64,000 bases of DNA from Aequorivita sp. H23M31 (GTDB taxonomy: Bacteria > Bacteroidota > Bacteroidia > Flavobacteriales > Flavobacteriaceae): NCBI RefSeq assembly GCF_004022485.1, contig NZ_CP034951.1:1922001-1986000 (forward strand), read 5' to 3'. Under the pieces are notes generated by a model. It was not told the origin of the DNA. It worked only from the letters and a program-made list of their open reading frames with translations, and ran no database searches. Shown piece after piece: positions 1 to 64,000 of this stretch. The translations under genes and the position numbers were made by a program. Within the stretch, counting starts at the first letter, position 1. Each line of letters begins with the position of its first letter.

Positions 1-1348
1 TTAAAGTTCCTGCATTTTTATACCTGAACGGTAGTTGTCCACTTACACCTTTCAATTGCCGCACAGCCTCCACACTTAAATAATCCAGATATCCAACACT
101 GGAAGGATTCCCCGAATTGTTATAGACCAAATCTACCTTAACAGTTTCTCCACTTGCCAAAATATTGTTTACCGATTCCTTTGTGCTCAATAGTACATAT
201 CTGGATAGGGCGGTAAAGTTTATTGGATCTAAACTAGTTCCATTGGCGGAAACCGTCATAGAAGTAGCACTTTCCGAAGCGGCGGCTACTTTTAGTTTCA
301 TCCGTATGGGTTCTTCTGAAATTATATTTGGAAAAGAAAACTCGTAATGTTGTTCCCTATTTATATCAAATCGGTTTCCATACCACGTACGACCCATTTT
401 TGTAGGGCTCTCTTCATCCTTTTCATGAAATTGATAATCATCAAACCTAGAGATAACATGATCGGCAGAGCCAGAAGGTTCAACCATATCTATAACTCTT
501 TTGCCTGGGCCGCCCACAACAGTAACATAATAAAAGGATTCATCGGCATAAGGATTCAAATTTGAGTCGTTATCCAGCACATATCCTTCCGTACTGGTAC
601 CGTAGAATAAAATATAGTCGTTGGAATCAAATCTTCCATCCTCTTCCCCAATTACTTGGATGGAGTTTTCCGGAAGATCAAAAATCGTATTTCTCGAATT
701 AAGTAGTGGCAGGGTCTGTCCGCCATTTCCGTAAATCTTAAGATTTCGAGGATTAATTTCGTCGGTATTCATTCCCAAACTCTTTAGGAATGACTTATCA
801 ATTTTATGTATCCCTGACTTTTCCACTTTAAACTTAAACCACTTCCCAGAAGCAAGTACCGAATTGGTTCGTGAAGGTGGCGCATTTCGTCTTTGCGCTC
901 CATAATTATAATCTACCGAAAAAGACATCACTTTTTGATAAGAACCATTCACCCGTATAATAGGAGAAATGGAAAAAATAGTATAGAGAATATCCCGTGC
1001 CTTCGTAGTTGCAATACTGTAAGATAACTTATTCGTCACAAGCTCCTTATTAATTCTATTTAACTCGGCAGTGGAAAGTGGACCGTACTTTACGTTTGAT
1101 ACACGAACAGAGTTTTTATCGGCAAAATTAGAATCCACCCATTGTGTAGTATAATTGGGCGCACCATAATCCAGGTCCAGCTCCAATACATCTTCTTCTA
1201 CCGCACCAGAATTGGCCCCAGAATTCGGCTGATAGTTATTGGATTCCCTTGCGCTGGAATCTCCCCAGTTAATGGTAATTGTTTTAGACTGTGCTCCTAC
1301 CACAATTGGCAAGACCAAGAAAAGCAAATGGATTAATATTTTTCTCAT
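1..1348 (-). CDS. porU: Type IX secretion system sortase PorU, N-terminal part (gene runs off the left edge)
   Basis: An open frame of 449 codons runs from an ATG at 1348 to the window edge without a stop. It starts with a signal peptide (MRKILIHLLFLVLPIVVGAQ) and continues with a beta-rich sequence typical of the N-terminal region of PorU, including the segment GKWFKFKVEKSGIHKI and, further on, ILFYGTSTEGYVLD. PorU is the outer-membrane C25-family (gingipain-like) cysteine peptidase that removes the C-terminal signal of T9SS cargo and attaches the cargo to the cell surface. The catalytic His/Cys domain is expected beyond the left edge, so it cannot be checked here. A divergent gldJ next door is the arrangement I know from Flavobacterium johnsoniae, which supports the call. 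It has its own promoter at 1366-1398. Confidence 0.9.
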   Translation of the reverse strand, partial: MRKILIHLLFLVLPIVVGAQSKTITINWGDSSARESNNYQPNSGANSGAVEEDVLELDLDYGAPNYTTQWVDSNFADKNSVRVSNVKYGPLSTAELNRINKELVTNKLSYSIATTKARDILYTIFSISPIIRVNGSYQKVMSFSVDYNYGAQRRNAPPSRTNSVLASGKWFKFKVEKSGIHKIDKSFLKSLGMNTDEINPRNLKIYGNGGQTLPLLNSRNTIFDLPENSIQVIGEEDGRFDSNDYILFYGTSTEGYVLDNDSNLNPYADESFYYVTVVGGPGKRVIDMVEPSGSADHVISRFDDYQFHEKDEESPTKMGRTWYGNRFDINREQHYEFSFPNIISEEPIRMKLKVAAASESATSMTVSANGTSLDPINFTALSRYVLLSTKESVNNILASGETVKVDLVYNNSGNPSSVGYLDYLSVEAVRQLKGVSGQLPFRYKNAGTL

Positions 1349-1365
1349 CAGTAACTTTAACGCTT

Positions 1366-1398
1366 CAAATATACACTTAGTATGAGGTATAGTTCAAA
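1366..1398 (-). promoter_or_regulatory. porU promoter
   Basis: On the minus strand, TATATTTG (1373-1366) matches the Bacteroidetes -7 box TAnnTTTG. It is preceded by TTTG at 1398-1395, which leaves 21 bases between the two boxes, within the usual 17-23 range. Transcription would start about 10 bases upstream of the porU ATG at 1348. Confidence 0.65.
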
Positions 1399-1440
1399 GG
1401 AAACATCAAAAGTACATTAGGATAATAAAATTAAAACCAA

Positions 1441-1448
1441 TACGTTTG
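1441..1448 (+). promoter_or_regulatory. gldJ promoter -7 box
   Basis: TACGTTTG matches the TAnnTTTG consensus and lies about 108 bases upstream of the preferred gldJ ATG at 1557. No clear TTG -33 box is visible at the right spacing. The implied leader is about 100 bases. Confidence 0.4.
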
Positions 1449-1556
1449 CATTCCAGAAATCGACCAAAATGCCCCTTTGCAATAATAATAAAATATTATT
1501 GTGAATTTATCGTTAATTACTATATTGCAAACCCAATTTTATCATACTTTGAATCT

Positions 1557-3236
1557 ATGATGTTACCAAGAAATATAGCTTTAAAGCTATTTATTACGGT
1601 TGTTACTGCCTCACTTTTCGTAGGTTGCAACAAGACTAGAGATTATAAAAATAGCTCTCGGGCAACCGGATGGAAAATGAATGCCAAGGAAGGTGGATTT
1701 CAATATGACCCCATGGCGAAAGAACAAGAAACGGGTCCTGGATTAGTCTTTGTTGAAGGTGGAACCTTTACTATGGGAAGAGTTCAAGACGATCCCATGC
1801 ACGACTGGAACAACACCCCTACGCAGCAACACGTTCAATCCTTCTATATGGATGAAACGGAAGTTACCAACCTTATGTATCTAGAATACTTAGATTGGTT
1901 GAAGAAGGTGTTTCCTCCAAGTGATGAAAACTATCGAAGAATTTATGATGGGGCAGTTCCAGATACTTTGGTTTGGAGAAATCGTTTGGGCTATAACGAA
2001 GTAATGACAAATAACTATTTGCGTCATCCGGCTTATGCGGAATATCCAGTTGTAGGGGTAAGTTGGATTCAAGCTGTTGAATTTGCCAATTGGCGAACAG
2101 ATAGGGTTAACGAAATGCTACTTGAAAAAGAGGGAATTACCGCAAGAAATGCGAAATACGATGTTAAACCGGGGGAATCTTTTAATACTGAAACCTATCT
2201 TAATGCTCCAAAATTTACTTATGGAGGAAATGACTCCATCACTCGAGGTGGAAAAAAATCTGAACAAATTGCCAAAAGAAGCAAGGACAGTACCAATCTT
2301 TATGTGAATAGAGAATCGGGACTTATTCTTCCGGCATACCGTTTGCCTACTGAAGCAGAATGGGAATATGCTGCTCTAGGAATGAGCGGACTTCGTAACT
2401 ACAATATTTATCGAGGAAAGAAAAAATATCCTTGGGAAGGCCAATATACTCGTTCTGGAAACAGAAAAACACGTGGCGATCAAATGGCAAACTTTAAACA
2501 AGGCGCCGGAGATTATGGTGGAATTGCCGGATGGAGTGATGATGGTGCCGATATTACAGCAAAAGTAAAGTCGTACGCACCGAATGATTACGGTCTTTAT
2601 GATATGGCAGGAAATGTGGCGGAATGGGTAGCCGATGTGTACCGTCCCATTGTTGACGACGATTACAATGATTTCAATTATTATCGGGGTAATGTTTACA
2701 CCAAAAATGCAATTGATGAGAATGGTAAGGTGAAGGTTGTCACAAAGGATTCTATAATTTTCGATACACTTAGTAATGGTAGAATCGTAGCGCGTAATTT
2801 GCCAGGAGCAATTTTACAGGTTCCCATTGGTGAAGAAGAAACTTATCTTCGAACAAACTTCTCTAAGAGTGATAACCGCGATTATAGGGATGGAGATAAA
2901 CCTTCAACCCGTTATTTCCAATCATTCGGTGGAGATGACTCTGATGAGATTGCCGAACCTAGTGAAAGAATGTACAATTCACCGCTTCCAAAGGTTTACG
3001 CTGATAGTACAGGAAACCTAGATAAGCAATATGATAAATCCTCAAGCCGTACAACTCTTATTGATAATGAAGTTCGAGTTTATAAAGGAGGATCGTGGAG
3101 AGATCGTGATTACTGGTTAGATCCGGCACAACGACGTTATTTCCCTCAGGATATGGCCACTGATTACATCGGATTCCGTTGTGCGATGAGCCGAGTTGGA
3201 TCTAAAAATCAAAAAGGAAAACGTCCAAGAAATTAA
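1557..3236 (+). CDS. gldJ: Gliding motility / T9SS lipoprotein GldJ
   Basis: The protein has about 559 residues, close to the 561 of F. johnsoniae GldJ. The frame is open upstream to 1446, but the ATG pair at 1557/1560 is preferred because it puts a lipoprotein signal peptide at the N-terminus, ending in the lipobox LFVGC. The body has a formylglycine-generating-enzyme/sulfatase-modifying fold: LVFVEGGTFTMGRVQDDP near the start, YRLPTEAEWEYAA in the middle, MAGNVAEWVADV, and YKGGSWRDRDYWLDPAQR near the end. Gld proteins use this fold structurally, not enzymatically. GldJ is needed for stable GldK and for gliding and T9SS secretion. A strong terminator follows at 3259, and murF lies downstream as in other flavobacteria. 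Confidence 0.95.
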   Translation: MMLPRNIALKLFITVVTASLFVGCNKTRDYKNSSRATGWKMNAKEGGFQYDPMAKEQETGPGLVFVEGGTFTMGRVQDDPMHDWNNTPTQQHVQSFYMDETEVTNLMYLEYLDWLKKVFPPSDENYRRIYDGAVPDTLVWRNRLGYNEVMTNNYLRHPAYAEYPVVGVSWIQAVEFANWRTDRVNEMLLEKEGITARNAKYDVKPGESFNTETYLNAPKFTYGGNDSITRGGKKSEQIAKRSKDSTNLYVNRESGLILPAYRLPTEAEWEYAALGMSGLRNYNIYRGKKKYPWEGQYTRSGNRKTRGDQMANFKQGAGDYGGIAGWSDDGADITAKVKSYAPNDYGLYDMAGNVAEWVADVYRPIVDDDYNDFNYYRGNVYTKNAIDENGKVKVVTKDSIIFDTLSNGRIVARNLPGAILQVPIGEEETYLRTNFSKSDNRDYRDGDKPSTRYFQSFGGDDSDEIAEPSERMYNSPLPKVYADSTGNLDKQYDKSSSRTTLIDNEVRVYKGGSWRDRDYWLDPAQRRYFPQDMATDYIGFRCAMSRVGSKNQKGKRPRN

Positions 3237-3258
3237 TTTTTTATAAAAGCTATACATC

Positions 3259-3293
3259 AACCCTCCGTAAAACTAATTGCGGAGGGTTTTTTG
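3259..3293 (+). terminator. Rho-independent terminator of gldJ
   Basis: CCCTCCG and CGGAGGG flank a short A-rich loop and are followed by six T residues. It lies about 25 bases after the gldJ stop codon. Confidence 0.85.
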
Positions 3294-3302
3294 TATAGTT
3301 TA

Positions 3303-3344
3303 GACGGATGACGGATGCTAGGTGATAGATGACAGAGGAGGGAT
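3303..3344. repeat. Degenerate heptamer tandem array 1
   Basis: Six consecutive 7-base words fit the pattern G-N-N-N-G-N-K: GACGGAT, GACGGAT, GCTAGGT, GATAGAT, GACAGAG, GAGGGAT. It lies between the gldJ terminator and murF. Confidence 0.75.
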
Positions 3345-3456
3345 GTTCACGAGAACAAAAAAGACCCATGAATTATAATTACTTAATGGAATTGTCTATA
3401 AAAATTACACGCAGATTCTTAAAATAAATAATTTAGTAAGCAAACAATTGAATTTA

Positions 3457-4737
3457 ATGGATATTGAAACTCTTTACCGTCATTTTCTACAAAGCAGTGG
3501 AGTGTGCACCGACACCCGCCACATTCAAGAAAACTGCATATTCTTCGCACTTGCAGGGGAAAACTTCAATGGCAACCTATTTGCGCAAGAAGCATTGGAT
3601 ACTGGTGCGAGGATGGTAGTGGTGGACCAAGAAGAATTTCATAAAAATACTGGCGAAACATTTCTTGTGAACAACACGCTTCTTGCTCTACAGGAGCTGG
3701 CTCAATATCACCGGATGCAATTAAAAACAAAAATAATTGCTCTAACCGGCAGCAACGGCAAAACAACAACCAAGGAACTGATAAATGCCGTACTTTCCCA
3801 AAAGTTCCAAACTGTAGCTACAAAGGGAAATCTAAACAATCATATTGGAGTGCCCCTGACACTACTTTCTATTCCAGTAGATACCGAATTTGGAATCGTT
3901 GAAATGGGCGCCAATCATTTGGGAGAAATTGAAATGTTAAGCAACATTACCCAACCTGATTTTGGATATATCACCAATTTCGGGAAGGCGCATCTCGAGG
4001 GTTTTGGAAGCCTTGAAGGTGTGATAAAAGGAAAATCGGAACTCTATGTATTTCTTCAGCAGCAGAACAAAATAGCATTCGTAAATGCCAATGATCCAAA
4101 ACAATTAGAAAGTTCCAAAGAAAATAAGCGAGTTACATTTGGCACACCCGAGAGTGATTTTAATATTGATCTTCTTGATTCGCACAGTAACCTATTGCTG
4201 AATTACAGAGGTTTAAACATTCAAAGCAACTTGGTAGGAGCATACAATTTTATGAATCTGTCTGCTGCGATTGCCATTGGGGCATATTTTGGAGTTTCTC
4301 CAGAAAAGATTAAGGAAGGAATAGAAAGTTATATCCCAACAAATAATCGGTCTCAACTTATTAAGCAGGACACCAATACGATTCTTATGGATGCCTATAA
4401 TGCGAATCCAAGCAGCATGATGGCAGCTCTCAAAAATTTCAGGCAAGCAGAGGGAAACAATAAAATATTATTTCTAGGCGATATGTTTGAGCTTGGATCA
4501 GATGCTCTGGCAGAACACCAAAATATTGTGGATTTCCTTTCCGAGAATATTTTCGGGAAAGTTCTACTCGTTGGGGAAAATTTCTTTAAAACCAAGGTTG
4601 AAGCCTCCCACATAAAGAAATTCAGGACGTTTGATGACTTAAAAAATGAGATTCAAACCCACACCCCATCCTTTTCATTTATATTAATAAAAGCTTCCAG
4701 AGGAATGGCATTAGAGAGGATTTTGGAGGTTTTATAA
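3457..4737 (+). CDS. murF: UDP-N-acetylmuramoyl-tripeptide--D-alanyl-D-alanine ligase MurF
   Basis: This cytoplasmic Mur ligase of 426 residues adds D-Ala-D-Ala to UDP-MurNAc-tripeptide with ATP. The ATP loop GSNGKTTTK is at residues 98-106. NLNNHIGVPLTLLS and the metal-binding EMGANHLGEIE follow, with the C-terminal domain signature LMDAYNANPSSM further on. The frame is open from a TTG at 3448, but the ATG at 3457 aligns with the family start (MDIETLY). The N-terminal domain is short, as is usual in Bacteroidetes MurF. It follows gldJ after a terminator and so has its own promoter, which I could not pin down. Confidence 0.95.
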   Translation: MDIETLYRHFLQSSGVCTDTRHIQENCIFFALAGENFNGNLFAQEALDTGARMVVVDQEEFHKNTGETFLVNNTLLALQELAQYHRMQLKTKIIALTGSNGKTTTKELINAVLSQKFQTVATKGNLNNHIGVPLTLLSIPVDTEFGIVEMGANHLGEIEMLSNITQPDFGYITNFGKAHLEGFGSLEGVIKGKSELYVFLQQQNKIAFVNANDPKQLESSKENKRVTFGTPESDFNIDLLDSHSNLLLNYRGLNIQSNLVGAYNFMNLSAAIAIGAYFGVSPEKIKEGIESYIPTNNRSQLIKQDTNTILMDAYNANPSSMMAALKNFRQAEGNNKILFLGDMFELGSDALAEHQNIVDFLSENIFGKVLLVGENFFKTKVEASHIKKFRTFDDLKNEIQTHTPSFSFILIKASRGMALERILEVL

Positions 4738-4788
4738 GGAAATTTGCAGAAATAAATCACAGAGAATTACTAGCTTAACAAATAGTAG

Positions 4789-4863
4789 TGGGCCATGTTG
4801 GATTCGAACCAACGACTTCCACGTTGTCGACGTGACACTCTAAACCAACTGAGTTAATGGCCC
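4789..4863 (-). tRNA. tRNA-Val(GAC)
   Basis: The 75-base cloverleaf has acceptor GGGCCAT/ATGGCCC, D-stem ACTC/GAGT, anticodon stem TCACG/CGTGG, and T-arm GTTGG-TTCGAAT-CCAAC. The anticodon loop reads TCGACAA, giving anticodon GAC (Val). The base before the anticodon (position 33) is C instead of the near-universal U. CCA is not encoded: after the discriminator A the minus strand reads CTA. Confidence 0.85.
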
Positions 4864-4922
4864 ATTAATTTCAGGCACGAAAATACGAATTCCCAGAGTC
4901 AAAACAAGGCTTCGCCAATAAG

Positions 4923-5894
4923 TTATTTCTCGAATTTTTTGATGGGTTTCTTTTTAATCATTCCTCCCTTGGCATCTTTAACGGAAGTCATTATCATAAA
5001 TGCCTGCTTATCTATTTTATTAACTTCCGATTTTAGCTTGCTCATTTCCAAACGAGTAATAACTGTGTAAACCACATCCATCGGTCGCCTTGACTCCCCT
5101 TCCTTTATAAAACCATTTTCAGCTTTAAAAAGAGTACAACCACGTCCCATTCTATCTACAATGGCGGCACGAATCTCCTCACTATTTACGGAAATAATGG
5201 TAACTCCCATAAATTCCTCTATACCATCAATAATAAAGTCGACCGTTTTAGAGGCGGAAAAATAGGTCATAATCGCATAAAGCGCCACTTCGGTAGATAG
5301 GAAATATGCGGCGGTAAGGAAGATAACGATATTAAAAATAAGGATAATATTTCCCACTGTCATTACTGTGTTCCTGCTTATGTAGATTGCGAGAACTTCT
5401 GTTCCATCTAGGATCGCACCACCCCTAATAGCAAGACCGATCCCCAATCCCAAAAACAAACCTCCAAAGGCAGCAATCAAGATTTTATCATCAGTTATTT
5501 GCGGAAATGGAATGTAAGCTACAGCCAAGGATAACAGCACAATACTGATTACGCTTTTTATTGCAAATCGTTTCCCTATAGAAAAAAAAGCCAAAATTAT
5601 AAAAGGAAGGTTTATGATAACTAGGAAAAAGGACAAGGAAATATTCGTCAAAGTATTCATCATCAACGAAATACCTGTTACACCCCCATCAATAAAGGAA
5701 CTTGGCATTAAAAATCCCCGTAGCCCAAATGATGCAGAAAGTACACCTAGCAAGAGATAGACAAAGTCGGAAAGCTCATGGGCAATTTCAAGTTCCCAGT
5801 TTTTAACGCTTCTTACAAAAGCCTCCTTATAAGATCGATCATTCCTATTGATTCCAAAATAACTTAATAGATTTCTTTTTATATTTTCAAACAT
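4923..5894 (-). CDS. YitT family membrane protein (DUF2179 C-terminal domain)
   Basis: This 323-residue protein has a basic N-terminus and then five to six hydrophobic segments between about residues 45 and 225 (for example GVLSASFGLRGFLMP, and a glycine-rich FGGLFLGLGIGLAIRGGAILDGTEV). A soluble C-terminal domain of about 80 residues begins near FIIDGIEEFMGVTIISVNSEEI. This is the YitT_membrane plus DUF2179 architecture, and the function of the family is not established. A TAAATTTG box (5922-5915 on the minus strand) sits about 20 bases upstream of the ATG. The gene stands alone between two tRNA-Val genes. Confidence 0.85.
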   Translation of the reverse strand: MFENIKRNLLSYFGINRNDRSYKEAFVRSVKNWELEIAHELSDFVYLLLGVLSASFGLRGFLMPSSFIDGGVTGISLMMNTLTNISLSFFLVIINLPFIILAFFSIGKRFAIKSVISIVLLSLAVAYIPFPQITDDKILIAAFGGLFLGLGIGLAIRGGAILDGTEVLAIYISRNTVMTVGNIILIFNIVIFLTAAYFLSTEVALYAIMTYFSASKTVDFIIDGIEEFMGVTIISVNSEEIRAAIVDRMGRGCTLFKAENGFIKEGESRRPMDVVYTVITRLEMSKLKSEVNKIDKQAFMIMTSVKDAKGGMIKKKPIKKFEK

Positions 5895-6001
5895 CAGTAA
5901 AATGGCTTATTCTACAAATTTAGGGAAAGCAGTTAAGCTATTTTCAGAATTGCCCCTGTTTGAGAAAATTTTAAATTTTCAGAATTAAATCAAATAAATG
6001 T

Positions 6002-6031
6002 TTGGTGAAATTAAAAACTAAGTTATATTTG
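6002..6031 (+). promoter_or_regulatory. Promoter of tRNA-Val(TAC)
   Basis: TTG at 6002-6004 and TATATTTG at 6024-6031 are separated by 19 bases, a good match to the flavobacterial housekeeping promoter. Transcription would begin about ten bases before the tRNA 5' end at 6048. None of the altered tRNA copies downstream has this promoter. Confidence 0.75.
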
Positions 6032-6047
6032 CATCCGCTAACACAAA

Positions 6048-6125
6048 GGGCGATTAGCTCAGCTGGTTCAGAGCACCTCGTTTACACCGAGGGGGTCGGG
6101 GGTTCGAACCCCTCATCGCCCACCA
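6048..6125 (+). tRNA. tRNA-Val(TAC), intact
   Basis: This is a normal cloverleaf: acceptor GGGCGAT/ATCGCCC, D-stem GCTC/GAGC, anticodon stem CCTCG/CGAGG with loop TTTACAC (anticodon TAC, U33 present), and T-arm ending TTCGAACCCCTC. The discriminator A at 6122 is followed by an encoded CCA. It is the only tRNA in the 6-8 kb array with a full seven-pair acceptor stem and a valine anticodon. It is the likely parent of the five altered copies downstream. Confidence 0.95.
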
Positions 6126-6130
6126 CCTTT

Positions 6131-6160
6131 AAAAACCGAAGTTTCTGCTTCGGTTTTTTT
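6131..6160 (+). terminator. Terminator of tRNA-Val, unit 1
   Basis: AACCGAAG and CTTCGGTT pair around the loop TTTCTG, and the T-run extends to 6160. It lies eight bases after the discriminator base. The GIY-YIG start codon follows only three bases after the T-run. Confidence 0.9.
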
Positions 6161-6163
6161 ATT

Positions 6164-6412
6164 ATGTATTATCTCTATATTTTATATTCCGAACATCTTG
6201 ATCGTTACTACATCGGTTCAACGGAAGATATCTCCGTGCGCCTTAAGGAACATCTTTGGAACCATAAAGGTTTTACGGCAAAAGCAAAGGACTGGGAAAT
6301 CAGATATTCCGAAAATTTTCTAACTAGATCTGAAGCGCTTGCGCGGGAACAACAGATAAAAAAATGGAAGAGCCGGAAATTGATCGAGAAATTAATTGCC
6401 TCACGCGATTAG
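6164..6412 (+). CDS. GIY-YIG nuclease domain protein, copy 1
   Basis: This 82-residue single-domain protein belongs to the YhbQ-like GIY-YIG family. The GIY-type strand is Y5-I6-L7 and the YIG strand is Y16-I17-G18. R26 and H30 lie in SVRLKEH, and the expected metal-binding glutamate is E62 in AREQQIKKWKS. All key residues are present, so a Mg-dependent DNA nuclease is plausible, although the substrate is unknown. The start codon abuts the tRNA terminator, and no separate promoter is visible. The last residues (ASRD) and the TAG stop at 6410-6412 are encoded inside the 5' end of the next tRNA-like sequence. Variable sites here read C/A/A (the cgCctt, catAaag and aaAgca positions), as in copy 5. 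Confidence 0.85.
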   Translation: MYYLYILYSEHLDRYYIGSTEDISVRLKEHLWNHKGFTAKAKDWEIRYSENFLTRSEALAREQQIKKWKSRKLIEKLIASRD

Positions 6413-6479
6413 CTCAACTGGTCCAGAGCATCCCGAACTTGCTTCGGGAGGGTCGGGGGTTCGAACCCCTCATCGCCCA
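6403..6479 (+). pseudogene. tRNA-Val-like sequence 2
   Basis: It is 77 bases long. The D-arm, variable region, T-arm and 3' acceptor strand match the intact tRNA-Val(TAC). The 5' acceptor strand begins ACGCGAT, which leaves only five of seven pairs. The anticodon arm is replaced by TCCCGAACTTGCTTCGGGA, a hairpin with no valine anticodon and C where U33 should be. An encoded CCA follows. It is still tRNA-shaped but unlikely to be charged with valine. Confidence 0.85.
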
Positions 6480-6487
6480 CCACTTTT

Positions 6488-6518
6488 AAAAAACCGAAGT
6501 TTCTGCTTCGGTTTTTTT
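6488..6518 (+). terminator. Hairpin terminator, unit 2
   Basis: The same ACCGAAG/CTTCGGT hairpin and T-run as in unit 1, between tRNA-like 2 and nuclease copy 2. Confidence 0.85.
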
Positions 6519-6521
6519 ATT

Positions 6522-6770
6522 ATGTATTATCTCTATATTTTATATTCCGAACATCTTGATCGTTACTACATCGGTTCAACGGAAGATATCTCCGTGCGTC
6601 TTAAGGAACATCTTTGGAACCATGAAGGTTTTACGGCAAGAGCAAAGGACTGGGAAATCAGATATTCCGAAAATTTTCTAACTAGATCTGAAGCGCTTGC
6701 GCGGGAACAACAGATAAAAAAATGGAAGAGCCGGAAATTGATCGAGAAATTAATTGCCTCACGCCATTAG
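6522..6770 (+). CDS. GIY-YIG nuclease domain protein, copy 2
   Basis: 82 residues. It differs from copy 1 at K35E, K40R and the last residue (D82H), plus a silent C-to-T change. The catalytic pattern (Y5, Y16-I17-G18, R26, H30, E62) is intact. The D82H change comes from a G-to-C change that also alters the acceptor stem of tRNA-like 3 (ACGCCAT), because the gene end and the tRNA start overlap. An in-frame upstream extension through the tRNA-like sequence exists but is not credible as protein. Confidence 0.8.
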   Translation: MYYLYILYSEHLDRYYIGSTEDISVRLKEHLWNHEGFTARAKDWEIRYSENFLTRSEALAREQQIKKWKSRKLIEKLIASRH

Positions 6771-6837
6771 CTCAACTGGTCCAGAGCATCCCGAACTTGC
6801 TTCGGGAGGGTCGGGGGTTCGAACCCCTCATCGCCCA
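6761..6837 (+). pseudogene. tRNA-Val-like sequence 3
   Basis: It is identical to tRNA-like 2 except that the 5' acceptor strand reads ACGCCAT, a third mismatch in that stem. The CCCGAACTTGCTTCGGG palindrome occupies the anticodon arm. The 3' half is unchanged and ends in CCA. Confidence 0.85.
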
Positions 6838-6845
6838 CCACCTTT

Positions 6846-6875
6846 AAAAACCGAAGTTTCTGCTTCGGTTTTTTT
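6846..6875 (+). terminator. Hairpin terminator, unit 3
   Basis: ACCGAAG/CTTCGGT hairpin with T-run, as in unit 1. Confidence 0.85.
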
Positions 6876-6878
6876 ATT

Positions 6879-7127
6879 ATGTATTATCTCTATATTTTAT
6901 ATTCCGAACATCTTGATCGTTACTACATCGGTTCAACGGAAGATATCTCCGTGCGTCTTAAGGAACATCTTTGGAACCATGAAGGTTTTACGGCAAGAGC
7001 AAAGGACTGGGAAATCAGATATTCCGAAAATTTTCTAACTAGATCTGAAGCGCTTGCGCGGGAACAACAGATAAAAAAATGGAAGAGCCGGAAATTGATC
7101 GAGAAATTAATTGCCTCACGCGATTAG
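6879..7127 (+). CDS. GIY-YIG nuclease domain protein, copy 3
   Basis: 82 residues. It shares the T/G/G haplotype of copy 2 (E35, R40) but keeps the terminal D82. All catalytic-pattern residues are present. The stop codon TAG at 7125-7127 forms bases 8-10 of tRNA-like 4. Confidence 0.8.
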   Translation: MYYLYILYSEHLDRYYIGSTEDISVRLKEHLWNHEGFTARAKDWEIRYSENFLTRSEALAREQQIKKWKSRKLIEKLIASRD

Positions 7128-7194
7128 CTCAACTGGTCCAGAGCATCCCGAACTTGCTTCGGGAGGGTCGGGGGTTCGAACCCCTCATCGCCCA
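7118..7194 (+). pseudogene. tRNA-Val-like sequence 4
   Basis: It is the same as tRNA-like 2: acceptor 5' strand ACGCGAT, anticodon arm replaced by the CCCGAACTTGCTTCGGG hairpin, T-arm and CCA intact. Confidence 0.85.
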
Positions 7195-7203
7195 CCACTT
7201 TTT

Positions 7204-7235
7204 AAAAACCGAAGTTTCTGCTTCGGTTTTTTTTT
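7204..7235 (+). terminator. Hairpin terminator, unit 4
   Basis: ACCGAAG/CTTCGGT hairpin with a nine-T run. Confidence 0.85.
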
Positions 7236-7238
7236 ATT

Positions 7239-7487
7239 ATGTACTATATCTACATTTTATATTCCGAACATCTTGATCGTTACTACACCGGTTCAACGGA
7301 AGATATCTCCGTGCGTCTTAAGGAACATCTTTGGAACCATAAAGGTTTTACGGCAAGAGCAAAGGACTGGGAAATCAGATATTCCGAAAATTTTCTAACT
7401 AGATCTGAAGCGCTTGCGCGGGAACAACAGATAAAAAAATGGAAGAGCCGGAAATTGATCGAGAAATTAATTGCCTCACGCGATTAG
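7239..7487 (+). CDS. GIY-YIG nuclease domain protein, copy 4
   Basis: 82 residues. It differs from copy 1 at L4I, I17T and K40R, with several silent changes in the first 25 bases that are partly shared with the truncated sixth copy. The YIG motif becomes YTG. That form is also found in E. coli YhbQ (LYTGIT), so activity is not necessarily lost. R26, H30 and E62 are retained. Confidence 0.8.
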   Translation: MYYIYILYSEHLDRYYTGSTEDISVRLKEHLWNHKGFTARAKDWEIRYSENFLTRSEALAREQQIKKWKSRKLIEKLIASRD

Positions 7488-7715
7488 CTCAACTGGTCCA
7501 GAGCATCCCGAAGCAAGTTCGGGACAGGTTCCCGAAGCAAGTTCGGGACAGGTTCCCGAAGCAAGTTCGGGACAGGTTCCCGAAGCAAGTTCGGGACAGG
7601 TTCCCGAAGCAAGTTCGGGACAGGTTCCCGAAGCAAGTTCGGGACAAGTTCCCGAAGCAAGTTCGGGACAAGTCGAACCTCCCGAAGCAAGTTCGGGACA
7701 GGCACTCATCGCCCA
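7478..7715 (+). pseudogene. tRNA-Val-like sequence 5, expanded by palindromes
   Basis: It has the 5' acceptor strand and D-arm of the other copies, then eight copies of an 18-base palindrome in place of the anticodon arm and T-arm. It ends with CTCATCGCCCACCA, the 3' acceptor end and CCA. The palindrome is in the opposite orientation (CCCGAAGCAAGTTCGGGA) to that in copies 2-4. Confidence 0.85.
7507..7698 (+). repeat. Eight-copy palindromic repeat, 24-bp period
   Basis: CCCGAAGCAAGTTCGGGA occurs at 7507, 7531, 7555, 7579, 7603, 7627, 7651 and 7681. The first seven have a strict 24-base period, with 6-base spacers CAGGTT or CAAGTT. The eighth follows after 30 bases. Each unit can fold as a hairpin (CCCGAA/TTCGGG around GCAAG). 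The period is a multiple of three and the repeat contains no stop in several frames, which produces spurious repetitive ORFs on both strands. Confidence 0.95.
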
Positions 7716-7723
7716 CCACTTTT

Positions 7724-7754
7724 AAAAAACCGAAGTTTCTGCTTCCGTTTTTTT
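7724..7754 (+). terminator. Hairpin terminator, unit 5 (one stem mismatch)
   Basis: The same hairpin as unit 1, but the right arm reads CTTCCGT, so one stem pair is lost. The T-run is kept. Confidence 0.75.
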
Positions 7755-7757
7755 ATT

Positions 7758-8006
7758 ATGTATTATCTCTATATTTTATATTCCGAACATCTTGATCGTT
7801 ACTACATCGGTTCAACGGAAGATATCTCCGTGCGCCTTAAGGAACATCTTTGGAACCATAAAGGTTTTACGGCAAAAGCAAAGGACTGGGAAATCAGATA
7901 TTCCGAAAATTTCCGAACTAGATCTGAAGCGCTTGCGCGGGAACAACAGATAAAAAAATGGAAGAGCCGGAAATTGATCGAGAAATTAATTGCCTCACGC
8001 GATTAG
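7758..8006 (+). CDS. GIY-YIG nuclease domain protein, copy 5
   Basis: 82 residues. It carries the same C/A/A haplotype as copy 1 (K35, K40) and differs from it at L53R, caused by TTTCTAAC becoming TTCCGAAC. Y5, Y16-I17-G18, R26, H30 and E62 are intact. The stop codon lies inside tRNA-like 6. Confidence 0.8.
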   Translation: MYYLYILYSEHLDRYYIGSTEDISVRLKEHLWNHKGFTAKAKDWEIRYSENFRTRSEALAREQQIKKWKSRKLIEKLIASRD

Positions 8007-8060
8007 CTCAACTGGTCCAGAGCGTCCCGAAGCAAGTTCGGGACAGGCACTCATCGCCCA
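7997..8060 (+). pseudogene. tRNA-Val-like sequence 6, collapsed
   Basis: It is 64 bases long. The 5' acceptor strand and D-arm are kept. A single GTCCCGAA-GCAAG-TTCGGGAC hairpin replaces the anticodon arm, and the T-arm is gone. It ends in ACTCATCGCCCA plus CCA, the same right junction as tRNA-like 5. Confidence 0.8.
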
Positions 8061-8068
8061 CCACTTTT

Positions 8069-8101
8069 AAAAAAACCGAAGTTTCTGCTTCGGTTTTTTT
8101 T
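8069..8101 (+). terminator. Hairpin terminator, unit 6
   Basis: ACCGAAG/CTTCGGT hairpin with a T-run just before the truncated nuclease start. Confidence 0.8.
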
Positions 8102-8104
8102 ATT

Positions 8105-8126
8105 ATGTACTATCTCTACATTTTAT
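8105..8126 (+). pseudogene. GIY-YIG nuclease gene, truncated sixth copy
   Basis: The first 22 bases (MYYLYIL) match the other copies, most closely copy 4 (TGTACTA and TACATTTTAT). The sequence then changes abruptly to unrelated DNA at 8127. This marks the right end of the array. Confidence 0.8.
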
Positions 8127-8211
8127 TGCCCGAAAATCAAGCGGAACGAGAATTCCCTTCCTCTCCTACCAAAACTATGTTAACACCTAAATCAACTAGC
8201 CAGGTCATTTG

Positions 8212-8219
8212 TACTTTTG
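8212..8219 (+). promoter_or_regulatory. -7 box of the MFS exporter gene
   Basis: TACTTTTG matches TAnnTTTG and ends nine bases before the preferred ATG at 8229, so the transcript would have almost no leader. No -33 box is clear. Confidence 0.4.
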
Positions 8220-8228
8220 CTGGAATCT

Positions 8229-9428
8229 ATGAAAAACCAAAGTCGTTTTACCATTGTTTTTTCTCTCGGATTGCTATCGGCGTTGGGACCTTTTTCCATA
8301 GATCTTTACCTTCCTGGCTTTCCAGAAATTGCGCGCGATCTGCAGACTACTACAAGTAGCGTGGCGCTATCGTTATCCAGTTATTTTATTGGAGTAAGTA
8401 TTGGTCAGCTTATTTATGGCCCGTTAATGGATAGATTTGGACGTAAAATTCCCCTTTATACTGGTCTGCTGATTTATCTGGCTGCCTCTATTTTTATAGT
8501 ATTCGCAACATCTGTTGAATCTCTTATTGTGGTACGATTTATTCAGGCCTTGGGTGGATGTGCGGGGATGGTTGCTGCAAGAGCCTTGGTCAGGGATATT
8601 TTTCCAGTTTCGGAAAATGCTAAAGTGTTCAGTCTTTTGATGCTGGTAATAGCGGTCTCCCCTATTGTAGCTCCAACATTGGGAGGATATGCCACTGCAC
8701 ATTGGGGATGGCATTCCATTTTTATTATTCTCTCCATATTGGCATTTCTAAACTTTATCTTGGTCTTTTTTCTACTTCCCGCAGGAGCGCCTCCAGATTT
8801 AGAATTATCCCTAAAGCCTAAGTCAATTACAAGTAAGTTTTGGAAGGTTTTCAAAACTCCACAGTTTTACACTTATACTTTTGCCGGATCATTTGCAGCA
8901 AGTGGATTATACGTTTATATAGCCGGTTCGCCACATATTTTTATGGAACTTTACGAAGTTTCCGAAAAACAGTATGGCTGGATCTTCGGTATAATTGCAA
9001 TGGGATTGATTACCGCAAGTCAATTGAACACTTTATTATTAAGAAGATTTCGAAGTGAACAAATCGTAAAAGTCGCGCTATTGTTTCAGGTGTTAATCGG
9101 AATTATCTTTTTCCTTGCCGCACTATTTAATTTACTCGAACTGTATTCTACAATTGTTTTGGCATTTTTGTTTTTGAGTACCCAAGGGTTTGCATTTCCC
9201 AATACTTCGGCTCTTGCGCTTGCCCCTTTCGAAAAAAGTGCTGGAACAGCCTCTGCTTTAATGGGCGCTCTCCAATTGGGAATCGGTGCTGTAATGACCG
9301 CCTTGGTATCCTTATGGAGCAATGAAACACCACTTCCTATGACTCTTATGATGTTACTTTGTGCAAGTATAGGACTCGGGATTTTAATTTTTGGTAGCAA
9401 AAGAAATATAACTCTGGTTACCGAATAA
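8229..9428 (+). CDS. Bcr/CflA-type multidrug MFS transporter
   Basis: This inner-membrane protein of 399 residues has twelve hydrophobic segments. The major facilitator motif A, GPLMDRFGRKIPLY, follows helix 2. The N-terminus SALGPFSIDLYLPGFPEIARDL is typical of the Bcr/CflA drug:proton antiporter subfamily. The frame is open from a TTG at 8217, but the ATG at 8229 fits the family and the promoter box. It lies about 100 bases beyond the end of the tRNA/GIY-YIG array and is convergent with folC. The substrate cannot be inferred. Confidence 0.88.
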   Translation: MKNQSRFTIVFSLGLLSALGPFSIDLYLPGFPEIARDLQTTTSSVALSLSSYFIGVSIGQLIYGPLMDRFGRKIPLYTGLLIYLAASIFIVFATSVESLIVVRFIQALGGCAGMVAARALVRDIFPVSENAKVFSLLMLVIAVSPIVAPTLGGYATAHWGWHSIFIILSILAFLNFILVFFLLPAGAPPDLELSLKPKSITSKFWKVFKTPQFYTYTFAGSFAASGLYVYIAGSPHIFMELYEVSEKQYGWIFGIIAMGLITASQLNTLLLRRFRSEQIVKVALLFQVLIGIIFFLAALFNLLELYSTIVLAFLFLSTQGFAFPNTSALALAPFEKSAGTASALMGALQLGIGAVMTALVSLWSNETPLPMTLMMLLCASIGLGILIFGSKRNITLVTE

Positions 9429-9434
9429 ACTCTT

Positions 9435-10661
9435 TCATACTACCTCAGCAACTACGAAGGTACTTCCACCAATGTAAACCACATCTTGGTCTGCAGCATC
9501 AGCCAAAGCAGCTTCATAGGCTTTACTTACCGAAATATATTCTTCACCCATCAAACCAAATTCCAACGCTCTAACTCTTAGAAGTGATGCATCAAAACCT
9601 CTGGGAACTCGTGGTCGGCAAAAATAATAAATAGCGTCTTTTGGAAATAATGGTAGGATGGAATTCAGATCCTTATCATTTACCACCCCTAAAACAATAT
9701 GCAAACGATCATAGTTTTCATTTCTTAGTTGCTTCATTACCATCTGCAATCCATCTTCGTTATGGGCAGTGTCGCATATTACTTTGGGCTTATTGTTCAA
9801 AACCTGCCAACGACCCTTTAATCCGGTATTTTTGACAGTGTTCAACAATCCTGCTCTAATATTTTCTTCTGAAATCTTCCATCCTTTTTTCTGAAGTTCT
9901 ATTAAAGTAGACAAAACAGTTCTAATATTCTTCTCTTGATAGATACCTTTTAAATCTGAAGTGTAATTTGGAATATTCAGGTCTTCAGTAAAAACAAGAG
10001 GTGCATTCCTTTCTGAAGCCATCCTTTCAAAAACAGATTTTGTCTCAGGAAGAGTTTCTCCGATAATCACAGGAATTCCAGTTTTAATAATGCCACTCTT
10101 TTCAGCGGCAATTAGGTCCAGGGTTTTTCCTAAAAACTGAGTATGGTCCAATCCGATATTAGTTATCACCGAAACTTCGGGAATAACAATATTTGTACTA
10201 TCCAACCTACCTCCCATTCCAGTTTCAAGAATTGCGATGTCAACCTTTTCTTCTTTGAAATATTCAAAAGCCAGACCTACCGTCATCTCAAAAAAAGATA
10301 ATTGATTACTTTCAAGGTAAGATTTATGTTTTTCAACGAATTCAGTAACATTTTGCTCTGGAATCATTTCACCATTTATCTTAATTCGCTCTCGAAAATC
10401 TTTTAGATGCGGCGAAGTATAAAGTCCCGTTTTATATCCTGCCTCCTGAAAAACTGAAGCCAGCATATGACTTGTGCTACCTTTTCCATTCGTTCCGGCA
10501 ACGTGGATGCTTTTAAAGTCTCGCTCGGGATTATTTAAATATTTCGCCAAATTAATGGTTGCCGCTAGATCAGCCTTATAGGCAGATTGACCTACTCTTT
10601 GGTACATTGGAAGTTGGTCAAACAGCCAGGAAATAGTTTTGGAATAATTGATGGTATTCAA
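9435..10661 (-). CDS. folC: Bifunctional folylpolyglutamate synthase / dihydrofolate synthase FolC
   Basis: This 408-residue cytoplasmic Mur-ligase-fold enzyme adds glutamate to dihydropteroate or folate. The ATP loop GTNGKGST is at residues 56-63, followed by YTSPHLKDFRERIKING and ETGMGGRLDSTN, with the folate-domain signature CDTAHNEDG near residue 300. The start appears to be TTG at 10661. A stop lies in frame four codons upstream, and the next ATG (residue 20) would remove the conserved LPMYQRVG segment. It is the most downstream gene of the minus-strand block, separated from the TonB-like gene by 361 bases that hold a gene remnant. Confidence 0.93.
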   Translation of the reverse strand: MNTINYSKTISWLFDQLPMYQRVGQSAYKADLAATINLAKYLNNPERDFKSIHVAGTNGKGSTSHMLASVFQEAGYKTGLYTSPHLKDFRERIKINGEMIPEQNVTEFVEKHKSYLESNQLSFFEMTVGLAFEYFKEEKVDIAILETGMGGRLDSTNIVIPEVSVITNIGLDHTQFLGKTLDLIAAEKSGIIKTGIPVIIGETLPETKSVFERMASERNAPLVFTEDLNIPNYTSDLKGIYQEKNIRTVLSTLIELQKKGWKISEENIRAGLLNTVKNTGLKGRWQVLNNKPKVICDTAHNEDGLQMVMKQLRNENYDRLHIVLGVVNDKDLNSILPLFPKDAIYYFCRPRVPRGFDASLLRVRALEFGLMGEEYISVSKAYEAALADAADQDVVYIGGSTFVVAEVV

Positions 10662-10680
10662 GTTTAAGAGTTAATTGGGA

Positions 10681-10720
10681 AATGTTCAATGTTCAATATT
10701 CAGCTTAATATTCAATGTTC
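10681..10720. repeat. Degenerate heptamer tandem array 2
   Basis: AATGTTC, AATGTTC, AATATTC, a 5-base break, then AATATTC, AATGTTC. It lies just upstream of folC. Confidence 0.7.
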
Positions 10721-10761
10721 ATCCGAGATACAATTTCAACTGAACATGATATTAAATTAAA

Positions 10762-10915
10762 CTATTTTACAATTAGTTTCTTTGTTGTTTGTTTATTGCC
10801 TTCGGAAATCTTTACGTAATATACTCCTGATTGGAAGGAAATTCAGAAATCGGTTTTTCTGAAATGTCATTTCCCATTCTTAGGAGAATCCTTGCATCCG
10901 AAAAAACAGAAAATA
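10762..10915 (-). pseudogene. Remnant of a T9SS C-terminal sorting domain
   Basis: On the minus strand the last 23 codons before a TAG at 10762-10764 read QSGVYYVKISEGNKQTT and KKLIVK. This is the typical end of a type A T9SS sorting domain (GVYYVKI then KKLIVK). The preceding segment is in a different frame (ILLRMGNDISEKPISEF), as in the same domain's middle strands, so a frameshift separates the two halves. No passenger protein remains. This is a relic of a former secreted-protein gene. Confidence 0.7.
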
Positions 10916-11022
10916 ATTAGAACAAATACGCATGCACGAATCATAACCCTAAGCATTTTGATGCTGAAAGATACTGAAAATTATAGGTAGAATTAAAGGA
11001 AACCTAACTTAAGGAGATGGGA

Positions 11023-11838
11023 TTATTCCGAAAGACTAAATCTATAGATGATTTTCCCAATCTGTTTCGCCGGAGCTTTATCGTCCGCATTAAACTTTGT
11101 TGCCATGGCGGCACGTCTTGCAGGATCTGTAAGACACTTAGAATTGTTGGTAGTTCCCCTAACTCCAGGAGTAGCGCTGATTACATTTCCATTTCGATCC
11201 ACTTCAATACTTACCACTACTGTCCCAGCTTCATTACAATCCTGGACAAACTTTTCTTTATTAAGTGCTTTTCTCCCTCCAAGCTGATAATTACCATCTC
11301 CATCCAATCCCTTTCCGGTGCCGTAATAAGCGCTGGCATTGGGGTCGCCATCAGGATCTCCCTTATCACCTGGCTTTCCATCATTTCCCTCCCCACCTTT
11401 GGCTGTGCCGTCACTTTTTGGACCATTTAGAATACTTGAAAGTGCATCAGAAGTAGATTTATCAGGTTTTGGATCTGGTTTTTTCTCTTCCTTTTTCGGT
11501 TGCTCTTTCGGAGTTTCAGTTTGTTCCTTTTTGGGTTTCTCTTTCTTTATAACGGGAGCTTCCTCATTATCCTGAGTTACAACTTCTTCCTTAATTTCAC
11601 TTTTAGGTTGTGAAACGGGCTCCGCGGTTGTCTTTTTAGGTGCGGATACTATTTTTTCAGTTGGCTGTATAGTCCCGCTCCCCACATCGGAAGTGCCGAA
11701 ATTAACAGCAATCCCTTGCTCAATAGGCGGATCGAGATATCTCATCCCCACAAAAAATAACAAAATCAAAATAATCACCTGCACCGTAACGGTGATGATC
11801 ATGCTTTTTCGTTTATGTTTTGTATCTAAAAGGCTCAA
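11023..11838 (-). CDS. TonB-like energy transducer
   Basis: This 271-residue protein has one N-terminal membrane helix (about residues 13-30), then a long Pro/Lys/Glu-rich periplasm-spanning region (KEKPKKEQTETPKEQPKKEE). A Gly/Asp-rich stretch follows, and the C-terminal domain of about 70 residues resembles the TonB/TolA C-terminus (GTVVVSIEVDRNGNVISATPGVRGT). With ExbB and ExbD it should couple the proton gradient to outer-membrane receptors. The start is probably TTG at 11838 (MSLLDTKHKRKS), because the family has this conserved N-terminus and the next ATG begins inside the helix. It is separated from exbD by 222 bases holding two heptamer arrays. Confidence 0.8.
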   Translation of the reverse strand: MSLLDTKHKRKSMIITVTVQVIILILLFFVGMRYLDPPIEQGIAVNFGTSDVGSGTIQPTEKIVSAPKKTTAEPVSQPKSEIKEEVVTQDNEEAPVIKKEKPKKEQTETPKEQPKKEEKKPDPKPDKSTSDALSSILNGPKSDGTAKGGEGNDGKPGDKGDPDGDPNASAYYGTGKGLDGDGNYQLGGRKALNKEKFVQDCNEAGTVVVSIEVDRNGNVISATPGVRGTTNNSKCLTDPARRAAMATKFNADDKAPAKQIGKIIYRFSLSE

Positions 11839-11887
11839 GGCGGGGTTTGTTAAAGATTAGAGGGTTTGAGGTTACAGGTTATAACTT

Positions 11888-11908
11888 TGTTTGATGTTTG
11901 ATGTTTGA
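11888..11908. repeat. Degenerate heptamer tandem array 3
   Basis: Three exact copies of TGTTTGA, flanked by weaker 7-base echoes (GAGGTTA, CAGGTTA). It lies in the gap between the TonB-like gene and exbD. Confidence 0.75.
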
Positions 11909-12022
11909 GACTAAGAGGTTAAAAGATTAATTTTTAGGCGGAATAATAAAATATTATTTGTTGAAAAATTTGAAAACTTATTCTCTTCACTATCTTCAGA
12001 CTATGACTTCGGATTTACTATA

Positions 12023-12057
12023 TACTGAATACTGATTACCGACCACTGACTACTGAC
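12023..12057. repeat. Degenerate heptamer tandem array 4
   Basis: TACTGAA, TACTGAT, TACCGAC, CACTGAC, TACTGAC. It lies four bases from the exbD stop codon, in the same gap as array 3. Confidence 0.8.
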
Positions 12058-12060
12058 CAA

Positions 12061-12453
12061 TTATTTCGGTCGTACGGCCAGCACTACTTTATATTTGTTC
12101 TTATTGGCGATATCCATAACAAAGACAGCATCTTCAATCGGCACACCTTCTTCTGCCCTAAGAATTATGGTAGGCTCATTTTGACCTGCCAAAATCTTCT
12201 GTAGCTCCTTTTCAATGCTATATTCGCTCACCCGTTCATTATCTACGTAAAACGCTCGATCTTTTGTTATACTTACCGAGGCTTTTTGTACGTTCGAAGT
12301 TTTCCCCGATGCCTTTGGAAGAATTAAATCCAACGCATTTGGAGTTATTGCGGGAGAAGTAAGCAAGAAAAACACCAATAACAAGAACACAATATCCGTC
12401 ATGGAACTCATGCTGAACTCGGCACTAATTTTATTTCGTCCTCTTAAATTCAT
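12061..12453 (-). CDS. exbD: Biopolymer transport protein ExbD
   Basis: 130 residues: a short cytoplasmic N-terminus (MNLRGRNKISAEFSM), one membrane helix with the conserved aspartate in MTDIVFLLLVFFLLTSP, and a periplasmic domain ending VMDIANKNKYKVVLAVRPK. It is part of the ExbB/ExbD proton-driven motor that energises TonB. The ATG overlaps the exbB stop codon by one base (TAATG), so the two are translationally coupled. Confidence 0.92.
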   Translation of the reverse strand: MNLRGRNKISAEFSMSSMTDIVFLLLVFFLLTSPAITPNALDLILPKASGKTSNVQKASVSITKDRAFYVDNERVSEYSIEKELQKILAGQNEPTIILRAEEGVPIEDAVFVMDIANKNKYKVVLAVRPK

Positions 12454-13151
12454 TAACTAGGCTCGTTTAACATGTCTAGAAAATCAACCGCTGTAGCTTC
12501 CATTTGGTGCACTACTTTATCTGTGCGCACCACTAAATGGTTATAACCCATATAAGCGATAATACCAACAATCAATCCCGCGACGGTAGTTGTCATTGCT
12601 GTGTAAATACCTTCGGCTAGACCACCCATTTCGGCTTGACCACTACTTGTTGCAAGCTCATGGAATGCCAATACCATACCAATTACAGTTCCCAAGAAAC
12701 CAATCATCGGTGCGGCCCCAGCGATCGTGGCGAGTACACTCACGTTTTTTTCCAAATTATAAACCTCCAAACGTCCTGCATTCTCGATGGCGGTGTTAAT
12801 ATCCTCCAGCGGACTGCCAATTCGGGACAATCCTTTTTCAGTTAAATGTGAAACAGGGGTATTATTTTGGGCGCAAAGTAATTTGGCACCTTGAATATTT
12901 CCTTTAGCAACGTGGTCATGGATCTGTTTCATAAAATTAACATCCATCTTACTCGCAGCCTTTATGGCAAAAAGCCTTTCAAAATAAATATATAAAGTAA
13001 CGCCCAATAATATAAAAAGAACTCCGATTATTATTTGACCGGCAATACCTCCAGTCATAAGAAGATCCATAATGGAAAGTGTTTTTTCTTCGGCAACGGG
13101 TTCAAGGTTTTGTGCTACCTCAGCACCTTCCTGAATTAAGAAGTTTAGCAT
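12453..13151 (-). CDS. exbB: MotA/TolQ/ExbB proton channel protein ExbB
   Basis: 232 residues with three membrane helices. The first is at about 30-52 (IAGQIIIGVLFILLGVTLYIYF). A cytoplasmic region follows with LEDINTAIENAGRLEVYNLEK. The paired C-terminal helices include IAGAAPMIGFLGTVIGMVLAF and AMTTTVAGLIVGIIAYMGYN. This is the ExbB/TolQ family pattern. It is followed directly by exbD and preceded by nhaD 48 bases upstream, and all are on the minus strand. Confidence 0.93.
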   Translation of the reverse strand: MLNFLIQEGAEVAQNLEPVAEEKTLSIMDLLMTGGIAGQIIIGVLFILLGVTLYIYFERLFAIKAASKMDVNFMKQIHDHVAKGNIQGAKLLCAQNNTPVSHLTEKGLSRIGSPLEDINTAIENAGRLEVYNLEKNVSVLATIAGAAPMIGFLGTVIGMVLAFHELATSSGQAEMGGLAEGIYTAMTTTVAGLIVGIIAYMGYNHLVVRTDKVVHQMEATAVDFLDMLNEPS

Positions 13152-13199
13152 AAATATGTTTTGGTTTTAGTGGATAACGAGAATAGGTACCGGAAATTG

Positions 13200-14579
13200 T
13201 TAGGTGTGATGAAATAAAACTCTTTCAAAAAGCAGAAAAACACCCGCTCCAGTAATAAAGCCGATAAAAGCCAACCAACTTATCTTTTTGAGATACCAAA
13301 TAAAATCGATCCGCTCCATACCCATCGCCGCAACACCGGCAGCCGAGCCTATTATAAGCATACTTCCACCAGTTCCCGCAGCATAAGCAATAAAGTGCCA
13401 TAACACAGAATCGATTGGCAAATCGTACATTCCCATAGAAGCGGCCACCAATGGAACGTTATCAATTATGGCGGAAAGCACTCCTAAGAGAAGAATTACT
13501 ATATCCTGATTTGGAATAGCTCCCTGCAACACTTCTGCCATATAACGAAGGGTTCCTACCTGCTCGCCATTGATTGTTCCATACACCAAAGCCTCCAATC
13601 CCGCAACAGCCATCAAAATTCCCAAGAAAAACAGGATACTTGAAATTTCAATTCGCGATAAAGCTCTTTGGGTAGAATACAGAGCTCTTTTTTTATTGTC
13701 AAAATCCTCTTCGGGATGGATATATTCAGACACCAGCCAAACAACTCCAAGTGCAAGCATCATCCCCATATATGGAGGTAGATGCGTAAGCGCTTTAAAT
13801 ACAGGAACGGAAATTATCATTCCCAACCCTAAAAACAACATGGTTCTACTGCTTAACAGTTTAGCATCTTCACTTTCCTCTAGGGCCGGGGTTTCAATTG
13901 TTCCTCGGAAAACTGGCAAATAGCTAGCTATTAAAAACGGAATTGCAAAAGAGACGATTGATGGAAGAACTACAAATTCGATAAGACCTGCTGCTGTAAT
14001 TTTTTTGGCAATCCATAACATCGTGGTCGTTACATCCCCAATAGGAGACCAAGCCCCACCAGCATTTGCAGCAATAACTATAAGAGCGGCATACCACAGT
14101 CTATCTTCTCTTTTATGTACAAGTTTTCTAAGTAGCGTGATGAGAACAATGGTTGCAGTAAGGTTATCGATAACCGCTGATAGGAAGAAGGCAATAATAC
14201 CTATTATCCATAATAATTTCCGCTTACTCTTGGTGTGTACAGCACTTTTAAGCACTTCAAATCCTTGATGAAGATCGATTATTTCAACAATAGTCATTGC
14301 TCCAATAAGGAAAATCAATATCTCACAGGTTTTTCCGAGATGGTGGAGCAAGGTTCCTTCAAAACCATCCATTGCAGCTTCACCACCAGAAAGGAAATTA
14401 AATGTTTGTCCTTCACCGTTAACCACGTCAAACCAGCCACTTGTAAAACCAATTGCCAAAACAGCCCAGATAAGGGAGGCCATAATAAGAGCTGGAACGG
14501 TTTTGTCCAACTTTAACGGATGTTCCAACGTAATGGACAAATACCCGATTACAAAAATTATAATAATGATTGATGTCAT
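13200..14579 (-). CDS. nhaD: Na+/H+ antiporter NhaD
   Basis: 459 residues with about twelve hydrophobic segments. ArsB/NhaD family features include VIDNLTATIVLITLLRKL, ANAGGAWSPIGDVTTTMLW, SAIIDNVPLVAASMGMY and GTGGSMLIIGSAAGVAAMG, which are two inverted halves each with an N-rich or G-rich broken helix. It exchanges Na+ or Li+ for protons at the inner membrane and suits a marine organism. It lies 17 bases downstream of the amino-acid dehydrogenase and 48 bases upstream of exbB, so a shared transcript is likely. Confidence 0.92.
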   Translation of the reverse strand: MTSIIIIIFVIGYLSITLEHPLKLDKTVPALIMASLIWAVLAIGFTSGWFDVVNGEGQTFNFLSGGEAAMDGFEGTLLHHLGKTCEILIFLIGAMTIVEIIDLHQGFEVLKSAVHTKSKRKLLWIIGIIAFFLSAVIDNLTATIVLITLLRKLVHKREDRLWYAALIVIAANAGGAWSPIGDVTTTMLWIAKKITAAGLIEFVVLPSIVSFAIPFLIASYLPVFRGTIETPALEESEDAKLLSSRTMLFLGLGMIISVPVFKALTHLPPYMGMMLALGVVWLVSEYIHPEEDFDNKKRALYSTQRALSRIEISSILFFLGILMAVAGLEALVYGTINGEQVGTLRYMAEVLQGAIPNQDIVILLLGVLSAIIDNVPLVAASMGMYDLPIDSVLWHFIAYAAGTGGSMLIIGSAAGVAAMGMERIDFIWYLKKISWLAFIGFITGAGVFLLFERVLFHHT

Positions 14580-14595
14580 TTGCTCCTATTTTAAA

Positions 14596-15822
14596 TTATA
14601 TCAATTGTTTCAGCGCAATCTCAAAGGCGGTTTTGCTGACATTTGCTTTGCTATTATTGGCAATAAAAACATTTTGGATTGCACGTTTAATGGTCATAGA
14701 AGCATCATTAAAAACCGCTTCGTCGGACAATTCAACCTTGCCTTCCATTAAATAGGCAAAAACCCTTGCCATCCCACAATTACTAATAAAATCGGGAATT
14801 AAGCTAAGGTGCTCATCGGTATATTCCATTATAGGTCCGAAGAAGATTTCCTTATCGGCGAAAGGTACGTTGGCACCGCAGCTAATTACCTCTAATCCCT
14901 TTTCAATCATTTGCGAGACCTGATCTTTTGTAACAATCCGAGATGCTGCGCACGGTGCAAAAATTTCGGCATTGAGCTTCCAAATTTGCTCATTTATTTC
15001 ATCAAATGGAATCATGTTGTCGGCAACTAAGGTGTTTCCATCTTTGTTCACAAAAAGTTGTTTGATTTCTCCGAAAGAAAAACCATCCTGATTGATAATC
15101 CCACCATCACGGTCAATTATTCCAACGATTTTAGCTCCCATTTGGGATAGATAATAAGCGGCAGCAGAACCAACATTGCCAAAACCTTGGATGATGGCTC
15201 GCTTACCTTTAACGCTTCCTCCGTAAATATTGTAATAGTGTTTTACCGCTTCAGCTACACCAAAACCAGTAATCATATCGGCTACTTTATAACCACCGGA
15301 AACATCAGGAGAGTATTTAGGATTCTCAACAGTTTTGCCAACACCATTCCTCAATTGGCTTATACGATTTATTTTATCTTCTTCGGATGGATTAAAATGA
15401 CCGTTAAAAACTCCTTCCTGAGGATGTCCGATTCCGTTCTGTTCCAAAAAGGGAATGACTTCAAGTCTCTGATCAACGTTCATATCGCCACCCGTACCAT
15501 AATATGCTTTTAACAAAGGAGACACAGCTTTAAACCAACGTTCTAAAACTCCCTTTTTTCGAGGATCGAAAGGATCGAAATTAATTCCGCTTTTTGCGCC
15601 GCCAATTGGAGGACCTGCAACGGTGAATTTTACCTCCATTGTTTTTGCCAGTGATAGAACTTCATTCATATCCAGACCTTTTCGCATTCGGGTTCCACCG
15701 CCGGCTGCTCCGCCTCTAAGTGAATTAATAACAGTCCAACCCTCGGCTTCGGTTTCAGGATCGTTCCAATGGAAAATTATTTCAGGCTCTTTCTCTTCGT
15801 ACTTTTTGAGTAAATCTTTCAT
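14596..15822 (-). CDS. Glu/Leu/Phe/Val family amino-acid dehydrogenase
   Basis: 408 residues. The substrate-binding segment SLRGGAAGGGTRM is followed by PIGGAKSGINFDP, which contains the catalytic-lysine region, and then YYGTGGDMNVD. The Rossmann nucleotide-binding loop is IQGFGNVGSAAAYYLS. It catalyses NAD(P)-linked oxidative deamination of an amino acid, but whether Glu, Leu or Val is preferred cannot be decided from sequence alone. It is upstream of nhaD in the same orientation with a 16-base gap, a typical operon spacing. Confidence 0.88.
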   Translation of the reverse strand: MKDLLKKYEEKEPEIIFHWNDPETEAEGWTVINSLRGGAAGGGTRMRKGLDMNEVLSLAKTMEVKFTVAGPPIGGAKSGINFDPFDPRKKGVLERWFKAVSPLLKAYYGTGGDMNVDQRLEVIPFLEQNGIGHPQEGVFNGHFNPSEEDKINRISQLRNGVGKTVENPKYSPDVSGGYKVADMITGFGVAEAVKHYYNIYGGSVKGKRAIIQGFGNVGSAAAYYLSQMGAKIVGIIDRDGGIINQDGFSFGEIKQLFVNKDGNTLVADNMIPFDEINEQIWKLNAEIFAPCAASRIVTKDQVSQMIEKGLEVISCGANVPFADKEIFFGPIMEYTDEHLSLIPDFISNCGMARVFAYLMEGKVELSDEAVFNDASMTIKRAIQNVFIANNSKANVSKTAFEIALKQLI

Positions 15823-15951
15823 TAAGGTAGACAGGTTAATCGCTGGTTGGCAAAGACCAATAAAGATTGGGGAATTCTTGCCCGAAGGCTATAAATTTTC
15901 CAGACAAATATAAAAAACTTAGTAGGTGTTTGACTTTATTTCGAAGAAAAA

Positions 15952-17031
15952 TTATGGCGTGAAAACCTGACCACTTGAATGGTCATTTTTTGCCCCTGTA
16001 ACACTTGATAAACAGTTTACTTCACCTCGAAGTTTTAATACCCCTAAGAGCCCAAAAATCAGCGCTTCTTTGTACTCAACTATTTCTTGAGAAGGAATAC
16101 AAATCTCAATTGAACTAAAATCCTTCAACCTTTCTATTAAAAAAGTATTATGCGCTCCACCACCAGTAATCAAAATCGATGCATTAGATGAAAATTGATT
16201 TGCCAACTGTATTGCAATATGCTCCGTAAAAGTGCGAAGCACATCTTCCGGAAAAATATCAATGAGTTCCAGAAGAGGAAATATATTTTCATTAACCCAT
16301 TCCAAACCAAGGGATTTAGGAGGTTTTTCTGAATAAAAAGGAAGCGAATTCAATTTCTGAAGTAATACCGAATTTATTTTTCCTTCCCGAGCCATATTGC
16401 CACCTTCATCGAAATCAAATCCCATTTTTTCGGCATAACGGTTTAATACAATATTTACTGGGCATATATCGTAAGCAATTCGGTTACCGTTTATTTCTGA
16501 AGAAACATTGGCAAATCCTCCTAGATTCAAACAATAATCATATTCTGAAAAAAGCAGCCTATCTCCGATAGGAACAAGCGGCGCACCCTGGCCTCCCAGC
16601 TCCACATCCTGAACTCTAAAATCGCAAACCACCGTTTGCCCCACCATTTTTGCAAGTTTCGGCAAATTCCCGATCTGTAAGGTAAATCCCTTTTCCGGTC
16701 GATGTAGAATGGTATGGCCATGGCTACAAATAGCGTCGATTTCCTGAATATTGTTCCTTTGAATAAAACCTAAGATATCCTCCGAAAGTTTTTCGGTATA
16801 TTTAAAATCGAGCCTTTCCAATTGTTCTCGAGAATACTCAATAGGATCCTGAAGTTCCTTTTTCCAAAAAGAGGAATAAGGAATAGTTTCCGCTTTAAGA
16901 ATCTTAAAACTCCAACTATTTTCCACATCTTCCGGATTCTCAATGACGCGAAATTCCATTTCCGCCAAATCAATTCCGTCTAGGGAGGTGCCACTCATTA
17001 CCCCGATTATATGATAACTCTCTTTTTTCAA
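15952..17031 (-). CDS. anmK: Anhydro-N-acetylmuramic acid kinase AnmK
   Basis: 359 residues. The N-terminal phosphate loop GVMSGTSLDGIDLA is diagnostic of AnmK, and DAICSHGHTILHRP, the DFRVQDVELGGQGAPLVP segment and LITGGGAHNTFLIERL follow. The enzyme phosphorylates anhMurNAc released during cell-wall recycling. The start seems to be TTG at 17031, since the first ATG (residue 12) lies inside the phosphate loop. It heads the minus-strand block but is 129 bases from the dehydrogenase, so it may be transcribed separately. Confidence 0.92.
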   Translation of the reverse strand: MKKESYHIIGVMSGTSLDGIDLAEMEFRVIENPEDVENSWSFKILKAETIPYSSFWKKELQDPIEYSREQLERLDFKYTEKLSEDILGFIQRNNIQEIDAICSHGHTILHRPEKGFTLQIGNLPKLAKMVGQTVVCDFRVQDVELGGQGAPLVPIGDRLLFSEYDYCLNLGGFANVSSEINGNRIAYDICPVNIVLNRYAEKMGFDFDEGGNMAREGKINSVLLQKLNSLPFYSEKPPKSLGLEWVNENIFPLLELIDIFPEDVLRTFTEHIAIQLANQFSSNASILITGGGAHNTFLIERLKDFSSIEICIPSQEIVEYKEALIFGLLGVLKLRGEVNCLSSVTGAKNDHSSGQVFTP

Positions 17032-17259
17032 AATTTTTATTAAGTTAGGAATTTAAAGATACGAAGGATGTTCAGTAAAAAAATCAAAAATATAATTTTC
17101 AAATGCCAAATAAATCTAAAAGATGATCCGTCACATAAATCAGATTAAATTTGATACTTCGTCCCATAAGGAAATAACTTTCTTATGAAAATATGTTCAT
17201 AATTGTTATGCATTTCCTTTATTTGGAATTGGTTTTCTTTCGAATTTGCTTTTTATAAG

Positions 17260-17267
17260 TACCTTTG
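17260..17267 (+). promoter_or_regulatory. -7 box of the acyl-CoA dehydrogenase gene
   Basis: TACCTTTG matches TAnnTTTG and lies 42 bases upstream of the ATG. No -33 TTG sits at the usual spacing. Confidence 0.4.
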
Positions 17268-17309
17268 CACTTTCTCAATAAAAACACAATTATTTCTTAT
17301 AAAAAGCCT

Positions 17310-18452
17310 ATGGATTTCAGTTTATCCGAAGAACAGAAAATGATACGCGACGCCGCTCGCGATTTTGCACGTACCGAATTGCTTCCAGGAGTTATTGAGC
17401 GCGACAACCACCAAAAATTTCCTACAGAACAAGTCAAGAAAATGGGTGAACTCGGTTTCTTGGGTATGATGGTGGATCCAAAATACGGTGGAGGGGGTAT
17501 GGACACTGTATCCTACGTTTTGGTAATGGAAGAATTGAGCAAGATCGACGCTTCTTGTTCTGTGATTGTATCGGTTAACAATTCCCTAGTTTGTTACGGC
17601 CTTGAAGCTTATGGTTCTGAAGAACAAAAGCAAAAATACTTGACAAAACTAGCTACTGGAGAAAAGCTGGGCGCATTTTGTCTTAGCGAGCCAGAAGCTG
17701 GTAGTGACGCCACTTCGCAACGGACTACCGCTATAGAAGACGGCGATGATTACATTCTAAACGGAACAAAAAACTGGATTACCAACGGTGGTACAGCTGA
17801 CTATTATTTAGTGATTGCCCAGACCCATAAAGAAAAAAAACATAAAGGAATCAATGCCTTTATAGTTGAAAAAGGCTGGGAAGGCTTTGAGATCGGTCCA
17901 AAAGAAGACAAATTGGGAATCCGTGGTAGCGATACCCATTCCTTAGTTTTTAACGATGTAAGAGTCCCCAAAGCTAACAGAATTGGTGAAGATGGATTTG
18001 GATTTACTTTTGCTATGAAAACTCTTTCCGGTGGCCGTATCGGAATCGCTGCACAAGCTTTGGGAATTGCTGGAGGAGCTTACGATTTGGCTCGTGAATA
18101 TTCCAAAGTAAGAAAAGCCTTTGGAACCGAAATCTGCAATCACCAAGCTATCGCTTTTAAACTTGCGGATATGCATACAAGTATTGAGGCTGCCCGACTT
18201 CTTGTTTTAAAAGCGGCTTGGGACAAAGACCAAGGCAACAATTACGATATGAGCGGCGCAATGGCAAAACTTTATGCCAGCCAAGTAGCGATGGATGTGA
18301 CGGTGGAAGCGGTACAGGTTCATGGCGGAAATGGTTATGTAAAAGAATATCACGTTGAGCGATTGATGCGCGATGCAAAAATTACACAGATATACGAAGG
18401 AACTTCAGAAATACAGAAAATCGTTATTTCTAGAGGGCTTTTGAAGGACTAG
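17310..18452 (+). CDS. Acyl-CoA dehydrogenase (short/medium-chain type)
   Basis: 380 residues from the ATG at 17310 (MDFSLSEEQKMIRDAARDFA), the family start. The 15 codons open upstream overlap the promoter box. Family signatures are AFCLSEPEAGSDATSQ, NGTKNWITNGG, the RKAFGTEICNHQAIAFKLADM segment and the catalytic glutamate in IYEGTSEIQ. It is an FAD enzyme that oxidises acyl-CoA to enoyl-CoA in fatty-acid or branched-chain amino-acid breakdown, passing electrons to ETF. The gene is monocistronic and ends in a strong terminator at 18531. Confidence 0.93.
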   Translation: MDFSLSEEQKMIRDAARDFARTELLPGVIERDNHQKFPTEQVKKMGELGFLGMMVDPKYGGGGMDTVSYVLVMEELSKIDASCSVIVSVNNSLVCYGLEAYGSEEQKQKYLTKLATGEKLGAFCLSEPEAGSDATSQRTTAIEDGDDYILNGTKNWITNGGTADYYLVIAQTHKEKKHKGINAFIVEKGWEGFEIGPKEDKLGIRGSDTHSLVFNDVRVPKANRIGEDGFGFTFAMKTLSGGRIGIAAQALGIAGGAYDLAREYSKVRKAFGTEICNHQAIAFKLADMHTSIEAARLLVLKAAWDKDQGNNYDMSGAMAKLYASQVAMDVTVEAVQVHGGNGYVKEYHVERLMRDAKITQIYEGTSEIQKIVISRGLLKD

Positions 18453-18530
18453 AGTCTCGGTAAGATTCTTATCCGCGAAAAGCGCATAAGAATCACCTGA
18501 TTACCTTTGATCCTTTATTTCATTATTTTG

Positions 18531-18574
18531 AACCGTCCCAAAAATCAACTATAGGTTTTTGGGACGGTTTTTTT
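18531..18574 (+). terminator. Terminator of the acyl-CoA dehydrogenase gene
   Basis: AACCGTCCCAAAAA pairs over 14 bases with TTTTTGGGACGGTT and is followed by a T-run. The rest of the 317-base gap (18453-18769) shows nothing further. Confidence 0.9.
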
Positions 18575-18769
18575 CTTTAAGATTTGTTGGCAAGAGAGAT
18601 TTTTTCATTTTCAGCGATTAAAAGATGCCAAGCATTAAAAACCCATTGGTTTCTTAACTGAGTCTCTCTCTAAAGATTTATAAGGATTTCAGAGTTCAAA
18701 AAATAAAGTAATAAAACAAAACCTTTCGTCCTTTCTTCCCTAATAGTAAATCAAGACCACCCTGTATAT

Positions 18770-20680
18770 TTACAAAAAGAAATTCCAAACAATCCCAAAT
18801 CGCAGTACATTGTCTCGATACGGATATCCTGGAGCGGCGAAGTATTCGTTTTTATTGGCGAAAAGCGCGGTGAAGTTTTCGTAGATAAAGTAGATTCGGG
18901 TCTGCCTTATTTTTGCATTAAAGAAAAGATCCACAAGTGGAAAGCCTCCCAATTCCTGGTCATTCTGAACATAAAACTCCGCCAAAACAGGGTCATAGGC
19001 ATTCATATTGTACTTCGTAAAATATTGAAAGGTAACTCCGGTCTGTAAAAATAACGCTCTTTTAAACAAGTGATTTTGGTAGTAAAAAGAATTTCTCGTT
19101 ATAAATTGCGGAACGTTAAAAACATTTTCTCCACTTAAAACCTGTTGGTACATAACTGTATTTTCCAAGGCAAATTGACCAAAAGTGAATTCTTTTTCGG
19201 CTTTTATTTTTAAATAATCCACTCGTTCAGAAGCTTGCATAGGCGTTGGTGTGCTGTCATTAACCTTTATTCCGAAGTAGGTATAATCATCAATTCCAGT
19301 ATAACTTACCAAGGCATTTCCAAATTTCTTGGTTAGGATCTCAAACTTTAATTCCTGGGTCTTTACATTGTTCAGGTTAGTCTTCCAATTGTAATTTTTG
19401 TAATCACTTTGGTATAACTGGAAGTTGAAATTTGGCGCTACGGAATGAATGGTTATAGAGGCTTTAGCACTGTAATCATCTTTTAATTTAAAGGAGGCCG
19501 CTCCCTGAAGGTAATTGCCATCAACCCCAAAAGTTTTCGAGGCCCCAGCCACATTGATAGCTCCTTTTCCCGAAAGCTCAAACCCTCGATATCTTTTTTG
19601 GTATGCTGCACCGGCTTCTATCATATTTCCTTTTATAAGGTTTGGAATAGTACCGTTGTCCAAAATCAAAACCGACTTATAACCATAATTTAAATCGGTA
19701 TAACCTGCCCAAGCGGTAATTTTCCCTAGCAGTGAATTATCGTAATCCACAAAGCCCTTAACATTGAAATTATCCAGTTTTGTCCTAGTGGATAAATTTG
19801 AAGTCACATAAGAAGGCCCATAAGGAGCAAAAGGTTTGTCCTGGTCGTATCTAAAAAACTTGTGCTCATACGAAATGGAATTCCCAACCGTTAAGATTGA
19901 ATGTCCCAAACTATCGCGGTCGCTTAGCAGTTCATAATAATGATCACCGTAAAATCGAAGCCCTTCCAACTTATTTGCAGCGTCTTCGAACTTAACATCC
20001 AACCTTCCCCTATCCTTGAATTCGGGATCGTCATTTATAAATAGCCTTAAGGAAGAATCCTTTAATCCACCATTTTCCTGATTCATAATATCCTGAGCTG
20101 CCACGTGTCCTCTTGCCGCATAACGCTCACTCTTATTATGATAATTTGCCGTAAATAGAAAATTTCCCGTACTAGTAAGAATGTGCTGATATTTACCCAA
20201 GGAACGTACTCCCTTATAGCTTATAGAAAAATTGAATTGGGGAGAGGTATTTACGGTAAAAAAAGCTTCTAATTGCTGCCCTTGGGCATACGCCGTTTTA
20301 AAATAAAGATCGGTAAAAGGCGTGGGTACGTGGTAGTAATTTACATCCTCAATTTCTTTATAATTGAAATGGTGGGACTGGGCGGCAAAAAGCGGCTTTA
20401 AATTCAGTCGATCAAAAGAATAGGTGAGAGAATTATAAGTTTCACCAACGTTTGAGAATTGAAGAAGTCCAAAATTATCTCTTCTCAAATAATTGAAGTT
20501 ATATTTTTTCTGAATTGAGAGCGTGGTATCTACGAAGGTAGTATCACGAGCGTAGGAAATTATTTTGTAGTCCTCAATAGGTGGCTTTTTCTTTTTTGGT
20601 CTTGAAGCCTCGCGAGGAGTTTGTGAAAACACAGTTGCCGTGACCAACATAACCAATAAGAGCAAAAGTGTGTTCTTCAT
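18770..20680 (-). CDS. Putative porin (Porin_10-like outer-membrane beta-barrel)
   Basis: 636 residues from the ATG at 20680, which gives a clean signal peptide (MKNTLLLLLVMLVTATVFSQ). The longer open frame to 20752 is unlikely to be used. A short basic linker (REASRPKKKKPP) is followed by alternating amphipathic strands rich in Tyr, Asn and Phe, and the chain ends in FGIVWNFFL. This matches the large Bacteroidetes family annotated 'putative porin', whose substrate is unknown. It is convergent with the acyl-CoA dehydrogenase gene and divergent from rnhB. Confidence 0.8.
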   Translation of the reverse strand: MKNTLLLLLVMLVTATVFSQTPREASRPKKKKPPIEDYKIISYARDTTFVDTTLSIQKKYNFNYLRRDNFGLLQFSNVGETYNSLTYSFDRLNLKPLFAAQSHHFNYKEIEDVNYYHVPTPFTDLYFKTAYAQGQQLEAFFTVNTSPQFNFSISYKGVRSLGKYQHILTSTGNFLFTANYHNKSERYAARGHVAAQDIMNQENGGLKDSSLRLFINDDPEFKDRGRLDVKFEDAANKLEGLRFYGDHYYELLSDRDSLGHSILTVGNSISYEHKFFRYDQDKPFAPYGPSYVTSNLSTRTKLDNFNVKGFVDYDNSLLGKITAWAGYTDLNYGYKSVLILDNGTIPNLIKGNMIEAGAAYQKRYRGFELSGKGAINVAGASKTFGVDGNYLQGAASFKLKDDYSAKASITIHSVAPNFNFQLYQSDYKNYNWKTNLNNVKTQELKFEILTKKFGNALVSYTGIDDYTYFGIKVNDSTPTPMQASERVDYLKIKAEKEFTFGQFALENTVMYQQVLSGENVFNVPQFITRNSFYYQNHLFKRALFLQTGVTFQYFTKYNMNAYDPVLAEFYVQNDQELGGFPLVDLFFNAKIRQTRIYFIYENFTALFANKNEYFAAPGYPYRDNVLRFGIVWNFFL

Positions 20681-20783
20681 ATTAAAATATAGCTTGGCAA
20701 AGATAATTTTTTTTTGGGGCTTCGGTACAAATTTCAGAAATGCTTCGCGCACAGAAAGTCACTCAGCCACAATGGGATTTTTG

Positions 20784-20818
20784 GATTTACGATTTACGAC
20801 TTAACATTTATGATATGT
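20784..20818. repeat. Degenerate heptamer tandem array 5
   Basis: GATTTAC, GATTTAC, GACTTAA, CATTTAT, GATATGT. It lies between the porin gene and rnhB. Confidence 0.7.
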
Positions 20819-20974
20819 TTCGTTAAATTTAATTCCGGAATTTTATCTAAAAAAAACTTAAAGGTTTAAAAGAACGCTAAATAAGCAATAACATTCAAGG
20901 CTTTAAAATGCGCTAAGGTTAATTATGAAATTTATTCACTCTAATTGTCATTTTATTGAGAGTTTTGCGTAAAT

Positions 20975-21574
20975 ATGTTGAAGCTAAAAATAAATAAGAA
21001 ACTTCTTGAATGCGGAACAGACGAGGCGGGCCGGGGCTGTTTGGCTGGACCCGTAACTGCAGCAGCCGTAATACTTCCGAATAACTTTAGACATCCATTT
21101 TTAACCGACAGCAAACAACTGTCTGCCCAAAAACGTGAGGAACTTCGTGAAATTATTGAAAGAAAAGCAATTTGTTTTAGTGTAGTACACGTAATGATGG
21201 ATGAGATAGACGCCATTAACATCTTGAATGCCTCCATTTTAGGAATGCATCGCGCCATAGAAAATCTTTCACATTATCCCGAATTTATTGCCATAGATGG
21301 CAACCGATTTAAACCGTTTCAACAGATACCTTACGAATGCGTAGTAAAAGGTGACGGTAAATATCTACATATCGCCGCGGCTTCCATTTTGGCAAAGACA
21401 TATCGCGATGAATATATGGCCGGCCTCCACAAGCATTATCCCAACTATAACTGGAAACAAAATAAAGGCTATCCTACCTTGGAACACCGTGAGGCCATCC
21501 GCGCTTATGGAAGTACAATCTTTCATCGTAAAAGCTTTAGGTTACTTCCGGAAATAGAAGAAATAGAAATTTGA
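20975..21574 (+). CDS. rnhB: Ribonuclease HII
   Basis: 199 residues. The DEAGRG motif (D16, E17) that supplies metal-binding acidic residues is followed by [14 protein letters not shown] further aspartate is in AIDGNRF, and the last in the [14 protein letters not shown] helix. It cuts the RNA strand of RNA-DNA hybrids and removes single ribonucleotides. It starts at an ATG with an A-rich upstream stretch and no Shine-Dalgarno site. A 432-base gap follows before the next gene. Confidence 0.95.
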
Positions 21575-21852
21575 AAGCTCTCCTGCCAAACAAATTTTAC
21601 CACCCTTCTGCATAACTAAAAGGGTTTATTTAAAGGTATTATATAATATCAAAATTATTGGAAGATTTTGTGTTGAATCATTGCTGTCCGATTGAAATTT
21701 AGACGGGATTATAGACATAAGACCAATAATGGTTTTCCAGCATTTTTAGGATTTATGATCCTCAATATTTATTTATTAAAAAACTGCCTCATAAAGAATA
21801 AGGAAAATTTATGAACAAAAGTTTGTTTAGATCATAGGATACGCAGCGGCTT

Positions 21853-21880
21853 GCCCGAAAGTGCCTTTTCGGTACGGGCG
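21853..21880. repeat. REP-like GC-rich hairpin
   Basis: GCCCG...CGGGC encloses CGAAAGTGCCTTTTCGG. The CCCGAAA/TTTCGG core resembles the palindromes at 60138 and in the tRNA array. This may be a decayed member of a dispersed palindrome family. Confidence 0.45.
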
Positions 21881-21993
21881 GGTCTTGTTTCTTTTCCCTA
21901 CGATACAGATTTTAAAAATAATCGATTAAAAAACTGTTGAAAACCCGTCAATAAACAATTTGGAATCGGTATGTAACCAACTGTAATCGTTGC

Positions 21994-22001
21994 TATCTTT
22001 G
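21994..22001 (+). promoter_or_regulatory. -7 box directly before the 22007 start codon
   Basis: TATCTTTG is an exact TAnnTTTG match and ends five bases before the ATG at 22007. With a usual start site six to seven bases downstream of the box, the mRNA would be leaderless. The GTG at 22001 overlaps the box and is therefore unlikely to be the start. Confidence 0.45.
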
Positions 22002-22006
22002 TGGCC

Positions 22007-24448
22007 ATGGAGAAATTTTTTGGGAAATCACTTTTGCTTTTACTTCTTATTTCACTTTGGGGTTGTAAAGAGACACCTCAAAAAACGGGAACTTTAATGG
22101 ATTTTGTTCCAGAAAATGCTTCCGTAATTCTAAAAATTACAAACTGGGAGGGATTACAGGCAGATATTGAAAACAATTCGTTGCTTTCCAAATTCGACAA
22201 GACAATTCCTTATCTATTCCTTTCAAAACAAGCTCCTCTGCTTAAATACCTCCATCCTGATTCACAAAGCCTTTTATGCGTTAACACCCTAAACGATTCG
22301 CTTTCGGCATATACTTTTATAGCAAGGCAAACCTCAAACCTTTTTCATCCAGATTCCATTCAAGATAAAATAGTTGAAACCTTAAAAATAGATGATCACA
22401 CTTTTCAACGGATTACATTAGGTGAGAAAATAGCTTTTACCACCATTGTTGATAGCGTATTTGTAACTTCTTCTTCACAGCAGATTTTAATGAACATCTT
22501 AAAAGGCCGAACAGAAAGAGAAGCCACCTTTAAAAAAGTTTTCGAATTACCAACCTCGGGAGAGTTAACTGCTATACTTCGCGGAAATAAAATATTTCTT
22601 ACGGATTCCTCTGGGGTAGATTTCACTTCTTGGACGGCAGTCGACGTTTCTATTGCCCCAGAATCTTTTAAAGCTACGGGGATTACATTGGCAACAGATA
22701 CCATTCCTCAATTGCTAAATATTTTTGATGGGCAGGTTCCACAACAAAATGATCTCGCAGATTTGGTGCCGATAGATGCTCTGGGTGCCATGAGCTTTAC
22801 TTTTGACGATGCGGAACAACTCCAATCACAACTTAGAACCTTTCGGGGAGAAACGGAAGCAGTAAAAACTACGGGGATTTTTGGTTCAATTAGTGAAGTA
22901 GGCACCATAGATACGAAGGGTGAAACCGCTCTTTTTATAAAAAGTATCGATGCCGCCTTAACCAGCGATGCCTTAGCGAGATTTGTTACGACAGAAAATT
23001 CATTTAGGGAAATAGAAATCAAGAGTTTCAGCGAGCCTGAATTGTTTCAGAAGACATTTTACCCATTGATAAATGCGCAAAAAGCAAACTATGTCTTTCA
23101 ACTGGATAATTTCTTTGTTTTCACAGAAAGCGAAGTTTCCGCTCAAGGATTGATCGCTTCTTACCAAAACGCTACAACCCTTAAAAATACTTCTTATTTT
23201 AAAAAGACTGCGCAGGATTTAAGTTCCTCGTCTTCTTTACTCATATTTAAAATGCAGGGAGATTTTTCCGAATCTCTTTCTGGATTTTTCAATCTAAATT
23301 TCCAAAAAAGCTCTAAGGGCATCTCCCTCAAGGAATTCCCCTTGGCAGCGTTACAGTTTAGTGTGGATAGAAACTTTGCCCACGTTACTTTAAGTTGTAG
23401 GGAAGAGGGAAGTGCCGAGATCAAAAATGTCGCCAGCACAGTTTTGGAAAAATTTAATGTGAATTTGGAGAATCCGGTTTTGGGGATTCCCCAAATAATT
23501 GGTGATAATGGAAATGTGGTGGTGCAGGATGTTGGGAATAAGTTGTATTATCTATCTGAAAACGGAAAAACCCTTTGGTCTAAAAATCTTGGATCGCCAA
23601 TTTTAGGAAAAATAGAAGAGGTAGATATTTATGGAAAAGGGAATAAGCAAATGGCTTTTGCAACAAAAAACGCCCTCTATGTTTTAGATAGAAACGGAAA
23701 GGATGCAAATCAATTTCCTTTAAAATTTAAGGACGAAATTACCCAACCTCTTTCAGTATTTGATTATGACAATAACCGTAAATATCGTTTTATGGTCGTA
23801 CAGGGGAAGGATGTCCTGCTTTATGATAAAGACGGCAAAACGGTAAAAGGTTTTGCCTTTACAAAAGCAAAAAGCAACATCGTGCAATCTCCAGAGCATA
23901 TACGGATTGGCAAGAAAGATTATATTGTTATACCTGAGGAAAATGGCACTTTAAACATACTTAGCCGAGTTGGAAAACCTCGAATTTCTGTGGCGAAGAA
24001 ATTCCATTTTTCCGAAATCCCAATAAGCGTGGAAGATAATACTTTTGTAGTAATAAGTGCAGAGAATACGAAGGAACGCATTTCTGAAGATGGAAAAGTG
24101 ACTTCCCAAAACCTAAAGGTAGGAGCTAGTTATTGGTTTGCAATCAACCGTAATACCAAAGCAACTTTGGACAATAATCTTTTGCGCATTGATGGAAAAT
24201 TGGTCGAACTGCCTGTTGGCCTTTACAGCAGACCCCACCTTTTCGATATACATAATAAGACCTATATCACTATTACTGAAATCCAGGAAAGAAAGGTATA
24301 TGTATTCGATTCCAATGCAGATCCCTTAAATGGATTTCCTATATATGGAACTTCTGAAGCTTCTCTTGGTAAAAATGAAACGAAAAATGGAATCCGCCTT
24401 TCGGTAAAAGGCGATTCCAAGGGAGTTATTGTTTATGATATAGATTGA
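22007..24448 (+). CDS. Large lipoprotein of unknown function with C-terminal beta-propeller-like region
   Basis: 813 residues. The lipobox LWGC follows a hydrophobic signal (SLLLLLLISLWGC). The first half (about residues 30-460) starts LMDFVPENASVILKITNWEG, resembling DUF3352-type proteins. From about residue 480 repeated strands such as IIGDNGNVVVQDVGNKLYYL, EEVDIYGKGNKQMAF and FVVISAENTKERIS suggest a beta-propeller of the PQQ/FG-GAP type. It would sit in the periplasm or outer membrane. In other flavobacteria a similar large gene follows rnhB, but I do not know a role. Confidence 0.65.
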   Translation: MEKFFGKSLLLLLLISLWGCKETPQKTGTLMDFVPENASVILKITNWEGLQADIENNSLLSKFDKTIPYLFLSKQAPLLKYLHPDSQSLLCVNTLNDSLSAYTFIARQTSNLFHPDSIQDKIVETLKIDDHTFQRITLGEKIAFTTIVDSVFVTSSSQQILMNILKGRTEREATFKKVFELPTSGELTAILRGNKIFLTDSSGVDFTSWTAVDVSIAPESFKATGITLATDTIPQLLNIFDGQVPQQNDLADLVPIDALGAMSFTFDDAEQLQSQLRTFRGETEAVKTTGIFGSISEVGTIDTKGETALFIKSIDAALTSDALARFVTTENSFREIEIKSFSEPELFQKTFYPLINAQKANYVFQLDNFFVFTESEVSAQGLIASYQNATTLKNTSYFKKTAQDLSSSSSLLIFKMQGDFSESLSGFFNLNFQKSSKGISLKEFPLAALQFSVDRNFAHVTLSCREEGSAEIKNVASTVLEKFNVNLENPVLGIPQIIGDNGNVVVQDVGNKLYYLSENGKTLWSKNLGSPILGKIEEVDIYGKGNKQMAFATKNALYVLDRNGKDANQFPLKFKDEITQPLSVFDYDNNRKYRFMVVQGKDVLLYDKDGKTVKGFAFTKAKSNIVQSPEHIRIGKKDYIVIPEENGTLNILSRVGKPRISVAKKFHFSEIPISVEDNTFVVISAENTKERISEDGKVTSQNLKVGASYWFAINRNTKATLDNNLLRIDGKLVELPVGLYSRPHLFDIHNKTYITITEIQERKVYVFDSNADPLNGFPIYGTSEASLGKNETKNGIRLSVKGDSKGVIVYDID

Positions 24449-24750
24449 TCCATTGAGATATACCCATTAAACTATCCGCTTAATTCCTTGGGAAAAACAC
24501 AATAGTTTTTAAAACCAAGCTAAATTTATTATATTTAGATCCTGAATAGGAAAATATCCATTCAATTTCCCTGGGTTAAAAAACAAGAATGCCAAGGAAT
24601 CCATCCCTATTATTTCGGTAAAATCCGAAATCCATCCCCAAAAGAAATATAAAATACAAATAGTTGCTTAGAAGACTATGGTATTTACTTAGGACTTAAT
24701 AGCGTCCTACACTTATGATTACTAATTACTAATCCTAAATAAATTATATT
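24449..24750. other. Intergenic region 24449-24750
   Basis: About 300 AT-rich bases with no ORF. The only structure seen is the heptamer array at 24717-24737, 13 bases before the next start codon. Confidence 0.5.
24717..24737. repeat. Degenerate heptamer tandem array 6
   Basis: GATTACT, AATTACT, AATCCTA, with fainter 7-base echoes upstream (TAGGACT, TAATAGC). Confidence 0.55.
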
Positions 24751-25020
24751 ATGAAAATTATTTTCACCCTAATTTTTATCTGTTTTTCCACAGTCTGCAG
24801 CGCCCAATTTCTAGATAAACTAGGCAAAAAAGCGGAAAAAGCTGTAGAGCGTAGCATAGAGAGAAGAACTGAAAAGGAAACCCAAAAAAGCACCGATCGC
24901 GTGCTGGATTCGGTAGTTGCCGCTCCAAAAAAGAACAAGAAGAAAGCTACGAAAAAAACGAAGGATAAATCATCTGAAAAAAACATTATCGGAACCGATC
25001 CGGATGAGGAAGATGAATAA
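24751..25020 (+). CDS. Small exported charged protein
   Basis: 89 residues. A signal peptide (MKIIFTLIFICFSTVCSAQ) is followed by FLDKLGKKAEKAVERSIERR, then a very charged Lys/Glu helix and an acidic tail (DPDEEDE). The FLDKLGKKAEKAVER start recurs at the N-terminus of several flavobacterial envelope proteins, so this may be a stand-alone version of that segment. The function is not known. The next gene follows 69 bases downstream and may be cotranscribed. Confidence 0.6.
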   Translation: MKIIFTLIFICFSTVCSAQFLDKLGKKAEKAVERSIERRTEKETQKSTDRVLDSVVAAPKKNKKKATKKTKDKSSEKNIIGTDPDEEDE

Positions 25021-25089
25021 AAACATTTTATTTTCGGAAAATCCTGAAAATTGGAAACTGATAACATTAACTTCTAAAACTAACTAAAT

Positions 25090-25776
25090 ATGAAGCACAG
25101 AATCACTTATTTAATCTTATTTCTCTGCGTTGCGCCCTGGGCTATTTCGCAAAATGACTGCAGCATGTACTATCCTCTCATTGAAGGGGCCGAATTTCAG
25201 ATTACCAATTATGACAAAAAGGATAAACCAACCGCGGTTATAGACTATAAAGTTTTGGATGTGAGCAGTACTGGTTCTGAAAAAGTGGGTACCATGCAGG
25301 GTACAGTAAAAGATAAAAAAGGAAAGGATTTATCCGAAATGAAATTCAAAGTTACATGCAGGGATAATAAATTATCCGTGGACTTTAATTCTTTATTAAG
25401 CCCGGAAATGGTGGATCAATTTAAAAATATGGATTATGATATAACCGGAACAAATCTGGATTGGCCCAACGATATATCAGTTGGACAAACACTTCCAGAT
25501 GCAAACATGACCATGAAAATATCTATCAGCGGAATGAATATGACTATGTCAATGGATATTTTAAATCGCAAGGTAATCGGCAAAGAAACCGTTACCACTC
25601 CCGCTGGAACTTTTGATTGCTATGTGGTAACTTATGACACGGAAGTGGACATGGGAATCCGTCAGAAAACAAGTTCAAAACAGTGGGTAGCAAAAGGGGT
25701 CGGAATGGTTAAACAAGAAGATTCCAAAAATGGAAAGATCATGGATACCAGTCTTCTCACAAAGTTTTCCAAATAG
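25090..25776 (+). CDS. Exported TapB/DUF3108-like protein
   Basis: 228 residues with a signal peptide (KHRITYLILFLCVAPWAISQ), then YYPLIEGAEFQITNYDKKDK, repeated antiparallel strands and the closing pattern VTTPAGTFDCYVVTYDTEVDM and KQWVAKGVGMVKQE. This matches the beta-sheet family annotated TapB/DUF3108-like in Bacteroidetes. No enzyme residues are seen. Its transcription terminator lies inside the end of the convergent lipB gene. Confidence 0.65.
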   Translation: MKHRITYLILFLCVAPWAISQNDCSMYYPLIEGAEFQITNYDKKDKPTAVIDYKVLDVSSTGSEKVGTMQGTVKDKKGKDLSEMKFKVTCRDNKLSVDFNSLLSPEMVDQFKNMDYDITGTNLDWPNDISVGQTLPDANMTMKISISGMNMTMSMDILNRKVIGKETVTTPAGTFDCYVVTYDTEVDMGIRQKTSSKQWVAKGVGMVKQEDSKNGKIMDTSLLTKFSK

Positions 25777-25794
25777 TATTCTTTAAAAATAAAA

Positions 25795-26520
25795 TTAGAC
25801 CGAGGCTGCGACCTCGGTTTTTTTCATTATGGCAGCGTCGAAGAGCACCAAAAAATGGCTTAACAACTTTTCTTTAACCTCATCCTGTGGAATTGAAGGA
25901 ACTCCCAATTCAACATTGAGCGAGGTAACTGCTTTCCCTTTTATCCCGCAAGGAATCATATTGTCGAAATAGCCCAAATCGGAATTCACATTAAGGGCAA
26001 AACCATGCATAGTAACCCACCTGCTCGCCCTTACCCCCATGGCACAAATCTTCCTGGCGAACGGCGTGCCTACATCCAGCCAAACTCCAGTCTCACCCTT
26101 ACTGCGTTCGGATTTTACACCATATTCTGCAAGAGTTAGGATAACAATTTCCTCAAGTAATCGGAGATATTTGTGAACGTCGGTGAAAAAGTTTTCCAGA
26201 TCCAAAATGGGATAGCCAACTATTTGTCCGGGACCGTGATAAGTTATATCCCCACCCCGATTGATCTTATAAAACATTGCGCCAATCTCATTTAGTTTTT
26301 CTTCAGATATAAGCAGATTTTCAATATGTCCGCTTTTACCAAGAGTATAGACGTGTGGATGCTCAACGAAAAGAAAATAATTAGGAGTAGGTTGTGGAAT
26401 TAACGCGTTTCGGTTTTTGCTTTTGATATCTATAATCTGCCCAAATAGCAGTTCTTGATAATCCCAGCTCTCTTTATAATCCTTAAGACCTAAATCTTCA
26501 ATCAAAACAGTTTTATTCAC
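25795..26520 (-). CDS. lipB: Octanoyltransferase LipB
   Basis: 241 residues. It transfers octanoyl from acyl carrier protein to the E2/H subunits in lipoate synthesis. Signatures are the RGGDITYHGPGQIVGYPILD loop, the catalytic lysine in FARKICAMGVRASRW, HGFALNVNSDL, and the catalytic cysteine in DNMIPCGIKGKAV. The start is GTG at 26520, with an in-frame TAA immediately upstream. The C-terminal extension MKKTEVAASV is encoded by the terminator hairpin of the convergent gene. Confidence 0.94.
   Translation of the reverse strand: MNKTVLIEDLGLKDYKESWDYQELLFGQIIDIKSKNRNALIPQPTPNYFLFVEHPHVYTLGKSGHIENLLISEEKLNEIGAMFYKINRGGDITYHGPGQIVGYPILDLENFFTDVHKYLRLLEEIVILTLAEYGVKSERSKGETGVWLDVGTPFARKICAMGVRASRWVTMHGFALNVNSDLGYFDNMIPCGIKGKAVTSLNVELGVPSIPQDEVKEKLLSHFLVLFDAAIMKKTEVAASV
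25798..25824 (+). terminator. Terminator of the 25090 gene, embedded in lipB
   Basis: GACCGAGG and CCTCGGTT pair around CTGCGA and are followed by seven T residues. The hairpin and T-run encode the last ten residues of lipB on the other strand. Confidence 0.85.
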
Positions 26521-26905
26521 CTTAATTTATTTGATTTTGGGATTTGAAAAAACCTCTTCCCCAGTATGCTTTCATTCGTTCAGTTAAATCAGAATTTATG
26601 GAAATGGGCTTCTTCGTCATTAGCTTAAAGGGTAAATTGACTTTTATAGTTCCCAAAAAGCAGAAAATAATATTCAAAGAGGAAACAGTATATAATATAG
26701 AAATATTTTAAATCTCTAATTTCGATCGAGAAATTCCAAAAAACTCAAGAAGCAAAATTATCAATAAAATTATTTGAAAGTTGAAATTCACAGGTAATTT
26801 CCAAGTTTTTTTCTCGAAAACAGAAAGTTAGGGTCTTAAATATTCCTTAATTTCCTGAAAGGGTGTTATCTTTACGGCTTTCAATTATTAATATAAACTT
26901 AAAGA
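26521..26905. other. Intergenic region between lipB and the metallopeptidase gene
   Basis: 385 AT-rich bases between divergent genes. A near-consensus -7 box, TATCTTTA, is at 26867-26874, 32 bases before the metallopeptidase ATG. Nothing else was recognised. Confidence 0.4.
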
Positions 26906-29164
26906 ATGAAAACAAGCAACTTAAAATCTCTTCTATTTCTCGCCTTATTAACGGTGGGCTTGGGGATGAACGCACAAAGTTCCCTGTGGCAGAAGGTTTC
27001 TACTTCAGAGACCCAGAGCAGGCAATTGGAACTCAGAAATAGTTCACCTCAAGAATTCGATCTTTTTAAACTTAATACTCCCGCCCTTAAAAATCTATTG
27101 GCGCAGGCTCCCCAACGATTTAGTGGCAATTCCAATGTAATTATCACTTTACCAACAAACAATGGTGAGTTGCAGCGTTTTAGAGTTTATGAAGCTTCAA
27201 CTTTTGCTCCAGAACTGCAAGCGCTTCATCCCAATACACGCTCTTATGCAGCAAAGGGTATTGACGATGCTACTGCCACTGCCCGCTTCAGTATTTCCGA
27301 TTTTGGTGGAGTGAATGTTATGATTAGTTCAGGGAATTACTCCACAATTTATATTGATCCTTATACTCAGGATAAGAACTATTACATTTCTTATAATATA
27401 AATAAACTTCCTGCAAACGAAGGAGCTGAATGTTTGGTTGAAAGTGTTGTAGGAGCTGAAATGCCTATGGATTCTCAAAGAAATGCAAATGACGGTAAGC
27501 TGCGCACCTACAGATTGGCTCTGGCTTGTACCCATCAATATGCAAATTATCATCTTGGTATTCTAGGAATTCCTTCTACTGCCACAGATGCAGAGAAAAA
27601 AGCAGCCGTACTTTCTCAATTTAACGTGGCAATGACACGGGTTAATGGTATTTATGAAAGAGACGCTTCCTTAACTATGGTTCTTGTTCCAAACACGGAT
27701 CTTCTTATTTGCCTTACCGCCGGCACAGATCCATATACGAACCAAAATGTGCAAGCAATGCTAGGTCAAAATCAAACCCAATGTGATTCGAAAATCGGAG
27801 ATGCAAACTACGATATAGGGCACGTTTTTGGGACTGGACCTGGAGGAATTGCTAGATTAAAATCTCCTTGTGTAAGCGGAATAAAAGCTATGGGTGCAAC
27901 CGGTTTACCACAGCCTATAGGAGATAATTTCCATATTGATTTTGTGTCGCACGAAATGGGTCACCAATTCGGCGCAAACCACACCTTTAATAATTCTTGT
28001 TCAGGCAATAGAAATGCTGGTACAGCAATGGAAGTTGGTAGTGGAACGACTATTATGGCTTATGCGGGAACTTGTCCTCCAAATGTTGCAATGCACAGTG
28101 ACGATTACTTTCACGCTATTAGTCTTCAAGAAATATGGAGCAACATAAAATATGGCGTTAGTAGTACGTGCCCGGTTTTAACAGACAATTTTAATACCGC
28201 TCCGACTGCCAATGCAGGCGGAAATTATACGGTCCCTAAATCCACACCCTTTGTGTTAACAGGAACAGCTTCTGATGCCGATGGTGATGCACTTACACAT
28301 TCTTGGGAGCAGATGAATCCACAAATAGCTCCACAACCACCGCTCACTACATCGACGCAGGGACCAACATTTCGTTCCTTACCTCCAAAAAGCAGTCCAT
28401 CACGCTTTTTCCCATCTATGAATTTTGTACTTACCAATAATATGGGAGGGAATAGCTCTAATCAATGGGAGGTAGTTCCATCGGTTAATAGGGTGATGAA
28501 TTTTAGATATACTGTTCGCGACAATTCTATTGGAGGAGGAGCAAGCGCCAGTTCCGATATGCGTATAACTACAGTTGGTAGTGCTGGACCTTTCGTTGTA
28601 ACCTCTCAGGCAACAACCTCTTTTTGGGATACCGGAACAACTCAAACAATTACTTGGGATGTGGCCGGGACCGACGCTGCTCCTATAAATTGTTCTAATG
28701 TAGATATATTTTTCTCTACAGATTCCGGACAAACATTCCCAATAACCGTAGCCCTCAACCAGCCAAACACGGGTAGTGCCGTAGTTAACGTTCCTAACCT
28801 AAATACAATAAAAGGAAGGCTAATGGTTAAGGCATCAGATAACGTATTTTTTAATGTTAACGGAGCTGCCATTATTGTTCAAGGTACTGTCGGCGTAGAG
28901 GATTTCACATTTGAGAATTTCTCTGTTTATCCAAACCCTTCAACTGGTACTTTTAATCTAAGTTTCACTCCAGATTCTGCTGAAAGGATAAATGTTTCTC
29001 TTTATGATCTAAGAGGCAGATTGATTAACCAAGTGATTTACAATGATGGATCTACAGGTGTTTTCAACAAGCAATTAGACTATAACTATATTGATACAGG
29101 AATGTATTTCTTGGTTGTTAAAAACGGCAACAAATCAGTTACCAAAAAACTGGTCAAGAAGTAG
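26906..29164 (+). CDS. T9SS-exported reprolysin-like zinc metallopeptidase
   Basis: 752 residues. The signal peptide (KSLLFLALLTVGLGMNAQ) is followed by a propeptide-like region to about 190. The catalytic domain has the zinc motif HEMGHQFGANHTF at about residue 349, as in M12B/reprolysin-like enzymes. A PKD/K319-type segment (TGTASDADGDALTHSWEQ) comes next, then more beta domains. A type A sorting domain runs from about residue 670 (FSVYPNPSTGTFNL to SVTKKLVKK). It should cross the outer membrane by the T9SS and be processed by PorU. A strong terminator follows. Confidence 0.9.
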   Translation: MKTSNLKSLLFLALLTVGLGMNAQSSLWQKVSTSETQSRQLELRNSSPQEFDLFKLNTPALKNLLAQAPQRFSGNSNVIITLPTNNGELQRFRVYEASTFAPELQALHPNTRSYAAKGIDDATATARFSISDFGGVNVMISSGNYSTIYIDPYTQDKNYYISYNINKLPANEGAECLVESVVGAEMPMDSQRNANDGKLRTYRLALACTHQYANYHLGILGIPSTATDAEKKAAVLSQFNVAMTRVNGIYERDASLTMVLVPNTDLLICLTAGTDPYTNQNVQAMLGQNQTQCDSKIGDANYDIGHVFGTGPGGIARLKSPCVSGIKAMGATGLPQPIGDNFHIDFVSHEMGHQFGANHTFNNSCSGNRNAGTAMEVGSGTTIMAYAGTCPPNVAMHSDDYFHAISLQEIWSNIKYGVSSTCPVLTDNFNTAPTANAGGNYTVPKSTPFVLTGTASDADGDALTHSWEQMNPQIAPQPPLTTSTQGPTFRSLPPKSSPSRFFPSMNFVLTNNMGGNSSNQWEVVPSVNRVMNFRYTVRDNSIGGGASASSDMRITTVGSAGPFVVTSQATTSFWDTGTTQTITWDVAGTDAAPINCSNVDIFFSTDSGQTFPITVALNQPNTGSAVVNVPNLNTIKGRLMVKASDNVFFNVNGAAIIVQGTVGVEDFTFENFSVYPNPSTGTFNLSFTPDSAERINVSLYDLRGRLINQVIYNDGSTGVFNKQLDYNYIDTGMYFLVVKNGNKSVTKKLVKK

Positions 29165-29185
29165 AATTTTAATTCAATCAATTAA

Positions 29186-29220
29186 AAAAGTCGGCATCCA
29201 AAATCTGGATGCCGACTTTT
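29186..29220. terminator. Bidirectional terminator
   Basis: AAAAGTCGGCATCCA pairs perfectly with TGGATGCCGACTTTT around AAATC. It sits between the convergent metallopeptidase and lipoprotein genes. Confidence 0.9.
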
Positions 29221-29277
29221 CTATTTAAAAAGCAAATTAAGATACCCGTAAAACCGGGAGATTGTTATTCTTTAAAA

Positions 29278-29814
29278 TTACCTTAATGTAATACTTTCAT
29301 TAATATGTGTTACAACTTGAGGGGTTTTGTCCATCTTAAAATCTAAGGTGAAGCTAAGACCATTTTCAGTGTTTTGAACAGAGAGTTTACCATCTGATAC
29401 CATATGATATTCCAGATTTCTATAACCACTTTTTCCGAATAGCATTTTCACATCTGCCAAGCCACCGTTTTGTTTTACCAAATCCTTGGTTTTGGCAGGT
29501 AATTCAAATTGGATGGTTTCAGAATAATTTCCATCCGCAGTACCTTCGGGACCAGAGCGGAAATATGTGTATTCTACTACTATGTTATTCCCATCCACTA
29601 TTTCTGGATATATGGTACGCATAGTCTCATCCTTTCGGATTTCCAATGATTTATCCTTCAAAACTTTTACGCTACACGTGCCATCCGAGGGGCAGCCCTT
29701 TCGATCCATATTGCTATTTTTCATAATTGTTTTTTCTGGGGCCGTAACTGTTCCAGTTTGGGTTTTACATGCAGTTGCAATAAATAGGGGAAATAAAAAA
29801 TAAATTATTTTCAT
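29278..29814 (-). CDS. Lipoprotein of unknown function
   Basis: 178 residues from the ATG at 29814, chosen because it gives a lipoprotein signal (MKIIYFLFPLFIATACKTQ). The open frame extends upstream but encodes no signal. The mature part has a GCPSDGTCSVKVL segment and a beta-rich body (NNIVVEYTYFRSGPEGTADG). No family is recognised. Its neighbour upstream is also a lipoprotein in the same orientation, 103 bases away. Confidence 0.6.
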   Translation of the reverse strand: MKIIYFLFPLFIATACKTQTGTVTAPEKTIMKNSNMDRKGCPSDGTCSVKVLKDKSLEIRKDETMRTIYPEIVDGNNIVVEYTYFRSGPEGTADGNYSETIQFELPAKTKDLVKQNGGLADVKMLFGKSGYRNLEYHMVSDGKLSVQNTENGLSFTLDFKMDKTPQVVTHINESITLR

Positions 29815-29916
29815 ATTCAATATTTTTAAGAGGTTAGTTATTAATTCGTTTTTGAGTATTAATTTAAAAATGGAATCACAATTGTCTTCAGTAATCAAAA
29901 TCCGCTCCAAACGCAA

Positions 29917-30651
29917 TTACTTTTCCAGTTCCACTTCTAGATCCAACAAATCTGGATTTTTAAAGTAATCTATAAAAGATTTCTTTAAGGTTAAACCTTT
30001 CTTATCATTTGAAAGAGTAGCCTCGGGATCTGAAACCTTCTTTATAGGTCTAGGAAATTTGTAACTCAAAGTGTAAAAAACTCCGCCCAAAAAAGCTTCA
30101 GATTGTTTCAAACTATCCACCTCTTTTTGATGACGAGTCTTATCTTTAATATAGGCATCTCTTTTAAACACCCCTTTATCAAATGAATATCGTACTCCAA
30201 TAATATCAGGAGAATCCGGTTCATCTTTCTTTTGATTTTGGTCCATTCCAGGAACAAAATTTCCAGCCTGATTTAGTGCATTCATTAAATCATCAACCTC
30301 TTCTATTGACTTGAAAGTCGTGGCAATATCATATTCCATTTCCGAAGCTTCCGTATTTATTTTAAGATGAATATTAAAATTCTCCAATTTTTTCAATTTC
30401 ATCTGTTCCCCTTTAGGAAGGGTTGCAATACTGTCCTTCTTTTCTTCAAGAAATTGTTTCATATAAATAATGGTATCCATCTTCGTCACAACAGAATCTC
30501 CGCCCATGGCTCCAAAAGCCATCATTTCATTCAAATTTACTTCTACGGAAATAGTTCCACTTCCATCTTCATTTAGAACCAAGCTTTCAGTAAATTGGCA
30601 ACTTGCCAAAAAAAGAGAGAGGATTGCCAGTAAGAATAATTTTTGAAACAT
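29917..30651 (-). CDS. Lipoprotein of unknown function
   Basis: 244 residues from the ATG at 30651 (MFQKLFLLAILSLFLASCQF), with lipobox LASC. The mature start TESLVLNEDGSGTISVEVNL is a pattern seen in several Bacteroidetes lipoproteins. The rest is charged, with a hydrophilic DQNQKKDEPDSPD loop. The function is not known. The gene starts five bases after the YqaE gene stop, so the two are almost certainly cotranscribed. Confidence 0.65.
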   Translation of the reverse strand: MFQKLFLLAILSLFLASCQFTESLVLNEDGSGTISVEVNLNEMMAFGAMGGDSVVTKMDTIIYMKQFLEEKKDSIATLPKGEQMKLKKLENFNIHLKINTEASEMEYDIATTFKSIEEVDDLMNALNQAGNFVPGMDQNQKKDEPDSPDIIGVRYSFDKGVFKRDAYIKDKTRHQKEVDSLKQSEAFLGGVFYTLSYKFPRPIKKVSDPEATLSNDKKGLTLKKSFIDYFKNPDLLDLEVELEK

Positions 30652-30655
30652 TATA

Positions 30656-30814
30656 TCATTTTTTAGGATTATTGAGAATAATAAGAGCAGCAATAACACC
30701 GGGAACCCATCCGCACAGCGTAAGTATGCAAACTATTATAATAGAACCACACCCTCGATCCATTACGGCCAAAGGCGGAAGTACAACGGATAATAGAACC
30801 CTCCAAATACTCAT
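30656..30814 (-). CDS. YqaE/Pmp3 family small membrane protein
   Basis: 52 residues: MSIWRVLLSVVLPPLAVMDR, then GCGSIIIVCILTLCGWVPGV, ending IAALIILNNPKK. The two hydrophobic helices, the PPLAV segment and the GCG...CGWVPG motif are diagnostic of the Pmp3/YqaE (UPF0057) family, which in other organisms is linked to membrane potential and salt or cold stress. The gene is too short for many ORF callers. It lies just upstream of a lipoprotein gene with a four-base gap. Confidence 0.85.
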   Translation of the reverse strand: MSIWRVLLSVVLPPLAVMDRGCGSIIIVCILTLCGWVPGVIAALIILNNPKK

Positions 30815-31079
30815 ACATAACAAATCTACAATTATTATTTTTATGATGGCTATAGCAGTGGGTTTCTAAAAAGGACCAAGCCACTTAAACTTACACCAGC
30901 AACCTCCACTCCTCGTAATTTTATGGTGAAATCGTGAAGAAATATAAAATCCGGCGGTTGGATATCAACCAATAGAATTCATCTAAAAATGAACCTATCC
31001 TGGGCTTAAAAATGAAATTAATACTTTCCATTTTCACTTAGGAGCAAAATGAAATTTAGTATTTGGACTTACATTTCCC

Positions 31080-31087
31080 TATCTTTG
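31080..31087 (+). promoter_or_regulatory. lysS -7 box
   Basis: TATCTTTG matches TAnnTTTG and is 25 bases upstream of the lysS ATG. A TTTG at 31062-31065 is nearer than usual (14 bases). Confidence 0.45.
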
Positions 31088-31112
31088 CACCCTCATTTTT
31101 TAGATAAAAACC

Positions 31113-32804
31113 ATGCAACTTTCTGAACTCGAAATCATCCGAAGGGATAAACTGAACCAATTGCGAAACTTAGGTATCAATCCTTATCCAGCCGATCTCT
31201 ATCCTGTGGACCACACCTCAAGGCAAATAAAAGAGGGTTTCGAGGAAGGAAAAAAGGTGATCCTTGCAGGAAGGTTGATGTCCAGACGGATTCAAGGAAA
31301 AGCCTCTTTTGCCGAACTGCAAGATGCCGAGGGTAGAATTCAGGTTTATTTTAATAGAGATGAAATCTGTCAAGGGGAAGACAAAACACTTTATAATGAA
31401 GTTTATAAAAAACTGCTGGATATCGGTGATTTTATCGGAATTGAAGGTGAGCTTTTTAAAACCCAAGTAGGTGAAAAAACCGTAATGGTAAAAAACTTTA
31501 CCCTCTTGAGCAAAGCCTTGCGGCCACTACCCCAACCTAGAGTTGATTCCGAAGGAAAAATTCATGACGCGTTTACCGATCCTGAGCAGCGATATCGTCA
31601 ACGATATGCCGATTTGGTTGTAAATCCTCATGTAAAGGAAATATTCATAAAGAGGACTAAGCTTTTTAACGCCATGCGGAAGTTTTTTAATGACCGTGGT
31701 TATTTTGAAGTAGAAACCCCCATCCTTCAACCCATTCCAGGAGGTGCTGCCGCAAGACCTTTTGTTACACATCATAATTCCCTCGACATTCCCCTCTATA
31801 TGCGAATTGCCAATGAACTTTATCTAAAAAGACTTATTGTAGGTGGTTTTGATGGAGTTTATGAATTTTCCAAAAATTTCCGAAACGAAGGGATGGATCG
31901 TACCCACAATCCAGAGTTTACTGCCATGGAAATATACGTGGCGTATAAAGACTATAACTGGATGATGGATTTCTGCGAACAACTGTTGGAATATTGTGCA
32001 ATGGAAGTAAATGGAACAACCCAAGCTACATTCGGGAAATACGAGATTGATTTCAAAGCACCTTATCCACGAGTTACCATGGCCGATGCCATAAAAAAGT
32101 TTACCGGCTTTGATATTACCGGAAAAACGGAAGACGAAATTCGGCAAGCTGCTATTAAAATGAACGTGGAAGTTGATAACACAATGGGAAAGGGGAAACT
32201 CATTGATGAAATTTTTGGAGAAAAATGTGAGGGCAACTTCATCCAACCTACTTTTATTACAGATTACCCAAAGGAAATGAGCCCCCTTTGTAAAGAGCAC
32301 CGGGAAAACCCTGAACTAACTGAACGATTTGAATTGATGGTCTGTGGTAAAGAAATAGCCAATGCCTATAGCGAACTTAACGATCCTATCGATCAGCGTG
32401 AACGTTTCGAGGCGCAGTTAGAATTGGCGGATCGAGGAGACGATGAAGCCACGGCTTTTATAGATTTCGATTTCCTTCGAGCATTGGAGTACGGGATGCC
32501 TCCAACAAGCGGAATGGGAATTGGAATGGACCGATTGATTATGTTCTTAACCAACAATGCCTCTATCCAGGAGGTTCTTTTCTTCCCTCAAATGCGGCCT
32601 GAACGCAAAAAGATGGAAATGACTGAAGAAGAAAAATCAGTCTTTACACTATTAAAATCTGAATCACCAATTCCACTTGAAAGCCTAAAATCCAAAAGCG
32701 GATTGAGCAATAAAAAATGGGACAAGGCCATAAAAGGACTTACTTCCGCTAAGGTTGCCAGAGTGGAAAAAATGGAAGACGAATTAATGATTGTCTTGGT
32801 CTAA
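31113..32804 (+). CDS. lysS: Lysyl-tRNA synthetase, class II
   Basis: 563 residues, longer than E. coli LysS (505). The N-terminal OB-fold (about 55-150, VILAGRLMSRRIQGKASFAEL) precedes the class II core. Motif 2 lies around FRNEGMDRTHNPEFTAMEIY, and motif 3 is GMGIGMDRLIMFL. A C-terminal extension of about 65 residues follows (ESPIPLESLKSKSGLSNKKW), resembling a small winged-helix module. The extension is common in Bacteroidetes LysS, as far as I recall. The gene is monocistronic. Confidence 0.95.
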   Translation: MQLSELEIIRRDKLNQLRNLGINPYPADLYPVDHTSRQIKEGFEEGKKVILAGRLMSRRIQGKASFAELQDAEGRIQVYFNRDEICQGEDKTLYNEVYKKLLDIGDFIGIEGELFKTQVGEKTVMVKNFTLLSKALRPLPQPRVDSEGKIHDAFTDPEQRYRQRYADLVVNPHVKEIFIKRTKLFNAMRKFFNDRGYFEVETPILQPIPGGAAARPFVTHHNSLDIPLYMRIANELYLKRLIVGGFDGVYEFSKNFRNEGMDRTHNPEFTAMEIYVAYKDYNWMMDFCEQLLEYCAMEVNGTTQATFGKYEIDFKAPYPRVTMADAIKKFTGFDITGKTEDEIRQAAIKMNVEVDNTMGKGKLIDEIFGEKCEGNFIQPTFITDYPKEMSPLCKEHRENPELTERFELMVCGKEIANAYSELNDPIDQRERFEAQLELADRGDDEATAFIDFDFLRALEYGMPPTSGMGIGMDRLIMFLTNNASIQEVLFFPQMRPERKKMEMTEEEKSVFTLLKSESPIPLESLKSKSGLSNKKWDKAIKGLTSAKVARVEKMEDELMIVLV

Positions 32805-32901
32805 TATTGTTGTTTGAAAAGCATAATTAAAACCACCGTCGCTTACTTCAGTTCAGAGTTAATATAAAACGCCTTTTTCACCTTTCACCTGATTTTAAAA
32901 A

Positions 32902-32926
32902 TTAATCCATTAAACTAATGGATTAA
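32902..32926. promoter_or_regulatory. Perfect inverted repeat, probable operator
   Basis: TTAATCCATTA and TAATGGATTAA are an 11-base perfect inverted repeat with a 3-base spacer (AAC). The right arm overlaps the TAAATTTG -7 box at 32924-32931. This is the expected place for a repressor site. The downstream genes are two small Spy-like periplasmic proteins. Confidence 0.6.
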
Positions 32927-32931
32927 ATTTG
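32924..32931 (+). promoter_or_regulatory. -7 box of the Spy-like gene pair
   Basis: TAAATTTG matches TAnnTTTG and lies 35 bases before the ATG at 32967. Confidence 0.5.
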
Positions 32932-32966
32932 GGTCATAGAGATGTTAACTCTTAAAAATAAACAAA

Positions 32967-33395
32967 ATGAAAAAGGTATTAATTATATTTTTGATGCTCG
33001 GCACCCTTACCACGATTGCCCAAAACAAAACCGTTAATAATATACAGTCCAAGAAAGAATTCAAACAAAATTTTACGCCGGAGCAGAAAGCGGAATTGCT
33101 CAGTAAAAGGATGACCCTTAGATTAGATTTGACTGACGCGCAACAAGAAAAAGTGAAAGAATTATTTTTAAAATTTGACGAGGATAGACCTGCGAAAATT
33201 GAAAATAAGAAAGAAATGTCTTCAGAGGAAAAATTTCAACTTCAGAACAACCGCTTGAATAGTCAGATTGCAATGAAGAAAGAATTGAAAAAAATCCTTA
33301 GTGCTGATCAATTTGAAAAATGGGAACAGATGTCTAGTGAAAGAAAATCTCATAAAAAGACCGTTTCTAAACGAAATATGAAAAAAGTTCAATAA
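32967..33395 (+). CDS. Small exported helical protein, Spy/CpxP-like
   Basis: 142 residues with a signal peptide (MKKVLIIFLMLGTLTTIAQ). The body is almost all charged helix, with RLDLTDAQQEKVKELFLKF, then LNSQIAMKKELKKILSADQFEKWEQ and a Lys-rich tail. The 'LTxxQ..KV..L' and 'ILSxDQFxKW' pairs are the hallmark of Spy/CpxP-like LTxxQ proteins in Bacteroidetes, which are periplasmic chaperone-like factors. The second gene of the same type follows after 78 bases. Confidence 0.7.
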   Translation: MKKVLIIFLMLGTLTTIAQNKTVNNIQSKKEFKQNFTPEQKAELLSKRMTLRLDLTDAQQEKVKELFLKFDEDRPAKIENKKEMSSEEKFQLQNNRLNSQIAMKKELKKILSADQFEKWEQMSSERKSHKKTVSKRNMKKVQ

Positions 33396-33473
33396 ACTAT
33401 TTATGGCGCAGTTATTGCCTAGTTATATATAAAATAGTTACATTAGTAACTTCAAAAACTAAAAATCAGAACA

Positions 33474-33821
33474 ATGAAAAACCTATTAACAGTATTAGCT
33501 TTTGCAGGCACCTTATTTATTGGAATGCAGTCGGTTTCTGCACAATCCCTTTCACAGGACCAAAATAGACCTGAAGTAATCGCTAAGCAAGAAACTGCTA
33601 AAATATCCGATGAGCTTGGTTTAAATGGAGATCAACAGAGAGCTACTTTCCGCGCCTTGGTTGCTAAGGAAGTAAGTTATCAAAAGGACGTAAACGGTAA
33701 GGATTTAAACAGTCCTGCTGTAAAGGCCGAAAAACAAAAAACAGATGCCGCTCTAAACGAAGCAATGAAAAAGATATTGACGGATGATCAATATGCGAAG
33801 TGGCTAAAGACAAATAATTAG
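33474..33821 (+). CDS. Small exported helical protein, Spy/CpxP-like (second)
   Basis: 115 residues. The signal peptide ends MQSVSAQ. The body has KISDELGLNGDQQRATFRAL and AMKKILTDDQYAKWLK, the same two motif positions as the gene before it, but a shorter chain and a neutral tail. The pair probably arose by duplication and shares the promoter at 32924. It ends at a bidirectional terminator. Confidence 0.7.
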   Translation: MKNLLTVLAFAGTLFIGMQSVSAQSLSQDQNRPEVIAKQETAKISDELGLNGDQQRATFRALVAKEVSYQKDVNGKDLNSPAVKAEKQKTDAALNEAMKKILTDDQYAKWLKTNN

Positions 33822-33838
33822 TGATTATTTATTTCGTT

Positions 33839-33872
33839 AAAGACCCTTTCTATAATTAGAGAGGGTCTTTTT
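33839..33872. terminator. Bidirectional terminator
   Basis: AAAGACCCTTTCT and AGAGAGGGTCTTT pair with one G-U around ATAATT, with T-runs on both strands. It separates the Spy-like pair from convergent hemL. Confidence 0.85.
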
Positions 33873-35161
33873 TATTTTAGGTTCTCTACCAACTTGCCAC
33901 AAGCTGCAATGGTACGATCCAAATCCTCATAAGTTAGGGCATCACAGATAAACCAAGTTTCAAACGCACTGGGAGCTATATAGATTCCTTGATCCAACAT
34001 TCCGTGGAAAAACTTTTTAAATGTATTGTTATTCGCCGCAGCTGCGGATTCGAAATCCTCAACTTGGTTTTCGGAAAAGTGAACTGAAATCATGGAACCC
34101 AATCTGTTGATGGTAAACTTTATACCTCCTTCTGAAAGAACCTGGTCAAGACCTCTGTGCAAATACTCAGTCTTTTTATTTATGGAATCAAATATACCGG
34201 GATTGCCATTCAACTCTTTTAACATTGCAAGACCGGCCGCCATTGCAAGTGGATTTCCACTCAAAGTTCCTGCTTGATATACGGGACCGATTGGTGCCAG
34301 GAAATCCATAATTTCTGCTCGAGCCGCAAAAGCACCCACTGGTAGTCCACCGCCTATAATTTTACCAAAGGCCACTATATCTGCATTTATGCCGAAGAGC
34401 TGCTGCGCTCCTCCTGGAGCCAATCGGAAGCCAGTCATAACCTCATCAAAGATTAAAAGAATCTGGTGCTCGTCGCATAGTTCTCTTAGACCCTCTAGAA
34501 ATCCTTTTTTCGGGGGAATACAACCCATATTTCCAGCAACAGGCTCTATTATAATGCAAGCGATCTCATCTTTGTTTGCTGAAATAAGCCTGGATACGCT
34601 ATTTAAATCATTATAGGTTGCCAATAAGGTATCCTTTGCGGTTCCTGCAGTGACTCCGGGACTATTTGGCGAACCGAAGGTAACTGCACCACTGCCAGCT
34701 TCTATTAAAAAAGAATCACTATGGCCGTGATAGCAGCCAGCAAATTTGATTATTTTATCTCTTCCTGTAAACCCTCTGGCCAGTCTTACCGCACTCATAC
34801 AAGCTTCGGTGCCGCTGTTGACAAACCGGATTTTGTCAATGTTGGGAACCATGGAAACCGCCAATGTGGCAATTTCTGTTTCAATTTCGGTGGGCATTCC
34901 AAAGGAAGTTCCTCTTTTCGCCTTATCAATAACAGCATCTACTACCGGCTTGTAGGCATGTCCTAAAATCATTGGTCCCCAAGAGTTGATATAATCAATC
35001 AAATTATTTCCATCCGCATCGTATAAATAGGCTCCTTCTGCTCTTTCTACAAAAATTGGATCTCCGCCAACGGCTTTAAATGCTCGGACTGGAGAATTCA
35101 CTCCTCCCGGAATAACTTTTTGAGCCTCAGCAAAAAGAGCACTGCTTCTTTGATATTTCAT
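33872..35161 (-). CDS. hemL: Glutamate-1-semialdehyde 2,1-aminomutase HemL
   Basis: 429 residues, a PLP enzyme giving 5-aminolevulinate from glutamate semialdehyde for haem synthesis. Signatures are [12 protein letters not shown] near the start, [34 protein letters not shown], and the PLP lysine in [14 protein letters not shown]. It is complete and monocistronic, with convergent terminator at its end and an upstream gap of 63 bases to the amidase gene. Confidence 0.95.
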
Positions 35162-35224
35162 GGTAATTAAGGGGATTTTTTTATGTTTGTCGCTTTTGGT
35201 TGGGCGTCCCGAACTTAGATCTAT

Positions 35225-36061
35225 TTAATTTTTTACTGGATGCAAGTACAATATCTGTCCGATGGAGATATCATTAGAAGCAATACCATTGTATTTTTTC
35301 AGTGTTTCCACGGTGAGGTTAAATCGGCGTGAAATACTATAGAGAGTATCTCCTGCCTGCACCGCATAGGTTGCGATTTTGCTATCATCTGCCTGCTGCT
35401 CCTTATTTACCCTAGTGCCAAGTACTTGTTGGTCATAATTTTGCAGATTATAGCGTTCAATAATACCAATGAGTTTTTCTGGATATCTAGGATCTGTTGC
35501 ATAACCTGCCTTTCTTAGCCCTCTGGCCCACCCTTGATAATCATCCTTTCTAAGCTTGAACAAATCCTGGTATCTACTGCGTTGAGTCAAAAATAAGGAA
35601 TGGTCTCTGTAGGAATATTTTGGATCGGCATACTTTCTAAAACACTCTCCTAGTTCGTCATCGTCGTGGTAAACGGACTCTCCCTTCCATCCGGTATGGC
35701 ATTTAATGCCAAAATGGTTATTGGCTTTCCGGGTCAGTTCACCTACTCCTGCACCGCTTTCAAGGATTCCCTGCGCTAGTGTTATGCTGGCAGGAATTCC
35801 ATACTGCAGCATTTCTTCCATTGCGATACCGCTAAATTCATTTATATAATTCGAAATTCTTTGGCTGTAAGGTATATCGGCCGCAACTACAACCGGTTCT
35901 GGTTCAACCACCTTGGTTTCCTTTTCCTTTACTGGCGGCTTGTGGTGCACCACACGTTCCGTTTTATGCTTATGCCGTTGGTGAACTGATGTTTTTTTTG
36001 ATTTACAACTTGTGAAGCACACGGCACAAATAAGGAGAATACCGAGAAAGTTTCGAAACAT
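35225..36061 (-). CDS. Glucosaminidase/LysM lipoprotein
   Basis: 278 residues from ATG 36061, which gives a lipoprotein signal (MFRNFLGILLICAVCFTSC). A basic His/Lys-rich linker leads to a GH73/FlgJ-type glucosaminidase domain (about 70-215) with the catalytic glutamate in LAQGILESGAGVGELT and NHFGIKCHTGWKG. A C-terminal LysM domain begins YAVQAGDTLYSISRRF. It is expected to cut peptidoglycan in the periplasm. The upstream deaminase gene stops one base before its ATG. Confidence 0.9.
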   Translation of the reverse strand: MFRNFLGILLICAVCFTSCKSKKTSVHQRHKHKTERVVHHKPPVKEKETKVVEPEPVVVAADIPYSQRISNYINEFSGIAMEEMLQYGIPASITLAQGILESGAGVGELTRKANNHFGIKCHTGWKGESVYHDDDELGECFRKYADPKYSYRDHSLFLTQRSRYQDLFKLRKDDYQGWARGLRKAGYATDPRYPEKLIGIIERYNLQNYDQQVLGTRVNKEQQADDSKIATYAVQAGDTLYSISRRFNLTVETLKKYNGIASNDISIGQILYLHPVKN

Positions 36062-36062
36062 G

Positions 36063-36986
36063 TTATTCAATTAAAGGTAATTTTTTTCTTTTCAATACTG
36101 CATTCATTCCGGCCACACCTTGCAGCCCTCCCGTATGAACGGCTAAAATACGGCTATTTTCGCTGAAATACCCAATTTTCAAAAGATCCATAATGCCGAA
36201 AAGCATTTTGCCTGTATAAACGGGATCCAATGGAATTCCAGTAATTGACCGAAAGTCGTTTATGAAACGCACTAAATTCTTTTCTATTTTACCATAGCCG
36301 CCAAAACAATAGGAATCTATGAGTTTATAGTTTCTTTTGCTAGTATATTTCTTAATTCCTTCAGATTGGAAAATTCCATTTAAAGCTGAAAAGCCAAGAA
36401 TATTTTGATTTTCGCCTGAGGCTTCTATCAATCCAGCGATTGTTCCTCCAGTACCCACTGGGACACAAACATAATCGTAAATTTTATCCTGCACATCTAA
36501 AATTTCAGTGCATCCCTTTACGGCAAAGGAATTAGTGCCACCTTCTGGAACGAGGTAAAAATCACCGAATTTTTCTTTTAAATCATTGAGAAACCAAGAA
36601 GTTTCTTTTTGTCGATATGTCTCCCTTGACACAAAATGGAATTGCATTCCACAATTTTGGGCGAAGGTAAGTGTAGGGTTCTCACCTATTTTATCCGCAA
36701 GTTCCTCTCCTCGAATTATTCCGATAGTTTTCATTTCAAATTCTTTACCTGCCGCCGCTGTTGCTGCAATGTGGTTTGAAAACGCGCCTCCGAATGTCAA
36801 GAGAGTATCCTTGCTTTGCAATTGCGCAGATTCAATATTGTATTTTAGTTTTCTAAATTTATTGCCAGAAACAAAAGGATGAAGCAAATCTTCCCGTTTT
36901 ATAAATAATGAGAATCCGCCAATTCCAAAAGCGGAGAGATCGATTTTCTCTGTCGGAATGTAACTCGTTTGCCAAAAATCATCCAT
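36063..36986 (-). CDS. 1-Aminocyclopropane-1-carboxylate deaminase / D-cysteine desulfhydrase family protein
   Basis: 307 residues, a PLP enzyme of the tryptophan-synthase-beta fold. KREDLLHPFVSGNKFRKLKY contains the PLP lysine, with FGGAFSNHIAATAAAG, PEGGTNSFAVKGCTE and CVPVGTGGTIAGLI following. The family breaks down ACC or D-cysteine to ammonia and a keto acid, and the real substrate cannot be told here. It is coupled to the downstream amidase gene (TAACATG junction). Confidence 0.88.
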   Translation of the reverse strand: MDDFWQTSYIPTEKIDLSAFGIGGFSLFIKREDLLHPFVSGNKFRKLKYNIESAQLQSKDTLLTFGGAFSNHIAATAAAGKEFEMKTIGIIRGEELADKIGENPTLTFAQNCGMQFHFVSRETYRQKETSWFLNDLKEKFGDFYLVPEGGTNSFAVKGCTEILDVQDKIYDYVCVPVGTGGTIAGLIEASGENQNILGFSALNGIFQSEGIKKYTSKRNYKLIDSYCFGGYGKIEKNLVRFINDFRSITGIPLDPVYTGKMLFGIMDLLKIGYFSENSRILAVHTGGLQGVAGMNAVLKRKKLPLIE

Positions 36987-37043
36987 AGTGGCAAAGATAA
37001 CTATGGGAGTAACAAAATTAATCTGTAAAACATCTTTATGTTC

Positions 37044-37370
37044 CTATAGATAGTTGAGAAAGCTCCAAATGGATCTGGATTTTAAATAATGGATATTACA
37101 TTCATTAAAATATGCTTCCCTTTCAAAAGAAATATTTTTATATGCCTGATATCTATCCCGATAATAGATCCATCTGAATAAAAATTCCACAGAATACCAC
37201 AAATAAAAGAAGATTATAAACAACTCCAACTGCTGTTTTAGATGGATGCGCTCATGGTTCAAAAAAACAGCATCGTTAACAAGACTTTGATGCCTAAGGA
37301 TAACAAAAGGCCAAATGGAAATTCCGTCAAAGTTTTTCCGAAGTAATTTTGGCTGAATGAGTAGGATCAT
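37044..37370 (-). CDS. Short membrane protein with an HExxH zinc-peptidase-like motif
   Basis: 108 residues. After MILLIQPKLLRKNFDGISIWPFVIL comes a HERIH sequence (HExxH), then a hydrophobic stretch (FIIFFYLWYSVEFLFRWIYY) and, about 40 residues later, FEREAYFNE with acidic residues at the spacing of a third zinc ligand. It resembles short flavobacterial proteins related to the M56 peptidase core. Whether it is active is unknown. It lies 57 bases upstream of the ACC-deaminase-like gene on the same strand. Confidence 0.6.
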   Translation of the reverse strand: MILLIQPKLLRKNFDGISIWPFVILRHQSLVNDAVFLNHERIHLKQQLELFIIFFYLWYSVEFLFRWIYYRDRYQAYKNISFEREAYFNECNIHYLKSRSIWSFLNYL

Positions 37371-37445
37371 TTTAATAATCTCTATTGATGAAGATTAAGT
37401 TTTTCTATAACTTAAGGCCGTCAAACATTTTCCGCTATTAAAAAA

Positions 37446-37498
37446 TCAGCAACCTTCATTATTCTCTACATTAATATATAGCAAATAAAGGTTGCTGA
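37446..37498 (-). terminator. Terminator of aconitase
   Basis: TCAGCAACCTT and AAGGTTGCTGA form an 11-base perfect stem around a 31-base AT-rich loop, just after the acnA stop on the minus strand, with T-rich flanks. Confidence 0.6.
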
Positions 37499-37527
37499 CT
37501 TTACTATAGTTGTTTAAAGATGTTAAT

Positions 37528-40311
37528 CTAATTTTTTAAGAATTGACGTAATACGTATTGAAGAATACCTTCATTTTGGTAGTATGCAACTTCAATAGGG
37601 GAATCAAGCCTTGCTACGACTTTAAATTCGGCTTCAGTTCCATCTTCCTTTTGAGCTTTTACCGTAAGTTTCTTCATAGGTGTTAAATGGTCTTCAAGTC
37701 CGGTAATGCTAAAAATTTCCTTTCCGCTCAATCCGTGGGTTTGAGCCGTTTCATCATCTAAGTATTGCAATGGAAGAACACCCATCATAATAAGATTACT
37801 TCTATGTATACGTTCGTAACTCTCCGCCAGAACCGCCTTAACACCTAATAGGAACGTTCCTTTCGCTGCCCAGTCTCTCGAGGATCCACTTCCGTACTCT
37901 TTGCCCGTAAGTACAATAAGAGGGGTTTTGTTTTCGATGTATTTTTGGGAGGCTTCATATACAGACATTTCCTCTCCAGAAGGAAGATAGGTAGTATATC
38001 CACCTTCCTTACTTGCCAGATTGTTCTTTATTCTCACGTTGGCGAAAGTTCCACGCACCATAACCTCGTCATTTCCTCTTCTAGAACCGTAACTGTTGAA
38101 ATGCTTTTTGTCAACGCCCCGCGATCTTAAATATTTACCAGCTGCAGAGTCTTCGGCAAAAGCCCCTGCGGGTGAAATATGATCTGTAGTTATACTATCG
38201 CCCAAGAAAAGCAAAGCTCGTGCGCCCTCAATATTTTGTAAAGGTTTAGGTTCCTTGGTAAGATCTTGAAAAAAGGGAACCTCTTTTATATAGGTTGATT
38301 CATCATCCCACTGGTACAAGATATCATTAGGAACCTCCAGATTTCTCCATATTTCGTTACCATCAAAAATCTCGTCGTAGTTCTTTTTAAAATCGGCTGG
38401 AGTCAAAACCTTTTTCATAACTGACTGAATTTCTTCATCAGAAGGCCAAATATCCTTAAGATAAACCGGTTTCCCATTTCTATCGCAGCTAAGTGGCTCA
38501 GTTGTTAAGTCAATATCTACCCTTCCGGCAATAGCAAAGGCTACCACCAACATTGGCGACATCAAGAAGTTCATTTTTACCTGAGGATGGATTCTCGCCT
38601 CAAAATTCCGGTTTCCAGAAAGTACAGAAGTAACGATAAGATCATAATCCTCAACTGCCTTGGAAATTTCGGGAGGCAAAGGTCCAGAATTACCGATACA
38701 GGATGTACATCCATATCCAACCAAATGAAACTGTAGTGCTTCTAAATCTTTGAGCAGATCAGACTTTTCCAAATAGTCAGTAACCACTTTAGAGCCCGGA
38801 GCGAGTGATGTTTTAACCCAAGGTTTTACGTCTATTCCATGTTCACGTGCTTTTTGGGCAACCAACCCTGCGCCCAACATTACATATGGATTTGAAGTGT
38901 TGGTACAAGAGGTAATTGCCGCTATGGCAACCGCTCCATCAGATAGCATATACTTTTCATTTCCATGCGAAATCCACACTGTTTTTAGGCCATTTTTCAT
39001 TTTCCCTTCTATCTCCACATCTGGATTAGGATCATGAGGTTGCTCCACAGGTTGGCTACCCCCTTCCTCTTTCCAACGCACCAAGGCATCTTCCCTAGCA
39101 TGTGGTTCTATATAGGAACGACCAAAGGAGGCATGTTCCAGCTCTATAAATTTCTCCTTTAAATCTTTTAATAATATTTTGTCCTGTGGACGTTTTGGAC
39201 CTGCCACGCTAGGTTGCACCGTAGAAATATCCAATTCTACAATATCCGTATAGGTAATTTGATCTTCATTTTCACGCCATAACATATTTGCTTTGCAATA
39301 ATCCTCAACCAACTTTATCTGCTCTTCGCTTCGATTACTACCACGCATATATTCCAAAGTTTTATGGTCTATGGGGAAGTAGGTGATAGTACAACCAAAT
39401 TCTGGAGACATATTACCAATGGTTGCTCTATCCGGAACCGACAGATGATCAACACCCGGACCGAAGACCTCTACGAATTTTCCTACAACCCCATATTTTC
39501 GTAATACGTTTGCAATGGTCAACACCAAATCGGTTGCGGTGGAACCTGCAGGAAGTTTCCCTGTAAGTTTTAGTCCGATAACTTCTGGTGAAATAAAATA
39601 AATGGGCTGCCCCAGAATAGCCGCTTCTGCTTCAATACCACCAACTCCCCAAGCTACTACACCAATTCCGTTAACCATTGGGGTATGGCTATCTGTTCCC
39701 ACTAATGTATCTGGGAAAGCCATTCCATCGCGGGCGATTACTCCTTTGGAAAAATATTCGAGATTTACTTGGTGGCAAATTCCCATTCCTGGTGGAACTA
39801 CACTAAAATTATCAAACGACTTTTGGGCCCATTTTAAAAAGGTATAGCGCTCAATATTCCGCTTATACTCTTCTTCCATGTTTTGTTTATAGGCATATTG
39901 GGCAGCAAAATAATCGACCTGTACACTATGGTCTATCACAAGGTCCACAGGAATAAGCGGATTAATTTTGGATGCCTCTCCACCTTGACGTGCCATTTCA
40001 GCTCTTAAAGATGCGATGTCTACAACTGCAGGTACACCCGTAAAATCCTGCATCAGGACGCGGGCGGGTTTAAAAGCTACATCGTCCTCACTTCCTTTTG
40101 GTTTCCAGTTGAGGATGGTATTTAGATGATCCTTCGTAACGGAAAAATCGTCGTAATTCCGTAAGGCATTTTCGAGGAGAATGCGAATGGAAAAAGGTAA
40201 TTTTGAGATGTTATGACCTTGATCTTCAAGTTCGGCAAGACTATAATAGGTAAGTTCATTCCCGTTTGCGGTCTTTAAATTCTTTTTGAGGCTGTATAAA
40301 TCTAGTTGCAT
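37528..40311 (-). CDS. acnA: Aconitate hydratase
   Basis: 927 residues. It interconverts citrate and isocitrate and holds a 4Fe-4S cluster. The cluster cysteines are in AAITSCTNTSNPYVM and GYGCTSCIGNSGPLPPE. The N-terminal PARVLMQDFTGVPAVVD and the GTDSHTPMVNGIGVVAWGVGG loop are those of the IRP/AcnA type, with the swivel domain (ILTG KEYGSGSSRDWAAKG) at the C-terminus. It is monocistronic and divergent from a ClC gene. Confidence 0.96.
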   Translation of the reverse strand: MQLDLYSLKKNLKTANGNELTYYSLAELEDQGHNISKLPFSIRILLENALRNYDDFSVTKDHLNTILNWKPKGSEDDVAFKPARVLMQDFTGVPAVVDIASLRAEMARQGGEASKINPLIPVDLVIDHSVQVDYFAAQYAYKQNMEEEYKRNIERYTFLKWAQKSFDNFSVVPPGMGICHQVNLEYFSKGVIARDGMAFPDTLVGTDSHTPMVNGIGVVAWGVGGIEAEAAILGQPIYFISPEVIGLKLTGKLPAGSTATDLVLTIANVLRKYGVVGKFVEVFGPGVDHLSVPDRATIGNMSPEFGCTITYFPIDHKTLEYMRGSNRSEEQIKLVEDYCKANMLWRENEDQITYTDIVELDISTVQPSVAGPKRPQDKILLKDLKEKFIELEHASFGRSYIEPHAREDALVRWKEEGGSQPVEQPHDPNPDVEIEGKMKNGLKTVWISHGNEKYMLSDGAVAIAAITSCTNTSNPYVMLGAGLVAQKAREHGIDVKPWVKTSLAPGSKVVTDYLEKSDLLKDLEALQFHLVGYGCTSCIGNSGPLPPEISKAVEDYDLIVTSVLSGNRNFEARIHPQVKMNFLMSPMLVVAFAIAGRVDIDLTTEPLSCDRNGKPVYLKDIWPSDEEIQSVMKKVLTPADFKKNYDEIFDGNEIWRNLEVPNDILYQWDDESTYIKEVPFFQDLTKEPKPLQNIEGARALLFLGDSITTDHISPAGAFAEDSAAGKYLRSRGVDKKHFNSYGSRRGNDEVMVRGTFANVRIKNNLASKEGGYTTYLPSGEEMSVYEASQKYIENKTPLIVLTGKEYGSGSSRDWAAKGTFLLGVKAVLAESYERIHRSNLIMMGVLPLQYLDDETAQTHGLSGKEIFSITGLEDHLTPMKKLTVKAQKEDGTEAEFKVVARLDSPIEVAYYQNEGILQYVLRQFLKN

Positions 40312-40692
40312 GGTTTAAAATATTTATTTCTTAAAATTAACGATTAAAAATGCCGACTACACGAAATCCATATCGTTTAACAAGCCGTTAACAGTTGTGA
40401 GAATAGCTATTTCAGCCTTTCGTGATATAAAGATGGGAATTTAAATTAAAATTCATAATTTTATTGAAGGAAGCTTAGATATAAGTAGGTTTTGACAAGA
40501 GAAATAATGTTTTCACTGAAAGTTATTTATCATTTTAAAGACATAATTCTACTATTTATAAGATCCTTTAGAATATTCCATTTTAAGGCTTTCCAATCAG
40601 GAGATGGTTAAAATTATGCGGCAGTCTTAAATTTCTGCTTTTTTCTGTATTTTTTCCATTTCAGAGTCCAAAAACTGCAATTGCAGTGTCAA
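40312..40692. other. Intergenic region between acnA and the ClC gene
   Basis: 381 AT-rich bases between divergent genes. I found no exact TAnnTTTG box or notable repeat. Confidence 0.4.
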
Positions 40693-42588
40693 ATGAAAAA
40701 CAATAATATCTTCAGAAGAAAAGGAATTCCCGTTTCGGTCTCCTTGAGCAATACGGTCGATCAGGAATCCTCATATTCAGAGAACCAGGTTAATAAAAGA
40801 CGGATTTTCACCATTGCCCTCCTTGCATTTGTTGTTGCCCTATGCATAAGTTTTCTTGCCAAATTCTTAGTTCATCTAATAAGTCTAATTACAAACATTT
40901 CTTTCTACGGCAACGTTAGCGTGCAAAACGTGAGCCCTGCCGGCAACCACCTCGGACTTTTGGTAATCATTATCCCAGCCATCGGAGGCTTAGTCGTAGG
41001 GCTTATGGCTCTTTATGGATCGAAGCAAATTCGAGGGCACGGAATCCCTGAGGCGATGGAGCAGATACTTACAAACAAAAGCAAGATTAAACCTGCCATT
41101 ACTTATTTGAAACCTGTTTCTTCAGCAATATCTATTGGGACCGGAGGACCATTTGGGGCCGAGGGACCCATTATCGCCACGGGTGGTGCTCTAGGCTCCA
41201 CATTGGGTCAAATGCTAAGGATTACCGATAACGAAAGAAAAATCCTTTTGGCTGCCGGTGCCACTGCGGGAATGGCGGCTATTTTTGGTAGCCCCGTGGC
41301 TGCAATATTTCTTGCCATCGAACTTTTGTTGTTTGAATTTTCTCCCAGGTCCTTTATTCCAGTTGCCGTGGCTTGCATTACGGGAGCGGCTGGTCACCAT
41401 TTTTTGTTCGGGTCGGAAGTAGTGTTTCCTATAGAAACTACTATTGAATTCCCTTCCAATATGGCCTTATTCATTTATAGCCTTATGGGCATTGTTATTG
41501 GGATTTTTTCTGTACTTGCCACAAAAATAGTTTATCTAATAGAGGACGGCTTTGAAAAACTTCCTATTCACTGGGCCTGGTGGCCGGCCATTGGTGGACT
41601 AGGGGTAGGTGTTGTAGGATATTTCGCGCCATCTACCTTAGGAGTGGGTTACGACAATATAATTGCGGTTCTTTCGGGTAATCTAACCCTAAAAGTACTT
41701 CTATCACTCTGTGTTTTAAAATTCATTTCCTGGGCTATAGCCCTGGGAAGTGGAACTTCTGGAGGAACATTGGCGCCATTAATGACCATTGGCGGAGCAT
41801 TGGGAGCTTTAATTGGGATAGGGGTAATTGAATGGTTTCCAAATGGCGGCATTGTACTTCCCCTGGCCGCTTTGGTTGGAATGTCAGCGATGTTTGCCGG
41901 GGCGTCTCGTGCTTTCCTAACTTCTATTGTATTTGCCCTGGAAACAACTGGACAATCCAATGCCCTATTGCCATTGCTCGCGGCTTGTACTACAGCTTAT
42001 TTTGTTTCCTATTTTATTATGGAAAACACCATAATGACCGAGAAAATGGCCCGGCGAGGTGTTGCAGCACCGCTTTCTTATGTGCCTGATATTTTGGAAA
42101 AATTGAGAGTAGGGGAAGTTCTGGATGACAACGGCATTGTCATAGGTGAAGAGAATACGGTCCAGGAAGTTCGCGATTGGCTTGGAGAAGAAGAAGATTA
42201 TCAATCGGATTATTTTATCGTCTCCAATGATAAGGGCGAATACAAAGGAATATTGAGCTCTCTAAAACTTCTGAAAAAAAACCTTAATCCAGAAAATAAA
42301 ATAGGAACTCTATCCGCCGGCAGCAGTGTCCACGTAAAAAACACGGACACCCTTCGCAGGGCAGTTGAATTAATGGCAAAAGAAAGCATTGATGTCATTC
42401 CTGTAATTTCGAATAAAAGTAGAGAAATTATCGGTGTGCTTTCTTATCGGGATATAATGGGAACGTACAAATACAGTCTCGATGAGCATCTTAGAAGACG
42501 CCCAAATGTATCCCTAAAGAGAAGAGGTTTAAAAATAGTAGTACGAGGAAAAAAACTGAGTGCGTATTTAAGGTCTAATAGAAAATAA
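40693..42588 (+). CDS. ClC family chloride channel/transporter with CBS domains
   Basis: 631 residues from ATG 40693; the TTG at 40681 is less likely. About ten membrane helices carry the ClC selectivity motifs GHGIPEAME, GPFGAEGPII (with the gating glutamate, which suggests an H+/Cl- exchanger) and GSGTSGGTLAPL. A C-terminal pair of CBS domains follows from about residue 470 (VGEVLDDNGIVIGEENTVQEV; VSL end region RRAVELMAKESIDVIPVI). It works at the inner membrane. The end is rich in Arg and Lys. Confidence 0.9.
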   Translation: MKNNNIFRRKGIPVSVSLSNTVDQESSYSENQVNKRRIFTIALLAFVVALCISFLAKFLVHLISLITNISFYGNVSVQNVSPAGNHLGLLVIIIPAIGGLVVGLMALYGSKQIRGHGIPEAMEQILTNKSKIKPAITYLKPVSSAISIGTGGPFGAEGPIIATGGALGSTLGQMLRITDNERKILLAAGATAGMAAIFGSPVAAIFLAIELLLFEFSPRSFIPVAVACITGAAGHHFLFGSEVVFPIETTIEFPSNMALFIYSLMGIVIGIFSVLATKIVYLIEDGFEKLPIHWAWWPAIGGLGVGVVGYFAPSTLGVGYDNIIAVLSGNLTLKVLLSLCVLKFISWAIALGSGTSGGTLAPLMTIGGALGALIGIGVIEWFPNGGIVLPLAALVGMSAMFAGASRAFLTSIVFALETTGQSNALLPLLAACTTAYFVSYFIMENTIMTEKMARRGVAAPLSYVPDILEKLRVGEVLDDNGIVIGEENTVQEVRDWLGEEEDYQSDYFIVSNDKGEYKGILSSLKLLKKNLNPENKIGTLSAGSSVHVKNTDTLRRAVELMAKESIDVIPVISNKSREIIGVLSYRDIMGTYKYSLDEHLRRRPNVSLKRRGLKIVVRGKKLSAYLRSNRK

Positions 42589-42702
42589 TATTCTCCACAT
42601 AGAACGAAGGTTAAAAATATATCAAATACCCCTTCCAATTTTTTAAAATCCCTTCCATTTTTTATCTTTAGGTAAAAGGAAAATTACCCTTAAAGAAAAG
42701 CT

Positions 42703-42909
42703 ATGAAAGATTATAAAGTAGGTGACCACGTAAAATGGAATTCGGAAGCTGGAGAGGTGAGTGGGAAAATTGTAAAAGTGCATCATTCGGATTTTAAGTA
42801 TAAGGGATATACACATCACGCAAGTAAAAATGAACCCCAATATGAAATTAAAAGCGATAAGTCCGATCATATCGCGGCCCATAAAGGTTCGGCACTTTCA
42901 AAGGTTTAA
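42703..42909 (+). CDS. DUF2945/hypervirulence-associated TUDOR-domain protein
   Basis: 68 residues: DYKVGDHVKWNSEAGEVSG, KIVKVHHSDFKYKG and YEIKSDKSDHIAAHKGSAL. This is the small SH3-like TUDOR barrel family (DUF2945) whose role is unknown. The next gene begins 12 bases after its stop, so the pair forms an operon with the macro-domain enzyme. Confidence 0.8.
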   Translation: MKDYKVGDHVKWNSEAGEVSGKIVKVHHSDFKYKGYTHHASKNEPQYEIKSDKSDHIAAHKGSALSKV

Positions 42910-42921
42910 TCAAATTTCAAA

Positions 42922-43437
42922 ATGAATTTAGAAGTAATTAAAGGAGATATTACAAAGCAAAAAGTTGATGCTATTGTAAATGCCGCCAATGGTTCATTAA
43001 TGGGAGGTGGAGGAGTAGATGGCGCAATACATCGGGCCGGAGGGCCACAGATTTTGGAGGAATGTAAGGAAATAGTCGCTAATCAGGGTCGATGTCCAAC
43101 TGGAGAAGCTGTGATAACCTCTGCAGGTAAAATGCCAGCAAAGTACGTAATCCATACGGTTGGACCCGTCTGGCACGGAGGAAAAAACAATGAAGAAGAA
43201 AAACTTGCCAAGTGCTATACCAACTCTCTAAAATTAGCGGTACAAAACCACTGCAAGACTGTTGCTTTTCCGAATATCAGCACGGGAGTTTATCATTTTC
43301 CAAAAGAAAAAGCGGCGGAAGTTGCCGTAACCACTGTTCGGGAGTTTGTTTCGAAAAATAAAGAAATCGAAAAAGTTATTTTTGTTTGTTTTGATGAGGA
43401 GAATTTTAAACTTATAATTAGCCTATTGAGAAAATGA
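42922..43437 (+). CDS. Macro-domain O-acetyl-ADP-ribose deacetylase
   Basis: 171 residues, a single macro domain. [22 protein letters not shown] holds the catalytic Asn/Asp region and phosphate-binding glycines. [24 protein letters not shown] and [20 protein letters not shown] are the other conserved blocks. It removes O-acetyl or ADP-ribose groups and is likely cytoplasmic. It is cotranscribed with the TUDOR-domain gene before it. Confidence 0.9.
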
Positions 43438-43499
43438 AGAGGCGGGATTTTCTAATTTTCTTAGACAATTAAATTAAAAATTCGCAGTGAGTTAGAAAT

Positions 43500-43726
43500 T
43501 TAATAAATTTGCTTCTGATTTAATAATCTATAAATCAATACCCCATAAGGTTTCACCACATAATGAATAGAATAATCAAACCGTTCTGGCATCGCTGAGA
43601 TTATCTCAATTTGCCTATAAAAATCTTCCCAAAAAAGTATCTTCTTTTCGGTTGAATTCAAATATACATTTGGGCTATATGAAGTTCTATTCTGGCCTCA
43701 TCAGTTACTCGAATATCATCGCCCAT
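43500..43726 (-). pseudogene. Broken RelE/ParE-type toxin gene
   Basis: The frame starts ATG at 43726, overlapping the end of the antitoxin gene, and reads MGDDIRVTDEARIELHIAQMYI before a TGA. The rest is readable after a shift as LNSTEKKILFWEDFYRQIEI, then ISAMPERFDYSIHYVVKPYG, ending LLNQKQIY and a stop at 43500. The layout (antitoxin then overlapping toxin) copies the intact module to its right, so this is a frameshifted toxin. Confidence 0.7.
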
Positions 43727-43928
43727 ATTTTTGCAGTATATCTTTTAACGAATGTGTTATCAATGTTCCATTTTCATCACGCTCAATCATACCATCCATC
43801 ATCACCTTATATTCCTCTGACAGGAATTCAAGATAATTTTTTAGGGATCTTTTCTGAAGTTTCGCCTGTTTTTCAAGAATTTCAATTGCTTTATTATCGA
43901 GTTCGATTATTTTTTTTGTCTTTCCCAT
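43716..43928 (-). CDS. Antitoxin of the degenerate toxin-antitoxin module
   Basis: 70 residues. The first 36 residues are almost identical to the intact antitoxin upstream (MGKTKKIIELDNKAIEILEK), and the tail is shorter (DILQKYGR). A ribbon-helix-helix-like DNA-binding N-terminus is likely. It still has an open frame although its toxin is broken, so it may act as an orphan antitoxin. Confidence 0.65.
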   Translation of the reverse strand: MGKTKKIIELDNKAIEILEKQAKLQKRSLKNYLEFLSEEYKVMMDGMIERDENGTLITHSLKDILQKYGR

Positions 43929-43990
43929 TGTATATGGATTTTATATTGCAACGCTTATTCCCCCGAAGTAAAGCAATGTAGATATGCATA

Positions 43991-44260
43991 TTAATATGAT
44001 TGGCTTTGTCTCATTATGTCCAATACGGTTACTTCCTCTCCCTGAATATTATAGTAAAATGAATATGGAAAGATTCTGAAATGGACAATTCGTACATTTC
44101 GATATCGAATTTGGAACAGATAAGGGTTTTTCTCCAAAAACTCAATATGTTCATCAAAATCAATAAGAAATTCCATTCTCTTGTCCAAGGCATCGTAAAA
44201 GCATTCAGCTTTCTTCAGCTCGCGTTCCGCTTCAATCGACAGTCTTACGCGAAATGCCAT
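43991..44260 (-). CDS. RelE/ParE family toxin
   Basis: 89 residues with the RelE/ParE fold signature: VRLSIEAERELKKAECFYDA, MEFLIDFDEHIEFLEKNPYL, and the strand block FQIRYRNVRIVHFRIFPYSFYY ending VTVLDIMRQS. It would inhibit translation or gyrase. The start overlaps the antitoxin gene by 29 bases. No damage is seen. Confidence 0.85.
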   Translation of the reverse strand: MAFRVRLSIEAERELKKAECFYDALDKRMEFLIDFDEHIEFLEKNPYLFQIRYRNVRIVHFRIFPYSFYYNIQGEEVTVLDIMRQSQSY

Positions 44261-44498
44261 ATTTCTTTCTTATTTCATCGATAGGGATGGTTTCCAAAGT
44301 GCCATTCTTTTGTCTTTCAAGCAAATCATCCATCATCGCCTTATACTCTTCTGAAGGTTCACTAAAATTTAGAGCGGTATTTTCAATCAAAAATTCAAGA
44401 TAATTTTTTAGGGATCTTTTCTGGAGTTTGGCCTGTTTTTCAAGAACTTCAATCGCTCTATTATCAAGTTCGATTAATTTTTTTGTCTTTCCCATCAT
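44232..44498 (-). CDS. Antitoxin of the intact module
   Basis: 88 residues: KTKKLIELDNRAIEVLEKQA, a charged helical centre (SEEYKAMMDDLLERQ), and a C-terminal toxin-binding part ending KKYGISRKTVD. It likely represses its own promoter. It is paired with the toxin gene by a 29-base overlap. The first codons are nearly identical to the 43716 antitoxin, so the modules are duplicates. Confidence 0.8.
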   Translation of the reverse strand: MMGKTKKLIELDNRAIEVLEKQAKLQKRSLKNYLEFLIENTALNFSEPSEEYKAMMDDLLERQKNGTLETIPIDEIRKKYGISRKTVD

Positions 44499-44555
44499 AT
44501 ATAGATTTTATATATCAAATATATACAATGAATAACAAAAAACCAATGAACCATA

Positions 44556-45773
44556 TTATAAATTTTGCGCAACGATAAACCCACCCGTCCAGGCATTTTG
44601 GAAGTTAAAACCACCCGTAATAGCATCAATATTAAGTACTTCACCAGCAAAATAAAGGTTTTTGCAAATACGACTTTCAAAAGATTTAAAGTTTATTTCC
44701 TTTAAATCCACCCCACCGGCAGTGACGAATTCCTCCTTAAAAGTGCTTTTTCCATCCACCTGAAAAATGCCAGCGGCAAGTTGGTTTGCAATGTTTTGAA
44801 GATTTTCTCGGGTGGTTTCTGCCCAAGTTAAGGAATCACTTATTCCGGCAGCTTTTAATAGCCTTTGCCAGAGTCGTTTTGGAAGATCGAATTGGGCATA
44901 TTTTAAAAGCGTCTGCTTTCCGAAGTCGGATTTAAGGGATTTCAATTCTTCCAACACTTCTTCTTCGGAAGGAGTTTCCAACCAATTCACTTCAATCTGA
45001 AATTGATATTTTAGAGGCTCCAAAACTCTTGCGCCCCAAGCGGAAAGTTTTAAAATCGCCGGACCACTCATTCCCCAATGCGTTATCAATAAGGGACCGC
45101 TGCTTTCCAATAAAGTTTTCTTTTTGCCATCCAAAACTTTTACGGAAGCATTTGTGCTAAGACCTGGCAAATCAGCAATGCGAGAATCCTTAATGTTAAA
45201 GGTGAAAAGAGAAGGAACTGCGGGAATTATGGAATGGCCTAAACCTTCAAGTAACTTCCAGATTTTGGGATTGCTTCCAGTGGCCACGACAATTTTTTCA
45301 GCAGAAAAGGTATCCGAAGATGTGGTTATAAGAAAAGAACCCCCATCTTTTCGAATTTCCTTAACTGATTGATTGAGCAAGACATCCACCCCCAACCGTC
45401 GTGTTTCCGAAAGAAAACAATCGATAATGGTCTGCGAGGAATCGGAAACGGGAAACATCCTGCCATCTTCTTCAATTTTCAATTCCACCCCTCGTTTATC
45501 AAACCAATCAATGGTATCGCCAGTCATAAACGTGTGGAATGGGCCAAGAAGTTCTTTTTCGCCCCGTGGATAGTTTTGGGTTAATTCCTTTGGAAGAAAT
45601 TCGGCGTGGGTAACATTGCACCTTCCCCCTCCGGAAATCTTTACCTTGGTGAGGACTTCCTTCCCACGTTCTAAAATGATAATTTTATAATCCGGATTTG
45701 CTTCAGCCGCATTGATAGCCGTAAAAAAACCAGCTGCTCCGCCCCCAATGATTATTACATCGGTTTTTATCAC
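44556..45773 (-). CDS. NAD(P)/FAD-dependent oxidoreductase, HI0933/BaiN family
   Basis: 405 residues. The FAD dinucleotide loop VIIIGGGAAGFFTAINAAEA is at the N-terminus, followed by KVKISGGGRCNVTHAEF. The C-terminal FAD-contact block is CKNLYFAGEVLNIDAITGG, then FNFQNAWTGG. The reaction of most members is unknown. The start is GTG at 45773, which overlaps the stop of the PLP decarboxylase (GTGA), so the two are translationally coupled. Confidence 0.88.
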   Translation of the reverse strand: MIKTDVIIIGGGAAGFFTAINAAEANPDYKIIILERGKEVLTKVKISGGGRCNVTHAEFLPKELTQNYPRGEKELLGPFHTFMTGDTIDWFDKRGVELKIEEDGRMFPVSDSSQTIIDCFLSETRRLGVDVLLNQSVKEIRKDGGSFLITTSSDTFSAEKIVVATGSNPKIWKLLEGLGHSIIPAVPSLFTFNIKDSRIADLPGLSTNASVKVLDGKKKTLLESSGPLLITHWGMSGPAILKLSAWGARVLEPLKYQFQIEVNWLETPSEEEVLEELKSLKSDFGKQTLLKYAQFDLPKRLWQRLLKAAGISDSLTWAETTRENLQNIANQLAAGIFQVDGKSTFKEEFVTAGGVDLKEINFKSFESRICKNLYFAGEVLNIDAITGGFNFQNAWTGGFIVAQNL

Positions 45774-47218
45774 ACCGTCATTTTTTCCTTTGCAAATTTT
45801 TCACAAAGATTCATCGTGTCAATTATATCGTCCATCGTAGTACGTGGATTTATTAAACACATCCGCAATACAACTTGTTTATTAAGAACCGTGGTAACCA
45901 GAAGTGCCTCCTTTGAGTTTACGACCTCGTGCGAAATATATTGGTTTAGTTCATCCAATTCCTTTTCAGAAAGTTGGTTTCCAATAGGATTGTACCTAAA
46001 ATTGACAACGGCCAGAGTCGCCGGAGAGATTACCTCCCAATTCGGACTTTTACGTAGAAGTGATTCCGTTGCTTCTGCAAGTTTAATATTATAGGTAATA
46101 GCCTTTCTGAATTCGGTTAGTCCAAAAGTCTTTATGGACATATAAAATTTCAGAGCCCGGAAACGTCTGGTTAGTTCAATACCGTGATCATAGAAGTTTA
46201 TTTCGGAAGTATTTCCTTCAATATCCCTTAGATACTCGGGTCTTTCCGTAAATGCTCCACTGAGCCATTTATGGCGTTTTACAAGCAAACAACCAATTTC
46301 GTAAGGTTGATAAAACCATTTGTGCGGGTCAATGGTAAGGGAATCTGCTTTTTCAATTCCTTTTAACAGTGGTTTTCCGTCTTCAGAAAGAATAGCGAAT
46401 CCTCCATAAGCGCCATCAATATGAAACCAGATATCTTCCTTCTTACAGATTTTCGCCAAATCCGAAAGGGGATCAATTGTGCCTGTATTTGTAGTTCCCG
46501 CAGTTGCGATCAGGCAAAACGGCTGAAGACCCTCCAATCTATCTTTGGCAATGGCATTTTTTAGTTTGTTGAGAGAGAACTTAAATTCGTTATCGGTGGG
46601 AATAATCCGTATCTGTTCTTTTTTAAAGCCAAGGATCCTGATTGCTTTTATATTGGAAGAGTGCGCCTGATCTGAAAGATATATAATGGCTTTACTAAAA
46701 TCATCTCCACATTTTACGGTACGAGCAGTTACGAGTCCTGTTAAGTTTGCCATTGACCCACCACTGGTGAATATCCCACCTCCTTTTTTCTGCGGGAATC
46801 CAAACATTTTTAATAGCCAATTCATGGTTACGATTTCCATTTCGGCGGCAGCAGGAGAAGCTTGCCAACCTCCAGAAAAAATATTGAATCCAGCGGTCAG
46901 GCTATCGGCCATAGCGCTGATATAATTACTTGGCCCTGGCACAAAAGAATAAGATTTGGGATGCGATACGATATTGCTCTTGGTCATAACCTTGTCCAAA
47001 ACAAAGTTTAAAACTTGTTTTGGGTCGGTTGGTTCTTCAGGAGCTTCTTCCAAAAAAAGCTTTTCCATCTCAGATCTCGATCCAGAAACTACCGGCAATT
47101 TATCATTTTGGGTCACAAAATGTTCTACAATAGCATCCACAACCTCGTAGCCGTAGCTTTTCATATCTTCCTGGCTTAATTCCAGCGTAGCTTCGTTCTG
47201 AATTTTTACGTCTTTCAT
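45770..47218 (-). CDS. Group II PLP-dependent decarboxylase
   Basis: 482 residues, in the aromatic amino-acid/2,4-diaminobutyrate decarboxylase family. GGWQASPAAAEMEIVTMNWL and GGGIFTSGGSMANLTGLVTA form the N-terminal cofactor region. LIATAGTTNTGTIDPLSDL follows, then FHIDGAYGGFAIL, and the PLP lysine in TIDPHKWFYQPYEIGC. The substrate cannot be told. It ends overlapping the flavoprotein gene by four bases, which suggests a joint function. Confidence 0.87.
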   Translation of the reverse strand: MKDVKIQNEATLELSQEDMKSYGYEVVDAIVEHFVTQNDKLPVVSGSRSEMEKLFLEEAPEEPTDPKQVLNFVLDKVMTKSNIVSHPKSYSFVPGPSNYISAMADSLTAGFNIFSGGWQASPAAAEMEIVTMNWLLKMFGFPQKKGGGIFTSGGSMANLTGLVTARTVKCGDDFSKAIIYLSDQAHSSNIKAIRILGFKKEQIRIIPTDNEFKFSLNKLKNAIAKDRLEGLQPFCLIATAGTTNTGTIDPLSDLAKICKKEDIWFHIDGAYGGFAILSEDGKPLLKGIEKADSLTIDPHKWFYQPYEIGCLLVKRHKWLSGAFTERPEYLRDIEGNTSEINFYDHGIELTRRFRALKFYMSIKTFGLTEFRKAITYNIKLAEATESLLRKSPNWEVISPATLAVVNFRYNPIGNQLSEKELDELNQYISHEVVNSKEALLVTTVLNKQVVLRMCLINPRTTMDDIIDTMNLCEKFAKEKMTV

Positions 47219-47296
47219 GCTTATTTTTTAAAAGTGCAAAAATACAGTTTTTCAAAGGGAATTTAGGATTCTCAGCATAAAAATAAACCCCATATA

Positions 47297-47342
47297 AAAC
47301 CCCAAAAAGATTGCATGGATCCTCGCAATATCTCTGGGGTTT
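47297..47342. terminator. Hairpin between the decarboxylase and T9SS cargo genes
   Basis: AAACCCCA and TGGGGTTT pair around a 30-base loop. It lies between the PLP decarboxylase start and the end of the cargo gene. Its position suits the end of the cargo gene only in part, so it may be another element. Confidence 0.35.
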
Positions 47343-47401
47343 AGATTTATTATTGATTAGGGAAATTAAAAATTCTCGCCTGCGCTCGAACTGATATTGT
47401 A

Positions 47402-48874
47402 CTACTCCACAATCATCTTCTTGGTTACGGTTTGGAAATCGTTACTGAATTTGACAAAATACAAGCCTCCGGGGAGATTTATTGTAAGTGCTTGGAGACC
47501 ATCGTTAATTTTCTTAGAAGAAATCAGATTTCCCTGTATTCCATAGATTTCCACTTTTTCAATAGAGTAATTATTGTTGAAATGGATTTCGTCTTTCACT
47601 GGATTGGGATAGAAACTGAAATCGGCAAAAGTATTTTCTTCAATACCAACCACGATTCCACATAAAAACGGTTCAAAAATTACTTCACCTAAATTGGGAT
47701 CATCTACGCTATGAAAAATTACATCTTCAACATCTTCAGGAGTGCTTTCTTGGTCCTCAATCCAGCAGTTATGCTTTGCCATTATTGTGTGCGGTGTGTT
47801 ATTATAGAGCGCAAATATTTCCCCTCCATTTCCATTTTCTGAAAATATGTTTCCTCCGGGATTTTCTTCATCATCGCCAAGGTTTAGCATAGCTTCACCA
47901 ATTACCGTAATTCCCCAAAGATTTCTTCGTATCTCATTTCCAGAGGCAACAATAGTATGAGGGCCATTGTTTGTGTTTATGGAAATACCACTTCCTCCTA
48001 TTAGCGGATCACCTTCAATATCATTGTCTTCGATAATATTGTTTCGAATATAGGCAAAGGCATTTGCCCCAACTACAGTTATTCCGTAACGATTCCCCTG
48101 AATAATATTGTCATCTATTATTGCCAAAACCTGCCCACCAGTTAAATTAGAAACTGCAATTCCACCTGCCCTAGTATTTGCCGGATCTCCTATAATAGTA
48201 TTTTGGATAATTCTCAAAGTATCCGTAGCCCTAGTAGTTCCCATATTAATTTGTGGACGATTGCTATTGGCAATATTATTTGCCTCTATATAATTATTAA
48301 AAATATATGCAGAAACTTGTCTGTTTGCCGCACTACTCACTGCAGGAGTTTGATTAAAAGTAAATATGTTATTGGTTATTTGCGGCGTTCCTCGAGAGAG
48401 AGAAACTACAGAACCGGTTGAAATTCCAGACACATTGTGGGAAAGCGTACAATTATTTAAAGTAAAATCTTCGTTCAGCACTCTCAGTCCACCTCCATAG
48501 GTTATTGTGGAATTTTGAATGTTAACAACAGAATTTTCCTCAAAACGGAAACCCTCGTAAGGAGCATCTTCGTCTATGGCCGTAAAAGTAACTGCATCTG
48601 CATTTACCGTGAATGTCCCAAATATGGTAATTCGCAAATCGGCATCAATGGACAGCGTAAGATCGGAATCCACCAGAAGAGTATCGTTTTCAGCAATAGT
48701 CAGATTTCCAAACATAGTATAATCGGTTCCAGAAACAGTGATCGTTGTCGGACTGGCAGTAGCAATGTCGTCCAACGTATACACTAAACCGGTATTAGGT
48801 GTAGTGAAGTCCTGTGCATATGAGCTAGCAATTAGGAGCAATGTAAATAAAATACTGAAAGTAATTTTCTTCAT
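47402..48874 (-). CDS. T9SS-exported right-handed beta-helix protein
   Basis: 490 residues from ATG 48874 (MKKITFSILFTLLLIASSYAQ). The body has regularly spaced strands with Asn ladders (NNIFTFNQTPAVSSAANRQV, IIDDNIIQGNRYGITVVG, AYIRNNIIEDNDIEG), which is a pectate-lyase-like beta-helix. A C-terminal type A sorting domain starts FSFYPNPVKDEIHF and ends TVTKKMIVE. The family often binds or cuts polysaccharides. A cargo for the PorU pathway is inferred from the CTD. Confidence 0.85.
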   Translation of the reverse strand: MKKITFSILFTLLLIASSYAQDFTTPNTGLVYTLDDIATASPTTITVSGTDYTMFGNLTIAENDTLLVDSDLTLSIDADLRITIFGTFTVNADAVTFTAIDEDAPYEGFRFEENSVVNIQNSTITYGGGLRVLNEDFTLNNCTLSHNVSGISTGSVVSLSRGTPQITNNIFTFNQTPAVSSAANRQVSAYIFNNYIEANNIANSNRPQINMGTTRATDTLRIIQNTIIGDPANTRAGGIAVSNLTGGQVLAIIDDNIIQGNRYGITVVGANAFAYIRNNIIEDNDIEGDPLIGGSGISINTNNGPHTIVASGNEIRRNLWGITVIGEAMLNLGDDEENPGGNIFSENGNGGEIFALYNNTPHTIMAKHNCWIEDQESTPEDVEDVIFHSVDDPNLGEVIFEPFLCGIVVGIEENTFADFSFYPNPVKDEIHFNNNYSIEKVEIYGIQGNLISSKKINDGLQALTINLPGGLYFVKFSNDFQTVTKKMIVE

Positions 48875-48964
48875 TTTTATGTAAATTTTTTGATAAGTGG
48901 TAAAAATAATCATAAGACTAGTTTCAAAAAAGCTATTTCTGGTCTTTTACTTTTCATAAAATAT

Positions 48965-48972
48965 TAAATTTG
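48965..48972 (+). promoter_or_regulatory. -7 box abutting the 48977 start codon
   Basis: TAAATTTG is an exact TAnnTTTG match and ends four bases before the ATG, so transcription would start at or within the first codons. Confidence 0.4.
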
Positions 48973-48976
48973 AAGA

Positions 48977-50014
48977 ATGATACTTCATATACTAACCATC
49001 TTTTTTATTATAAGTCCTTTCTTCCCGGCTACCGGAAACCTACATTGGTTCTTTCGTACAGCGGATTTCGTTCGCCTGCAATCCTTGTTTATTCAGCTGG
49101 TACTTTTGATACTTCTAATATTCCTTGACAACCCATTTACCACCTTTTCTTGGATATTATTAGCTGCGCTAGTGTTGTCAATGATCTATCAGCTTTTAAA
49201 AGTAGCGCAATACAGTTCTTTCTATCCACGTAAACAATCCCATGCATCAACTGACGGCCATGTTTCTATTTTAGCGGGAAATGTTTTACAGACCAACTCC
49301 TGTTATCCCGATTTTTTAAATGAAATAAAACGTCTTGATCCTGATGTTGTACTAACCATGGAATCCAACAAGGAATGGGAAAACTGTCTATCTCCCATTG
49401 AAAAGGATTATCCTTTTTCAGTGAAAGTACCACTTGAAAATTTCTATGGAATGCATCTTTATTCCAAAATTAAATTAGAAAATGTTGAGGTGAATTATCA
49501 AATTGAGGATGACAAACCTTCCATTTTTTTTGACTTAAGAATTGCGGACAATCCACCCATCTATTTTTGCTGTCTCCATCCAGCTCCGCCAAGCCCCACG
49601 GAAAATGAAACTTCTAAAGAAGCAGATGCGGAATTAATAATTACCGGTAAAAAAATTCGAGAGGAAGACAAACCTACTGTTGTTTGTGGAGATATGAATG
49701 ATGTGGTGTGGAGTCGCACGACCCGTTTATTCAAAAAAATGACGGGAATGGTCGATCCAAGAGTGGGAAGAGGTTTTTTCCCTACCTACAATGCAAATTA
49801 TTTTTTCCTGAGATTTCCTTTGGATCATTTATTTCACACCAAGGATTTATATGTCGGTAAAATGATTCGTTCCAACTATTTTGGAAGCGACCATTATGCT
49901 ATGTATTACGAAATCCATCATAAAAAAAATGTTAGCACTCCTGAAAATCCAAAAATGGATGTAGAAGAAAAAGAAGAAGTTGAGGAAATTATTGAGGAAG
50001 GGAAGAACAATTAA
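48977..50014 (+). CDS. Endonuclease/exonuclease/phosphatase family membrane protein
   Basis: 345 residues. Two or three hydrophobic segments fill the first 80 residues (ILHILTIFFIISPFFPA, LFIQLVLLILLIFLDNPF). The EEP domain starts HVSILAGNVLQTN, with DVVLTMESNKEW, VVCGDMNDVVWS and the terminal GSDHYAMYYEIH catalytic block. It resembles membrane-bound EEP proteins in Bacteroidetes. The C-terminus is very acidic (EEKEEVEEIIEE). The substrate (DNA, RNA or phospholipid) is not known. Confidence 0.83.
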   Translation: MILHILTIFFIISPFFPATGNLHWFFRTADFVRLQSLFIQLVLLILLIFLDNPFTTFSWILLAALVLSMIYQLLKVAQYSSFYPRKQSHASTDGHVSILAGNVLQTNSCYPDFLNEIKRLDPDVVLTMESNKEWENCLSPIEKDYPFSVKVPLENFYGMHLYSKIKLENVEVNYQIEDDKPSIFFDLRIADNPPIYFCCLHPAPPSPTENETSKEADAELIITGKKIREEDKPTVVCGDMNDVVWSRTTRLFKKMTGMVDPRVGRGFFPTYNANYFFLRFPLDHLFHTKDLYVGKMIRSNYFGSDHYAMYYEIHHKKNVSTPENPKMDVEEKEEVEEIIEEGKNN

Positions 50015-50105
50015 GTCTGAAACACTTATTGATAATACCCTACAGTTGCAATCCTGAAAATGTCCTCGAAAATTCTTTGAGTTTTTTTCCTCTGAACCAT
50101 TTGGC

Positions 50106-50113
50106 TATATTTG
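50106..50113 (+). promoter_or_regulatory. -7 box before the 50120 gene
   Basis: TATATTTG, an exact TAnnTTTG match, ends six bases before a GTG codon that begins a signal-bearing reading frame. Confidence 0.4.
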
Positions 50114-50119
50114 CCCCTT

Positions 50120-50536
50120 GTGAAAAAAATATCAGCACATAATAATAATCCATTTTTCAGAAAGCTCCTGGCAACTTCACTGTTGTTGCTGGTGCTTTTG
50201 TCTTCCTGTTCGCTAAAGCGTGGAATCAAGGTTTTATTTGATATTCCCGTGAATACGGTGCAAGTTGGAAATTTTGGGACACAGATTTCTTCTGTTTCCC
50301 ATGCGGAGACGGCATGTATGAAATGCGCCGATCTTCAGGTGCTCACCTCCGATTCTTTTGATCAATCCATCATCAAGAATCTTTCTTCGGCCGTTTTGTT
50401 GACGGTTGTTTTTTCACTTTTGTTACTGCCTTTCTTTCGACCAGAGGACAAACACATTTACAAGACTCCTTCCTTTGGGAAAAGCATTCCCAAGTATCTT
50501 CTTTTTAGCAAACTTCTTTTTTACGATTTACGATAG
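50120..50536 (+). CDS. Small membrane protein with CxxC motif, upstream of an efflux operon
   Basis: 138 residues from GTG 50120, preferred over TTG 50111 because the latter overlaps the -7 box. A lipoprotein-like signal (KLLATSLLLLVLLSSCSLKR) is followed by a short domain with HAETACMKCADLQ, then a second membrane helix (SSAVLLTVVFSLLLLPFF) and a basic tail. The CMKC motif could bind metal. No family is recognised. It lies 184 bases upstream of tolC-RND-adaptor genes on the same strand. Confidence 0.6.
   Translation: MKKISAHNNNPFFRKLLATSLLLLVLLSSCSLKRGIKVLFDIPVNTVQVGNFGTQISSVSHAETACMKCADLQVLTSDSFDQSIIKNLSSAVLLTVVFSLLLLPFFRPEDKHIYKTPSFGKSIPKYLLFSKLLFYDLR
50520..50533. repeat. Degenerate heptamer tandem array 7
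   Basis: TTTACGA twice, then TAGTTAA. The array forms the last codons and stop of the 50120 gene. Confidence 0.5.
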
Positions 50537-50720
50537 TTAATCCTTCTTTTAGGCATTAAAGAAAGAGAAACAGACTGTGCTATGCCCTTGGTTTTAAGCA
50601 CTAGGCTATTTCCATCTTCATCTAATTTTTGTCTAAAAAACATCAAATAAATCTAAGCTTTCTGCTCTGGGGTTCATTTTAAAAGGACCAGACAGTATCC
50701 ATAATCGTAAAATAAAATCA

Positions 50721-52100
50721 ATGAAAAGAATTCTTGTCGCAGTTTTCGGCATTGGAGCATTCCTTGCCAACTGCCAAGCCGTCTTCGCCCAACAAAGCGA
50801 AGGTCAACTAAACTCCTTGTGGGAAGAGGTGCAGAGCTCCTACCCTGGCCTACAGTCACGAGAAGCCACCGTAGAATCGGCTAAAATGGAAGAACGCTCT
50901 GTTTTTGGCGAACGACTTCCCCAACTTCGTGCGCAGGCACAAAATTCGTATGCCACTTTCGAAGGTATCAGCGGGGCATTTTTTCCGCAGCCCGGACTTT
51001 TTAACGTCAGTGGTGCAAATGCATTGACAGGACCTTCTTGGACTTTCAACACCTATGCTTCTTCCACTTTGGAATGGGAAATTTTCTCCTTTGGAAAATA
51101 TCACAATAAGTCCAAAGCGGCCAAAGCAAAAACACAAAGTGCCCAAGGGGAAAGGGAGGCTTATGGACTTCACCTCAAAAAGGAACTCTCCCAACGATAT
51201 CTCCAATTGCTTTTTAAGGAAACTAAATTGGAATCCAATCAACAAAATGTAGATCGGTTGAATACCATCCGAACGATTACTTCGGCCTTGGCAAAAGCGG
51301 GCTTGAAATCGGCTGCGGATAGCTTATTGGCCTCCTCCTCCTACAATCAAGCTATTGGGGACAATGAAAAACTTCAGGGGGAAAAACAGGCTGCCCTTAT
51401 CCAGCTTTTGGAATTAACCAGTGGAAATCAAGCGAGTTATATTAATTCTGTCCCGAGTTTTTTGAACCCGATGGCGGTTTCGTTAAACAAAGCCAATGAA
51501 GTCAATTCCTCACATCCTGTATTGACCTCGCTTGATGAACATCGAAAAAGATTGGATTATCAATCCAAAAGTGAAGCTCGTGCAGCATTGCCCTCCATAA
51601 AACTGATTGGAGGCTATGCTTATCGTGGTGTGGGAATTGGAGAGGACGGCACCGTTTCAAACAATTGGAACGATGGCTTTTCAAATTCCGTGAGCAATGG
51701 ATTGGTCGGTGTGGGCATTACCTGGAATATTTCTGACCTCTATACCCAAAAACAACGCGCCGGCAGTCTGGAAAAACAAGCCGAAAGTGAGGGCCATCGC
51801 TACAAACAGTACGAACAGCAGATGCAAGCGGAGTTGGCATCCATTCAAAATAAATTGCTCCGTCAATATACAGAGGTAAAAAAAACCAATGAAGCCCAAC
51901 AACAGGCCAACGATGCTTATGAAATGTATCTGTCCCGGTATAAAAGCGGACTGATGGACTTGAGCAATCTGCTGCAGATCCAAATTTTTGTAGAACAGGC
52001 GGAGAAAAAACACATAGACGCCGCTTATGATTTTTGGATGCTGATGGCTTCCGAAGCCGAATTGATAGCCGACTTTTCACATTTGTTCAACACTCTTTAA
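50721..52100 (+). CDS. TolC family outer-membrane efflux protein
   Basis: 459 residues with signal peptide (RILVAVFGIGAFLANCQAVFAQ). Two OEP repeats of long coiled-coil helices and short strands follow (for example REATVESAKMEERSVFGERL and KQAESEGHRYKQYEQQMQ). It is the first gene of the pump operon. The RND gene starts nine bases after its stop. Confidence 0.87.
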   Translation: MKRILVAVFGIGAFLANCQAVFAQQSEGQLNSLWEEVQSSYPGLQSREATVESAKMEERSVFGERLPQLRAQAQNSYATFEGISGAFFPQPGLFNVSGANALTGPSWTFNTYASSTLEWEIFSFGKYHNKSKAAKAKTQSAQGEREAYGLHLKKELSQRYLQLLFKETKLESNQQNVDRLNTIRTITSALAKAGLKSAADSLLASSSYNQAIGDNEKLQGEKQAALIQLLELTSGNQASYINSVPSFLNPMAVSLNKANEVNSSHPVLTSLDEHRKRLDYQSKSEARAALPSIKLIGGYAYRGVGIGEDGTVSNNWNDGFSNSVSNGLVGVGITWNISDLYTQKQRAGSLEKQAESEGHRYKQYEQQMQAELASIQNKLLRQYTEVKKTNEAQQQANDAYEMYLSRYKSGLMDLSNLLQIQIFVEQAEKKHIDAAYDFWMLMASEAELIADFSHLFNTL

Positions 52101-52109
52101 AAATAAAAA

Positions 52110-55100
52110 ATGAATAACTTAATTCGATTTGCACTGCGAAAGCCCATCTCGATTATGGTGGCGGTCTTGGCCATTGTTTTCTTTTCGGTGATTGCAGTTC
52201 AAAAAATAAACGTAGATATTTTCCCCGAAGTAGAATCGCCCGCCATTTATATTGCGATGCCTTACGGCGGACTGTCCCCAGAATATATGGATGGTTTTAT
52301 GGCCAATGAATTCCAAAAGGTGTTGCTCTTTGTGAGTGGCGTAAAGGAAATGGATTTTAAAAGTATCCAGGGATTGACCTTAATGAAACTCACATTCTAT
52401 CCCGGAACGGATATGGCGCAGTCCGCTGCAGAATTGTCCACTTCCGTTTCCCGGGCGATGGGTTTTTTACCCGCCGGCGCAGTACCCCCGATGGTTGTAC
52501 GCTTTGACGGAAGTTCCCTTCCGGTGGGAAAACTGGTTTTTGAAAGTGACCAACGCTCCATCAACGAAATCCAAACGGAAGTACTGACGAAAATCCGTCC
52601 GATGCTAGTAAATGTCCCTGGTGTTTCCGCTCCTGCCCCATTTGGTGGAAGTGCACGATCCATTGTGGTCACTGCAGATCCAGATTTACTTCGCGCCAAC
52701 AAGTTGAGCACCGAGGACGTGACCATTGCCATTGCAAAAAGCAACTTGCCCTCACCCGCTGGAAATCTCCGGATTGGCGATAAAAATATGATGGCGCCTA
52801 TTAATTCCCTTTCTAAAGGACCTGAGGAGTTTTTGAATACGCCCATCAAAAAGATGGATGGCCGCACCATTTACGTTCGTGACGTGGCTCACGTTCAGGA
52901 CGAAGCGGATATGACTTACGGTTATGCGATGGTAAACGGAAAACGAACGGTTTATCTTCCAGTGATTAAAAAAGCGGATGCCTCTACTTTGGACGCCGTT
53001 CAAAACGTAAAAGCGAGCCTGACAGATTTTGAGCATATGCTTCCCGAAGATATGAGCGTGCGTTATGAATTTGACCAATCCAAGTATATCAAAACGTCAT
53101 TGACCAATCTTCAAATTTCTGGTCTGCTGGGCGCAGTGTTGACGGGTTTGATGGTATTGCTTTTTCTTGGGGATTTACGCGGTGCTCTAATTGTTGTGCT
53201 CACCATCCCAATTTCATTGATGGCTGCCATTTCAGTTTTATATTTAATGGGACAGACGATCAACATTATGACCTTGAGCGGACTGGCACTTTCCATCGGG
53301 ATTTTGGTGGATGAAGCGACGGTAACCATTGAAAATATTCACCAGCATATGGAAGTGGGCAAGCAGAAACAGAAAGCCATTTTGGATGCCCTGTTTGAAA
53401 TTTCCATTCCTAAGTTGTTGATTCTGTTGAGCATTTTGGCAGTACTGACGCCAACACTTATTATGACAGGAATCTCAAAAGATATGTTCTTGCCCTTATC
53501 GTTGGCAGTGGCTTTTGCGATGATCGCTTCCTTTATTTCTTCACAGACATTTGTGCCGATTTTGGCAAACTGGATGATCAAGGCAAAAGAAAATCCTGTA
53601 GAAATTTCAAAACGAAAACGAGCCTTTTTTGATAAGTTCCGCGTGCGATATTCCTATACGCTTAGACGGTGGTTTCCTCGGTCGCTTCCATTGTTCTTCA
53701 TTTATTTGATTACTTCAGTGGCTATTGTAGCTCTGTTGATAAACCGCGTGGGAACCGACGTTATGCCTGTTTCCAATAGTGGAGATTTCCAATTGAGAAT
53801 CCAAGCACCGGCAGGAGATCGGTTGGAAAAAACGGAAGCACTTTATAACAATGTCATTGCCGATATTGAAGAAATCCTTCCCGACGGTGCCGTTTCCATT
53901 ACTTCCGGTTTTGTGGGACCTCAATCACCAAATAGCCCGATCAACCCGATCTTCCTGTTTACAAGTTCGTCAGATCAGGCCGTTCTTGAAGTTTCTGTGG
54001 ATCAGGACATTTATTCTGGCTCTATGGATGACATTAGGGAAAAAATCAGGGAAACTGTTGCCCAGAAATATCCCGAAGCCTCTTTCAACTTCGAACCGAT
54101 GGAGCTTACGGAAAAAATTATGGGGCAGGGCGCGATGACGCCTATCGAAATAAAAGTGGGTGCGCGACAGTTAAAACAAGCGGCCGGTTTCGCCAATCAG
54201 ATCAAGGAACATTTGGACAAGGTCGATTATCTGAGAGACATTCGCATTGCTGAACAGGTGGATTACCCGGTTTTGAATATCGATATCGACAGAGATCTGG
54301 CCGGACAATTCGATTTGGGTGTGGATGATATCACCCGAAACTTGGTAGCGGCAACTTCTTCCACTCGATTTACAAACAAGAATATGTGGATCGATCCTCG
54401 GTCGGGATTGCCATTCCAAACCCAGGTAGAAATTCCCTATGCCGATATCCTTTCCGAAAACCAATTGCGAAGTATGCCGGTAAAAAAAGGAAGTATGCGA
54501 CCGGTTTTGGAGGACGTCGCCACTATTCGCCGTTCCACCGCTCCTGCGCAGGTAAACAGAAAAGGCCCCAATCGTTATGTAACCTTGATCGCCAATATCC
54601 ACGACAAGGATCTGGGTTCTGCTTCGGCAGCGGTGAAAGACGCTATTAAAAAAGCCGGAGATCCTCCAAGAGGTGTTACGGTTTGGACGGAAGGAACGAT
54701 GAATTTATTGGATGAAACGATGAGCAGCCTTATGTCTGGTTTAGGAGTGGCGCTTATCGCTATATTCCTGATGATGGCAGCTTACTATCAATCCTTTAAA
54801 GTGCCCTTGGTTATTTTGTCGGTCGCACCAGCTGTATTCGCGGGAAGTTTATTGGTATTGTTTTTAACTGGAAGTACCTTAAATCTTCAATCCTATATGG
54901 GAATTATTATGGCGATTGGAGTTTCGGTTTCCAATACTATTTTATTGGTGGACCAAGGGGAATTCTATCGGAAGAAACTATTGTTAAAACCAGCGAATTC
55001 TGCACGACTGGCCTCCGCGTCCAGGTTACGTCCCATTTTGATGACGGCGGCGGCAATGTTTGCTGGAATGCTTCCGATGGCAATTGGCATTGGCGAAGGT

Positions 55101-55280
55101 TCTGAACAAGCAGCACCTTTGGGAAGAGCGGTGATTGGAGGATTGATTGGGTCGTCGATTACAATTCTTTTATTAATTCCACATTTTTATTCTTCAGTAA
55201 TGTCGCGCTCAACAGTGAGAAGTGCGTCGTTGGATCCGGAGGATAGGGAGAGTGAGTATTTTTTGGAGAATAAAGAATAG
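52110..55280 (+). CDS. RND efflux transporter permease
   Basis: 1056 residues, the inner-membrane proton-driven pump. It has the N-terminal helix (RKPISIMVAVLAIVFFSVIAV), a large periplasmic loop, the TM4 charge motif GILVDEATVTIENIHQH at about residue 396, a second loop, and the C-terminal helices (AIGVSVSNTILLVDQ, GGLIGSSITILLLIPHFYS). TM4 has Asp-Glu where drug-pump members have Asp-Asp, and the heavy-metal DFG...D pattern is missing. The export substrate is unknown. Confidence 0.9.
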   Translation: MNNLIRFALRKPISIMVAVLAIVFFSVIAVQKINVDIFPEVESPAIYIAMPYGGLSPEYMDGFMANEFQKVLLFVSGVKEMDFKSIQGLTLMKLTFYPGTDMAQSAAELSTSVSRAMGFLPAGAVPPMVVRFDGSSLPVGKLVFESDQRSINEIQTEVLTKIRPMLVNVPGVSAPAPFGGSARSIVVTADPDLLRANKLSTEDVTIAIAKSNLPSPAGNLRIGDKNMMAPINSLSKGPEEFLNTPIKKMDGRTIYVRDVAHVQDEADMTYGYAMVNGKRTVYLPVIKKADASTLDAVQNVKASLTDFEHMLPEDMSVRYEFDQSKYIKTSLTNLQISGLLGAVLTGLMVLLFLGDLRGALIVVLTIPISLMAAISVLYLMGQTINIMTLSGLALSIGILVDEATVTIENIHQHMEVGKQKQKAILDALFEISIPKLLILLSILAVLTPTLIMTGISKDMFLPLSLAVAFAMIASFISSQTFVPILANWMIKAKENPVEISKRKRAFFDKFRVRYSYTLRRWFPRSLPLFFIYLITSVAIVALLINRVGTDVMPVSNSGDFQLRIQAPAGDRLEKTEALYNNVIADIEEILPDGAVSITSGFVGPQSPNSPINPIFLFTSSSDQAVLEVSVDQDIYSGSMDDIREKIRETVAQKYPEASFNFEPMELTEKIMGQGAMTPIEIKVGARQLKQAAGFANQIKEHLDKVDYLRDIRIAEQVDYPVLNIDIDRDLAGQFDLGVDDITRNLVAATSSTRFTNKNMWIDPRSGLPFQTQVEIPYADILSENQLRSMPVKKGSMRPVLEDVATIRRSTAPAQVNRKGPNRYVTLIANIHDKDLGSASAAVKDAIKKAGDPPRGVTVWTEGTMNLLDETMSSLMSGLGVALIAIFLMMAAYYQSFKVPLVILSVAPAVFAGSLLVLFLTGSTLNLQSYMGIIMAIGVSVSNTILLVDQGEFYRKKLLLKPANSARLASASRLRPILMTAAAMFAGMLPMAIGIGEGSEQAAPLGRAVIGGLIGSSITILLLIPHFYSSVMSRSTVRSASLDPEDRESEYFLENKE

Positions 55281-55294
55281 AGAGAAGAGACCTA

Positions 55295-55336
55295 AAGCTG
55301 GAGACTAGATGCTAGAAGCTGGAGGCTAGATGATTA
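55295..55336. repeat. Degenerate heptamer tandem array 8
   Basis: AAGCTGG, AGACTAG, ATGCTAG, AAGCTGG, AGGCTAG, ATGATTA. It is in the 95-base gap between the RND and adaptor genes of one operon. Confidence 0.8.
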
Positions 55337-55375
55337 TCCAATATATATTAAAAAACAACTTAAATAAATATAATT

Positions 55376-56464
55376 ATGAAACTTAATTTTAGAAATATAA
55401 AGATGATTGGCAGTCTTGCTGTGCTATCATCCATTGTTTTGGCTTCCTGCTCTGATTCGGAGGCCAAGGAAGTTGTCGTTGCTACCAACACTACTACAAT
55501 TGACAAACAGGAAATTGTCACCAAACCTATTTCGCAATTGCATCCGGAATTTGACCTTAGCGTTTCGGGAGAATTGGAGCCAGCGGAGCAGGTTTCGCTT
55601 TATGCCAAGGTGAATGGGTTTGTAAAGAAGATAAACGTGGACATTGGCGATGAAGTAAAGAAAGGTCAGCTATTGGCAGTTTTGGAAGCGCCTGAAATGG
55701 ACCAACGATTGGTTTCAGATCGGTCGTCTGAACAGAAACTTCACAGTGATTTTCTTTATGCCCAACAAAACCTGGAGCGATTAAAGGAAGCTGCAAAAAC
55801 GGAAGGCGCGGTAGCGGCTATAGAATTGGACCGCGCTGAAAGTGCAATGAACAGTGCCAAATCGGCTTATGAATCTTCGCAAGCACAAACGGGTCATAGT
55901 GCACAGATGCAAAAATACCTTCACGTAGTCGCACCATTCAATGGGATTATTACAGAAAGAAATGTTTCGGAAGGTGCTTTGGTAGGTCCAGGTTCTGGAC
56001 AGCCTATTTTTCGGGTGGCGGATGAGGAGAATCTAAAATTAAAAATTGCGCTTCCTGAAAAGCACGCTGGGTCGGTCCATGACGATATGGAAGTTTCATT
56101 TACGGTCAATTCCCAACCGGGAAAGAAGTTTGACGCAAAGCTGTCCCGTAGTTCAAAATTAATCAATTCGCAAAACCGTGCGATGATATTGGAATTTGAT
56201 GTGGAGAATACAGAACACAGTCTTAATGGAGGGGAATACGCCCAAGTACAATTAAAACTAAAACGCAAAACTCCAACATTTTTTGTTTCACCAAAAAGTA
56301 TTCTCAACACCCAATCCGGATTGTTCGTATTGACTAAAAATCAGAGTGAAATTCAACGGGTGCCTGTAAAGGAAGGGGTACGATTGGATACGCTTACAGA
56401 AATTTTCGGAAATCTGAAGGAAGGAGATTTGATCGTTCAAAGTCCGACAGAGCAGATGAAGTAA
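55376..56464 (+). CDS. RND efflux periplasmic adaptor subunit (HlyD/MFP)
   Basis: 362 residues. The lipobox VLASCSD is followed by a barrel-sandwich half (VSLYAKVNGFVKKINVDIGD, EVKKGQLLAVLEAPEMDQRL), a helical hairpin, the second half (APFNGIITERNVSEGALVG) and beta-barrel domain. It links RND to TolC. It is the third gene of the operon; this tolC-rnd-mfp order is common in Bacteroidetes. Confidence 0.9.
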   Translation: MKLNFRNIKMIGSLAVLSSIVLASCSDSEAKEVVVATNTTTIDKQEIVTKPISQLHPEFDLSVSGELEPAEQVSLYAKVNGFVKKINVDIGDEVKKGQLLAVLEAPEMDQRLVSDRSSEQKLHSDFLYAQQNLERLKEAAKTEGAVAAIELDRAESAMNSAKSAYESSQAQTGHSAQMQKYLHVVAPFNGIITERNVSEGALVGPGSGQPIFRVADEENLKLKIALPEKHAGSVHDDMEVSFTVNSQPGKKFDAKLSRSSKLINSQNRAMILEFDVENTEHSLNGGEYAQVQLKLKRKTPTFFVSPKSILNTQSGLFVLTKNQSEIQRVPVKEGVRLDTLTEIFGNLKEGDLIVQSPTEQMK

Positions 56465-56518
56465 ATTTCGAATACTTTTGTCATTGGGCATTTTTCTTGA
56501 TGAAAATGTTACCATAAT

Positions 56519-56556
56519 AAAAACCTCACCTGTCTTGGAGATTTGTGAGGTTTCTA
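56519..56556 (+). terminator. Terminator of the efflux operon
   Basis: AAACCTCAC pairs with GTGAGGTTT around a 15-base loop and is followed by a short T-rich stretch. The remainder of the gap to 56760 is AT-rich and shows no ORF. Confidence 0.6.
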
Positions 56557-56759
56557 TTTCCATATAAAATTTAAATTTTGGCATGCTTTTGCTCTTGTTT
56601 TAAAGCAACCATATAGGTTAAATTACTGTGTTGTTCACAACGCTTGAGAAGTTTAGTTAATAGCAATGTTGAGTTTAGAACTCGAAAATAGTATCTTTAT
56701 GACATCTTCAACTTTGAATATAAATTCCTGATTATTCAGTTCATTAAAACACCAAAATT

Positions 56760-58325
56760 ATGCGCAAACTTACCTTTGTTTTATGGCTTTTCATTTTTCC
56801 TGCTGTTCTCTTGGCACAGGATGCAGCCGTACTTCAGCAAATCAAGAAAGAAGGGCTTGAAAATTCCCAAGTGATGGACATTGCTTTCCATCTCACAGAA
56901 AAAAGTGGTCCGAGATTGATGAACAGTCCTGGATTTTACCGAGCGATGGATTATTCTGTTAAGCAGTTAAAAGAATGGGGGCTTGACGATGTAAAAAAGG
57001 ACGAATGGGGAGATTTTGGCAAAGGATGGGAATTGAAAAAATTCTATATTGCTATGGAATCGCCCTGGTATAAGCCTTTAATCGCATTTCCCAAAGCATG
57101 GACTAGTGGTACAAACGGCCTAAAAACGGCATCGGTAATCCTTATCGATCCCGAAGCAGATAGTACTGCCTTGGTTACAAAATATCGTGGAAAACTTGCT
57201 GGTAAGATTTTAGCCATGGATAAAATGATTGAATATGAATTGGATGATAAATCTGATTTGGTGCGATATTCCAAAGCGGAATTGGATTCGATGGCGTCCA
57301 TCCAATTGGATAAAAAGAAATCGGATGATTCAGAAATGACTGAGCGACGAAAAAAATGGATACAAGCTTGGAGAGATGCCAGAAAAAAAGCGGAAGTTCT
57401 CGGTAATCTGGCCAGAGAAGAAGGTGCAGTGGCAATCATTAGTTCTTCCCCTAGAAATCACGATGGAACCGTTTTTGTTCAGCAAGGAGGTTCCCACGCA
57501 TCTGATGCTCCTGAGAATTTCTTGGACATCGCAATGGCATTGGAAGATTATAATATGATTGTAAGACTGGTTCGTGCCAATGAACCGGTGAAACTTGGCT
57601 TGGAAGTGGCATCAAAGTTTTATACGGATCAAGAAAAAGGTTATAATGTTGTTGGTGAAATAACGGGTACAGACAAAAAACTAAAGGACGAAGTCGTGAT
57701 GATCGGTGGCCATTTGGATTCCTGGCAAGGTTCCGTCGGCGCAACGGACAACGCTGCGGGCGCTGCCGTAATGATGGAAGCAATGCGGATTTTGAAGAAA
57801 TTGAATATCAAACCAAAACGTACCATTCGCATCGGACTTTGGGGAGGAGAAGAGCAAGGAATTTACGGCTCCAGAGGCTATGTTTCCAAAACGTTCGCCG
57901 ATAGGAAAGATATGAAGCTAAAACCTGCCCATGAAAAATTTGATGTCTATTTCAATCTCGATAATGGAACAGGACGCATCAATGGAATTTATTTACAGGA
58001 AAACGTAGCTGCCCATAATATCCTGAAAAAATGGCTGGCACCTTTTGAAGATTTAGGAGCTACAACAATTACTCCGGGGAATACTGGCGGAACAGATCAC
58101 CTATCTTTCGATAGCGTAGGCCTGCCCGGGTTTCAGTTTATCCAAGATGAGGTGGAATACAATTCCCGAACCCATCATAGCAATATGGACAGCTATGACC
58201 ACTTGGTGGAAGCAGATTTAAAACAGGCGGCTACGGTAATAGCAGGTTTGATTTATCAAGCCGCTATAAGCGATCAAAAGGTGCCTCGAAAGGAATTGCC
58301 AAAAGCTCAAAATAGTGAGTGGTAG
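56760..58325 (+). CDS. M28 family aminopeptidase/carboxypeptidase
   Basis: 521 residues with signal peptide (KLTFVLWLFIFPAVLLAQ). A protease-associated-like insertion lies at about 100-260, then the zinc core: GGHLDSWQGSVGATDNAAGA (His and bridging Asp), LWGGEEQGIYGSRGY (catalytic and metal-binding Glu pair) and a later His in RTHHSNMDSYD. It is close to the carboxypeptidase Q-like M28 family. It is likely periplasmic, since no T9SS signal is seen. It is monocistronic. Confidence 0.9.
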   Translation: MRKLTFVLWLFIFPAVLLAQDAAVLQQIKKEGLENSQVMDIAFHLTEKSGPRLMNSPGFYRAMDYSVKQLKEWGLDDVKKDEWGDFGKGWELKKFYIAMESPWYKPLIAFPKAWTSGTNGLKTASVILIDPEADSTALVTKYRGKLAGKILAMDKMIEYELDDKSDLVRYSKAELDSMASIQLDKKKSDDSEMTERRKKWIQAWRDARKKAEVLGNLAREEGAVAIISSSPRNHDGTVFVQQGGSHASDAPENFLDIAMALEDYNMIVRLVRANEPVKLGLEVASKFYTDQEKGYNVVGEITGTDKKLKDEVVMIGGHLDSWQGSVGATDNAAGAAVMMEAMRILKKLNIKPKRTIRIGLWGGEEQGIYGSRGYVSKTFADRKDMKLKPAHEKFDVYFNLDNGTGRINGIYLQENVAAHNILKKWLAPFEDLGATTITPGNTGGTDHLSFDSVGLPGFQFIQDEVEYNSRTHHSNMDSYDHLVEADLKQAATVIAGLIYQAAISDQKVPRKELPKAQNSEW

Positions 58326-58557
58326 TTTGTCGTGTTTACTAATAAAAAGTAAAAATGACTGCTTCATCTTGAGTAGGAATCCTAGATGCCATAATCGTAG
58401 TTTGAGGAAATTTGAACGAAAGTATTATGATGGATTAATGTAGAAAAAATAGACCAAATTCTATTAAATGATGAAAAACATCTCTATCTCAATATTTTTT
58501 TGAAATAGGATATTTTAAGAATCAGGGTGAACCAAATTCAGTCTATAAAATCAAAAG

Positions 58558-58588
58558 AAAAAAGCCATCTCGACCGAAGGTGGCTTTT
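58558..58588. terminator. Terminator between the peptidase and the GEVED cargo gene
   Basis: AAAAGCCA pairs with TGGCTTTT around a 13-base GC-rich loop, with T-runs on both strands. It suits the end of the minus-strand cargo gene. Confidence 0.75.
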
Positions 58589-58608
58589 GATTTTTTTAAA
58601 AGAGTTTA

Positions 58609-59952
58609 TTACTCTTTTACCAATTTATAACTTCCCATTTTTCCATCAATGGTTACTTTTAAAATATAGGTACCGGCCGGAAGATTGGCAAGTTCCAAGG
58701 TCTCAGCTTTTGTCTCGAAATTGGTTTCAAACACTTTTTGTCCCAAAAGATTATAGAGTGCAGCTTCTTCAATTCTCTTGGAAGAATGGAGTTGGAGAAC
58801 ATCCGTAACGGGATTTGGGAAATATGAGAATCCAAACAAATCGTTGCTTTCTGATATTCCAAGATTTTCACTGACTACAATCGAATAATCTTCAGCTTGA
58901 CCCCAATTGGAACCAGCATCACATGGATCTGTTGCCGGTATTTCAAAAGTTTTCTTTACCCGCATTCTGGTAGTTCCCAATTCAGCATCAATGGGAACTT
59001 CTATATTTCCGATAATCTGAACGCCATCATTTCCTGTTGAGTTAACAAGGGGTTGTTCTATAACATACACTTCGCCTTCATCATCTAAAACTTCATTTTG
59101 GTTCCAATCGATAAAAACCACAAAGCGGTTTTCATAATCTCCAACAGTATTTCCTTCAAGAGCGATAGGATACGTATTTCCCTGTCGCATTTCACCCATA
59201 ACATTAACGAAATCCTCATGGGCCGGAGTTGCGTTAAAAACTGCACTTGAACGATTGCTAATTCCCGCAACCTCCACTAAGGTTATAGGCTCTACGGTTC
59301 CAAATACAAGCGGACCGCAATAGGGTGCCGGAAATAGATCGCCACTTATAGGTTCGCAATTGGCAGTGAGCGAATAAACCCCTTCCTTTGTAGCATCTGG
59401 GATAATAAAACCTTGACCACTACTGAAAGCTAAGGGTCCTCCAATAGCAGATTCGGAGGTATGCTCAATATAACCAGTAGTTCCATTTGATGTTGTTATC
59501 TGTATCGCTACCCAGTACCTAATGCTTGATCCTGCAGAGCCAGCAAGCTCAACCGGGGACAATTCCAATAGTACTTCAGAAAAATCCATACCAAATTGGG
59601 ACCCTTTGAAGGTAGATGAAGTTGGAGTTATTACCTGTGGTGACCCAACAACGCTTCCCGGAACACCATTAGCATTGTTATAAATTGTAACTAGAACTGA
59701 AGCAACAACAGATCCAGGTTCTATTCCCAAACTAGGTGTTATGGATGTTAATGTAAGATTTCTGTCCGCTGGAATAACTACATCAATTGCGATGGACCAA
59801 TCATTATTCGCACTGCATTGCCTGCCACCAGCAATAGTGGTGCTTTCTACTGCGGCATCGCAGTTTTCTTGACTGTTTCGATTTTTGGCGGGAGCTTGTG
59901 CAAATACAGAGAGGCTTAGGGATAAAAGGAGGATAGTTGTGATTTTTTTCAT
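58609..59952 (-). CDS. T9SS-exported GEVED-domain protein
   Basis: 447 residues from ATG 59952 (KKITTILLLSLSLSVFAQAPA). A central beta domain is followed by a GEVED domain (RFVVFIDWNQNEVLDDEGEV, RMRVKKTFEIPATDPCDAG and NWGQAEDYSIVV). A type A sorting domain begins FSYFPNPVTDVLQLHS and ends SYKLVKE. No enzyme residues are seen. It is likely a surface or adhesion protein. Confidence 0.85.
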   Translation of the reverse strand: MKKITTILLLSLSLSVFAQAPAKNRNSQENCDAAVESTTIAGGRQCSANNDWSIAIDVVIPADRNLTLTSITPSLGIEPGSVVASVLVTIYNNANGVPGSVVGSPQVITPTSSTFKGSQFGMDFSEVLLELSPVELAGSAGSSIRYWVAIQITTSNGTTGYIEHTSESAIGGPLAFSSGQGFIIPDATKEGVYSLTANCEPISGDLFPAPYCGPLVFGTVEPITLVEVAGISNRSSAVFNATPAHEDFVNVMGEMRQGNTYPIALEGNTVGDYENRFVVFIDWNQNEVLDDEGEVYVIEQPLVNSTGNDGVQIIGNIEVPIDAELGTTRMRVKKTFEIPATDPCDAGSNWGQAEDYSIVVSENLGISESNDLFGFSYFPNPVTDVLQLHSSKRIEEAALYNLLGQKVFETNFETKAETLELANLPAGTYILKVTIDGKMGSYKLVKE

Positions 59953-60103
59953 CTTTATTAGGTTTGATCTTTTTGTTAAGTGGCAAAAATAGGAATTCTG
60001 AGTTCCAATAAAGTTTGTAAGAGGAAAAAGTGAACTAAAAAGAATCATATATAATATAAGCCTGAGATTCTAAATCAGTATTGTTTGAGAAAGAAACAAG
60101 ATC

Positions 60104-60123
60104 GTCCCGATAACTATCGGGAC
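60104..60123. repeat. REP-like palindrome A
   Basis: GTCCCGATAACTATCGGGAC is a 20-base palindrome with a 9-base stem and 2-base loop. Its TCCCGA/TCGGGA ends are shared with the palindromes in the tRNA array. Confidence 0.8.
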
Positions 60124-60137
60124 TACAAGAACCAATC

Positions 60138-60151
60138 CCGAAAGCTTTCGG
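60138..60151. repeat. REP-like palindrome B
   Basis: CCGAAAGCTTTCGG is a perfect 14-base palindrome (CCCGAAAGCTTTCGG with one flanking base), 14 bases from palindrome A. Confidence 0.75.
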
Positions 60152-60340
60152 TAAAGACCAAAAATGTAAAATACTGAAAATGAAGCTCGGAGAATTAAAA
60201 GTTAGACGACAAAATGAATTCAGTTTTATTAAAAGACATATTGAAAAAGAAGACCCTATTTAGGGAAGCCTTCGATAGTTTTTATTGGTCTAGATTATAC
60301 CGGATCCTCCAATTTTAGTCGGACAACAATAATTCTAAAT

Positions 60341-60369
60341 AAAAAAAGGATCCCATTTCTGGAATCCTT
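60341..60369 (-). terminator. Terminator of the 60403 cargo gene
   Basis: On the minus strand AAGGATTCCA pairs with TGGGATCCTT around GAAA, with one G-U, and is followed by a T-run. Confidence 0.8.
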
Positions 60370-60402
60370 CTTCTTTAATAAGTGTTTGAACTATTTATCT
60401 AA

Positions 60403-63273
60403 TTATCTTTTAATAACACGAAGACTTTGGCTCTCTCCATTAGATGAAATAGTTACCATATAAACGCCGCTTTTCAATTCCTGTGCAAGATCAATCTTTA
60501 CAGTACTTCCAGAGAATGTCGGTTGGCTTGTAAAAACCTGTCTTCCCAACATATCATTTATAGAAATTTCAACTGTTTGCCCATCCAAGTTTGGAGCACT
60601 TATATTGAAGATATTATTGTCTATTGGGTTCGGGAACAATCTAATGCCTGAAAGCATATTGTTATCTTCTAGACCAAGACGTTGTTCTGTACGGATTGAG
60701 AAACGGTCTACAGACTTACTTAATGGATAATCCGCACTTACACTAAAGTCGTAGGTATTATCTCCAGCTTCTAAGAGTGTGCTAGTTCCAGTGAAACTGT
60801 CATCAAGGTAAAGTGATACATCCTCAAGACCAACAACAGTGAGCAAAAGTGTATATTCCGCTTGAGTATATCCAGTGCTATACAATTGGTAAGTTTCAGA
60901 TGGTACTGGCATTTCTCTTCTCTCAACACTTAAATAAGTACCATCGTGGTCTATCCCAAAGTTTTCAGCAAAGTTAAAGGGTTTTACCGCATCATAACGG
61001 TCTAATTCGTTACTAAAGTTTCCATCAAACATCATTCTAAAACCATCATGTAGGCGTCCTCCAGTATTATATCGCTCAGTTGTAAATACTTGAACGGTTA
61101 ACATATTTTCCGCAAGCAAGGTTTCTCCCGTTGCACTAGTTTGGGTGTGATTTCCAGGGGCTTTGTCGTCCTGCTTGAAGGCGATAGTTACATCTCCACT
61201 ACCTAAAGAAGCAACTTGGGCACCTTGACCTACTTGCAAGTATTTGTTAGCCTGAGAACCAACAGCCTCACCTCCGGCGGTATTAGTGGACATGGTAACG
61301 GTAGCCCAACCTCCTATGGTACCGAATGTAGGATCATAAATGTAAAGGAACTCATCATTCACATTGCTCGAATTATTAAATACTGTCTCCATATTAACTG
61401 CACTTTGGTATGGATTTCCAAACATCACAAAATCCCCAGCTTCGATAACCTCGTATACTTGAGTATGGAATCCGTGAGCAAGCTCTCCAGAGGCCCGTAA
61501 AATTGTTGTTACACCATCTCCGGCAGAATTATCGGTTAAATCCACGCTTCTATCTCCGCGTACGTACAACAAATAAGGGGTTCCTGCTTTCAAGATTATA
61601 TTATCCGTATTTGGAATTGCCTCATATTCTTGGGTCAAAGTACTTACTGTATACATAGAGGGATTTCCCGTAAGCGTAGCATCAAATCCATTATCGCCAG
61701 TTTTACTACCGGTAATATGGGTACCATAGCCCAGATTCGGATTTTGATTATCCGCTGGGAAAGAAGTTCCAGTGTTGTGAACTCCTTCTTGCCAGCTGTG
61801 ATTAATTGTGTTACCGGTATTTACTGAACTACTTACTATTCGGTATGCTCGGTTCCCACTCATATATTTGTGCATGGTAACAATTCCACTTCCAGAAAAG
61901 TGTGAACTTTCAGAAACTTTGGCCAATTCTCCATCTGCATCTTCATCACTAAGGAAAATAATTTCCCCATCGTTGATAACATCTCCACCCGCAGTCAAAT
62001 ACAGTACATTTTTTATGCTCAATTTAGCACCTGGTTTAACGGAAAGATTGTTAATGTAGGTATCCCCAACAAGGTCTGCAGTACCATTTACAACTAAAAC
62101 ACTTTTAGTTGTACTAGGATCTGTACTTGGAGAATGTGGATGCCAAGCACCACCTTCATATACATAATCCTCAACGATTTCGTTTACGCTTACATCATCG
62201 AGTGACATATACTCACCTGTGGGGTTCTGGTGTTTACCTTTAATTCCTATATAATAAGTACCCGTGCTAGGAGGAGTAAATATTCCTGAGAATTCTTGAT
62301 ACGTATCAGTAACCAAAGTGTTATTAGTAATTGTATTTACCATTGCAGCTGCGGTGGAGGAAACTCCGTAAGACGCTCTAACGAACACTGATTCATTCTG
62401 ATCTTGCTTTGCGTAAAATTTTAATTCATAGTAAGTATCTTCCTCAAGATCTAGCGCGTAAAAAATCCAATCGTTGTTATCTTTAGCCAGAGTAATATAC
62501 TCTGAACCTGATCTTGCGCTTCGGTTGTAAGTGTCAGACTGGGTTCTGGTAACCCAATTTTCTGTACCAGCAACGCTTTCTTGACTCCAGCAGCCACCAA
62601 GGTCTGCACCATCGGTGTAACTATTTTCAAAGTCTTCTGTAAAGGGAATGCCAGCTGGGCACCCAACTGCAAAACCTAAGAGCATATTGTTAATATAATT
62701 ATTCCTGAATGTTGCGGCAGGAGGAGATGCAGGATTAGGATTGGTATTATCATTCCTATAGATGATACTCCTATATGACCCGACATTGGCCGTCTTTCCA
62801 AATTTAGTACCACCACCATTAAGGTTATCTCCCGGCTTATTCTCATCAACGGCTATAACCAAATTGTCCATGCCATTATAGGGAAATGAATTGGTAAAGT
62901 TTATAGTCATCCAGTTGCCCCCAGCCGGAAAAGTAACATCACCATCAAAAACCTTTACAAGTGAAGTTGATAAAACCCAATCCGTATTACTGCTAAATGA
63001 TGTTTTTGCTGTATGACCCAAATAAATCGCCCAATTGTCACTATTAGTAGGACCTCCACTATCAAAATAGAATGAAATGGAAGTTATATTTCCAGCTGTA
63101 TTGATTTGATTTGAGTACACCAATTGTTGCGAATAGGAATAACCCCAACCTCCATCAATAGGCAAGAAGGCAGACGTGCCGACTTGAGTTCCAATGGTTA
63201 CGACCTGGGCATTTGCCTGCAACGCAAATAAAGTCGTCATCAGTGAGAAAAATAAGAGTGTAATCTTTTTCAT
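60403..63273 (-). CDS. Large T9SS-exported surface protein
   Basis: 956 residues with signal peptide (KKITLLFFSLMTTLFALQANAQ). The first 200 residues form beta-strands (ITSISFYFDSGGPTNSDNWA). A second module at about 205-365 begins FTEDFENSYTDGADLGGCWS, which resembles choice-of-anchor/MAM-like carbohydrate or adhesion domains. A long beta-rich middle follows. The sorting domain begins IRLFPNPIDNNIFN and ends QSLRVIKR. It should be exported and processed by the PorU pathway. Confidence 0.85.
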   Translation of the reverse strand: MKKITLLFFSLMTTLFALQANAQVVTIGTQVGTSAFLPIDGGWGYSYSQQLVYSNQINTAGNITSISFYFDSGGPTNSDNWAIYLGHTAKTSFSSNTDWVLSTSLVKVFDGDVTFPAGGNWMTINFTNSFPYNGMDNLVIAVDENKPGDNLNGGGTKFGKTANVGSYRSIIYRNDNTNPNPASPPAATFRNNYINNMLLGFAVGCPAGIPFTEDFENSYTDGADLGGCWSQESVAGTENWVTRTQSDTYNRSARSGSEYITLAKDNNDWIFYALDLEEDTYYELKFYAKQDQNESVFVRASYGVSSTAAAMVNTITNNTLVTDTYQEFSGIFTPPSTGTYYIGIKGKHQNPTGEYMSLDDVSVNEIVEDYVYEGGAWHPHSPSTDPSTTKSVLVVNGTADLVGDTYINNLSVKPGAKLSIKNVLYLTAGGDVINDGEIIFLSDEDADGELAKVSESSHFSGSGIVTMHKYMSGNRAYRIVSSSVNTGNTINHSWQEGVHNTGTSFPADNQNPNLGYGTHITGSKTGDNGFDATLTGNPSMYTVSTLTQEYEAIPNTDNIILKAGTPYLLYVRGDRSVDLTDNSAGDGVTTILRASGELAHGFHTQVYEVIEAGDFVMFGNPYQSAVNMETVFNNSSNVNDEFLYIYDPTFGTIGGWATVTMSTNTAGGEAVGSQANKYLQVGQGAQVASLGSGDVTIAFKQDDKAPGNHTQTSATGETLLAENMLTVQVFTTERYNTGGRLHDGFRMMFDGNFSNELDRYDAVKPFNFAENFGIDHDGTYLSVERREMPVPSETYQLYSTGYTQAEYTLLLTVVGLEDVSLYLDDSFTGTSTLLEAGDNTYDFSVSADYPLSKSVDRFSIRTEQRLGLEDNNMLSGIRLFPNPIDNNIFNISAPNLDGQTVEISINDMLGRQVFTSQPTFSGSTVKIDLAQELKSGVYMVTISSNGESQSLRVIKR

Positions 63274-63840
63274 AAAAAATTATTTTAATTTAGCGTTCGT
63301 TACTTAACAAATTACCTTCCTAACCCTTAATGAAATTTTATCCTTATTTGAAAATTAAAAATTCTTCTTCTTATGATAGGTTGGTAAGTTTACAAAAATA
63401 AGAAAATATTGACAAAAAGATTGAAAATTATATTAATTAAACCGATAATTTGCTGATTTTATAAATAAAAGTGCTATTTACCTCATTTAATACAAAACAT
63501 TCAAAAAATAGCATAAGATTTAGAATATATTATACAATTTTAACGTATAGACAGATAATTTGTTAAGGAGAAATGCTTGATATATTGCTTTTTGTCAATA
63601 ATCTGCAATGGAATGTTTGAAATATAGATGGATTTTAGCTCTATAAATTTTTAAAATTTCGGCATAACTATCTATGAAATACCAAACTATTCCAAAATTA
63701 ATAAGTTCAATTATTTAGCCTCCGTATCCAAAAAAAATACTCTACTTGTTGGAAAACATCTTCTTGTTAGAAATTTCGACATTTTTTTGGCAAATCTTGA
63801 TTAAATGTTCAATTGATCTAGGTGATTCTAGTAGTGGGGA
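63274..63840. other. Intergenic region upstream of the 60403 gene
   Basis: About 570 very AT-rich bases without a credible ORF. A TATTTTTG box on the minus strand (63400-63393) fits TAnnTTTG and could be the promoter of the 60403 gene, giving a leader of about 110 bases. Confidence 0.45.
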
Positions 63841-63849
63841 AGAGGTCTC

Positions 63850-63872
63850 CCTTCAACAGGCTCAGGATAAAA
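63850..63872. repeat. Dispersed repeat-like element
   Basis: CTCCCTTCAACAGGCTCAGG resembles the CCCTTCGACAAGCTCAGGG repeats I know from many bacterial intergenic regions. It is imperfectly palindromic. Confidence 0.4.
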
Positions 63873-63927
63873 CATTTCAATTACGCTCATTACAGCACTT
63901 CTCGTCCTGTAATAATCTACATGAAAT

Positions 63928-63958
63928 AAAAAAGCCTCTACTTTTTAGTAAAGGCTTT
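63928..63958 (-). terminator. Terminator following a tRNA-like 3' end
   Basis: On the minus strand AAAGCCTTTAC pairs with GTAGAGGCTTT around TAAAAA (one G-U) and is followed by a T-rich stretch. It sits about 10 bases after the tRNA-like remnant at the edge, in the same arrangement as in the tRNA-Val array. Confidence 0.7.
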
Positions 63959-63966
63959 CTTCGTTG

Positions 63967-64000
63967 TAGCGGGAACAGGACTTCCTTCGGCTCCGCGCAG
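63967..64000 (-). pseudogene. tRNA-like 3' remnant joined to a GC-rich repeat (cut by the window edge)
   Basis: On the minus strand AGTCCTGTTCCCGCTA looks like the second half of a T-arm followed by a 3' acceptor strand and discriminator. Immediately upstream, where the rest of the T-arm should be, the sequence is CTGCGCGGAGCCGAAGGA, which resembles another dispersed repeat. The remainder is outside the window, so the isotype and integrity cannot be told. Confidence 0.4.

Follow-up and report, generated by a model that had tools for sequence, protein, structure and literature searches.

How does a nuclease gene come to be repeated behind a tRNA gene, each time with an altered copy of that tRNA? 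The locus that raises this question belongs to Aequorivita sp. H23M31, whose genome is a single 3.68-Mb contig, and lies in the 64,000-nucleotide stretch analyzed here, which we refer to as the window. TRF detects a tandem array at 6050-7512 (period 357, 4.1 copies, 97% matches) and a second, separate repeat of 24 bp at 7506-7702 (8.0 copies). As the units are long, head-to-tail, and 97% identical, the array is not a chance arrangement. A preliminary description of the window had counted six head-to-tail units; the tandem units are real, but five are complete and one is truncated.

All features of the array lie on the + strand. An intact tRNA-Val(TAC) at 6048..6125, found by both ARAGORN and Rfam, precedes the units. 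In each complete unit an open GIY-YIG gene of 82 aa is preceded by a terminator and followed by a tRNA-Val copy; the units span 345-360 bp, except for one of 519 bp, and successive ORF starts are spaced 358, 357, 360, 519, and 347 bp apart. A terminator-like hairpin with a T run is located at 6131..6161 in unit 1 and recurs at 6488-6519, 6846-6876, 7204-7233, 7724-7755, and 8068-8099. The five full GIY-YIG ORFs (6164..6412, 6522..6770, 6879..7127, 7239..7487, and 7758..8006; all from the ORF listing and genome search) each consist of 82 codons plus a stop, which bears out the earlier observation that the nuclease genes are open in all five full copies. The ORF listing gives longer TTG starts for the first two, and a search of the host's own genome matched all five at 96-100% identity. 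The stop codon of ORF 1 falls inside the first tRNA copy (..GCGATTAG). A sixth ORF is represented by its start only (8105..8126), with homology stopping after about 7 codons. Tyrosine and serine integrases are generally longer than 136 aa, a length that no ORF between 6002 and 8216 exceeds in the ORF listing; no integrase-sized ORF is present there, supporting the proposal that the nuclease gene multiplies jointly with an altered tRNA copy and without an integrase. A group I intron was rejected: Rfam finds only tRNAs at 4500-9000 of the window, and the group I endonuclease model TIGR01453 reaches 22.8 bits, below its cut-off of 56.05.

The tRNA copies had been described as decayed; instead, the anticodon arm has been swapped for a conserved palindrome. 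Copies 1 to 3 (6403..6482, 6761..6840, and 7118..7197) score 31.6-37 bits against Rfam, compared with 66.6 bits for the intact tRNA-Val, and all exceed the tRNA cut-off of 29 bits. In these units the 17-nt anticodon arm CCTCGTTTACACCGAGG is exchanged for the 19-nt palindrome TCCCGAACTTGCTTCGGGA (6431..6449, 6789-6807, and 7146-7164). Unit 5 has a single flipped palindrome, TCCCGAAGCAAGTTCGGGA, and unit 4 has eight. Palindromes overgrow the anticodon and T arms of copy 4 (7478..7722), where the 24-bp array holds eight copies of the palindrome TCCCGAAGCAAGTTCGGGACAGGT, while copy 5 (7997..8063) carries its palindrome at 8025-8043 and has lost the T arm.

PF01541 (GIY-YIG) is the sole domain in the five element ORFs scanned, namely, window ORFs 1 and 5, at 58-60 bits, and those of loci L245, L009, and L042. 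Among 19 proteins, Y5, Y16, G18, R26, and E62 are invariant and H30 is nearly so. The predicted structure has a pLDDT of 91.7, and its best matches in a fold search are UPF0213 and Slx1, followed by I-TevI and UvrC domains, none reaching an E value of 0.001 or lower (best, 0.0037). The preliminary description had proposed comparing dN/dS among the nuclease genes: between species the ratio is 0.05-0.31 where dS is finite, with most pairs near saturation, and the pairs with a dS of <1.1 give 0.27, 0.31, and 0.14. On these sequence comparisons, the nuclease protein is under purifying selection.

Such selection would also fit a domesticated host function, in which the gene is co-transcribed with the tRNA and, for example, tunes tRNA dosage or counters a tRNA-cutting defense. 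A precedent comes from SegB, a free-standing GIY-YIG homing endonuclease of T-even phages: SegB-driven tRNA amplification is reported to aid phage T6 against Septu (PMC13096335). However, within one genus only some genomes have the gene, while elsewhere the site is empty or the copy decayed, and the window copies should not raise tRNA dosage, since their anticodon arm is replaced. We regard a host function as very improbable.

The array is not unique: the same genome carries other GIY-YIG genes at tRNA-Arg(TCT) (two), tRNA-Arg(TCG) (two), and tRNA-Met(CAT) (three). Congeners carry single-unit forms at the same tRNA-Val, and tandem copies recur at other loci. Relatives are present in 146 of 296 Bacteroidota genomes. 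A phylum-wide HMM search supplied 69 loci, distributed over 67 genomes, for closer examination, and ARAGORN places a same-strand tRNA gene within 320 bp at 58 of them; none of the 63 tRNAs within this distance lies on the opposite strand, and tRNA density is 1.04/kb within 320 bp versus 0.16/kb beyond. The loci use 17 tRNA species, and 20 of the 69 contain at least two copies. In a set of 80 named loci, every ORF has tRNA sequence no more than 200 bp away, as do 4 of 133 control stretches; the library of tRNAs used for this comparison was derived from those same loci. A full-length tRNA lies upstream of the ORF in 45 of the 80. Flanking direct repeats scoring at least 25 are found at 60 of 79 loci versus 5 of 79 mispaired ones. 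One profile-based contig scan reached the Val/Arg-like branch only.

The single-copy layout consists of an intact tRNA, a terminator, the GIY-YIG gene, and a broken tRNA tail in which a perfect palindrome replaces an arm, followed by the 3' half of the tRNA and, in most cases, another terminator. Less often the layout is mirrored, with the broken copy 5' and the intact tRNA 3'. The tRNA copy often supplies the ORF stop codon. The phylum-wide spread, the many tRNA species, the mirror-image arrangement, and the palindromes elsewhere in the genome were absent from the preliminary description. ARAGORN also makes odd predictions at such loci (tRNA-Gln, tRNA-SeC, and "Stop").

Phage or plasmid cargo was rejected, given the absence of matches at an E value of 1e-5 among 72,556 plasmid and 50,697 phage records. 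Viral contigs contain one full-length relative (L156), at the extreme edge of a 40.7-kb predicted provirus and followed by a palindrome-bearing Arg-type tRNA tail, with no tRNA found by ARAGORN in the locus; six further matches are all short.

The window palindrome is of the type TCCCGA..TCGGGA. Defined as YCCCGN..NCGGGR with a stem of at least 6 and lying at most 125 nt from the stop, a palindrome is present in 53 of 78 testable named loci and in none under the reversed control; by the same definition it is missing from 25 of the 78 and from 40 of the 69 loci of the phylum-wide HMM sample. Of 54 distinct palindromes, 52 have a Watson-Crick pair at the 7th stem position, which the definition leaves unforced; three pair types are represented, and the shuffled mean is 20.9. 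This complementarity and the 53-of-78 count against 0 rule out random decay of the tRNA copies. Palindromes occupy the anticodon, T, or D arms, and those of the mirror form differ in sequence. In 27 of 42 cases the distal tRNA copy starts between tRNA positions 43 and 48. One hairpin classification lost many true palindromes to its filter and was not used for counts. A functional second tRNA seems unlikely: besides having a replaced anticodon arm, the copies conserve the 5' strand of the acceptor poorly (across 16 loci, 62 of 112 positions pair when G-U is counted; 4 more loci were unparsable, and a second palindrome, in the T arm, upset the parsing in several of the 16).

Could the array have arisen passively, by accidental placement of a gene behind a tRNA, after which it was only inherited vertically, sometimes lost, and reshaped by gene conversion and unequal crossing-over? 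Long direct repeats exist, and the window units are near-identical, both of which agree with this reading. However, it accounts poorly for the 17 tRNA species, the use of either tRNA side across the phylum, the same-strand tRNA at 58 of 69 loci, the conserved self-complementary sequence that replaces an arm, and dN/dS values indicating a maintained protein. Occupancy bears on the same issue. Related genomes, which the preliminary description had suggested searching, show empty, decayed, single, and multiple states within the genus: among 28 genomes, including that of the window, the tRNA-Val(TAC) site is occupied in 6, holds remnants in 2, is empty in 18, and is undecided in 2. Occupancy requires 5 changes on a LysS tree of 25 labeled tips, which counts remnants as occupied, leaves out G026, and had an unsettled bootstrap, and 4 on another LysS tree of 24 tips, which excludes remnants and includes G026. 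The 5-change scatter is no different from that of shuffled labels (mean, 6.3; 81 of 500 shuffles were as low). It is compatible with gain and loss but also with loss alone, as passive duplication would have it.

Both terminators are readable in three congeners. They differ only in G011, whose distal terminator resembles those of 4 of the 5 empty sites that were read and have the same gene downstream; at the fifth, in G020, the terminator resembles the proximal one of G011. In G025 and G026 the two terminators are near-identical, which plain duplication would also produce. Resolution of the protein tree is low, with 11 of 93 branches starred, and tRNA isotype tracks it with 16 changes, compared with a shuffled mean of 26.7 (none of 200 shuffles was as low), a count in which L015 is mislabeled "Arg" from a weak match, 4 rows are unlabeled, and 9 near-duplicates are omitted. 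The need for 16 changes rules out a strict single protein lineage per tRNA. A tRNA-Arg(CCT) protein clusters with tRNA-Phe proteins (SH-aLRT, 98), and both tRNAs have a common T-arm sequence, a further point against passive duplication, which we consider improbable. An association of protein subfamily with the side of the intact tRNA (p, 0.0004) was discarded, several GG-tail KSR-type proteins having been misfiled.

The palindromes extend beyond the arrays. The TCCCGA palindrome has 80 forward matches in the host genome, whereas its reversed control has 3. Of the 80, at least 26 fall inside tRNA arrays, 4 of 19 regions fetched from outside the arrays have a tRNA gene, and two palindromes lie within RNase P RNA. 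REP/RAYT systems combine short palindromes spread over a genome with a nuclease gene acting on hairpins. By analogy with RAYT/TnpA-REP and its REP, the GIY-YIG protein might be a structure-specific nuclease of hairpin DNA that swaps tRNA arms for palindromes and spreads them genome-wide, tRNA genes being targeted because their arms form hairpins. The position of the palindromes in the arms of tRNA copies is consistent with this possibility, as are the nearest solved structures, UPF0213 and the structure-specific nuclease Slx1, although the fold search lacks a match at an E value of 0.001 or lower. Among 28 congeners, with array copies removed, the number of GIY-YIG matches correlates with the number of palindromes (Spearman, 0.65; p, 0.0002), but the correlation is tied to kinship: 4 independent pairs give a mean of 2.1-2.5 concordant and 0 opposite, which is not significant. 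Palindromes are also found in G020 (51) and G024 (18), where no GIY-YIG match was detected at 1e-12; part of the genomic palindromes are probably terminators; and the mirror form has other palindrome sequences. Gene-less arrays of palindrome-bearing tRNA pieces, at tRNA-Pro and tRNA-Arg(CCT), again favor such spread. Overall, we hold this palindrome-directed activity to be possible but rather doubtful. Its fullest version is just as tentative: a Bacteroidota GIY-YIG counterpart of REP/RAYT, in which hairpin-recognizing nucleases nested in tRNAs might swap arms, seed palindromes across the genome, RNA genes such as that of RNase P RNA included, and multiply in tandem with gene-less tRNA-palindrome satellites.

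The explanation that we favor, with some reserve, is a minimal integrase-free element of the homing type, specialized on tRNA genes and tandemly amplified as reported for SegB. We infer its insertion, cleavage, and mobility from the following features. An intact tRNA stands on one side of the gene and a broken version of it on the other, in direct repeats, as if the element had entered a tRNA gene and the repeats had restored one whole tRNA. The gene encodes a lone GIY-YIG domain that has kept its catalytic residues and is under purifying selection, and congeners differ in whether the site is occupied, some sites being empty or decayed. Transcription running on from the tRNA promoter would express the protein, which would cut tRNA genes lacking the element, with break repair copying the element in a homing-like manner. 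Given the flanking direct repeats, units could multiply by unequal exchange, as the repeat anatomy suggests, perhaps aided by cutting as reported for SegB. The palindrome might mark the recombination joint and perhaps itself serve as a preferred nuclease site recognized by its structure. Weighing against this explanation are the lack of plasmid and phage relatives at an E value of 1e-5, the loci without a palindrome as defined above, the low resolution of the protein tree, the near-identical terminators of G025 and G026, and an intact tRNA that looks the same as at empty sites. A selfish element and an amplified locus had been offered as alternatives; both are supported, and both can hold at once.

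If the homing-type explanation is true, many Bacteroidota genomes contain a DNA element that ranks among the smallest to encode their own nuclease and that lives on essential tRNA genes yet leaves them intact. It would be a possible source of tRNA-gene duplication and palindromic repeats, account for the odd ARAGORN predictions, and provide a bacterial counterpart, amenable to study, of the tRNA amplification driven by SegB. It would also allow a direct test of what a lone 82-aa GIY-YIG domain reads in DNA, structure or sequence.

We found no described tRNA-nested GIY-YIG palindrome element in the open-access literature, which omits most subscription papers and preprints. Integrating islands and phages use a tRNA gene as their site, and the insert regenerates one tRNA end. 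Unlike them, the element has no integrase-sized ORF, an insert of about 0.3 kb, and a palindrome at the joint, and it uses more than one arm and either side. It resembles REP/RAYT in its short palindromes over the genome and its nuclease gene, but the nuclease is GIY-YIG (PF01541) rather than a Y1/HuH transposase, the element palindromes lie inside tRNA copies, and their link to the nuclease is a correlation only. Rickettsia palindromic elements are likewise palindromes inserted into genes, but to our knowledge they have no GIY-YIG partner. Slx1 is a eukaryotic repair nuclease with Slx4 as its partner. Together with UPF0213 (1zg2 and 1ywl), it provides the nearest solved sequences and folds, but tRNA-linked elements are not described for these proteins in the accessible portion of PMC1564403. 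Like homing endonuclease genes, the element is a lone endonuclease ORF without a transposase or integrase, with a patchy distribution and cognate sites empty in close relatives. One tRNA copy is altered by the palindrome, yet the neighboring intact tRNA resembles the tRNA at empty sites, so self-cutting must somehow be avoided. A close parallel is SegB, also a lone GIY-YIG gene adjoining tRNA genes; SegB is reported to drive tandem amplification of a 718-bp tRNA-Tyr and segB unit, with microhomology between the tRNA 5' end and the segB 3' end (PMC13096335). Unlike SegB, the element resides on a bacterial chromosome rather than in a phage, encodes a single 82-aa domain, and is flanked by a duplicated tRNA whose copy contains the ORF stop and has an arm replaced by a palindrome.

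The tandem tRNA/GIY-YIG locus in the window is real. At positions 6048-8126, an intact tRNA-Val(TAC) gene precedes five complete units plus the beginning of a sixth. The units run from a terminator hairpin through an 82-codon GIY-YIG gene to a tRNA-Val copy, with gene-to-gene spacings of 358, 357, 360, 519, and 347 bp. The GIY-YIG start lies a few bases past the terminator T run (38 bp from tRNA to ATG, terminator included), and the stop codon falls inside the tRNA-Val copy (..GCGATTAG). In copies 1 to 3, the palindrome TCCCGAACTTGCTTCGGGA exactly substitutes for the native anticodon arm, CCTCGTTTACACCGAGG, and Rfam scores are 31.6 to 37 bits versus 66.6 for the intact tRNA-Val. Copies 4 and 5 carry the palindrome in flipped orientation, and copy 4 has it expanded to an array of 8 repeats with a 24-bp period. 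The five array proteins are 96 to 100% identical to that of ORF 1.

Five residues (Y5, Y16, G18, R26, and E62) are invariant across 19 family members and H30 is nearly so; judging by GIY-YIG enzymes, we take all six to be catalytic. Between species, dN/dS is 0.05 to 0.31 where dS is finite, with most pairs near saturation; it is 0.27, 0.31, and 0.14 in the three pairs whose dS is under 1.1. Values within the window array (0.24 to 0.76) derive from at most 8 changes, too few for judgment. The predicted structure (pLDDT 91.7) lies nearest the UPF0213 protein BH0048 and Slx1 in a fold search, followed by the I-TevI and UvrC catalytic domains, with no match at an E value of 0.001 or better. Sequence profiles are concordant (UPF0213, 1.1e-9; Slx1, 8e-4).

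The element recurs well outside this genome. Seventeen of 59 genomes, the window's included, gave a match at 1e-10, and we read 18 loci from them. Fourteen show a tRNA, a terminator, the ORF, a partial tRNA with a CCCGA..TCGGG palindrome, and usually a second terminator; the upstream tRNA is incomplete in three of these (L048, L054, and L055). Loci L040 and L045 have an intact tRNA downstream of the GIY-YIG gene, L047 shows no tRNA copy, and the stretch read at L049 did not cover the GIY-YIG gene. At tRNA-Phe loci, the T loop carries the palindrome (CCCCGA..TCGGGG). The L040 protein, encoded at tRNA-Arg(CCT), clusters with four Phe-type proteins (SH-aLRT 98), and the T arms of tRNA-Arg(CCT) and tRNA-Phe have AGTTCGATTCTTGG in common, which suggests that the target lies in the tRNA arm that bears the palindrome. 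On the minus strand of L040 (about 1140-1263), short tandem T-arm repeats with CCCCGATACTTCGGGG occur behind the intact tRNA-Arg(CCT).

Scanning contigs with an alignment of the Val/Arg type confirmed 232 relatives, and the best 80 were examined as named genomes. Record titles among these 80 name Bacteroidota in 79 and Actinomyces in one, an Actinomyces viscosus MAG (L150) whose 6.5-kb contig is probably mis-binned. At all 80 loci, tRNA sequence is present no more than 200 bp away, versus 4 of 133 control stretches at least 1.3 kb away, using a tRNA library derived from the same loci; it is found upstream in 76 loci, and in 45 the upstream tRNA is full length. Direct repeats scoring at least 25 surround the ORF in 60 of 79 loci (5 of 79 in a mispaired control). 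A YCCCGN..NCGGGR palindrome with a stem of at least 6 follows the stop codon in 53 of 78 testable loci, frequently as GAGCA-palindrome-GGGTC, versus 0 in the reversed control. Among the 42 distal copies that reach the tRNA 3' end, 27 start at tRNA position 43-48, immediately beyond the anticodon arm. Among predicted viral contigs, one of 40.7 kb has at its edge (L156, 1-330) a GIY-YIG gene with an Arg-type tRNA tail and its palindrome behind it, probably host DNA bordering a provirus.

An HMM of the 19 family members matched 146 of 296 Bacteroidota genomes (completeness of at least 90%) at 1e-12, with as many as 16 matches in one genome; because scoring covered no more than 17 candidates per genome, these counts are lower bounds. 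From these we sampled 69 loci in 67 genomes (the 29 best-scoring of the matches listed and 40 from lower in that list), a nonrandom sample biased to strong matches, in which 58 loci have a same-strand tRNA within 320 bp, 29 the palindrome at most 150 nt from the stop codon, and 20 at least two GIY-YIG genes. All 63 tRNAs within 320 bp share the strand of the GIY-YIG gene, tRNA density is 1.04/kb within that distance versus 0.16/kb beyond, and 17 tRNA species are used. An intact tRNA stands downstream at 8 of the 69 loci. In all six of these that were read (L245, L258, L274, L278, L282, and L286), the 5' copy is broken and its D, anticodon, or T arm bears a palindrome (e.g., CCTGCCGGCGAGGCAGG or CCCGCCCGAACGTACCGTCCGGTACGGGCGGG), so a mirror-image plan exists; its palindromes differ from those of the usual form. 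The element is widespread and, as far as the open-access literature searched shows, undescribed.

A protein search located 15 GIY-YIG places in the window's genome, 5 of them the window array; Pfam PF01541 finds 21, counting longer proteins and one stop-bearing sequence that scores below the cutoff. Outside the window, tRNA-Arg(TCT) is followed by a tandem pair of GIY-YIG genes, tRNA-Arg(TCG) has another tandem pair, and tRNA-Met(CAT) has three such genes. Each Arg(TCT) copy has one palindrome in the anticodon arm and one in the D arm, and each Arg(TCG) copy has a single one in the D arm. One Met(CAT) copy has a whole anticodon-arm palindrome, and the other two keep only its first half, interrupted by other DNA. 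By appearance, an insertion sequence-like stretch of about 1.8 kb divides the tRNA-Met(CAT) array (L012 and L013, G000:C1:2572100-2574900). Behind an intact tRNA-Arg(TCG) lies a decayed GIY-YIG sequence with a stop, below the Pfam cutoff (G000:C1:1720895-1721071, in L075). Three of the 15 places lie away from tRNAs: L011, L014 (inside a 630-amino-acid frame), and L015. Many copies of a palindromic repeat, TGAGCTTGTCGAAG/CTTCGACAAGCTCA, surround the gene in L015 (1270-2300), which may connect lone GIY-YIG genes with a second family of palindromes. Upstream of the intact tRNA-Pro(TGG), 11 tRNA-Pro pieces spaced at 86 bp carry TCCCGATTTTGCATCGGGA in the anticodon arm (L007, 300-1260; about G000:C1:1604242-1605202); this array has no ORF and is a gene-less satellite form. 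In an intergenic region (L030, 780-1930), repeats of about 150 to 195 bp lie in tandem and contain palindromes resembling GCCTGTCCCGAAC..TTCGGGAGG as well as low-complexity runs of AAATCCAAATCG.

The motif TCCCGAN{3,20}TCGGGA has 80 forward matches in the window's genome versus 3 for the reversed control, and at least 26 of the 80 lie within the tRNA arrays. The stem is real: among 54 distinct palindromes, the unforced seventh pair is Watson-Crick in 52 and takes three pair types, whereas shuffling gives a mean of 20.9. A tRNA gene is present in 4 of 19 regions fetched around nonarray palindromes, and one region (L064, 208-551) holds an RNase P RNA gene (Rfam RF00010) containing two TCCCGA..TCGGGA palindromes. 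The palindromes of L057, L058, L066, and L072 share a GCCTG tail preceding TCCCGA, like a tagged-end REP family. Across 28 congeners, palindrome and GIY-YIG counts correlate (Spearman 0.65, window-genome array copies removed), and palindromes are more numerous where the tRNA-Val site is occupied (23 to 71) than where it is empty (5 to 51; Mann-Whitney P = 0.003). Four kinship-independent pairs bear on this association; about half run in the same direction and none in the opposite, which is not significant.

Within the genus, the tRNA-Val(TAC) gene was matched in 27 of 28 genomes, counting that of the window. By reading, 6 sites are occupied (that of G021 is interrupted by a contig end), 2 are remnants, 18 are empty, and 2 are not judgeable. 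The remnants (L164 and L166, from two congeners) are decayed elements in which just the first GIY-YIG codons persist behind tRNA-Val. With remnants scored as occupied, occupancy requires 5 changes over 25 labeled tips of a LysS tree; well-supported branches alone force 3 empty-label changes, and the scatter resembles shuffled labels. A second tree, including G026 and omitting remnants, requires 4 over 24 tips. Near and far terminators are near-identical in the congeners G025 and G026 and unlike each other in G011, whose far terminator matches those at four empty sites that share its downstream gene (L168, L171, L172, and L174); the terminator of a fifth (L170) resembles the G011 near one. This single case of unlike terminators suggests that the resident tRNA end may have been displaced.

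Position, tRNA duplication with one broken copy, the palindrome, selection, patchiness, and recurring tandem copies are established features, to which we add a proposed mechanism. The element would have inserted into a tRNA gene and be expressed by read-through; its nuclease would cut an empty tRNA, and repair would copy the element into the cut site. Unequal exchange between repeats would then multiply the units. This amplification step is plausible given SegB, a GIY-YIG enzyme that is reported to drive tandem amplification of a tRNA and segB unit in phage T6 (PMC13096335), a precedent rather than a test. Alternatively, the enzyme could be a structure-specific nuclease that prefers perfect palindromes. 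We consider this unlikely and retain it because it would account for the intact neighboring tRNA staying uncut. We rate the element as a variant among free-standing nuclease genes of the homing type, and its palindrome partner may make it more than that.
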